Assembly (NCBI GenBank): GCA_903887845.1
Contig: CAISRC010000020.1
Location: forward strand, 1-34,774
Origin: an uncultured Chlorobiaceae bacterium
GTDB lineage: Bacteria; Bacteroidota; Chlorobiia; Chlorobiales; Chlorobiaceae
Length of the DNA stretch: 34,774 nucleotides
Direction of reading: 5' to 3'
The notes below the pieces were generated by a model. It was not told the origin of the DNA. It saw only the letters and a program-made list of their open reading frames with translations, and did not search any database. The translations under genes and the position numbers were made by a program. Positions 1 through 34,774 of the stretch are shown here, one piece after another. How positions within the stretch are numbered: the first letter of the stretch is position 1; each line of letters opens with the position of its first letter.

Positions 1-287
1 ATAAGAGAAAAGGTGTTAGCTGTTGATTGAACCACTCTTTTGCAGGTACGGTATCTTAACAGATGTTAACCAACATGAAGTATAATAAATAACAATGGTT
101 ATTGCGAAAGATTTCACGAAAATCAGGCGGACAAAATAATCATCCATGCGGGGGCCTGATTTCAATCCAAAACGGATCAATACAATATTAGTCCATAGGG
201 CTTTATTCCCTTCAAACTTTTGTATTTTCGGGTTGTCGGACTCTTTTAACGTTTATTTTTTTATAAATCGATCAACTTAGGTTCCCC
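1..287. other. Upstream region of the cphA-like gene
   Basis: No coding frame is convincing here. It contains a TTAAC-AGAT-GTTAA palindrome (56-69), a good -10-like hexamer TATAAT at 81-86, and a 9-bp perfect inverted repeat, AAATCAGGC at 120-128 with GCCTGATTT at 154-162, not followed by a T tract. A promoter followed by a long structured leader for the gene at 288 is the simplest reading, which is inference. Confidence 0.4.
56..69. promoter_or_regulatory. Palindromic operator-like site TTAAC-N4-GTTAA
   Basis: TTAAC (56-60) and GTTAA (65-69) form a perfect 5-4-5 inverted repeat, followed by CCA. The same core and CCA extension recur at 15274-15290 in front of the sulfur operon. The 5-N4-5 geometry is that of CRP/FNR-family sites. 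Here it overlaps the expected -35 area of the TATAAT at 81-86, so a repressor role is possible. The regulator is unknown. Confidence 0.4.
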
Positions 288-2930
288 TTGTTTTCAATAG
301 TTACGATAGAGAATCTGAGGTTTTATCGAGGCGCTTATGCTGGTTTGTCCGGTAAAACGGTAATGCTTACCTTGCGATTTCATGATGTGATTGAGGACTG
401 GGCAATTCCGGATGACTATATCCGAGATCAGGCGCTATTGCTTCGACTTGCAGAACCTTTGTTTGGTATCGGCTCTGAGGATTGGCCTGATGCTTTTCTT
501 GTTGCGTCGGACGTGACTTTTTCATTGGCTCGCTGGGCAGCAGCGTTGACCATTGCATTCCAGCGCTGGGCAAGAGACCCCGTTGGGGAGGGGAGGGTAG
601 TTTCGGTATCCGGTCATTCAATTATCCTTGCTCTGCCCTGGGAGCGTGAGCCGATTTTCAAAAGTGCATTGCAGTTTGCCCTGCGTCATCTGTTATGCTG
701 GGCGCAGCCCGGCTCTATCTCAGAGGGTTTCGGAAAGCTGTCTAAGGAATTCGATGAGTGGCTCCTCAAGGTTCAGCCCGGTGGTCTATCTCCCAATTCA
801 ATGCGCTTTGCGATGGCGGCGAGTCAACGCAGAATACCTGTTTCTGTTTCTGTTTCGACAGGAACGATACGTCTAGGATGGGGTATCAATGCGTTACGCA
901 TGGACAGCAGCTTTACAGATAGCACAAGTGTTATCGCAGCTCGTATTGCGCGCAATAAATTTCAGGCAACACCATTTTTACAGCAGAATGGTGTGCCGGT
1001 GCCGCCTGGTTTCATGGTTTTTAACCGGGAGCAAGCTCTCGCTCGTGCCACACAGCTCGGTTGGCCAGTGGTTGTCAAACCCTCAGACCAGGATCAGGGT
1101 GCAGGGGTTGTCCCGGCTATTGGAGATAAGGATGCCTTATACTACGCGTTCGATAACGCGTTCAAATTTAGTCCGGGCGGAGTAATTGTTGAGAAGCAGA
1201 TTGCGGGCGAAGACCACAGGATGCTGGTGGTGGGTGGAAAACTCTTGATGGCTACCCGGCGGATTCCTGCAGGAGTCATCGGTGACGGTATAAACAATAT
1301 AAATTTTTTGGTCAAAGAGGTTAATACTGATCCCCGACGTGGTACTGGAAAGCGCAGCCTTTTGATCGCTCTCACTCTGGATGATGAGGCCAGGCGCTGT
1401 CTTCGGGAGCAGGGGCTTATTCCGGAGAGTGTCCCGGATAAAGGGCGTTTTGTTCGCCTGCGCTATACGGCCAACATCAGTACAGGAGGGACTGCCGTGG
1501 ATGTGACGGCAATGGTGCACCCTGACAACAGGAGTGTTGCCGAGCGTGCTGCCCGATTGGTGGGCATTGATATTGCTGGAGTTGATTTTTTATGCCCTGA
1601 TATTGCCAGATCCTGGCGTGAGGTTGGTGGTAAAGTTCTTGAGGTTAACGCTCAGCCAGGCTTTCGTCCGCATTGGATCAGCGCCCCTGATCGCGACATC
1701 AACGGTGAAATCATCGACTGGTTGTTCCGGGAAAAGCCCGCACGTATTCCTACTGCTGCAATTACCGGTACAAATGGCAAGAGTACAACTGCGCTTATGC
1801 TGCATCATATATGGATGACCGCAGGCAAGAACTCCGGAGTCTGTACCACCAGTGGCGTGTGGATTGGGCACGACATCATTTCTGACGATAATCTTTCCGG
1901 TTATCCTGGTGCCCGTATCCTGCTGGAAGATTCCTCTGTGGAAGCAGCGGTAATTGAGATGCCGCGCAAGGGCCTTATTGTCTTCGGTCATCCTTGTGAC
2001 CGCTATGATGTTGCTGCGCTTCTGAATATTCAGGATGACCATATCGGTGTTGACGGGATCAACAGCATAGAGGAAATGGCCAGGCTAAAGGCCGGGGTGC
2101 TGCAGCGTGCATCCAAGGCTATTGTCATCAACGCTGAAGACCTGTTGTGCCTGGCGATGCGAGAACATACCAGTGCTCAACAGCATATTCTTGTGGCCCG
2201 AAATTCATCCATTCCTGCGCTGCAGGAGCATCTCAGTAAAGGCGGTGCTGGCGTCTTTGCTGAGGAATACAACGGAGCCTCATGGATTTTTCTGGCTGAA
2301 GGAGCTGTACAGTCTCCATTAATATCCTTGAAAGAAATTCCTGCTACCATGAACGGTTTGCTGCGTTTTAATGAAATAAACGCTCTATTTGCCGCAGCTC
2401 TTGCATGGGCGCAAGGTATTCCGACAGAAATTATTAGAAAAGCACTGGCAACCTTTTCAAACACTCCGGAACAGAATCCAGGTCGTTTTAACTTCATCGA
2501 AGGTTATGAGTTTCAGGTATTGCTGGACTTCGCTCATAATCCTGATGGTGTTCGGGAGTTATGCGAGATGGTTTCAAAACTGCAGGTTACAGGTAGACGT
2601 CGCCTGCTGAATCTTAATATCGGCAATCGGCATCGTACACATCTGGATAAAACGGCACTATATCTGGCTCGTACGTTTAATTATTTTGTTCTTGGATGCG
2701 ACTCTGATCGCGTGCACAAAAACATCGAATGGGCTGGTGATGACCCTATAAAAAAGATGCTTGAATACGGCAGGATGTGTTTGCTTGCTCAGGGAGTCTC
2801 TCAAGACGTTATAACCACAGAACGTGACAAAGCAGAAGCAGTGAAGCAGATCATGGCCGACGCACAACCCGGTGACCTGCTGGTGATACTTGCCGATCCA
2901 TGGGAGATTCTCCCGCAATCCGTTTCCTAA
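288..2930 (+). CDS. cphA: Cyanophycin synthetase-like ATP-grasp/Mur ligase
   Basis: CphA makes the Asp-Arg storage polymer cyanophycin with ATP in the cytoplasm. The 880 residues match the usual length and three-part layout. An N-terminal domain (about 1-200) is followed by an ATP-grasp domain (about 215-480) with the VVKP strand, the STGGTA..DVT segment and EVNAQPG at 452-458. A Mur-ligase-like domain follows, with P-loop GTNGKST at 494-500 and HNPDG at 750-754. The start is TTG 288: a TAA lies in frame at 264-266 and the family N-terminus (ENLRFYRGAY) begins just after it; the next in-frame ATG would cut this off. Some signature positions differ from what I remember of CphA1 (DQDQGAGV where DGNHGRGV is usual, PGFRPHW for PGLRMH), so a variant substrate is possible. 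No cyanophycinase gene lies next to it. Its stop overlaps the convergent thiF stop by 4 bp. Confidence 0.75.
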   Translation: MFSIVTIENLRFYRGAYAGLSGKTVMLTLRFHDVIEDWAIPDDYIRDQALLLRLAEPLFGIGSEDWPDAFLVASDVTFSLARWAAALTIAFQRWARDPVGEGRVVSVSGHSIILALPWEREPIFKSALQFALRHLLCWAQPGSISEGFGKLSKEFDEWLLKVQPGGLSPNSMRFAMAASQRRIPVSVSVSTGTIRLGWGINALRMDSSFTDSTSVIAARIARNKFQATPFLQQNGVPVPPGFMVFNREQALARATQLGWPVVVKPSDQDQGAGVVPAIGDKDALYYAFDNAFKFSPGGVIVEKQIAGEDHRMLVVGGKLLMATRRIPAGVIGDGINNINFLVKEVNTDPRRGTGKRSLLIALTLDDEARRCLREQGLIPESVPDKGRFVRLRYTANISTGGTAVDVTAMVHPDNRSVAERAARLVGIDIAGVDFLCPDIARSWREVGGKVLEVNAQPGFRPHWISAPDRDINGEIIDWLFREKPARIPTAAITGTNGKSTTALMLHHIWMTAGKNSGVCTTSGVWIGHDIISDDNLSGYPGARILLEDSSVEAAVIEMPRKGLIVFGHPCDRYDVAALLNIQDDHIGVDGINSIEEMARLKAGVLQRASKAIVINAEDLLCLAMREHTSAQQHILVARNSSIPALQEHLSKGGAGVFAEEYNGASWIFLAEGAVQSPLISLKEIPATMNGLLRFNEINALFAAALAWAQGIPTEIIRKALATFSNTPEQNPGRFNFIEGYEFQVLLDFAHNPDGVRELCEMVSKLQVTGRRRLLNLNIGNRHRTHLDKTALYLARTFNYFVLGCDSDRVHKNIEWAGDDPIKKMLEYGRMCLLAQGVSQDVITTERDKAEAVKQIMADAQPGDLLVILADPWEILPQSVS

Positions 2931-3676
2931 GAGCAGAGAGGGCAGGTTGGGTTTCGGTGAAGGGGGATTTTGCGGATGGTCATGGTGAGGGTGTCGCAGG
3001 TCAGCAAAGTGTTGATGAGTGGCGTGCCAATGGTGAGGATGTTTTTTATGGCTTCCGTGGCCTGGATGGAGCCGATGATGCCGGGCACGGCACCGAGTGG
3101 TCCTTTTGGGATGCTGGCGGCAGGCACTCCCTCTTCGTGAAAGAGGCAGTGGTAGCAGGCGGTAGTTCCGGGATGGACGGTCATGGTCTGACCATAAAAC
3201 TCTCTGATCCCTGCGTGGGAGTAAGGTTTTGCTGCGTTGTGGCAGGCTCTTGATATCAGGAATTTTGAGTCAAAGTTGTCGGTGGCGTCGATGACGAAGT
3301 CGTAAGGCGCAAGAATCTCCGGTGCGTTTTCAGCAGTGAGCCGGAACGGGTAAAGGGTGAGCTTCAGGTCAGGATCAAGGTCGAGAAGCCGATGTTTTGC
3401 TGAGGTTACCTTGTCAACTCCGATTGAGTCGGTGGTGTGCAGAATCTGTCGCTGAAGGTTGCTGCGATCAACCTTGTCACCATCCATGAGTCCGATGGTG
3501 CCGATTCCTGCTGCTGCGAGATAAAAGGCGACCGGGGAGCCGAGTCCACCGGCGCCGATGACCAGCACCCTTGCCTTGAGCAGCTTCACCTGTCCCTTTT
3601 CGCCGATCTCCTGTAGTGCAATATGGCGGGCGTAACGTTCGAGCTGGCTGTCATTCAGGGTGTCGTTCAGTGGCAT
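2927..3676 (-). CDS. thiF: ThiF/MoeB-type sulfur-carrier adenylyltransferase
   Basis: This E1-like enzyme adenylates the C-terminal glycine of a sulfur carrier protein, here most likely ThiS, so that sulfide can be loaded. The 249 residues show the nucleotide-binding loop GAGGLGS (about 42-48), the ATDNFDSK segment of the family, and two zinc-type CxxC pairs, CYHC and the C-terminal CPLC. It is the last gene of thiS-thiG-thiH-thiF and its start overlaps the end of thiH by 10 bp, suggesting coupled translation. MoeB has the same fold and sequence signature; the operon context is what favours ThiF. Confidence 0.88.
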   Translation of the reverse strand: MPLNDTLNDSQLERYARHIALQEIGEKGQVKLLKARVLVIGAGGLGSPVAFYLAAAGIGTIGLMDGDKVDRSNLQRQILHTTDSIGVDKVTSAKHRLLDLDPDLKLTLYPFRLTAENAPEILAPYDFVIDATDNFDSKFLISRACHNAAKPYSHAGIREFYGQTMTVHPGTTACYHCLFHEEGVPAASIPKGPLGAVPGIIGSIQATEAIKNILTIGTPLINTLLTCDTLTMTIRKIPLHRNPTCPLCS

Positions 3677-4782
3677 GGTTGTTCTTTTTCTGGTTGCGTT
3701 GCCAGTGTTATGCTGGATGATGGGCCGTTATAGGAGAGTTCCCAGTTTTTGAAGACCGGTTCAATGTTCTGACGGCGCAGGGCAGCACAGAACTCTTTGG
3801 CGGTGCGGTCGTCAGATATTTCAAATTGTCCCTTGCCTGTTTTCTCCTTGCTCTCTTCGTTCTCACTCTCACAATATCCACCAACAGTGGTTCTGCTCTC
3901 GATGCTCATTCTGGTAATTCCAAGTCCCGCCATGCCGTCACGGAACGTTGCGCTCTCCCTCGTTGAGAGCACCAGTTCCGTATCGGGAAGAGCAATGCGA
4001 AAGGCAAAGATGATTCTGGCGAGCAGGAGATCGTCAACCGGGAAGGGAGGCTCATAACCGCCGGTCTGTGGTCTCATGCGCGGAAACGATAAGGACATGC
4101 CGGCACGCCAGTACGTGCGCCCGAGGTGTCGAACATGGCGATAGAGGCTCAGGGCATCTTCAACCGGATCGGAAAGGCCGAGCAGTACACCGAGCCCGAC
4201 GGATTTTATCCCCCCTTCAAGCGCACGGGCAGGAGTTTCAAGGCGGGCGATAAAATCTTTTTTAGGGCCCCAGCGGTGCAGTGTTTCGTAGCGTTCACGG
4301 TTGTAGGTCTCCTGGTAGATCGTGATACCGGTGCAGCCGCAGTCAGCAAGTGCCCTGTATTCGCTGACGCTCATCGGGAATGCCTCAACCGAGACTCGCG
4401 GCATCTCCTCAGCCGCGATGGCAACACTCCTCTGAAGATAGTCGAAATCGGCAGCGGCAGTGCGTTCACCGGTGAGCAGAAGAATATCGCTGATGCCAAG
4501 TTTTTTCATGGCGGCCAGTTCCCGTCGGATCTCATCAGGTTCAAGACGGTGGCGCGGCGTCTTGCGGTCGGAAGCAAAGCCGCAGTAGGCGCAGCCGCTT
4601 GAACAGTAGTTCGAGAGATAGAGGGGAGCGTAGAGGGTCATGGTGCGTCCGAAACGGCGCAGGGTGATTGCTCTCGATTCAGCGGCAAGAGTTTCAATGG
4701 ATTGAGATGATGCAGGTGACAGCATGGCGGCAAGGGCCGTCGTGTCACGATTGTCTGAAAGCCATTCCGGTAGAGCTTTCAT
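3667..4782 (-). CDS. thiH: 2-iminoacetate synthase (tyrosine lyase), radical SAM
   Basis: ThiH cleaves tyrosine with a radical SAM mechanism to give dehydroglycine for the thiazole ring, the route used by anaerobes in place of the oxidase ThiO. The CX3CX2C cluster motif is at C60, C64 and C67 (CSSGCAYCGF). The GERT segment, the TIYQETYN segment and the MRPQTGGY stretch are all as expected, and 371 residues is normal. A charged Lys/Glu-rich insert (ESENEESKEKTGKG) sits near residue 305 and may be lineage-specific. The start codon directly abuts the thiG stop. Confidence 0.93.
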   Translation of the reverse strand: MKALPEWLSDNRDTTALAAMLSPASSQSIETLAAESRAITLRRFGRTMTLYAPLYLSNYCSSGCAYCGFASDRKTPRHRLEPDEIRRELAAMKKLGISDILLLTGERTAAADFDYLQRSVAIAAEEMPRVSVEAFPMSVSEYRALADCGCTGITIYQETYNRERYETLHRWGPKKDFIARLETPARALEGGIKSVGLGVLLGLSDPVEDALSLYRHVRHLGRTYWRAGMSLSFPRMRPQTGGYEPPFPVDDLLLARIIFAFRIALPDTELVLSTRESATFRDGMAGLGITRMSIESRTTVGGYCESENEESKEKTGKGQFEISDDRTAKEFCAALRRQNIEPVFKNWELSYNGPSSSITLATQPEKEQPCH

Positions 4783-5558
4783 CAGAATGTTCCAAGAAAA
4801 GAGGTGAGAGGACTTGTTGCCACGGCTGAACCGCTTTTCTGCATCAGTCCGGCCATGAATGCTTTTCTTCCAGCCGCAACAGCCTCCGCGAAAGCCTCTG
4901 CCATTACTGGCGGCTTTCCTGCTGCTGCTACAGCGCTGTTCACCAGTACCGCTTCACATCCCATTTCCATGGCGTGTGCCGCCTCGGAAGGGGAGCGCAG
5001 ACCGGCATCGACAATAACCGGAATGCCGCTTTCACGGATGATAATGTTGAGCATCTCCGACGTTGCAAGCCCCTGTCCGCTGCCGATAGCCGAGCCGAGC
5101 GGCATCACAGACGCGCAGCCAACCTCCTCAAGCCTCTTGGCCAGGACCGGGTCTGCGGCAATATAGGGCATCACCAGAAACCCCTCTTGTGCCAGAATCC
5201 GGCAAGCTTCATAGGTTTCGATGGGGTCAGGCATCAGGTGTTGCGGGTTCGGATGAATTTCCACCTTGATAAAGGGGCTCCCTGAGAGTTCGCGGGCGAT
5301 ACGGGCCGCACGCACAGCCTCTGCAGCGGTTGATGCGCCTGAGGTATTAGGCATGAGCGTGATTCCCTCAATGGCCGACAAGGGGCCAAAAAGGTCATCT
5401 TCCGCCTGTTCCCGGTTGAAGCGGCGCAACGCTACGGTCACGAGTTGTGCCCCTGAGGCTCTCACGGCATCAAGCATCACTGTGGCATTGCTGAATTTTC
5501 CTGTTCCAAGAATCAGTCGTGAAGAGAAGGTATATGAGCCGATCTGCAATAAATCCAT
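4782..5558 (-). CDS. thiG: Thiazole synthase
   Basis: ThiG condenses 1-deoxyxylulose-5-phosphate, dehydroglycine and the sulfur of ThiS thiocarboxylate into thiazole phosphate. The 258-residue protein has the family start ([10 protein letters not shown]), the Schiff-base lysine K98 in FIKVEI, and the phosphate-binding segments [10 protein letters not shown] and VLVNSAVA. It sits between thiS and thiH, and its end touches the thiH start. It normally works in complex with ThiH or ThiS, both encoded alongside. Confidence 0.95.
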
Positions 5559-5573
5559 AATAAAAGTAATCAG

Positions 5574-5777
5574 TTAACCACCGCCGGCAAAAATCAGGAG
5601 CTCAACCCGATCCCCTTCCTGTAGCAGGTGTGAGGGGCGGTTTTCGGGACGAATGATATGATCATTAATAACGACAGCCACGCTTTTCCCGTCTGAACCA
5701 ATGATCGAGAGAAGATCAATGACGGTCGAACCGGGAGGAAGTGGTTGTTGTTGTCCGTTCAGGTCAATAGTAATCAT
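5574..5777 (-). CDS. thiS: Sulfur carrier protein ThiS
   Basis: This is a 67-residue ubiquitin-fold carrier that brings sulfur to ThiG as a C-terminal thiocarboxylate. It shows the typical pattern of a short N-terminal strand, NGQQ, TVIDLL, VAVVINDHII, then DRVELLIFAGGG. The end is GGG, where the family normally has GG. It is first of the four thi genes, 59 bp after the PLP enzyme at 5837-6976. No TPP riboswitch signature was found in that gap. Confidence 0.92.
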   Translation of the reverse strand: MITIDLNGQQQPLPPGSTVIDLLSIIGSDGKSVAVVINDHIIRPENRPSHLLQEGDRVELLIFAGGG

Positions 5778-5836
5778 TTATGACATTTCTTCACTATTTC
5801 TTTAGGTTGCCTCTTTTGAAATATTTTTTCATCAAC

Positions 5837-6976
5837 TTATGGCTCAAGGGCGTTAAGTAGATCATCCTCAAGGTCTTCTGCATTTTCCAGGCCGATAGAG
5901 AGACGTACCAGGTTGTCGGTGCATTTTCTCCGCTCCCGCTCAGCCTTTGAGAGAGCCCAGAGTGTCATTTTAGCAGGCGAGGAGATGAGTGATTCAACAC
6001 CCCCAAGGCTGTCGGCCAGCACAAAGAGTTTGATTTTCGCGATCAACCGCTCGACTGCCGGAAGGCCATCTTTCAGGGCAAAGGTCACCATCCCGCCAAA
6101 CCCGCTCATTTGCTCTTTTGCCAGTTCATGCTGCGGGTGTGAAGTGAGCCCGGGGTAAAAGACACGATCCACTGCCGGATGTCGTTCAAGCATCCCGGCA
6201 AGGTGCATGGCGCTCGCCTCATGCTCCTTCATGCGGATTTTCAGTGTTTTCAATCCACGGAGAATAAGCCAGCAATCCCAGGGGCCGGGAACTGCCCCTG
6301 CAGCGCCCTGATAGTTTTTGATGGTGGTGTGTATCGCCGAGTCTGAAGTCACCACGGCGCCGCCGATGACATCGCTGTGGCCGCCAAGGTATTTGGTGGT
6401 GCTGTGCACGACAATGTCGGCGCTAAGTTCAAGCGGCCGCTGGAAATAGGGACTGGCAAAGGTGTTGTCCACTGCGAGCAGGATGCCGCGCTCTTTGGCA
6501 AGCTTGCCAAGCGCCTTGATGTCTGAGAGCTGGAGCAGTGGATTGCTTGGAGTTTCAATCCAGATCAGCTTCGTCGCAGGTGTTATGCCAGCTTCATAAC
6601 TCTCTGTTGCTTCGCTTTCGGTATAGGTGGTGGTCACGCCCCATGGTTTCATGAGCTGCTCGAAAATGCGGTAGCTTCCGCCGTAAATGTCGTTGCCCGC
6701 AACAATGTGGTCGCCGGGTTTCAGCACCTGCAGCGCCGCCATGGTTGCCGCCACTCCAGAGGCAAAGGCGAGACCAAACTTGCCGTTTTCAAGCAGGGCA
6801 AGGGATGCTTCGAGCGCTTTTCTTGTCGGGTTGCCGATTCTCGAATAGAAAAAATCACTGCGATGATCGAGGCTGTCACGTCCGAATGTGGATGTCTGGT
6901 AAACAGGAACGGTTACAGAGCCGGTATGGGGGTCTGGGGCTTGTCCGTCATGGATGGCAAGGGTTTCGAACTGCAT
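5837..6976 (-). CDS. Cystathionine gamma-lyase / beta-lyase / gamma-synthase family enzyme
   Basis: A 379-residue fold-type I PLP enzyme of the Cys/Met metabolism family, acting in transsulfuration. The substrate-binding YSRIGNPT segment, the ASGVAAT loop, the VDNTFASP strand and the PLP lysine K195 (HSTTKYLGGH) are all present, as is the C-terminal RLSIGLENAEDL motif. Lyase and synthase members cannot be separated reliably by eye; SLGGVESL near the C-terminus fits several of them. It begins after the inverted repeat at 7038-7080 and is followed by thiS at 59 bp, so it may head a separate transcript with the thi genes. Confidence 0.85.
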   Translation of the reverse strand: MQFETLAIHDGQAPDPHTGSVTVPVYQTSTFGRDSLDHRSDFFYSRIGNPTRKALEASLALLENGKFGLAFASGVAATMAALQVLKPGDHIVAGNDIYGGSYRIFEQLMKPWGVTTTYTESEATESYEAGITPATKLIWIETPSNPLLQLSDIKALGKLAKERGILLAVDNTFASPYFQRPLELSADIVVHSTTKYLGGHSDVIGGAVVTSDSAIHTTIKNYQGAAGAVPGPWDCWLILRGLKTLKIRMKEHEASAMHLAGMLERHPAVDRVFYPGLTSHPQHELAKEQMSGFGGMVTFALKDGLPAVERLIAKIKLFVLADSLGGVESLISSPAKMTLWALSKAERERRKCTDNLVRLSIGLENAEDLEDDLLNALEP

Positions 6977-7037
6977 GAAATCTGTTTTGCTTTCAGGAAA
7001 AAATCAGGCAAAAGATAACCGTTATTTTCCTCTTTCT

Positions 7038-7080
7038 TTTCAAAACGCAACATTTTCATGATCAACGTTGCGTTTTGAAA
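7038..7080. terminator. Perfect 14-bp inverted repeat, probable bidirectional terminator
   Basis: TTTCAAAACGCAAC (7038-7051) and GTTGCGTTTTGAAA (7067-7080) pair perfectly around a 15-nt loop. On both strands the stem has an A tract before and a T tract after a CGCAAC/GTTGCG core, the layout of a bidirectional intrinsic terminator. It lies between the end of the cysteine desulfurase gene and the start of the next gene on the same strand, so it may split the sulfur cluster into two transcripts. Confidence 0.6.
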
Positions 7081-7090
7081 GAGTACCTGG

Positions 7091-9025
7091 TTATCTCCTC
7101 TGAATATGGTTGATGACATCGGCAAGCCGGTCAATTTCATCTTTCGTGTTGTAGAAGGCCAGCGACGGCCTCACGGTTCCCTCAACACCGAACCGGCGCA
7201 ATGATGGCTGGGTGCAGTGGTGCCCAGTGCGGACGGCAATTCCTTCGCGGTCAAGCAGTTTCCCAACCTCATCGTTCGGCAGATTGTTCAGCACAAAGGA
7301 GAGTACGCCCACCTTGTTTCTTGCCGTTCCGATAAGACGAAGACCGGGAATCCGAATAAGCCGCTCGGTGCCGTATTCAGTCAGCTCGTGCTCGTATTGA
7401 GCTATATTCTCAATACCGATTTTTCGGACGTAGTCGAGAGCAGCTCCAAGGCCGATGGCGTCGCCGATTGAAGGTGTTCCAGCTTCAAATTTTGCCGGGG
7501 CTTCGTTGTAAATGGTCTCTTCAAAGCGTACATCTTTGATCATGTTGCCGCCGCCCTGCCATGGCGGCATCACCTCAAGCAGCTCTTTTTTGCCATAGAC
7601 GACACCGATACCCGTCGGTGCAAAGATTTTATGGCCTGAAAAGACAAAAAAGTCTGCATCAAGATCCTGCACATTGACCGGTATGTGGGCAACAGATTGG
7701 GCTCCATCAACAAGCACTCTGGCGTCATAGCGTTTGGCCAGTTGAATCATCTCCCTGACAGGCAGAATGGTTCCAAGTCCGTTCGAAGCCTGTGTCAGTG
7801 AAACGAGTCTTGTGCGTGGCCCGAGCAGTTTGGTGTACTCTTCCAGGATGATTTCGCCCCGATCGTTGACCGGTATCACCTTGATGCGCGCCCCTTTCTC
7901 CTGGGCTACCATCTGCCACGGAACGATATTGGCATGATGCTCAAGAATCGAGAGAATAATTTCATCTCCCGGCTGGAGAAACTTTCTTCCCCAGGTTTGT
8001 GCTACAAGGTTGATACCCTCGGTAGTGCCCCTGACATAGATGATTTCTGAGGTTGAGCCAGCGCCTATGAATTGCCTGATCTTTTCGCGTGCGCCTTCGT
8101 AAGCGTCCGTTGCGCGTGCTGCAAGGGTGTGCGCCCCGCGATGGATATTCGAATTGTCCGTGGCGTAGAAGTGAGCGACAGCGTTGATGACGCTCAACGG
8201 CTTTTGTGTAGTGGCGGCGTTGTCGAACCAGGCAAGTGGTTTGCCGTGAATTTTCTGATGCAGGACCGGAAAATCCTTGCGAATGGTGGCGACATCAAAC
8301 CCTTCTGCCTGATGGATCGGCTGTTGTGGTTCACGCAGGAAATAGTATGGTTCTGAGGGAGAATCCGGGATGCTGAAGGCGCTGTTCGGCCAGACCGGAG
8401 CTGGCGCTTTTCCTGGAGACTCAGGTTGAGTAACGGGTAATCGATCAAAGCCCGGCTGGGCAGGCGACTCGGCGCTACCGCGAAGAGCCTGAAAAACGAC
8501 CTCCATGACGGGACTGCCCTGTTGCTCGGTGAACTCCCTGTAGAGCTTTTCAGCGTAACATTCATTTTCATCAGTCTGTACAGGCAGTGAACGCCGCAAA
8601 AGCTGCTCAAGACCATTCGATCCATTTTCACTTTCTGAATAGTTCTGCTGTTCGGTCAGTTTATTGGCATGGTGTCCAAGTGGTTCCGGCTCTTTTTCTT
8701 GTCTTTTCGGCAAAAAATAAAAATCGTGCACAGGCAGTGCTGAATCGGCACTGGAGGGGAAATCGACAGAATCCTGTGTGCTGAGGTATGTTATTTTATC
8801 GCTTGGCGTGGAGGTTACTGCGGATGGCGCTTCTGAGGCATCGCGTTCGTTTCTCGGGATGCTTCCAGCCTCCGGGACTTCATTGAAGAGACGGCTTGCA
8901 AGCTGAGCAATAAAGGTCGGATTCAGCGATTCGCTTTCGGCACCTGTGATGTTCGGATGTTGATCTGCTCCTGGCATAAGATAAACAATTGTGAATTCAT
9001 GGCAGACACGTTGAGAGCCTGCCAT
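7091..9025 (-). CDS. SufS-like cysteine desulfurase with long disordered N-terminus (probable encapsulin cargo)
   Basis: The catalytic part (from about residue 242) is a class II cysteine desulfurase that removes sulfur from cysteine using PLP. It has the LAWFDNAATT start, the EHHANIVPW segment, PLP lysine K466 (FSGHKIF) and the persulfide cysteine C604 (TGHHCTQPS). Ahead of it are about 240 residues rich in Ser, Pro, Glu and Gln, of low complexity, with short hydrophobic islands: FIAQLASRLFNEVP (38-51), FYFLP (102-106) and YYFLR (227-231). Such an N-terminal extension is known from cysteine desulfurases packaged into family 2 encapsulins. The gene starts 22 bp after the shell gene. ATG at 8977 is an alternative start; neither start has a clear ribosome binding site. 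Confidence 0.9.
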   Translation of the reverse strand: MAGSQRVCHEFTIVYLMPGADQHPNITGAESESLNPTFIAQLASRLFNEVPEAGSIPRNERDASEAPSAVTSTPSDKITYLSTQDSVDFPSSADSALPVHDFYFLPKRQEKEPEPLGHHANKLTEQQNYSESENGSNGLEQLLRRSLPVQTDENECYAEKLYREFTEQQGSPVMEVVFQALRGSAESPAQPGFDRLPVTQPESPGKAPAPVWPNSAFSIPDSPSEPYYFLREPQQPIHQAEGFDVATIRKDFPVLHQKIHGKPLAWFDNAATTQKPLSVINAVAHFYATDNSNIHRGAHTLAARATDAYEGAREKIRQFIGAGSTSEIIYVRGTTEGINLVAQTWGRKFLQPGDEIILSILEHHANIVPWQMVAQEKGARIKVIPVNDRGEIILEEYTKLLGPRTRLVSLTQASNGLGTILPVREMIQLAKRYDARVLVDGAQSVAHIPVNVQDLDADFFVFSGHKIFAPTGIGVVYGKKELLEVMPPWQGGGNMIKDVRFEETIYNEAPAKFEAGTPSIGDAIGLGAALDYVRKIGIENIAQYEHELTEYGTERLIRIPGLRLIGTARNKVGVLSFVLNNLPNDEVGKLLDREGIAVRTGHHCTQPSLRRFGVEGTVRPSLAFYNTKDEIDRLADVINHIQRR

Positions 9026-9047
9026 GACGGGTTGTCAAAGAGTTCTT

Positions 9048-10502
9048 TTATTTTACTTTGGTTCCGGAGGTGCGATGTTCGTAATCGTGATAGTAGCCCA
9101 CTTCGACATTTTCAAGTATCGCGAGAGCATCATCAGTCAGTACTGCCAATGATGAGTAGAGGGTCAGCAGGTAGGAAGCGACACCCAGTTTGTCGAGTCC
9201 CATCAGTCTTGCAGAAAGGCTCGGGCTGATCTCTCCGGGAATCCCAGCCTGGTGCAGTCCAACTACACCCTGCTCATTTTCACCGACACGCACAAGGATG
9301 ATATTGGTTGTGCCATGACCGGATTTGCTGTTTTTGTTGATTTCAAGCTTGTCGCATGGAACAAGAGGAACGCCGCGCCAGGTCAGGACTGGAGTTCCAA
9401 AAAGGTTGATTGTCGGTGGAGGAACGCCGCGCCAGGTGCATTCGCGTTCAAAGGCCGCAATTGCTTTGGGATGAGCAATAAAGAATGCCGGTTTCTTCCA
9501 CACTTTGGTGAGCAGATCGTCAAGATCATCCGGGGTCGGAGTTCCGTAGCGGGTGCTGATGCGCTGGCCGGGATCTGCGGAGTGGAGCAGACCGAACTCC
9601 CGGTTGTTGATGAACTCCCACTCCTGACGCTCCTTGATGCCCTCAATCGTCAGACGCATCTGCTGCTCGATCTGGTTGAAGGGTTCGTTGTAGAGGTCGG
9701 AGACCCGTGTATGGACTCGTACGACGGTCTGGATGGCCTGCAGCGAGTATTCGCGAGGTTTGTTCGAATAATCTACATAGGTTTCCGGGATTTCAACATT
9801 TTCCTCAAATCCGGCAATAAGGTCAATATGTTTTTCACCGTGTTTGTTCACGGTAGAGCGTATTTTGAGGTACTCTTCTACCGCTTTCTGATATGACTCC
9901 TTCAGGGATGGTGATTCTCTCAGTAATTTTTCGATATCAACGCTTGAGATCGAAAAATATGAGCCAGGGGTGATGGTACGAATCGTGACTGAGGATGGTT
10001 TCTCTGAAACAAGCTCTTCTTCACCGAAATACTCTCCCTCTGAAAGCAGGGCGATACGGAGATCTTCACCATGAAGTCCCTTGCTTAAAATTTCGACTTG
10101 CCCATTCGCTATAATGAAGATTTTATGACGTTCTTCGCCTTCAAGAATCAGGGTGTTGCCAAGTTCGGCCTCTTCAAGCACAAACTTGCTTGCAATGCGA
10201 CCAATAATATCATCGTTAAACGATGCAAAGAGTGGAATACTTTTTAGTGCTGAAGGTCTGAACGAGGCTATACCGTCATGAAAATCAATGCCGATACGTT
10301 CGGGTTTCTGGAGCTCAATTTTTGTCCGGTTAACGCGATAGGTACCAGAAGAGACGTGAACCCACGGGAGCAGTTTCAGGAGCCACCTCGGGGTTATGGA
10401 GTTCATCTGAGGAGGAGTCTTGGTCGTATTGGCCAGATTTCTCGCTACATGGGTTGTCACGCTGCGCTGGAGATAACTGTTTGATTCGGGTTGTGCGTTC
10501 AT
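9048..10502 (-). CDS. Family 2 encapsulin shell protein with inserted cyclic-nucleotide-binding domain
   Basis: An HK97-fold shell protein of the SrpI/family 2 type, expected to form a protein compartment in the cytoplasm. Residues 1-60 are the N-terminal arm (SITPRWLLKLLPWV, SGTYRVNR). Residues about 84-220 are a cNMP-binding domain (IPLFASF, IIANGQVEIL, GEYFGEEELV). Residues about 245-484 are the capsid core (YSLQAIQTVVRVHTRVSDLY, EFINNREFGL, INLFGTPVLTWRG). The phosphate-binding cassette keeps FGE but has PSSVTI where cAMP binders carry an arginine (RAAT-like), so ligand binding may be lost or altered. The cargo-like desulfurase follows at 22 bp and serine acetyltransferase precedes at 43 bp. 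As I recall, cNMP-bearing shells (family 2B) are usually paired with terpenoid enzymes and desulfurases with 2A shells, so this pairing is unusual. Confidence 0.88.
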   Translation of the reverse strand: MNAQPESNSYLQRSVTTHVARNLANTTKTPPQMNSITPRWLLKLLPWVHVSSGTYRVNRTKIELQKPERIGIDFHDGIASFRPSALKSIPLFASFNDDIIGRIASKFVLEEAELGNTLILEGEERHKIFIIANGQVEILSKGLHGEDLRIALLSEGEYFGEEELVSEKPSSVTIRTITPGSYFSISSVDIEKLLRESPSLKESYQKAVEEYLKIRSTVNKHGEKHIDLIAGFEENVEIPETYVDYSNKPREYSLQAIQTVVRVHTRVSDLYNEPFNQIEQQMRLTIEGIKERQEWEFINNREFGLLHSADPGQRISTRYGTPTPDDLDDLLTKVWKKPAFFIAHPKAIAAFERECTWRGVPPPTINLFGTPVLTWRGVPLVPCDKLEINKNSKSGHGTTNIILVRVGENEQGVVGLHQAGIPGEISPSLSARLMGLDKLGVASYLLTLYSSLAVLTDDALAILENVEVGYYHDYEHRTSGTKVK

Positions 10503-10545
10503 GGTTTAATTCAATGGTTAAAAAGTGATCGATTAACGTGATCTT

Positions 10546-11460
10546 TCAAATGCCGAGACCGTCGGTAAAACTGCTTTCAACAGCGATCTGCTGCAAGACT
10601 CTTGAATTGGGCGGTACACTTTTTGTCTGCCACACGTTGCCACCGATAACAGAGTTTTTGCCGATGGTTATTCTGCCAAGAATATTGGCGTTTGAGTAAA
10701 TGACGACGTTATCCTCAATAATTGGGTGGCGAGGCAGATTCTTGACCGGGTTGCCGTGTTCATCGAGGGCAAACTTCTTTGCGCCAAGGGTTACTCCCTG
10801 GTAGAGTCGGACGTGGCTGCCGATAATGCAGGTTTCACCGATGACGACACCGGTGCCATGATCAATTGAAAAATAGTCTCCGATGTGAGCGCCGGGATGA
10901 ATGTCAATCCCGGTTTCCGAATGGGCCATTTCAGTAATAATTCTCGGAATCAGGGGCACGCCAAGCGACAGCAGGGTGTGAGCTGAGCGGTAGTTGACCA
11001 TTGCCCTGATGGAAGGGTAGCAGAAGATGATCTCACCATAGTTTTTTGCCGCCGGGTCTCCGTCGTAGATGGCCTTGACGTCAGTCCATAATTTCTTCCT
11101 GATCTCCGAAAGAATTCCTATGAATTGACGGGCGATCTCAGCAGCTTTTTCAGAGGCATTGGCAGCACTGTTGTTTTCTGTGTCGAAATGCTGAACGCTG
11201 AGAATCTGTTCAGCAAGCAATCCGTAGAGTTTTTCAACCCTGACACCGAGAAAATGTTGAAGCGACTGGCGACGCAATACGGGTCCGCCGAAATACCCTG
11301 GAAAGAGTATTGACCTGAGGAGTTCGACAATCTCTTTGAGCTTTTCAATAGAGGGCAGCAGATATTCGTGCTGCCCGGAATAGTCACCTTCACTATCATC
11401 AGCAGGGCTCGATAAAAGCTTGATCGCCTCTTCAATGATATCGCCGTTGTTGGTCTGCAT
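10546..11460 (-). CDS. cysE: Serine O-acetyltransferase
   Basis: Makes O-acetylserine from serine and acetyl-CoA, the substrate of the cysteine synthase encoded just upstream. The 304 residues include a helical N-terminal domain and a left-handed beta-helix of hexapeptide repeats (IDIHPGAHIGDYFSIDHGTG, then VVIGE, VRLYQGVTLGA, NVVIYSNANILG). The His-Asp pair of the active site lies in DHGTGVVIGE. The N-terminal part is longer than in E. coli CysE, like the extended anaerobe type. Adjacent to the encapsulin gene (43 bp) and to cysK (51 bp). Confidence 0.92.
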   Translation of the reverse strand: MQTNNGDIIEEAIKLLSSPADDSEGDYSGQHEYLLPSIEKLKEIVELLRSILFPGYFGGPVLRRQSLQHFLGVRVEKLYGLLAEQILSVQHFDTENNSAANASEKAAEIARQFIGILSEIRKKLWTDVKAIYDGDPAAKNYGEIIFCYPSIRAMVNYRSAHTLLSLGVPLIPRIITEMAHSETGIDIHPGAHIGDYFSIDHGTGVVIGETCIIGSHVRLYQGVTLGAKKFALDEHGNPVKNLPRHPIIEDNVVIYSNANILGRITIGKNSVIGGNVWQTKSVPPNSRVLQQIAVESSFTDGLGI

Positions 11461-11511
11461 TATTTATAATCTCCCTCTGTCGGATGGTGCTCCGTATTGA
11501 TAAAATTATGT

Positions 11512-12465
11512 TCAAATATTGACTGGTTCACTGTCAAACTGGTAGAGCAGCGTGGAGAGGTACCGCTCTCCAGTATCCGGCAGGATGACGACAATCCGTT
11601 TGCCCTTGTTTTCCTCACGCAGTGCAAGCTGTAAAGCGGCATACACGGCTGCGCCGGAAGAAATACCCACAATAAGTCCTTCGGTTTTGGCCAGTTTTCG
11701 GCCGGTACGAAGGGCATCTTCATTTTTAACCGGGATAATTTCATCGATAATGGAAGTGTTAAGAATATCCGGCACAAAACCGGCGCCGATACCCTGTATT
11801 TTGTGTGGTCCAGGTTTACCGCCGGCAATAACCTGTGAATCGAAGGGTTCAACAGCGACGATCTTTACCTCGGGGTTCCGCGCTTTGAGTACTTCTCCGA
11901 CACCGGTTATCGTACCACCCGTGCCTACGCCGCTGACAAAGAAATCAACCTTTCCGTCGGTATCATTCCAGATCTCTTCTGCCGTTGTTTTGCGATGAAT
12001 TTCAGGATTTGCAAGGTTTTTGAACTGTTGCGGAACAAAAGAATTTGGATATTCCGCGTGCAGTTCATCGGCAGTTCTGATGGCTCCGACCATACCTTCA
12101 GGGCCAGGTGTCAGAACCAGCTCTGCGCCAAGCGCCTTGAGCAGATTCCTGCGTTCGAGACTCATGGTTTCAGGCATCGTGAGTATCAGGCGGTATCCTT
12201 TGGCTGCGGCGATAAATGCCAGAGCAATACCGGTATTGCCGCTTGTCGGCTCAATAATGATGCTCTCTTTATTCAGCAAGCCCTCTTTTTCAGCTTTGTC
12301 GATCATTGAAAAACCGATACGGTCTTTGACACTTCCGCCCGGGTTAAAGTATTCAAGTTTGGCAATAATCGTGCCCAGGGCATCATGTTCACGATTGAAA
12401 TTTCCAAGCTCAAGAAGTGGTGTGTTTCCGATAAGATCGGTCAATTTTTTTGCAATACGTCCCAT
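11512..12465 (-). CDS. cysK: Cysteine synthase (O-acetylserine sulfhydrylase)
   Basis: A PLP enzyme that turns O-acetylserine and sulfide into cysteine. The 317-residue protein shows [10 protein letters not shown], the PLP lysine K47 in NPGGSVKDR, the substrate loop PTSGNTG (73-79), and the phosphate-binding GTGGTITG segment. Length and motifs are typical of CysK. With the next gene (serine acetyltransferase) it forms the two-step cysteine pathway and possibly the CysK-CysE complex. A 106-bp gap separates it from the regulator gene upstream; no clear promoter was recognised there. Confidence 0.94.
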
Positions 12466-12571
12466 AGCTGTTGATTATTTAGGTGGTTGTAATGACCTTC
12501 AACATCGTTAATAAATACATAATTGTAAATCCCGTTAAACAGGCATCTGATATACCATAAACAGGGTATGG

Positions 12572-13225
12572 TCAGATATGGTATTCAATATTGTCGATCA
12601 ATCCCGCTTTTATGGCATACATGAGCAGTTCCGGACTGCTTGAAACGCCGAGTTTGCGAAAAATGTTTTTTCTGTGTGTCATGACGGTATGAAAACTGAT
12701 ATGTCGTTTTGTCGCAATTTCTTTTGTTGAAAGCCCACCGGCAATCAAACGAACTATTTCGATTTCTGAAGTGGTAAGAATGCTGGCATCCTCAAAAGGT
12801 GCCTCCTTTTTCAGAAGAATATCCAGCACATTTCCAGAATAATATTTCTTTCCTTTCAGTGCAGCGTCAACAGCATGAAAAATCTCTTCGCGATCATCGG
12901 TTTTCAGTGCAATATTTCTGATGCCGATATCATTTAATTCCTTTATTTTTACATTTGTCAAGGAGTTTGTCAACACAACGATTCCTGTCTCCTGGTGCTT
13001 TTTTCTCAGATCAGCAAGATCATTGATTGAATCAAAATCGAAAAGGAGATCATCGGTGATGATGAGCGCGATGGTCTCCTTTTGCAGATACTGTTGCAGA
13101 TCGGCCTTTGTCGATACAGTATGGAAGGTTTGGAAAAGGGGCCTCAACATGGAGTGTATCGCTTCATTGGTTAAATACTGGGTATCAGCAAGAATGACAG
13201 AGATGTTCTTGTATTCGTTTTTCAT
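12572..13225 (-). CDS. LuxR/NarL-type response regulator
   Basis: A 217-residue two-domain regulator. The N-terminal receiver-like domain has acidic LADTQ near residue 13, a candidate phosphoacceptor D58 or D59 in IITDDLLF, and a lysine near 107 in ALKTDD. The C-terminal LuxR helix-turn-helix (about 148-212) is well preserved (LTTSEIEIVRLIAGGLSTKEIA, then TVMTHRKNIFRKLG). The acidic pocket is not fully standard, so phosphorylation is uncertain. It starts 2 bp after the metY stop, so it is probably translationally coupled and co-expressed with the sulfur genes it may control. No histidine kinase is nearby. Confidence 0.85.
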   Translation of the reverse strand: MKNEYKNISVILADTQYLTNEAIHSMLRPLFQTFHTVSTKADLQQYLQKETIALIITDDLLFDFDSINDLADLRKKHQETGIVVLTNSLTNVKIKELNDIGIRNIALKTDDREEIFHAVDAALKGKKYYSGNVLDILLKKEAPFEDASILTTSEIEIVRLIAGGLSTKEIATKRHISFHTVMTHRKNIFRKLGVSSSPELLMYAIKAGLIDNIEYHI

Positions 13226-13227
13226 GG

Positions 13228-14529
13228 TTACGGTTTAGTTGCCACTCTCTGAAGCGCCTCATCAAGGGCTTCGATCAGGTCGTCAGGATGTTCAAGGCCG
13301 ATTGAGAGACGTATCAGGTCTGGTGAAAGACCACTCTGCAGTTGTTGTTCTTCGGTCAACTGGCTATGCGAGGTGCTTGCCGGATGGAGGATCAGGCTCT
13401 TGGCATCGCCAACATTGGCCAGGTGTGAGAAAAGTTTGATGTTGTCGATAATCTCCACGGCAGCATCGTACCCACCCTTTACTCCAAAGACGACCATGCC
13501 GCCAAACCCGTTCTTCAAATCTTTTGAAGCTTTAGGGTAAGAGGGGTCATTTTTCAGACCGGGATAACGAACCCATGCAACTCCCGGGTGTTTTGCAAGA
13601 TGTTCAGCAACCTTGAGTGCATTTTCTGAATGACGGGCCATTCTGACAGGCAGAGTTTCAATGCCTTGCAGCAGTATCCATGAATTGTCAGGCGCAATGC
13701 AGGCACCGAGATTTCTGAGTGGTACCGTACGGAAGCGAAGGGCGAATGCTATTGGCGCAAGAGGTTCCGGAAGGTCAATGGCCCAGCGCAGACCGTGGTA
13801 ATTGTTGTCTGCCTCGGTAAAGAGTGGATGTCGTCCGCCATTCCAGTTGAAACGTCCGGCATCAGTAATAATGCCGCCTATTCCTGAACCATGGCCGCCA
13901 AGCCATTTGGTGAGGGAGTTGATCACAATATCAGCTCCAAGGTCAATCGTTTTAAGCAGGTAAGGGGTGGTGAAGGTGGCATCGACAATCAGCGGCAAGC
14001 CGTTACGGTGTGCTACCTCGGCAATAGCCTTGACATCAGTATAGTCAAGAACCGGATTGCCGATGGTTTCAATGAAAAGAGCTCTTGTTTTTTCTGTGAT
14101 TGCCTTTTCAAAATTGGCCGGATCTTTGGGATCAACAAAGGTGACGTTGATGCCAAATTTCGGAAGGATGGCATCGAACTGGGTATAGGTTCCACCATAA
14201 AGGTTGTTGGCAGACACAATGTTGTCGCCTGCTTCTGCGAGAGTAATGATCGTATTGAAAATTGCGGCAGTGCCCGATGCGACGGCAACCGAGGCGGCGC
14301 CTCCTTCAAGCTTGGTAACCCGTTGCTCAAGAGTGTCGGTAGTCGGATTCATCAGCCGGGTGTAGATATTGCCAAGCTCCTTGAGGGCAAAAAGGTTAGC
14401 CGCATGTTCGGTGCTTTTGAAAAGATAGGAGGTTGTGCGATAGACCGGCACTCCACGCGAGAGAGTTGCGTCAACAGGCTGGCCTGCGTGCAGGGCAAGC
14501 GTTTCAAAGCGATAGTTTTCTGAACTCAT
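13228..14529 (-). CDS. metY: O-acetylhomoserine sulfhydrylase
   Basis: A 433-residue PLP enzyme of the Cys/Met family that joins sulfide to O-acetylhomoserine to give homocysteine. It shows FETLALHAGQ, YTRLMNPTTD, the SGTAAIFN loop, VDATFTTPYL, and the PLP lysine K208 (INSLTKWLGGHGSG). The longer length and the extra segment around GRFNWNGGRHPLF separate it from cystathionine lyases. No metX homoserine acetyltransferase lies in the window. It is the second gene after the attenuator-like leader at 15092-15219. Confidence 0.92.
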   Translation of the reverse strand: MSSENYRFETLALHAGQPVDATLSRGVPVYRTTSYLFKSTEHAANLFALKELGNIYTRLMNPTTDTLEQRVTKLEGGAASVAVASGTAAIFNTIITLAEAGDNIVSANNLYGGTYTQFDAILPKFGINVTFVDPKDPANFEKAITEKTRALFIETIGNPVLDYTDVKAIAEVAHRNGLPLIVDATFTTPYLLKTIDLGADIVINSLTKWLGGHGSGIGGIITDAGRFNWNGGRHPLFTEADNNYHGLRWAIDLPEPLAPIAFALRFRTVPLRNLGACIAPDNSWILLQGIETLPVRMARHSENALKVAEHLAKHPGVAWVRYPGLKNDPSYPKASKDLKNGFGGMVVFGVKGGYDAAVEIIDNIKLFSHLANVGDAKSLILHPASTSHSQLTEEQQLQSGLSPDLIRLSIGLEHPDDLIEALDEALQRVATKP

Positions 14530-14572
14530 TTAAATACTCTCCTTTATTAATTGGTGATGTTTACAATAAATT

Positions 14573-15049
14573 TTATGCAGTTTTTTGTTCGTTGATCTGC
14601 GCCCTGTTTCCAAAAAGCTTGAAGCGTTGCAGATTGAACTGGTAGAACAGGAAGCAACCGAAGCAGAAGCCTGCAAGTGCTATGGTGGCTGCAACAGCAA
14701 CCATCCCGGAAAGGATCCACCCGACAAGAGGTGCGCCTGAAAGGAAAGCGATCTGGGCTCCTCCGAGCAGAATAGCCGCAATGGAGTTGTTGAATCGCAT
14801 GAGTCTCGGATCTTCACTTTCAGCAGTCATGTTTTGTTTTGCAAAAAGGCGTGAGCCGATGAAAAAAATAAGGCTGCCGTTTTTACCAAAAACTACAGCG
14901 GAAAGAATTATAACAAAAAGTGCGGTGGTCACAATCGGCAACTGGAACATTATGGCAGAAGCAATGCCCACGAGCAGCACCACACGGTTCAGTTTTACAA
15001 TCGGTAACGGGATGCCAACGCATGTGGCTGATGTTGCAGTAGATGACAT
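14573..15049 (-). CDS. DUF4395 family membrane protein
   Basis: From ATG 15049 this is a 158-residue integral membrane protein with four predicted hydrophobic segments (VVLLVGIASAIMF, VTTALFVIILSAVVF, AAILLGGAQIAFLSG, MVAVAATIALAGFCFG). The LNR box near the N-terminus and the late CFGC cysteine pair (GFCFGCFLFY) fit DUF4395, a family of unknown function often found beside sulfur or thiol genes. A longer GTG start at 15106 falls inside the terminator hairpin and is rejected. It is the first gene after the leader/terminator structure and lies 43 bp before metY, suggesting a role in sulfide, cysteine or thiol handling (inference). Confidence 0.75.
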   Translation of the reverse strand: MSSTATSATCVGIPLPIVKLNRVVLLVGIASAIMFQLPIVTTALFVIILSAVVFGKNGSLIFFIGSRLFAKQNMTAESEDPRLMRFNNSIAAILLGGAQIAFLSGAPLVGWILSGMVAVAATIALAGFCFGCFLFYQFNLQRFKLFGNRAQINEQKTA

Positions 15050-15091
15050 GTTATTTTTCAATTGGTAGTTTAAATAAAATGAAAATAAAAA

Positions 15092-15118
15092 AACCGACTC
15101 TGACACTCAGAGCCGGTT
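15092..15118 (-). terminator. Terminator/attenuator hairpin upstream of the sulfur operon
   Basis: On the minus strand a 12-bp stem (15118-15107 with 15103-15092) encloses the 3-nt loop GUG and is followed by UUUUUAUUUU (15091-15082). The one imperfect pair (97 with 113) is a G-U wobble in minus-strand RNA but an A-C mismatch in plus-strand RNA, so the structure is meant for the minus strand. It stands between the leader ORF (15154-15219) and the first structural gene (15049), the position of a transcription attenuator. Confidence 0.8.
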
Positions 15119-15153
15119 GCAAGACTTGGTACTTCATGAAATAATATGAGTAA

Positions 15154-15219
15154 CTATCTCCTTCCAGATATCTCCGTGTCAGAATGGTGTGGCCATTGGC
15201 AACAGCAGTAGCAGCACAT
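15154..15219 (-). CDS. Cysteine-rich leader peptide (putative attenuator uORF)
   Basis: ATG at 15219 opens a 21-codon frame that begins MCCYCCCQWPHH and ends at TAG 15154-15156. Five of codons 2-7 are cysteine (TGC, TGC, TAC, TGC, TGT, TGC). It precedes an intrinsic terminator and then genes for sulfur assimilation. Such a run suggests ribosome stalling when charged Cys-tRNA is scarce. RNA 15185-15176, just after the Cys codons, can pair over 10 nt with the terminator loop and 3' arm (15106-15097), offering an antiterminator. Weak points: no clear Shine-Dalgarno sequence precedes the ATG, and translation is not shown. Confidence 0.6.
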   Translation of the reverse strand: MCCYCCCQWPHHSDTEISGRR

Positions 15220-15264
15220 CGTGAAAGTTTTAGAAGTCCCTGAATTCATAACTCAAATGTTTTC

Positions 15265-15289
15265 GGTTAAGCATTAACGATTGTTAACC
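15265..15289. promoter_or_regulatory. Palindromic operator (TTAAC-N4-GTTAA) and promoter of the sulfur operon
   Basis: The core TTAAC-GATT-GTTAA (15274-15287) is nested in an outer GGTTAA/TTAACC repeat (15265-15270 and 15284-15289). On the minus strand a -10-like TATGAA lies at 15250-15245, giving a start near 15238. This places the core centre about 42 bp upstream, the usual place for a class II CRP/FNR-type activator, and the -35 is poor, as expected for an activated promoter. The regulator identity is unknown. Confidence 0.45.
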
Positions 15290-15343
15290 ATATTTCTGCA
15301 AATTTCCAAATAAATCCTGACTTTTTTTAAAATTTATGCGTGA

Positions 15344-16153
15344 TCAGCTTATCCCGATAATGACGCTTGAGGCCTTGAATGCTGCGCAGGCATGGTCGCC
15401 CTCTTTCAATGACATTTTTTCTGAACTGCCATGGGTAATAACAGCAGAAATGACATTCCCGCCACCAATTTCAACATCAACTTCTGTATTGACCGGACCT
15501 TCAATAAGCTTGTTGATTATGCCTGGCAAAATATTGCGGGTACTTATTTTTGCCTCGTGCAGCTCCTGGCCGATAATAATTGAGCTTGCCTTGATGATTG
15601 CGTAAGCATTTATGCCTTCCTTAAGTCCCAGGTTATCAACGGAACCATTGGTGATAATGGCGACAATACGGCTTCCTCCATTGAGCAGAAGGACAACTTC
15701 AGAATTAACTGCTCCCTTGATGATTTTTTCCACGGTACCGGAAAAAATGTTGCGTGCACTGATTTTCATAGCTATTCTTTTAAGAAATTGATAAAGATGA
15801 TTGCTCTCTCCGAGACGATCTCCGAGATTCTGAAGAAACTTCCGGTGCTCTTCCTGAACAACACGGAACTGTTCAATAACTTTTTTCCCCTCTTTGGTCA
15901 ACATGGTGCCACCACCACCTTTTCCGCCTGTTACGCGGTCAACCAGAGGTTTTTCTGAAAGATTATTCATCATGTTGACCAAATGCCATGCCGTTTTGTA
16001 GCTGATGCCGACAGCTTTTGCAGCGCTGCTGATTGAGCCAAGCTCATCGATTTTTTCCAGCAATGCAATCCGGTCGCCTCCGAGAAACCTGTTCTCGGCC
16101 TTCTGAAACCAGACTGACCCTTCAAGGCCGATGAGCTCTTTTCTGCATGTCAT
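15344..16153 (-). CDS. modE: Molybdenum-responsive transcriptional regulator ModE
   Basis: ModE binds molybdate or tungstate and then controls uptake and cofactor genes. The 269-residue protein has a LysR-like winged helix (about 25-110: LLEKIDELGSISSAAKAVGI, GGKGGGG wing) and two molybdate-binding MOP/TOBE repeats (about 135-200 SARNIFSGTVEKI and about 204-269 STRNILPGIINKL). This is the full E. coli ModE layout. A strong ribosome binding site, GGGAGGAG, lies 7 nt before the ATG. It is divergent from moaA. Two ModE-box-like palindromes occur at 33521-33544 and 33588-33611 in this same window. Confidence 0.93.
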   Translation of the reverse strand: MTCRKELIGLEGSVWFQKAENRFLGGDRIALLEKIDELGSISSAAKAVGISYKTAWHLVNMMNNLSEKPLVDRVTGGKGGGGTMLTKEGKKVIEQFRVVQEEHRKFLQNLGDRLGESNHLYQFLKRIAMKISARNIFSGTVEKIIKGAVNSEVVLLLNGGSRIVAIITNGSVDNLGLKEGINAYAIIKASSIIIGQELHEAKISTRNILPGIINKLIEGPVNTEVDVEIGGGNVISAVITHGSSEKMSLKEGDHACAAFKASSVIIGIS

Positions 16154-16477
16154 TCGCCAACTCCTCCCGAAGTGGTCATAGAAACTATTCGTTAGTGAAA
16201 TCCCTGAAAACGAGTGGGCATGATGCGCCTCTTGAAGCTTTTCAGAAATTGAAACTTATGACAACAAGATACATGATTACGGCCAAAGGGAAAAAAACGG
16301 GCAAAGGCTTAAGTAGTCATCCAAAAAGAAATCATATTATGAACCATCCAATCGTAAAACATTTTACCACAAAGTAACTGTCGGTAATGCTTTTTATATT
16401 AGAGAAGGCGCAGGCTCATGAAAAAAGAGCGGCGCCTTTTTCTCATAACGCATTTTTCCCCCATTTTTTCTTTCAGC
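16154..16477. other. Divergent intergenic region modE-moaA
   Basis: Holds the promoters of both genes and the hairpin at 16402-16448. A 76-codon frame at 16147-16377 overlaps the modE start antisense and looks like chance. I searched by eye for a ModE palindrome (CGTTATA-N10-TATAACG) here and found only a poor half-site near CGTTAG at 16188. Confidence 0.5.
16402..16448 (+). terminator. Hairpin with T tract just upstream of moaA
   Basis: GAGAAGGCGC and GGCTC on the left pair with GAGC and GGCGCCTTTTTCTC on the right around an A-rich loop. The right arm runs into TTTTT on the plus strand, so it can act as an intrinsic terminator for plus-strand RNA. No plus-strand gene precedes it, so attenuation of moaA itself is possible. 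Its position also argues that moaA starts after it, at 16478, not at ATG 16418 inside the loop. Confidence 0.5.
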
Positions 16478-17473
16478 ATGAGCAGTCCCATCCCGGGTTC
16501 CCTTGTCGATACGTTTCACCGACCTATAGATTATGTACGTATAGCCGTCACTGCGCGGTGCAACCTGAGATGCTCCTACTGCATGAGCGAGGCGCATCAA
16601 GAGAGTACCGATGCTCACTCTCAACTGAGCACGCAGGAGATCATGACCATCATCAAGGTGCTTGCCACTCTTGGTGTTACAAAGGTGCGCTTTACCGGCG
16701 GAGAACCTCTTCTGCGCATGGATATTGTAGAATTGGTTCGTGAAGCAAAAAAAATTGCAGGCATAAAAACGGTAAACCTGACAACCAACGGCCTTCTGCT
16801 CGACAGTTTTCTTCCCGGCCTTATTGATGCAGGTCTCGACGCCATAAATTTCAGTATTGACACGCTTGATCGTGAACGATATCATACAATAACAAGGAGA
16901 GACGAATATCGTCGAGTGCGCGACAATCTCGACAACCTTCTTGCAACGGCAGTCATTCCCACAAAACTCAACGTGGTGCTGATGCGGGACATCAATAGCG
17001 ATGAAATTTTGCGATTTGTTGACTTGACCAAAGAGCATGCCGTTACCGTTCGATTTCTGGAGCTGCAACCGTTTGATGACCATCAAATCTGGCGCACCGG
17101 AAAATTTTTCAGCGCCGATAAAATTCAGGAGTTATTAAAAAGTAATTACTCCGGACTCCAGACAATCCAAGGCCACTCAACCCAGTATTTCAGTTATCTC
17201 CTGCCTGATCATAAGGGATCGATTGCCATTATTCCTGCATTCACAAGAAATTTCTGCAGCCAGTGCAACAAGATCCGTCTTACCTCGGACGGGACCATCA
17301 TCAGTTGCCTTTATGATCAAAAGGGGTTGAAGTTGTTGCCACTGCTTCGCAGTCACGCCAGCCATGAAGCAATCGCAGATTTGTTCCGAAAAGCAGTGTC
17401 ACTGAAACCCCTTGATGGAAAGCATTCTGCCAAAGATTCCGGCAGAACAAGTATGTCAGAAATCGGAGGGTAA
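16478..17473 (+). CDS. moaA: GTP 3',8-cyclase (molybdopterin biosynthesis)
   Basis: A radical SAM enzyme that starts molybdenum cofactor synthesis from GTP. Counting from ATG 16478 it is 331 residues, with the N-terminal cluster cysteines C28, C32 and C35 (CNLRCSYC), FTGGEPLLR, and the second cluster motif CSQCNKIRLT..ISC near residue 260. It ends in IGG; the C-terminal Gly-Gly is required in the family. An in-frame ATG at 16418 would add a 20-residue Phe-rich tail lying in the hairpin, which homologues would not be expected to have. No other moa or moe gene is nearby, though ThiF-like 2927-3676 is related to MoeB. Confidence 0.92.
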   Translation: MSSPIPGSLVDTFHRPIDYVRIAVTARCNLRCSYCMSEAHQESTDAHSQLSTQEIMTIIKVLATLGVTKVRFTGGEPLLRMDIVELVREAKKIAGIKTVNLTTNGLLLDSFLPGLIDAGLDAINFSIDTLDRERYHTITRRDEYRRVRDNLDNLLATAVIPTKLNVVLMRDINSDEILRFVDLTKEHAVTVRFLELQPFDDHQIWRTGKFFSADKIQELLKSNYSGLQTIQGHSTQYFSYLLPDHKGSIAIIPAFTRNFCSQCNKIRLTSDGTIISCLYDQKGLKLLPLLRSHASHEAIADLFRKAVSLKPLDGKHSAKDSGRTSMSEIGG

Positions 17474-17734
17474 AAGGCTATTGTAATGATATTGTCAACA
17501 GAAAAGTCAAAACAAATAGTGACGGGGGTTCGGAATAATCATAAGTCAAATGGGTTATCAATGATTTCCTCAGAAAGCTCTTTGTTATGGTCATGAACAC
17601 CTATCCGGATGAAATGCAGGTTCTCTTTGCTGAAAATATTTTCGCCTTTTTCGGTCGCTTGCAGAATGATATGCCCGCTATGGTGACCAAGGTCTTTAGG
17701 AAGATCATTCCATTTCCTGAAAACAAGATTGAGC

Positions 17735-18151
17735 ATGGATACATTTACAGCGCTTGAAGACTATCGACTGCGTGAAAAAATAGAGGAGCTTTTCGCGGTG
17801 AATAATGAGGGGCTTGATGGAGTGCGGCCGCGCACATGGCACCCCGACAATCTGCGGGGAAGGCAGTTCGTGCAGTTTGTCTTGGGGTACCACTGCTTTC
17901 TGACGAAGAAAATCAAGGAAATGCGGGCAGGGCTTGGAAAGAACAAAAGCGCAAAGACCGCAGCGCTTGTCAAGCTCGAAAATAATCTGGACAAGTGGCT
18001 TGAGCAACGATCACTCGCCCAGATTCTGGACTGGTTCGACTGCATTGAGACGACCAACGTTCGAACAGCAATGGAAGACTACCGTTGGTCTACCGAATCA
18101 GTAGCCAGAGACAGGTTGTTCCTGGAATATCTGGGAGTACCCAGGAAATAG
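17735..18151 (+). pseudogene. C-terminal remnant of an IS4/IS1634-type transposase
   Basis: About 138 residues remain. YRLREKIEELF followed by LRGRQFVQFVLGYHCFL matches my memory of the last part of DDE transposases of the IS1634 branch, in which the catalytic glutamate precedes this helix (Y-R-x-x-x-K-I-E-E-x-F). The DDE catalytic core upstream is missing: the 260 bp before it show no transposase reading frame. No terminal inverted repeats were found. Together with the repeats at 18250-18300 it marks an old insertion site between moaA and the protease genes. Confidence 0.6.
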
Positions 18152-18862
18152 TGTACGCTTTATCCTACTTTCAGGTTAAAACAAAGTTCGCCCGCATTCT
18201 TCCGGTGATTCCTGGCTGGTATGGTACTAACGCTAACAAGACGAGGAATCTGTTTCGGTTTAAGGAAGATCCCTCACTGCGTTCGGAATGACTCCAGAGA
18301 GGGAGTTTCTTTGGAAAAAAAGTCAGATTCAGCAAAAGCTCTCTGCAACATCCCTCTCTTGATGCTGAATTTTGACGAAAAGCCTTTCCAGCCTTATTAA
18401 GCAAGGGTAAAAGCTTGTTTCCCTTTAAAAGGGAGAGCTTTTTTGGAAATCAGTTTTTTTATTGGTTTGTAGAAGTAAAAATTGTGAATTGCCTGTTTAT
18501 TTTTACTGGCAACGTTCAAACGAATTACACGACATTAGAGTTTACCATTATTATGCATGAGATACTCTGAATTGCCTGGTTGTCCGATGTAATATTTTCT
18601 GAAAATCGTACAGGCCATCGTTATTTTTTTGTTCCAAGGGCACTTTCAGCAGCAGATTTTACCGTTCTTATTTACAATCAGTTCTGCGGATCTGCCCGTT
18701 TTCATCAAGAGTGTCAGTTTTACAATACATCATTTTTTTACTTCAAGGAGCGAGCCCGATACCGTTTGTGTTGAGGGGAAACCCTGAAAAAAGCAGCAGG
18801 ATTGACTGATCTGACAAAAAAAGCGCAACAGCAATTAATCTTTAACGATAAGGAGGAGTGGC
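18152..18862. other. Gene-poor region with dispersed repeat and terminator
   Basis: No convincing gene. It includes a CCCTC...GAGGG inverted stretch around 18269-18305 containing ACTGCGTTCGGAATGAC, a dispersed genomic repeat often mistranslated as a SERSE-type peptide, and an intrinsic terminator at 18409-18444. A ribosome binding site AAGGAGG at 18850-18856 serves the next gene. A 64-codon frame at 18580-18774 has no support. Confidence 0.5.
18409..18444 (+). terminator. Intrinsic terminator
   Basis: AAAAGCT and TCCCTTT pair with AAAGGGA and AGCTTTTTT around a minimal loop, followed by G. Six T residues end the structure on the plus strand. It would stop transcription coming from moaA and the transposase remnant before the protease gene. 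Confidence 0.6.
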
Positions 18863-20881
18863 ATGGCTGGCTTGAACATCATTCAACTGAAGGCGGACAT
18901 CAAATCCCGTGGACTTACCTGGGAACCCATTGAGTTGCCCGCTGATTCAAAACCGAGGGGGCTGGGGTGGAATCCTGCTCCAGCGGAGGTAACCCGTGCA
19001 GCACTGGAGACATCACAACGGTTGATGGTGACGCGGATGTCGCACCTGTTTCAGCAACCCATGACCCTTGGGAGTGCTCCAAAGACCCTTGGGGGGCCGG
19101 CTGCAACTCCTCCTTATCCGAGCACCTTCGATTGGCGAACACGCGGTGTCATTGGCGGGGTGACCGACCAGGGCTATTGCGGCTCATGCGTCTCCCATGC
19201 CACAACCGGAGTTGTTGGCTCAATGGTCGGCGTTGAGCATGGCGGAGCAAGTGTCCATCTCTCGGAAGCAGATCAGCACTTCTGCTCTTCACACGGCCCG
19301 AATTGTCACGGATGGAACAACGGCGATGCTCTGAACCAGATCAAGACCCGCGGCGTTGTCAGTGATTCGGATTTTCCCTATATGACCGCCTTTGACTCTC
19401 CGCCTGTCGGCGATCCGGCTGATGTTCCCGATCATCTCTGGATTGCACACTGCCGTGCGGTTGCTGAACGGAACCGCAAGATCTACCAGATTACCGAAAT
19501 TTCTGCCTGGACCGGCAATGACCGCAAAACCTATATTGCCAATATCGGTCCGCTTGCCTGTGGTTATACCGTTTATGAGGATTTCCGGGATCATTACGGC
19601 GGAGGTGTCTATCGTCATGTTTCCGGCGGTGTTTGTGGTGGCCATGCTGTGATGGTAATCGGATACTCGGACGATGAAAATTGCTGGATCTGCCGAAACA
19701 GTTGGGGTGCTGGTTTCGGTGGCGCTGCCCATGCGGATGGAACCGGTGCCGGCTACTTCAAGATAGGTTATGGCGAGTGCAATATTGATGGCGAAGCTTT
19801 TTACGGGGCACAGGGTGTCATTGCTCCGGCAAACAGAAACTGGGGAGGCTGGTGGCCGGTTGCCGGTGGTGCGGCTGCTTCGGACTCGTCAGTTTTTGGT
19901 GTCTCACGCAGTCCCAACAAACTCGATATCTTTACCTCTGGAACCGATCACGGCACCTACACGGCAGCATGGCAACCGGGCGACACCGCATGGCGTGGCT
20001 GGTGGCGTGTGCAGGGCGGCGTTACAGCGCCGGGGACTTCAATTACGGCAGTTTCGCGCAGCGCTGATCATCTCGATATTTTCTGTGTGGGTACCGACCA
20101 TCGCGTCTACACGGCGGCCTGGCAGCATGGTGACACCTCATGGCGTGGCTGGTGGCCGGTTGCCGGTGGCGTAGCAGCTCCCGGAACATCGGTCTTTGGC
20201 GTCTCACGCAGTGCTGACCATCTCGACATTTTCTGCGTGGGCACCGATCATGGCACCTATACGGCGGCCTGGCAGCCGGGCGACACTTCCTGGCGCGGCT
20301 GGTGGCGTGTGCAGGGCGGCGTTACTGCACCGAACACATCCATTACGGCAGTTTCACGTAATACCGACAAGCTCGATATTTTCTGCGTGGGTACCGACCA
20401 GCGCATCTATACGGCGGCCTGGCAGGCGGGTGATACATCATGGCGCGGCTGGTGGCCTGTTGCCGGTGGCGTTGCGGCCCCTGGAACATCGGTCTTTGGC
20501 GTATCACGCGCTCCTGACAAGCTCGATATTTTCGCAGTCGGTACGGACATGCATGTCTATACTGCAGCATGGCAGGCGGGTGATACATCATGGCGTGGCT
20601 GGTGGCCGGTTGGCCATTTCAAGGTGGCCCCCGGAACCTCAATTCATGCTGTTTCACGCGGCCCCAACAAGCTCGATATTTTTGCTGTTGGCCAGGATGG
20701 CGGCATCTATTCAGCGGCATGGCAGGCGGGCGACACCGCATGGCGGGGCTGGTGGCGTATTCTTGGTGGCGCAGCCGCACCAAATACGATGGTGACGGCG
20801 GTTGTGCGGAGCGCTGACCATCTTGATATTTTTGCGGTTGGCACCGATCATCATATCTACACGGCTGCCTGGCAACCGTAG
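18863..20881 (+). CDS. Papain-family (C1A) cysteine protease with seven-unit beta-propeller
   Basis: A 672-residue protein. Residues 1-85 are a short propeptide-like region with two related RGL-W-P segments (16-21, 32-38). Residues about 88-320 are a C1A peptidase with Q103, catalytic C109 (GYCGSCVSHA, Val where Trp is usual after Cys), H261 (GGHAVMVIGY) and N279 (CRNSWGAGFG). Residues 330-672 are seven repeats of exactly 50 residues, each with WW, then LDIF, VGTD and YTAAWQ, resembling beta-propeller lectins of the PLL/fucose-lectin type. There is no signal peptide or membrane segment, so it is either cytoplasmic or exported by an unusual route. A strong AAGGAGG site precedes the ATG. The next gene encodes a likely inhibitor. 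Confidence 0.88.
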   Translation: MAGLNIIQLKADIKSRGLTWEPIELPADSKPRGLGWNPAPAEVTRAALETSQRLMVTRMSHLFQQPMTLGSAPKTLGGPAATPPYPSTFDWRTRGVIGGVTDQGYCGSCVSHATTGVVGSMVGVEHGGASVHLSEADQHFCSSHGPNCHGWNNGDALNQIKTRGVVSDSDFPYMTAFDSPPVGDPADVPDHLWIAHCRAVAERNRKIYQITEISAWTGNDRKTYIANIGPLACGYTVYEDFRDHYGGGVYRHVSGGVCGGHAVMVIGYSDDENCWICRNSWGAGFGGAAHADGTGAGYFKIGYGECNIDGEAFYGAQGVIAPANRNWGGWWPVAGGAAASDSSVFGVSRSPNKLDIFTSGTDHGTYTAAWQPGDTAWRGWWRVQGGVTAPGTSITAVSRSADHLDIFCVGTDHRVYTAAWQHGDTSWRGWWPVAGGVAAPGTSVFGVSRSADHLDIFCVGTDHGTYTAAWQPGDTSWRGWWRVQGGVTAPNTSITAVSRNTDKLDIFCVGTDQRIYTAAWQAGDTSWRGWWPVAGGVAAPGTSVFGVSRAPDKLDIFAVGTDMHVYTAAWQAGDTSWRGWWPVGHFKVAPGTSIHAVSRGPNKLDIFAVGQDGGIYSAAWQAGDTAWRGWWRILGGAAAPNTMVTAVVRSADHLDIFAVGTDHHIYTAAWQP

Positions 20882-20921
20882 TATTGGCTCAAGAAAACCG
20901 AACCTGAGGAGTGAAGATTAC

Positions 20922-21221
20922 ATGGCTGAAATCAATCCAATAGTTGTCATGGGTGTTGCCGGCAAAGTTGTTGATTTGCCTGTAGCACAAGGCCCGGCGA
21001 CCGGGTATAGCTGGGTGCTTGATCTTCCTCCGGGTGTGGTTCGTGTTGAGGATGCGCCAGCCAAACAGAGTGATCATGGAAAGCTTCTGGGTGCATCCGC
21101 AAGCGGCGCGATGCGTGTGGTTGCACCCAAAGGTAATTTTCGGCTGACAGCTCGCCTTGTTCGACCCTGGGAGCCGGGCAATCCTGCAGCAACCATGCTT
21201 ATTGATCTGGTTATTGGTTGA
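20922..21221 (+). CDS. Chagasin-like (I42) cysteine protease inhibitor
   Basis: A 99-residue protein with the three loop motifs of the chagasin/amoebiasin family, which plug the active site of papain-like proteases: GPATGYSW (24-31; family NPTTGY.W), a small Gly/Ser/Ala loop GASASG (57-62; family G.GG) and RPWEP (81-85). It has no signal peptide. It begins 40 bp after the protease stop with a good GAGGAG ribosome binding site, so the two are almost surely one transcript. The likely role is to keep the neighbour protease inactive inside the producing cell (inference). A longer in-frame start inside the protease gene is rejected. Confidence 0.82.
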   Translation: MAEINPIVVMGVAGKVVDLPVAQGPATGYSWVLDLPPGVVRVEDAPAKQSDHGKLLGASASGAMRVVAPKGNFRLTARLVRPWEPGNPAATMLIDLVIG

Positions 21222-21574
21222 GAGGGTTTGCTCCATTATTTCGGACTTTTGCCAGAAATAAGTATAACAAGGAGATAGAGCAACTCACCCCCGGCGGGAG
21301 AGCCTCATTTGGTCATGATTTTTCGGGTTATTTTGTGGATGCGAAAAAAGAGGCGGCAGATTTCCAGAAAATATATCAGCAAATCAAGAAGGATCGCATT
21401 GTGAGTGCTGAACGGAAAGCCCTTTTTGACAAGATAGAACTCGCCAGAAACAATTTTGACTACAAAGAGGTTGCCTTGGCAATCCGCGAAAAGCAGCTTG
21501 GCCCCGACCATCCGAACACTCAAGCAGTCCCAAACAACCTCAACGATCTTCTTGACAAAATGAAGAAACCCTGA
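21218..21574 (+). pseudogene. TPR (kinesin-light-chain type) fragment
   Basis: The frame ends with ALAIREKQLGPDHPNTQAVPNNLNDLL, a recognisable kinesin-light-chain-like tetratricopeptide repeat with the second half degraded (AVPNNL for A..NNLA). The preceding 80 residues are helical and charged with no motif I know. The only start is a TTG overlapping the inhibitor stop; there is no ATG until the last codons, although an AAGGAG lies at 21269. Probably the tail of a once larger TPR protein. Confidence 0.45.
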
Positions 21575-21840
21575 ACCCTTCACGGTCGTTTCCTGCGGGG
21601 ACGATAATGTGCTAAGCTGAAGCTCGGCGCTACCGGAAAAATGAATTCATCTCTCCCCGGCATCCGCAAATATCAAAACCCTTGCCTATATTATCACTGG
21701 CATTTCCCGGTACTATCAAGCGATAACTGATCTATGTGCATGAGGCTCTCATCTGCTCTTGTGTCTGAAGTGCAGGGAAAAAAGAGAGTCCTCCTCACCA
21801 TTCGCTGGTCGATGAACTAAACCTCACATTGTTAAAGACT

Positions 21841-23784
21841 ATGGCAGAGATCCAGCCCGAAAACATGAAAGGAACCACGCTCGACATAGCCGCCCAAAAC
21901 CGTGCCCGGCTGAAACAGCTCTTTCCAACCGTCTTTACCGAAACCCGCAACGACAAAGGCGAACTGACCGAGTCCATCGACTTTGAAAAGCTCAAGGCTG
22001 AACTCGGCACTTTCAGCGACACGTTCGAGTCACGCCGTGAGCGTTACGGGATGGAGTGGCCGGATAAAAAAGAGGCACTGCACCTGATCCAGACCATCAG
22101 CTCCGCCACGCTTAAACCCTGCCGTCAGGAGTCAGTGAATTTCGACACCACCGAAAACCTCTTTATCGAAGGCGACAACCTCGAAGTGCTCAAGCTGCTC
22201 CAGACCAGCTACTACGGCAAGGTGAAGATGATCTACATCGACCCGCCCTACAACACCGGCAAAGAGTTCATCTACCCTGATAACTTCAGCGAAAGCCTTG
22301 AAACCTATCTTGATTATGCCGGGCTGATTGATGGAGACGGCAAGAAGTTCAGCACCAACACAGCCAACGAGGGGCGCTTTCATACCAAGTGGCTGAATAT
22401 GATGTACCCACGTCTCTATCTGGCACGGAATCTGTTGCGTGATGATGGCGTGATCTTTATCAGTATTGACGACAATGAGGTGAGCAATCTGCGGAAACTG
22501 TGCGATGAGATTTTTGGGGAGGAGAACCAGTTTGGTGTTTTTCTGTGGAAACGCAGACAAAACCCTGATAGCCGCAATCAGTCAAATATATCTCCAGACC
22601 ATGAATATGTAATAGCTTATGCTAAAAATTCGTCAGTTGAGCTTTTAGGGGTTGATATTGATACTGGCAAGTATCAAAACCCTGATAATGATGCAAGAGG
22701 AGCATGGGCAAGTATTGATTTATCCGGGTTGGCCACCAGAGAACAGCGACCAAATTTACACTATGACATTATTGATCCTAACACAGCTATTGCTTATCCT
22801 CCAAACCCTAACAGGGGTTGGTCAAAAAGTAAAGCTGTTGTAACGCAAATGATTACTGAAGGGCGCGTTCTTTTCCCAAAATCCCCTGAAGGCAGACCGC
22901 GTGAGAAAAAATTTTTAAACGATCTAAAATCCGATATTACAGGTTTTTCAACTTGGCTTGATTCAAAAGAAGTTGCTTTTACTACACACGGAACGCGGGA
23001 GTTGACAAAATTATTCGATAACAAAATTTTCGATTTTCCTAAACCTTCCAGCTTAATCAAGCTACTGATAAAACAAACAACAGAGACTGACGACTTCATC
23101 CTCGACTTCTTCGCCGGTTCAGCCACCACAGCCCATGCCGTTCTCGACCTGAACAAACAGGACAACGGCAACCGCAAGTTCATCCTCGTCCAGCTCCCTG
23201 AACCCTGCGCACCTGAGAGTGAAGCCTTCAAGGCAGGCTATAAAACCATTGCCGACATCGGCAAGGAGCGTATCCGACGGGTCATCAACAAGCTCAACAC
23301 CGAAGAGGAAGGCAAGCTTGATCTCGACAATGCCGCCAAACAGGATCGCGGCTTCAAGGTGCTGAAGCTCAATAAATCCAACTTCCGCCAGTGGCAGAAG
23401 CTTGAGCCATCAGCGTCGACGGAGCAGATCCTTGATCAGCTCGTGCTGCACATCGACCATATCGACCCCAAGGCAACACCCGAAGAGCTGCTCTATGAAA
23501 TCCTCCTCAAAGCCGGATTTACCCTGACCGGCAGCATCGAAACCAAAACCATCACCGGCAAAAAGCTTTTCTCCGTTTCCGACGGTGCGCTTCTGCTCTG
23601 TCTTGAAGAAAGCGTTACCAAGGAACTGATTGACGTGGTCATTGAGCTTAACCCCCAGCAATTCCTCTGCCTCGACTCCGCCTTCCACGGCAACGATCAG
23701 CTCAAAGCCAACGCCGTGCAAACCTTCAACGCCCACAATATGCAGAAGGAAAAGCACAACCAGATTCTCTTTAAAACAGTATAA
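21841..23784 (+). CDS. mod: Type III restriction-modification system methyltransferase (Mod)
   Basis: Transfers a methyl group from SAM to adenine in an asymmetric site and provides site recognition for the Res subunit. From ATG 21841 it has 647 residues. The catalytic DPPY motif is at 134-137 (IYIDPPYNTG) and the SAM-binding FAGSATTAHAV segment is near 421; this order (DPPY first) is the beta class of type III enzymes. The stretch between them carries the target recognition region. That part is visibly AT-richer than the flanks (22 G+C in 60 at 22981-23040 against 36 in 60 at 23161-23220), suggesting domain replacement. TTG 21829 is an alternative start. A 12-bp gap leads to the next gene. 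Confidence 0.92.
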   Translation: MAEIQPENMKGTTLDIAAQNRARLKQLFPTVFTETRNDKGELTESIDFEKLKAELGTFSDTFESRRERYGMEWPDKKEALHLIQTISSATLKPCRQESVNFDTTENLFIEGDNLEVLKLLQTSYYGKVKMIYIDPPYNTGKEFIYPDNFSESLETYLDYAGLIDGDGKKFSTNTANEGRFHTKWLNMMYPRLYLARNLLRDDGVIFISIDDNEVSNLRKLCDEIFGEENQFGVFLWKRRQNPDSRNQSNISPDHEYVIAYAKNSSVELLGVDIDTGKYQNPDNDARGAWASIDLSGLATREQRPNLHYDIIDPNTAIAYPPNPNRGWSKSKAVVTQMITEGRVLFPKSPEGRPREKKFLNDLKSDITGFSTWLDSKEVAFTTHGTRELTKLFDNKIFDFPKPSSLIKLLIKQTTETDDFILDFFAGSATTAHAVLDLNKQDNGNRKFILVQLPEPCAPESEAFKAGYKTIADIGKERIRRVINKLNTEEEGKLDLDNAAKQDRGFKVLKLNKSNFRQWQKLEPSASTEQILDQLVLHIDHIDPKATPEELLYEILLKAGFTLTGSIETKTITGKKLFSVSDGALLLCLEESVTKELIDVVIELNPQQFLCLDSAFHGNDQLKANAVQTFNAHNMQKEKHNQILFKTV

Positions 23785-23796
23785 GGGAGCGCTACC

Positions 23797-24816
23797 ATGG
23801 CAAAAGATTTAACAGTTTCCAATATAGACCGGCAGAACATCCTCAACAATCCCTACGCCGTTGCTGAAATCCAGAAAAGCATAGGCATAACGGGAATCGA
23901 ATTCAATGGCAAGGTAGTACTGCGTAAAGAGCAAGTAGCCGCTTTTTTTGAAGTTACCCCAAGGACAATAGACAATTATCTGTCGAAATACGAGCCGGAA
24001 CTCAAGGAAAACGGTTACGAGGTTTTGCGCGGTAACTCTTTGAAGAGCTTTAAGTTAACTTTTGAAGAACGGGGTGATAGCGAAACAGATTTCATTACCA
24101 AAACAACTGCGCTGGGAATTTTTGACTTCCGCGCCTTCCTCAATCTGGCAATGCTGATTGCAGAAAGCGAGAAGGCTCGTGTTCTTCGTCAGGTCATGCT
24201 TGATATTGTCATTGACACCATCAACAGCCGGACTGGTGGAGGAACAAAGTATATCAACCAACGAGATGAAGATTTTCTTCTCTCCTACTTTAAGGAAGAG
24301 GACTATCGCAAACAATTCACTGATGCACTGCGGGACTGCGTCGATATGGGGAATTTCAAGTACCCCATGTATACCGACAAAATTTATGTGAGCATTTTTA
24401 AAGAGAATGCAAGGGAGTACCGAAAAATTCTTCAACTGAATGAAAAAGAGAAGGTTAGAGATACTTTTTACAGTGAAATACTTGACCTGATTGCATCTTA
24501 TGAATGTGGTTTTGCCGATCAGCTTCAGCAGAAGCTTCAGCAAAAGGGCAGAAAACTCAGCTTTTTTGAGGTTGATGTTCTTTTTAAGCAGTTTGAATCT
24601 CAGGCTCACTGGAAACCATTGATTGAAAAAGCAAGGGTTAAAATGGCCAGTCGCGATCTTGCCTTTCGTGATGCATTTCACCATCAGTTGACAGAATACA
24701 TGTCCCCGCTCAAGGTTGATGAATTTGAAAAATTTATCAGCGAAAAGAGTCTGGAGCTGGAACAACGCCTTGTCGAAGCCAAAGATGCCATGAAACGCCT
24801 CAAGGAGCGTGAATAA
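23797..24816 (+). CDS. HTH/antirepressor-like partner of a Doc-type protein
   Basis: A 339-residue soluble protein. Residues about 45-75 look like a helix-turn-helix (LRKEQVAAFFEVTPRTIDNYLSKY), and residues about 105-135 (LGIFDFRAFLNLAMLIAESEKARVLRQVMLD) recall RhuM or phage Bro/antirepressor proteins. The C-terminal half is charged and helical, ending in a likely coiled coil (LELEQRLVEAKDAMKRLKERE). It overlaps the next ORF by one base (TAATG). By position it is the probable antitoxin or regulator of the Fic/Doc protein; by sequence alone I cannot prove that. Ribosome binding site AAGGGAG precedes the ATG. Confidence 0.6.
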   Translation: MAKDLTVSNIDRQNILNNPYAVAEIQKSIGITGIEFNGKVVLRKEQVAAFFEVTPRTIDNYLSKYEPELKENGYEVLRGNSLKSFKLTFEERGDSETDFITKTTALGIFDFRAFLNLAMLIAESEKARVLRQVMLDIVIDTINSRTGGGTKYINQRDEDFLLSYFKEEDYRKQFTDALRDCVDMGNFKYPMYTDKIYVSIFKENAREYRKILQLNEKEKVRDTFYSEILDLIASYECGFADQLQQKLQQKGRKLSFFEVDVLFKQFESQAHWKPLIEKARVKMASRDLAFRDAFHHQLTEYMSPLKVDEFEKFISEKSLELEQRLVEAKDAMKRLKERE

Positions 24817-25259
24817 TGCAACTCATTTATATCACAATAGATCAGGCTGTTAGAATCCATGCAAAAACTGTTGAGGTGTCGGGGGGTGGTTCGCATGGTA
24901 TGCTCGACAAGGGCCGTCTTGAAAGCGTCCTTGAACACATCCAGAACGACAGCTACTACCCAACCTTTCTCGACAAAATCACACACCTCTTTTTTTGCGC
25001 GAACAAGTTCCATTGTTTTCAGGACGGCAATAAACGGATTGCCATTACGCTCTCTGCCCAATTCCTGTTATTCAATGGCTACATGTACTGTGTCTCTGAT
25101 TTCATGCGTGAAATGGAAAACATCAGCTATCATCTGGCCGCAGGTAAAATAGACAAAGAGTTTCTCCACGACCTTATTGAGGCGGTTATCAATGAGAGCT
25201 ATGATGAAAACGAAGAGCTGAAACTAAGGCTCTTGAATGCCATTCAGGAAGAATTATGA
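24816..25259 (+). CDS. Doc-type Fic family protein
   Basis: A 147-residue Fic-fold protein. The active loop is H66-C-F-Q-D-G-N-K-R74, where K replaces the second glycine of canonical Fic (HxFxDGNGR). This is the Doc pattern; Doc of phage P1 phosphorylates elongation factor Tu. The GMLDKGRLES segment near residue 28 is the flap-like part of the Doc family. The start overlaps the previous stop (TAATG) and the stop overlaps the res start (ATGA), so the module is translationally coupled into the restriction operon. No obvious inhibitory (S/T)xxxE(G/N) helix was seen within this protein. Confidence 0.85.
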   Translation: MQLIYITIDQAVRIHAKTVEVSGGGSHGMLDKGRLESVLEHIQNDSYYPTFLDKITHLFFCANKFHCFQDGNKRIAITLSAQFLLFNGYMYCVSDFMREMENISYHLAAGKIDKEFLHDLIEAVINESYDENEELKLRLLNAIQEEL

Positions 25260-28240
25260 AACTGAAATTCGATTCAACCCTCAGCTACCAGCTCGAAGCC
25301 ATAAAAAGCGTCACCGACCTTTTTGAAGGCCAGCCAGCCCGCAGCTCCGGCTTTCAGATTGATTTCGGTCGCGGTGGCAGCATGTACAACGACCTCGGCA
25401 TCGGCAACGACCTGGCGCTTTCAGGTGAGCTGATATTGCAAAACCTGCACGCTGTTCAATCCCGCAACAACGTGCCGAAATCGCGGCTGCTTCAGGAAGA
25501 AGCCGCCGCCTATGGCTTTCCCAACTTCTCCGTTGAAATGGAGACCGGAACAGGCAAAACCTACGTCTATCTCCGCTCCATCTTTGAACTGAACAAACTC
25601 TACGGATTCAAGAAGTTCATCATCGTGGTGCCTTCAGTAGCCATCCGCGAAGGAGTAACCAGCTCCATCAAGCTGATGCGCGACCACTTCCGGGGCCTCT
25701 ACAACAACATCGCCTTCGACCATTTCGTCTACCAGTCAAAAGATCTGAGCCGGGTTCGCCAGTTTGCCGTGAACAATGAAATACAGATTATGGTCATCAA
25801 CATTCAGGCATTCCAGAAGGATGCAGGTGAGAATGTTGATTATGCCTCCCTCACCGATGAACAGAAAAAACGGCTCAATGTGATCCATCAGGAGCAGGAC
25901 AGAATGTCGGGCCGTCGTCCCATTGAGTACGTTCAGGCCACCAATCCGATCCTGATTATCGACGAGCCCCAAAGCGTGGACAACACCGAAAAGTCACAGA
26001 AAGCAATCCGCAATCTCCAGCCGCTCTTCTGCCTGCGCTATTCGGCAACACACAGCAACCCTTACAATCTCCTTTACCAGCTTGATCCCGTTCGCGCCTA
26101 CGACCTGCGCCTTGTCAAGCAGATAGAGGTTATTGATGCTTCAGGCGCTCAGGACTACAATCAGACCTTTGTTCGCCTTGATGCAGTCGGTTACTGGCCC
26201 AAAACAGCCAAAACCCCCCAGGCTAAAGTGACCATTTTTGAAGACACGCCCAACGGCTCCCGAGAAAAGCAGATAACCATAAAGCATGGCGCCAACCTTG
26301 CAAGCAAGACCAACCGCACCGATTATGAAGGTTATCTGGTGACCAACATCAATGCTGAACCCGACAATGAATATGTGGAGTTTCAGAACGGCATTGTTGT
26401 AGAGCGATTTCAGGAATCCGGCGGCATGGCTGATGAACGCATCAAAAGCCAGATTGAACAGACCGTCGAAGCACACTTTGCCAAAGAGAAAAAACTCAAG
26501 GGGAAGGGGATTAAAGTGCTCTCCCTCTTCTTCATCGACCACGTCAAAAGCTACCGCTCCTACGACGACGATGGCAACCCCTGTAAAGAAAAGATCGCCC
26601 GATGGTTTGAAGAGGCCTACACGGCAACCGGCAGCAAATCACTCTACGCCGGGCTCATTCCATACCGGGCAGAAGAAGTTCATGACGGTTACTTTTCAGC
26701 AGACAAAAAGAAAGGCAAAATCGTAGACCTCCTTGATACCAGCGGCAGTACCGCCAAAGATGACGAGACCTACGAGCTCATCATGAAAGACAAAGAGCGC
26801 CTGCTCTCACCGGAGGTGCCCCTTCGCTTTATCTTCAGCCACTCAGCCCTGAAAGAGGGGTGGGATAACCCCAACGTCTTCCAGATCTGCACCCTGCGTG
26901 AAATGGGTACCGACCGTGAACGTCGACAGACCATTGGGCGCGGCCTTCGCCTTCCGGTGAATCAGGATGGTGACCGTGTCTACGACGACCAGATCAACCG
27001 CCTTACCGTTATTGCCAACGAAACCTTTGAAAACTTCGCCAAAGGATTGCAGTCCGAAATAGAAGCCGCCATCGACCCGAGCGGCAACTTCAAATTTGGT
27101 CGTGTTCCTCAGATCGCCTTCACTCCAGTGCTCAACACAGCAGGAACCGGCTACCTGACCCAGGAGGAATCAAGTGAAATCTGGCAATGTGTTGCCGAAC
27201 ACGGCCTGATTGACAGCTATGGCGACATTACTACGGTATTCACGCCCGCGAAAGCCGATTTTACGTTCAACCTGCCGGAAAAGTATACCGGTCTTGAAGA
27301 TGCGGTCATTGGGCGCATTCAGAAGTATCTGCCGCGTGATTTTGTGAAGGATGGCCGTGATCGCCAGAAAGTGACCTACAACAAACGTGTCGAACTGAAC
27401 GATGATTTTCAGGCACTCTGGAATAAAATCAGCCAGAAAACCAGATACTCCGTAGAGTTTAAAACGTCGGAACTTGTCACTCTTGCAGCAGGGAAGATGA
27501 ACACCATGGCGGAAATCAAGCCAGTGCTGATAGAAATCACCAAAAGAGACCTCGAAATAAAAGAGTCCGGGCTTCAAGGCGGAAAAATCACCAGCAGCAG
27601 AACACACCTTGTCCATAACGAGCAGCCTTTGCCGGATATTCTCGCCTTTTTGCAGCGCGAAACCGAACTCACCCGAGGTACATTGGTTGAAATCCTCAAG
27701 CAATCAGGACGGTTGAAAGATTTCACCCTCAACCCCCAATCCTTCATGACCGAAAGCGCCAGAATGATCAACCGCGCACTGCACGAACTGATTATCGACG
27801 GCATCAAATACGAGCCGATCAAAGGCCAATACTACGAAATGCGCCTCTTCGAAGCCGAGGAGATAGAAGAGTACCTCAGCCGCCTCTACAGCGTGCAAAG
27901 CACCGATAACCGTACCCCGTTCAACTACATTGCCTACGATTCCGGCACAGAAGAAGAGGTCGCCAAACTCCTCGATGCCGACGAACGGGTAAAATTCTTC
28001 TGTAAACTGCCACGTTGGTTCAAAGTAGCAACCCCACTCGGCGACTACAACCCCGACTGGGCCGTCGTTGTCGATGAGACCCCGAAACTCTATCTCGTTC
28101 GCGAAACTAAAAGCACCCTCGACCGCGACAAACGCCGCTCAACCGAAAACAAAAAAGTCGATTGCGGCAAAGCTCATTTCAAATCACTGGGGGTTAACTT
28201 TAAAGATGCCACTACGATTTATGAGGTGCTGAATCCATAG
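25256..28240 (+). CDS. res: Type III restriction enzyme, helicase/endonuclease subunit (Res)
   Basis: An ATP-dependent translocase and nuclease that cuts DNA when two unmethylated sites are engaged by Mod. In 994 residues one sees Walker A METGTGKT (95-102), the DEPQ Walker B (IIDEPQSVD, about 236), the helicase motif VI-like RRQTIGRGLRLPV, and a C-terminal PD-(D/E)XK nuclease site with D934 (NPDWAVV) and E950-x-K952 (LVRETKS). All key residues are present, so it looks active. It overlaps the doc-like gene by 4 bp. Confidence 0.93.
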   Translation: MKLKFDSTLSYQLEAIKSVTDLFEGQPARSSGFQIDFGRGGSMYNDLGIGNDLALSGELILQNLHAVQSRNNVPKSRLLQEEAAAYGFPNFSVEMETGTGKTYVYLRSIFELNKLYGFKKFIIVVPSVAIREGVTSSIKLMRDHFRGLYNNIAFDHFVYQSKDLSRVRQFAVNNEIQIMVINIQAFQKDAGENVDYASLTDEQKKRLNVIHQEQDRMSGRRPIEYVQATNPILIIDEPQSVDNTEKSQKAIRNLQPLFCLRYSATHSNPYNLLYQLDPVRAYDLRLVKQIEVIDASGAQDYNQTFVRLDAVGYWPKTAKTPQAKVTIFEDTPNGSREKQITIKHGANLASKTNRTDYEGYLVTNINAEPDNEYVEFQNGIVVERFQESGGMADERIKSQIEQTVEAHFAKEKKLKGKGIKVLSLFFIDHVKSYRSYDDDGNPCKEKIARWFEEAYTATGSKSLYAGLIPYRAEEVHDGYFSADKKKGKIVDLLDTSGSTAKDDETYELIMKDKERLLSPEVPLRFIFSHSALKEGWDNPNVFQICTLREMGTDRERRQTIGRGLRLPVNQDGDRVYDDQINRLTVIANETFENFAKGLQSEIEAAIDPSGNFKFGRVPQIAFTPVLNTAGTGYLTQEESSEIWQCVAEHGLIDSYGDITTVFTPAKADFTFNLPEKYTGLEDAVIGRIQKYLPRDFVKDGRDRQKVTYNKRVELNDDFQALWNKISQKTRYSVEFKTSELVTLAAGKMNTMAEIKPVLIEITKRDLEIKESGLQGGKITSSRTHLVHNEQPLPDILAFLQRETELTRGTLVEILKQSGRLKDFTLNPQSFMTESARMINRALHELIIDGIKYEPIKGQYYEMRLFEAEEIEEYLSRLYSVQSTDNRTPFNYIAYDSGTEEEVAKLLDADERVKFFCKLPRWFKVATPLGDYNPDWAVVVDETPKLYLVRETKSTLDRDKRRSTENKKVDCGKAHFKSLGVNFKDATTIYEVLNP

Positions 28241-28314
28241 AATATTTTATGTAACTATTTAGAGCAAATGGTTTAATAGATGCTTACTGTTTTCTCGATT
28301 TCAAATGAAACCAA

Positions 28315-28975
28315 ATGAATTGGACCGAATACTTCAAGATGATGGAAGACTGGAAACGCCTTCCTGCATACAAGGCAGAACCAAGAATCGATAGTCTCAT
28401 TGGCTTTTACTTGCCTCAGATAGTATCAGATTTTCTTAAAACTGATACTATTAAAGAGAAAGGGATTATTCCGGAGTTGCCATTGAGACTTGGAACTCTT
28501 CAGGTCAAAGAGATTCACAAAGAAAAGAAGTACGCCGATCTTTCATACAAGGTTGATTTTTATCTCCTTGGTGAATCGGGAATAAATTACTTCGTTGAGT
28601 TCAAGACAGACTCTGGATCGCGAAATCAAAAGCAGGATGATTATTTAGAAAAAGCCGAAGAGGTGAAGATGGCTGCTATTGTACATGGTATCCTCCAAAT
28701 CGCATCGGCGACCTCATTCAACTACAAGCACAAGTACGAGCATTTGATTTCCAAGCTGAAGGAACTGGAACTGATCAGCGAGGAATAATGAATACACAGG
28801 AAAGACTGATTTGATTGAGGTTATCTATGTTCAACCTCATCAAGCAATGATGAACAGTAAAGAGAAGAAGGTTATTAATTTCGAATGTTTATCAAAATGG
28901 TTAAATGAAAATCATGGTGATAGTGAATATGAGGTAGCTCTTGCGAACACACTTAAAAAATGGTCTGAAGATTGA
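28315..28975 (+). pseudogene. Frameshifted PD-(D/E)XK nuclease-like protein
   Basis: The first frame gives 157 residues and stops at TAA 28786-28788. It carries a nuclease-like core, VDFYLL followed by YFVEFKTD (D..ExK), with a Gln-rich QKQDDYL helix after it. Directly downstream the second frame continues without a start from about 28781 (GKTDLIEVIYVQPHQ, then LSKWLNE, LKKW) to TGA 28973-28975. Such a tail is typical of these proteins, so the intact gene would encode about 220 residues and one base has been gained or lost near 28760-28785. It lies 74 bp after res and may belong to the restriction island. A sequencing error is not excluded. Confidence 0.65.
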
Positions 28976-29855
28976 GTGCTTTCTCTGTGATGATCTGGTA
29001 CGTGAACTTGTTAGCATAAGCAAATCAAATCAGCAGATAACCAACAACCACATCCAGCAGAGCGCTCCGCTCCGTTTGCGCAGCCCAGCGGCAAACTGGC
29101 TACCACGCTCACCCCGACCACCCGCAAATGCAGTGCCGAGTACAGCCCTGCACTTGCTCACCTCAGCCGACCATCAGTGCCATGAGAGCAACCCGCTCAA
29201 CAGCGCCCGCCTGTCGCTGCATTCGCTTTACTTCGTTACGCTTTCATTTCGCTCCGTCGGGAGCGCTGTTCAGCGGAAAAGAAATCAGGTAGGCGCTTCG
29301 CACGCGCAGCCTGGCGGACTCGAAAGCCGACTGATATCGGCCTGCACTGCCCGCCATCCCTCGTAGCAACAAAAAATGACAGGTAGCCAACATCTCTTCC
29401 ACCATTCTTGTCACGCCTCGCCGCTTAAAACGGCGATGCCCTGACAAGAATGAAGAGTTTCGGAAAGAAAAAAGAGATCATCAAACGCTCAACTCAATAC
29501 CGAAGGTTGTCAGTATTGCACAGCAGCAGACTGGCGCGAAAGCGGAGTACCTTCTTCGCTTTAACAAACATTCCAGCCCCTCCCAGCATGGCTCCGTTGA
29601 GTACAAGAGCGCCAATGGAAAGCAAGCTTGCGCCTCTTCCGGCAACTCCGCTTCGCTCCACTGCCGGTCACCTCTCCCTTGCGCAAACGAAGAGAGGATA
29701 TATACTGTTCAAGAATCTGCATTGATATCGCGCTTTATTTATTGACGTTAACTACCAATAATATGAGCAATTGTATTATCTTTTTCACTTTTTTTTATTG
29801 CTTTGATGAATTATTCCTGTTAGATTAACTGAAATAGCATGGTAGCCGTGACATC
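28976..29855. other. 880-bp stretch without a supported gene
   Basis: GC-rich, with repeated CGCT-type words (for example GCATTCGCTTTACTTCGTTACGC and GCGCTCCGCTCCG) and no frame with recognisable protein. Two open frames (28941-29366, 29450-29725) have Ser/Arg/Ala/Leu-rich nonsense-like translations. A hairpin lies at 29403-29452. From about 29720 the sequence turns AT-rich ahead of the toxin-antitoxin remnants. It looks like scrambled or foreign intergenic DNA. Confidence 0.45.
29403..29452. repeat. Imperfect 50-nt hairpin
   Basis: CATTCTTGTCA (29403-29413) pairs perfectly with TGACAAGAATG (29442-29452). An inner CGCCG (29419-29423) pairs with CGGCG (29431-29435) around the loop CTTAAAA. 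There is no T tract on either side, so it is not a plain terminator; a REP-like element or transposon end is possible. Confidence 0.45.
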
Positions 29856-30150
29856 ATGATACAATCATTTAAAAACAGGGCAACCGAAGAGCTTTATAAT
29901 GGAAAGAAAACCAAGGCGGCTTTAAAGCTTTGTCCTGCGTCACTGTGGAAACCAGCATGCAGAAAACTTGATCAACTTGACTCGGTCATACATCTTGAAG
30001 AGATGCGGATTCCTCCCGGAAACCATCTGGAAGCATTGGCAGGCGATCGCATTGGGCAATTCAGCATTCGCGTCAATCTTTCAATACAGAATATGTTTTT
30101 TCTGGACTGAGAACGGACCAGAGAATGTAGAGATAGTTGACTATCATTAA
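29856..30150 (+). pseudogene. higB: HigB-type toxin, frameshifted
   Basis: The first 79 or so residues (MIQSFKNRATEELYNGKK, RKLDQLDSV, MRIPPGNHLEALAGDR, QFSIRVN) are a HigB/RelE-type mRNA interferase that cleaves mRNA on the ribosome. After RVN the reading frame must shift by one base to continue as YRICFFWTENGPENVEIVDYH and stop at TAA 30148-30150, exactly the family ending. The break lies in AATCTTTCAA (about 30074-30083), most simply one extra T. As written, the toxin would lose its catalytic C-terminus. higA follows 17 bp later and is intact. Confidence 0.8.
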
Positions 30151-30167
30151 AAAAATTTAGAATCAAC

Positions 30168-30503
30168 ATGATACGCATACCAACACAGAGAGCGCCAACT
30201 CATCCCGGCGAAATGTTGCTGGAAGAATTCCTGTTACCTATGGCGATAACCCAGCGGCAATTGGCTGATGCCATTCATGTACCGTACCAGCGAATCAATG
30301 AAATAGTAAACGGCAAGCGAGGAGTTACACCGGCTACGGCATTGCGATTAGCTTTTTTTTTCGGGAACTCTGCTGATTTCTGGATGAACCTCCAGCAGCG
30401 GTGGGATCTCTATCATGCGCAGAAATCCGAGGGTGAAACGCTCAAGATGATCAAGCCCATCATCCTGATGAAGGGAGCTGTATCCAAAAACGTGTCATAT
30501 TGA
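30168..30503 (+). CDS. higA: HigA-type antitoxin
   Basis: A 111-residue HTH protein that binds HigB and represses the operon. The start MIRIPTQRAPTHPGEMLLEEFL is a hallmark of the family, followed by a helix-turn-helix (ITQRQLADAIHVPYQRINEIVNGKRGVT) and the FFGNSADFWMNLQQRWDL helix. It appears complete. The partner toxin gene is frameshifted, so it may persist as a repressor or orphan antitoxin. Confidence 0.9.
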   Translation: MIRIPTQRAPTHPGEMLLEEFLLPMAITQRQLADAIHVPYQRINEIVNGKRGVTPATALRLAFFFGNSADFWMNLQQRWDLYHAQKSEGETLKMIKPIILMKGAVSKNVSY

Positions 30504-30560
30504 ACTCATTGAATATCGCTTCCATTCATTTGCATCCCGAAGAAATACTTGGAGAAGAAG

Positions 30561-30665
30561 ATGTGGAATGACGAAATTGTAGATGAAGTAAGAGCTATTC
30601 GTGATGCCCACGCAGCCAAATTTGGCTATGACTTGCTGGCTATCTATGCTGATCTGAAAAAGTAA
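30561..30665 (+). CDS. Small ORF of unknown function, possibly cut short by a stop codon
   Basis: ATG 30561 has a good GGAG site 6 nt upstream. The 34 residues (MWNDEIVDEVRAIRDAHAAKFG, then YDLLAIYADLKK) resemble a small protein found beside PIN toxins or on its own in many genomes; I know no function. After TAA 30663-30665 the same frame stays open for 32 more codons (EAEHIAAGHLYIPAPERPAP...) to TGA 30762-30764 with protein-like content, so the TAA may be a nonsense mutation. Confidence 0.5.
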   Translation: MWNDEIVDEVRAIRDAHAAKFGYDLLAIYADLKK

Positions 30666-30841
30666 GAAGCTGAACATATTGCCGCTGGTCATCTATATAT
30701 TCCTGCGCCTGAGCGTCCGGCACCTGACACAGCATTGCAGCGTAGTCGCTTCGCTCACCACTGAATTCAGTCGTTAGGCCCCATAAAAGGTCGCCGCGCG
30801 GTTCGTTTGACAATCTCATTAATTGTAGCTACATTAAAGTT

Positions 30842-31111
30842 GTGAGAGTCGAGTTTGATCCCGCCAAGGACGCGGTAAACCAGGCGTAGCACGGTGTGTC
30901 TCTGGCTATGGCAGGGGATCTCGACTGGGAAGCCGCACTGGTGTGGGTTGATGAACGGTTTGAGTACGGCGAGTCGCGAATGATTGCGCTCGCTCCGAAA
31001 ACCGAAATCCTGTACTGCGTTGCATTTGTAGACCGAGGCGAAGTGCGAAGGGTCATCAGTCTGCGCCGTGCCAATCGTCGAGAGGTGAAACACTATGTCG
31101 AAAATCTCTAA
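30842..31111 (+). pseudogene. brnT: BrnT-type toxin with in-frame amber codon
   Basis: From GTG 30842 the translation reads RVEFDPAKDAVNQA, then TAG at 30887-30889, then HGVSLAMA..LDWEAALVWVDERF..RMIALAP..LYCVAFVDRGEVRRVISLRRANRREVKHYV. This is BrnT, a RelE-like ribonuclease. The TAG falls where homologues carry Lys or Arg before HGVS, so a single AAG-to-TAG change would explain it. The last 17 bp overlap brnA, as usual for this pair. An internal ATG (30908) could only give a truncated protein lacking the first strand. Confidence 0.82.
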
Positions 31112-31394
31112 GCGTTCAACTATCCTCATGCCCACTGCGGAAGAGGACAAGGCCATTACTGCGGCAGCTAAAAGTGACCCTGACGCGCAGCTACTCACGC
31201 CAAAGCAACTTAAGGCGATGGTGCCAATCCGCGCCCTGCGTGGTCGTCCGAGGTCTGAAAACAAGAAGCTGCTTGTGTCGGTGCGTTATAGCCCCGAGGT
31301 TGTAGCCTACTTCAAGTCAACCGGTGAAGGTTGGCAATCGCGAATGGATGGTGTGCTTCGTGATTACGTAACGCGCCATTCCAGTAGCGCGTGA
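31095..31394 (+). CDS. brnA: BrnA-type antitoxin
   Basis: A 99-residue ribbon-helix-helix antitoxin. The start (KRSTILMPTAEEDKAITAAAKSDPDAQLLT), the middle RGRPRSENKKLLVSVRYSPEVVAYFKSTGEGWQSRM and the VLRDYV end are typical for BrnA, which binds DNA and BrnT. It is complete although its toxin gene carries a stop. Confidence 0.88.
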   Translation: MSKISKRSTILMPTAEEDKAITAAAKSDPDAQLLTPKQLKAMVPIRALRGRPRSENKKLLVSVRYSPEVVAYFKSTGEGWQSRMDGVLRDYVTRHSSSA

Positions 31395-31460
31395 AATTCT
31401 TATCCTGATACATGGCGATGTGATCATTGTTCAATCATGCCCTGTGCTCCTGATTTCGGT

Positions 31461-31773
31461 TCACACCATTCCCTCTGGTACGTTATCGATGGTTAACGTG
31501 ATCGGGAGATACATGGGGGCAAGCGAGATGATGCCTGAATTTTCAAGAATCGAGAGCCATCGTTTTCCGGTCGCATGGTTGATGTCGCTCTTATACTGCC
31601 AGGTGTCGAAGGAATGTTGTTTTTCCGGTTTGGCGAGGTCCGGTCAGCAGCATGACGGGGAATTGTTGACTCGCTTGCAGGAAAAAGCTCTCAAGTGTTC
31701 TTGTTTTGTACGGCACGAATCGGCTATTTTTATACTCTGTAATAAAGTTAGCCGAAAAAATGGAAGGGAGCAA
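31461..31773 (-). pseudogene. Remnant of an AAA ATPase with DUF4143 domain
   Basis: The minus strand reads TRTLESFFLQASQQFPVML, P-loop TGPRQTGKTTFLRHL, then breaks. In another frame it continues at once with SDINHATGKRWLSILENSGIISLAP, which is the C-terminal DUF4143 HTH-like part. About 200 or more residues between the two are deleted. These ATPases are common and of uncertain role, often near toxin-antitoxin genes. The start is unclear. Confidence 0.65.
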
Positions 31774-31869
31774 CAGGTAAAAAAGATAGTACCTCTGAGA
31801 GTGATGCAGGTGGTGAAAAGGTTATACGCATAAGTTAATGGGAGGAGACAGGGGGACGTACCTGAAATC

Positions 31870-32110
31870 ATGAACTCTGCCCACTTGAGCGCATTAAGTT
31901 TACGTTTACCCAAATCATTACACGCGCAACTTTTTGAAGCAGCACAAGTAGAAGGTATTTCCATCAATCAGTTTATTATGCTTGCAGTTGCTGAAAAAGT
32001 TGCGGCTCTTTCAGCAACTGAATATTTAGAAAAGCGGCAGCCGTGAAAAAGTTCTTGAATTTTTGAGCAATGTTCCTGATATGGAACCAGAAGCCTATGA
32101 TAAATTGTAA
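31870..32110 (+). pseudogene. HicB-type antitoxin, frameshifted
   Basis: ATG 31870 gives 58 residues with the ribbon-helix-helix core (LSLRLPKSLHAQLFEAAQVEG, then ISINQFIMLAVAEKVAAL, EYLEKR) and stops at TGA 32044. One frame over, GSREKVLEFLSNVPDMEPEAYDKL runs to TAA 32108-32110, the normal tail of this antitoxin group. One or two bases are missing near GAAAAGCGGCAG (32030-32041). No toxin gene is adjacent. Confidence 0.65.
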
Positions 32111-32170
32111 AATGGTTTACTTATGTTGCCGTAACGTTTGCTTCATGAACATAAGCATGAACTCCGTTTT

Positions 32171-33007
<837 letters not shown>

Positions 33008-33083
33008 TTAGGTTATCACCGCCTTTATCATCAAAAATTCAGGCTTGATTTATTATTGTTCTGAAGCAGTTATGTCTATTATC

Positions 33084-33100
33084 ATGCAAGATGTGTGCCA
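33084..33100 (-). promoter_or_regulatory. Sigma-54 (-24/-12) promoter of nifH
   Basis: The minus strand reads TGGCAC-ACATC-TTGCAT, a full match to the sigma-54 consensus TGGCAC-N5-TTGCW with conserved GG and GC. The start would be near 33073, giving a leader of about 78 nt before the nifH ATG. A perfect NifA site (TGT-N10-ACA) was not found; TGT-N11-ACA occurs near 33242-33258. Confidence 0.82.
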
Positions 33101-33520
33101 ATGAATAGTTTTTTTACCAATTTATTGGGGATAAAAAAATGGTTGGAAGGTTAACCTCTTATCAATGAAGGGTTTCGCTCTTTTCTTGCAACATCATTTA
33201 TTTATTCGGTGGGTGATTATTTGTAGTGAAACAGAATTTCTTTGTAGCCAAAAGCCACATTTTATGTCAATAATGAGAAAATATATACGGATTTGTAGCT
33301 TTTTTCGGGCCACATACTCAACTCTGTTCATTTGCAGGGAGCATAGAGAGTTGTTACACCGAAAGTGTCTTATTGAGTTATTTCGTTGATAACGAATCTC
33401 CATAATTGACGATAAAATGTAGAACAGTAATACCTGTGACTAATAATTTATGGTTAAATCTGCATCTGCTGTTAATTAGTTAGATAATATCTGTGTAATC
33501 TTTCGATTTCTTTTGTTTTT

Positions 33521-33544
33521 CGTTATAGCGAAGCGTATATATCG
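33521..33544. promoter_or_regulatory. ModE-box-like palindrome, distal
   Basis: CGTTATA-N10-TATATCG, one mismatch from the 7-10-7 pattern CGTTATA-N10-TATAACG seen at 33588-33611. It is centred 67 bp upstream of that site. Confidence 0.5.
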
Positions 33545-33587
33545 ATTCTCTGGATTGCATAAATCCTGCTACTCGCTTTTCTGTCAG

Positions 33588-33611
33588 CGTTATATTTATA
33601 ATGTTATAACG
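33588..33611. promoter_or_regulatory. ModE box upstream of the FecCD-type importer
   Basis: CGTTATA (33588-33594), 10 nt, then TATAACG (33605-33611): a perfect 7-10-7 inverted repeat. The E. coli modA operator bound by molybdate-loaded ModE has the same 24-bp span and half-sites (CGTTATA-N10-CATAACG). It lies 33 bp before the start of the permease gene, a place suited to repression when molybdate is plentiful. Confidence 0.7.
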
Positions 33612-33643
33612 ATAGTGTCGTGATTGATTAATAAAAGAGGTCT

Positions 33644-34684
33644 TTGAATTCTGAATATCGCTCAACTTTTTGTTTCCCTGATCACTCCATGAAAGGTCTT
33701 TCTCTGATTGTGGTTTGCCTGCTTGTTCTGGCAGTAGTCGCCCTCTTTTCGATGGGTACGGGGAGGTATCCCGTGTCGTTCGCGGATCTCTTGTTGTGGA
33801 TCACGACTGGTCAGTGCCGTGATGAGAATCTTCCAATTATTCTTGTCAACATTCGCTTGCCCCGCCTTGTTGGCGCAATAGCCGCTGGTGGGGCGTTGGC
33901 CATGTCGGGGGCGGCTTATCAGGGGATGTTTCGTAATCCGATGGTGAGCCCCGATATTCTTGGTGTCAGCTCCGGTGCGGGATTTGGTGCGGCGCTTGCC
34001 ATTCTGCTCTCCTTGCCGGTGGCCGGAATACAGGTGTTCTCGTTCGCCGGTGGCATAACCGCCGTGCTGATAGCGGTCAGTATCAGTAAAACAATTGGAC
34101 GCAGTCACGATTCGGTACTGGTGCTGGTGCTTTCGGGCATCATTATCTCCTCACTCTTCGGCGCTCTGCTCTCCATGCTCAAGTATATCGCTGATCCTGA
34201 TGACAAGCTGCCCGCCATCACCTACTGGCTCATGGGCAGCCTTGCCAATATTCGGATGAGCGATCTCATGGTGATTTTGCCGCTGTTGTTTGTCGGGAGC
34301 ATTCCCCTGATGCTGGTGAGCTGGCGGCTGAATGTGCTTTCATTTGGAGAGGATGAAGCCCGCTCGCTTGGTGTCCACACGGGCTGGATGCGAGCGCTGG
34401 TGATTCTCTGCGCAACCCTCATGTCTGCCAGTATTATATCAATTACCGGCATTATCGGCTGGGTTGGTCTGATGGTGCCGCATCTTGCACGCTTTGCTGC
34501 CGGGCCAAACCACCGCCTGTTGCTGCCGACCTCATTCCTTTTTGGCTCCATTTTCATGTTGCTGGTTGATACTCTTGCCCGCTCAGTGGTCTCGGTTGAA
34601 ATTCCAGTGGGTATTATCACGGCGATCCTCGGTGCGCCATTTTTTATCTGGTTCCTGAAAAAATCATCCCAAAAGTCATGGTAA
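33644..34684 (+). CDS. FecCD/BtuC-type ABC transporter permease, candidate molybdate or tungstate importer
   Basis: A 346-residue inner-membrane protein with about ten hydrophobic segments. Typical family segments are RLPRLVGAIAAGGALAMSGAAYQGMFRNP, ILGVSSGAGFGAAL, YWLMGSL, LGVHTGWMR and GIIGWVGLMVPHLAR, the last holding the coupling helix region. The family imports iron chelates, haem, cobalamin and, in the MolBC case, molybdate. The two ModE boxes upstream and the nifH neighbour favour molybdate/tungstate; the sequence alone cannot fix the substrate. Start TTG 33644 has AGAGG only 3 nt upstream; ATG 33689 is an alternative without a site. It overlaps the next gene by one base. Confidence 0.85.
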   Translation: MNSEYRSTFCFPDHSMKGLSLIVVCLLVLAVVALFSMGTGRYPVSFADLLLWITTGQCRDENLPIILVNIRLPRLVGAIAAGGALAMSGAAYQGMFRNPMVSPDILGVSSGAGFGAALAILLSLPVAGIQVFSFAGGITAVLIAVSISKTIGRSHDSVLVLVLSGIIISSLFGALLSMLKYIADPDDKLPAITYWLMGSLANIRMSDLMVILPLLFVGSIPLMLVSWRLNVLSFGEDEARSLGVHTGWMRALVILCATLMSASIISITGIIGWVGLMVPHLARFAAGPNHRLLLPTSFLFGSIFMLLVDTLARSVVSVEIPVGIITAILGAPFFIWFLKKSSQKSW

Positions 34685-34774
34685 TGGAGAGCAACATATC
34701 GCTGGATCTCAGCCATACCGATTTGGGCTACAGTGGGCGGGTGGTTTTGCGCGATGTCAGCCTGACGATTCAGA
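34684..34774 (+). CDS. ABC transporter ATP-binding protein (partial)
   Basis: ATG 34684 overlaps the permease stop (TAATG) and the frame runs off the window after 30 codons. LDLSHTDLGYSGRVVLRDVSLTI is the usual first strand pair of an ABC ATPase, before the Walker A motif. It should be the energy subunit of the importer. Confidence 0.8.
   Translation, partial: MESNISLDLSHTDLGYSGRVVLRDVSLTIQ

Follow-up and report, generated by a model that had tools for sequence, protein, structure and literature searches.

A putative Cys-codon attenuator before a sulfur-assimilation operon, and its relatives, in Chlorobiaceae

Poly-Cys leaders of actinobacteria were reportedly treated by Canestrari in 2020. 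Short ORFs with runs of Cys codons are known before cysteine genes of mycobacteria and other actinobacteria (PMC1262725), and the uORFC-8-2 motif, located before cysS in Rhodobacterales, joins a tandem-Cys uORF to an intrinsic terminator, for which ribosome-mediated attenuation was proposed (PMC8632094). An earlier note on the DNA studied here mentioned the actinobacterial cases and knew of none in Chlorobi, in agreement with the open-licence literature that we searched, where the Rhodobacterales case is also known and no Cys leader or Cys attenuation is described for Chlorobi (subscription papers were outside the scope). Rfam gave no match above the gathering threshold, and none credible at a relaxed threshold, in the whole window (the 34,774-nucleotide stretch of an uncultured Chlorobiaceae bacterium analyzed here), nor any leader match in seven other leader loci.

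We propose, with considerable confidence, that the leader found in this window is a ribosome-mediated transcription attenuator sensing charged Cys-tRNA and that it belongs to a family of such leaders, which together form a regulon for cysteine scarcity in Chlorobiaceae; translation, stalling, termination, and the cysteine response are all inferred, without expression, Ribo-seq, or term-seq data. The earlier note had recognized the logic of trp and his attenuation with cysteine as the signal, which the conserved Cys codons, terminator, and competing pairings support computationally. The RNA supports an attenuator with the three classical states, and, besides the conservation of these Cys codons, of the terminator, and of the two competing pairings, the leader recurs before other operons, many of them sulfur-linked.

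The sulfur operon and its Cys-codon leader

The operon lies on the minus strand and starts with a gene for a DUF4395 protein (14573-15049; PF14340, E=3e-23). It continues with a metY-like Cys/Met metabolism PLP enzyme (13228-14529; PF01053, E=3e-130), a LuxR-type response regulator (12572-13225; PF00196 above cut-off, PF00072 just below it), a cysK-like PLP enzyme (11512-12465; PF00291, E=5e-75), a cysE-like hexapeptide acyltransferase (10546-11460; PF00132), a Family 2A encapsulin shell protein, cNMP-binding and SrpI-like (9048-10502; PF19307, E=3e-117, and PF00027), and a SufS-like cysteine desulfurase with a long N-terminal extension (7091-9025; PF00266, E=3e-146). The SrpI-like shell (PF19307, PF00027) and the desulfurase (PF00266, N-terminal extension) meet the test for a family 2A encapsulin operon, the desulfurase being the probable cargo by analogy with known family 2A systems (PMC8346489). 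Encapsulin followed by desulfurase (7091-10502) is the typical cargo layout.

Upstream of this operon, reading the minus strand directly gives M-C-C-Y-C-C-C at 15219-15199, with the Cys-codon run TGC TGC TAC TGC TGT TGC at 15199-15216 and a TAG stop at 15156-15154. The 21-codon ORF described earlier (15219-15154) was exact in its Cys run and stop; its start is what has to be revised. The internal ATG at 15219 was rejected because no more than 36 of the 45 aligned leaders keep it, while an upstream ATG about ten codons ahead of the Cys run can be placed in all 45. Judging from this alignment, the in-frame ATG at 15249 is almost certainly the start, which would give an ORF of 31 codons (15154-15249, minus, predicted peptide MNSGTSKTFTMCCYCCCQWPHHSDTEISGRR*). 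No clear Shine-Dalgarno sequence precedes this upstream ATG in the window or in most of the aligned relatives, so the absence, conceded in the earlier note as a weak point, is both real and the rule; purine-rich stretches stand ahead of the ATG in L022 and L024.

Querying with the DUF4395 protein returned 65 loci, almost all from Chlorobiaceae MAGs, the others from Chlorobium ferrooxidans and from a few MAGs labelled as Chloroflexota; a poly-Cys leader ORF is located upstream of DUF4395 in most of the Chlorobiaceae loci, that of Chlorobium ferrooxidans (L017) included. We aligned 45 leaders, that of the window and those of 44 further Chlorobiaceae loci, upstream of DUF4395-metY. Because all 45 keep a Cys-run ORF and a terminator at the equivalent place, neither can be put down to chance. 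The operon gene order is also largely kept among relatives, as far as the contigs extend. The alignment, which the earlier note had suggested as a check, reveals a conserved Cys run, covariation in the stem, and conserved competing pairings. Loss of the Cys codons with retention of the hairpin, which would have refuted the proposal, is mostly not observed since both are conserved together; the exceptions are a few deep-branching loci (L036, L039, L041, L047, L055, L061), which retain the terminator but have no more than scattered Cys codons, and L011, where the terminator is present and no Cys ORF was found.

Within the aligned leaders, the run is kept as TGY codons (130 TGC against 84 TGT), and its indels are multiples of three, so that its length varies by whole codons. 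Outside the Cys codons, a pN/pS of about 0.8 indicates little amino-acid constraint; as a protein, only the Cys codons of this predicted peptide are conserved. With about 30 aa enriched in Cys codons (3-7 Cys), 45 loci, and metY/cysK/cysE downstream, the ORF meets the test for an amino-acid-sensing leader.

A ModE-like gene (15344-16153) is located upstream on the same strand with its end near 15344, and the hairpin might merely terminate this gene, the Cys ORF then being a chance frame. We regard this as scarcely tenable, as it is strongly disfavored by the conserved Cys frame: the in-frame Cys run stands at equal distance in the 45 relatives, it is kept where the ModE-like homologue was not found upstream or is on the other strand (L008, L014, L018, L024, L031), and an equivalent layout recurs ahead of unrelated genes. 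Moreover, the ModE-like gene is separated from the leader by a conserved promoter/operator-like box, the palindrome TTAACAATCGTTAA (15274-15287, minus), preceded at 17 nt by a -35-like TTTGGA (15305-15310, minus), which is found in nearly all aligned upstream regions and whose function is inferred.

The palindrome, conserved in the aligned leaders, is likely a promoter/operator box. The motif TTAACRATYGTTAA has five exact copies in the genome (window 15274-15287; G000 C2:4328, C55:4211, C82:420, C112:2317), against none for the reversed control, and four of the five are at sulfur or methionine genes: one at the window leader, one at the C82 sulfate leader, one upstream of an operon that includes sulfite-reductase-like and PAPS-reductase-family genes, and one before a SAM-I riboswitch and a metB-like gene; the fifth copy is near genes without evident sulfur link. 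The motif probably serves sulfur assimilation as an operator or promoter, and its binding protein is unknown. The riboswitch just mentioned (RF00162, 55.5 bits, L205:1534-1678) lies before the metB-like gene in the window's genome. The palindrome is also kept at loci without the attenuator: Chlorobaculum-like L048, L051-L053, L058, and L064 retain DUF4395 and the TTAACRATYGTTAA box, and no leader ORF or terminator was seen at these six DUF4395 loci, which form a natural contrast with a transcription-factor box only.

Terminator and competing pairings

Between the leader ORF and the first gene, about 35 nt after the leader stop, lies an intrinsic terminator (15087-15118, minus), as expected of an attenuator of this type. 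Its 12-bp stem and U7 tract, described in the earlier note, are confirmed by fold energy (-18.1 kcal/mol, z = -5.55; 0 of 200 shuffles fold equally well) and by covariation in the alignment, where 97.2% of cells are paired, five pairs show double changes, and the score is reached by 0 of 500 shuffles. These results bear on the possibility that the leader acts at the level of translation or through Rho, the terminator being minor. Mycobacterial poly-Cys leaders were indeed reported without obvious terminators, Rho being suggested (PMC1262725), and as translation attenuators (PMC13236596). Nevertheless, a strong intrinsic terminator with covarying pairs occurs in every aligned leader and recurs with leaders elsewhere, and we consider such a mechanism very improbable here.

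Between the ORF stop and the terminator, a central hairpin-like element (15131-15151, minus; ACUCAU...AUGAAGU in the window, similar in relatives) has an unknown role, possibly as a pause hairpin or spacer. Its ACUC/ACUU ... AAGU form recurs in DUF4395 leaders and C40-type leaders.

Two pairings upstream exclude each other. Segment 1, UGUUG within the Cys codons (15200-15204, minus), is the 5' half of the protector and pairs with UGACA (15181-15177) in segment 2, AUUCUGACAC (15176-15185, minus). In the 45 leaders, 97.8% of protector cells are paired, compared with 27-68% in slid controls. Since this hairpin includes the sensing codons, it fulfils what is required of a protector (1:2); it does so without double changes, and the constraint on its pairs is confounded with that on the Cys codons themselves. 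The AAUGG/CCAUU hairpin (15197-15193 with 15187-15183), to which the earlier note had assigned this role, does exist in the window, but it is found only there and in a few close relatives and was rejected as the conserved protector in favor of UGUUG:UGACA.

Segment 2 alternatively pairs over 10 nt with 15106-15097 (AUUCUGACAC : GUGUCAGAGU), an exact match that was correctly located before. As a whole, the antiterminator consists of UUCUGACA : UGUCAGAA, which takes the terminator loop and 3' arm, and of GGA.AUCGG : CCGGUUCU, which takes the 5' arm. This second element is CUGG in the window (15164-15167, minus), pairing with CCGG at 15116-15113, and AUCGG in relatives, pairing with CCGGU. RNAalifold, applied to transcripts cut ahead of the 3' arm, predicted the antiterminator unprompted, including the 5'-arm pairing, so that a helix with the 3' arm alone, counted in the earlier note as a weakness, has been replaced: the 3'-arm pairing stands, the exclusion of the 5' arm does not. 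Because it also takes the 5' arm, the antiterminator can begin to form while the 3' arm has yet to be transcribed.

In the 45-leader alignment, 89.6% of antiterminator cells are paired (25-49% in slid controls). Covariation gives it only weak support, since there is hardly any variation in its columns: the share of paired cells does not exceed that of column shuffles (52/500); for double changes, the figure is 2/500. In one clade (L040, L044, L049, L050), a U-to-C change at column 163 breaks a terminator pair (C-A), while an A-to-G change at column 88 in the leader keeps the antiterminator pair 88-163; this is probably one evolutionary event.

We also computed partition functions for the 45 leaders with a ribosome mask placed mid-Cys run, at the stop, or absent, and obtained 11.6, 0.74, and 7.1 expected antiterminator pairs, respectively. 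Pairing is higher in the stalled than in the stop state in 44 of the 45 leaders (13.7 against 0.08 in the window). The stop-state value is partly built in, because the mask covers the second antiterminator element. An antiterminator that excludes the terminator and is freed by stalling at the sensing codons is thus obtained, computationally only.

These pairings suggest how the leader might work. When cysteine is plentiful, the ribosome would pass the Cys codons to the stop and mask the second antiterminator element, the Cys-codon/UGACA hairpin could re-form behind it, and the terminator would fold, ending transcription. When cysteine is scarce, the ribosome would stall at the Cys run and block the protector, leaving the UUCUGACA...AUCGG segment free to pair with the terminator 5' arm first, then with the loop and 3' arm, and RNA polymerase would proceed into the operon, whose products would make cysteine and store sulfur in encapsulins.

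Further leaders and a possible regulon

The covariance model R1 was built solely from leaders of the DUF4395 locus. Of the 65 genus genomes, 50 contain a match to it at E<1e-10, and additional matches lie elsewhere in genomes bearing DUF4395 leaders. Among 62 matches examined outside the DUF4395 locus, a TGY run is present in 57. Read in the Cys frame, 56 of these runs lie in a short ORF that has an ATG start and ends ahead of the terminator; the two other frames give such an ORF in 13 and 16 cases. As R1 includes the last Cys codons, the search is biased towards TGY runs, but not towards their reading frame. Matches outside the family (L097, L099-L101, L103-L106) were taken as background terminators because they lack a comparable poly-Cys ORF, save one 14-aa TTG-started frame in L101.

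Such leaders also stand ahead of other operons, of at least nine kinds, and many of these have a clear link to sulfur. The first genes code for an MKKMFSLAAM porin-like protein without Pfam match (13), Porin_O_P (11), radical SAM proteins (10; NF045502 where tested), sulfate-binding protein (7), SsuB/TauB-type ATPase (4), BadF-type activase (4), RND adaptor (4), PNPOx (2), SDR (2), and NifH-like proteins (2). Many downstream genes are sulfur-related (sulfate-binding protein, SsuA-like and ABC proteins, MarHDK). When the leaders of the other operons were folded with a similar mask, stalling favored the upstream pairing in 44 of 52 cases, a result partly imposed by the mask.

The leader, treated as a single case in the earlier note, is one of at least six in the window's genome, where poly-Cys ORFs were not counted exhaustively. 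The five others are located at C40:15777 (CCCC), C40:18684 (CALYCCRC), C40:29040 (SCCVC), C40:43498 (CCC), and C82:404 (CSDLRCC). The last three have weak R1 E-values (0.005-0.03) and are retained for their Cys ORF, their terminator, and their stronger relatives in other genomes. Downstream of C40:29040 lie HDK genes, which among solved structures are closest to the methylthio-alkane reductase MarDKH (PDB 9FMG); C82:404 stands ahead of a sulfate-binding-protein-like gene, cut by the contig edge to its first 64 aa and identified by likeness to L171. A genome scan for TGYTGYTGYTGY was of no help, with 64 matches, most unexamined and many presumably intragenic; this pattern misses the CCYCCC run of the window. 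The region G000:C40:8000-45700 (L138 / L139) holds MarHDK-like genes, two SsuA-type transporters, radical-SAM proteins, BadF/HgdB-type reductase genes, and four poly-Cys leaders, and is likely an organosulfur-scavenging island.

Conservation of Cys residues alone would equally well fit a poly-Cys nascent peptide that is itself the sensor, a ligand such as zinc, an Fe-S cluster, sulfane sulfur, or a thiol oxidant, rather than Cys-tRNA charging, stalling or releasing the ribosome. Runs of 3-7 Cys are plausible metal or persulfide ligands, and the downstream genes are sulfur-related. However, the Cys spacing is not fixed (CCCC, CC-C, C..CC, CCYCCC), the leaders are otherwise unrelated between operon classes, and tRNA sensing is simpler and has precedent; we therefore hold a peptide sensor to be unlikely.

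With Cys-tRNA charging as the preferred signal, a genome-wide cysteine-attenuation regulon of about ten operon classes appears probable, each class having its own poly-Cys leader and terminator, partly layered with the TTAACRATYGTTAA transcription-factor box. The common sulfur-scavenging signal would then be Cys-tRNA charging and not a CysB- or CymR-type protein. The classes comprise cysteine synthesis with encapsulin storage, sulfate uptake, SsuABC-type uptake, MarHDK methylthio-alkane reductase, radical-SAM proteins, two porin families, BadF/HgdB-type reductase, RND adaptor, PNPOx, and SDR.

Green sulfur bacteria are usually pictured as bathed in sulfide. The genus nonetheless seems to maintain an RNA circuit for sulfur shortage that spans many operons, as would suit its lake-dwelling and iron-oxidizing members. 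Very probably, the leaders let these bacteria switch on sulfur scavenging when cysteine is short, although experimental evidence is lacking throughout. The family 2A encapsulin operon and the methylthio-alkane reductase operon thereby receive a probable signal, Cys-tRNA charging, and radical-SAM, porin, and BadF/HgdB-type genes that otherwise lack a name become candidates for organosulfur scavenging.

Comparison with known systems

As far as open-licence searches go, the mechanism is of a known kind, and the novelty lies in the phylum, in how broad the regulon is, and in the two-armed antiterminator. Like the trp and his attenuators of enterobacteria, the Chlorobiaceae system has a leader peptide rich in the regulated amino acid, a segment 1 within the sensing codons, and mutually exclusive protector, antiterminator, and terminator. 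It differs in its cysteine signal, in the absence of a clear Shine-Dalgarno sequence, and in its antiterminator, an imperfect long-range helix that takes the base of the 5' arm as well as the loop and 3' arm. The SAM-I riboswitch (RF00162) shares RNA-level control of sulfur amino-acid genes, but it relies on a ligand-binding aptamer without leader peptide.

Short Cys-run ORFs ahead of cysteine genes are shared with mycobacteria and other actinobacteria, another phylum, whose leaders reportedly lack conserved terminators and, in the mycobacterial case, are leaderless ORFs, whereas the Chlorobiaceae leader has a covarying intrinsic terminator. The uORFC-8-2 motif shares both the tandem Cys codons in a uORF and the intrinsic terminator; it occurs only before cysteinyl-tRNA synthetase and has two Cys codons, whereas the Chlorobiaceae leaders typically have 3-7 and precede about ten operon classes.
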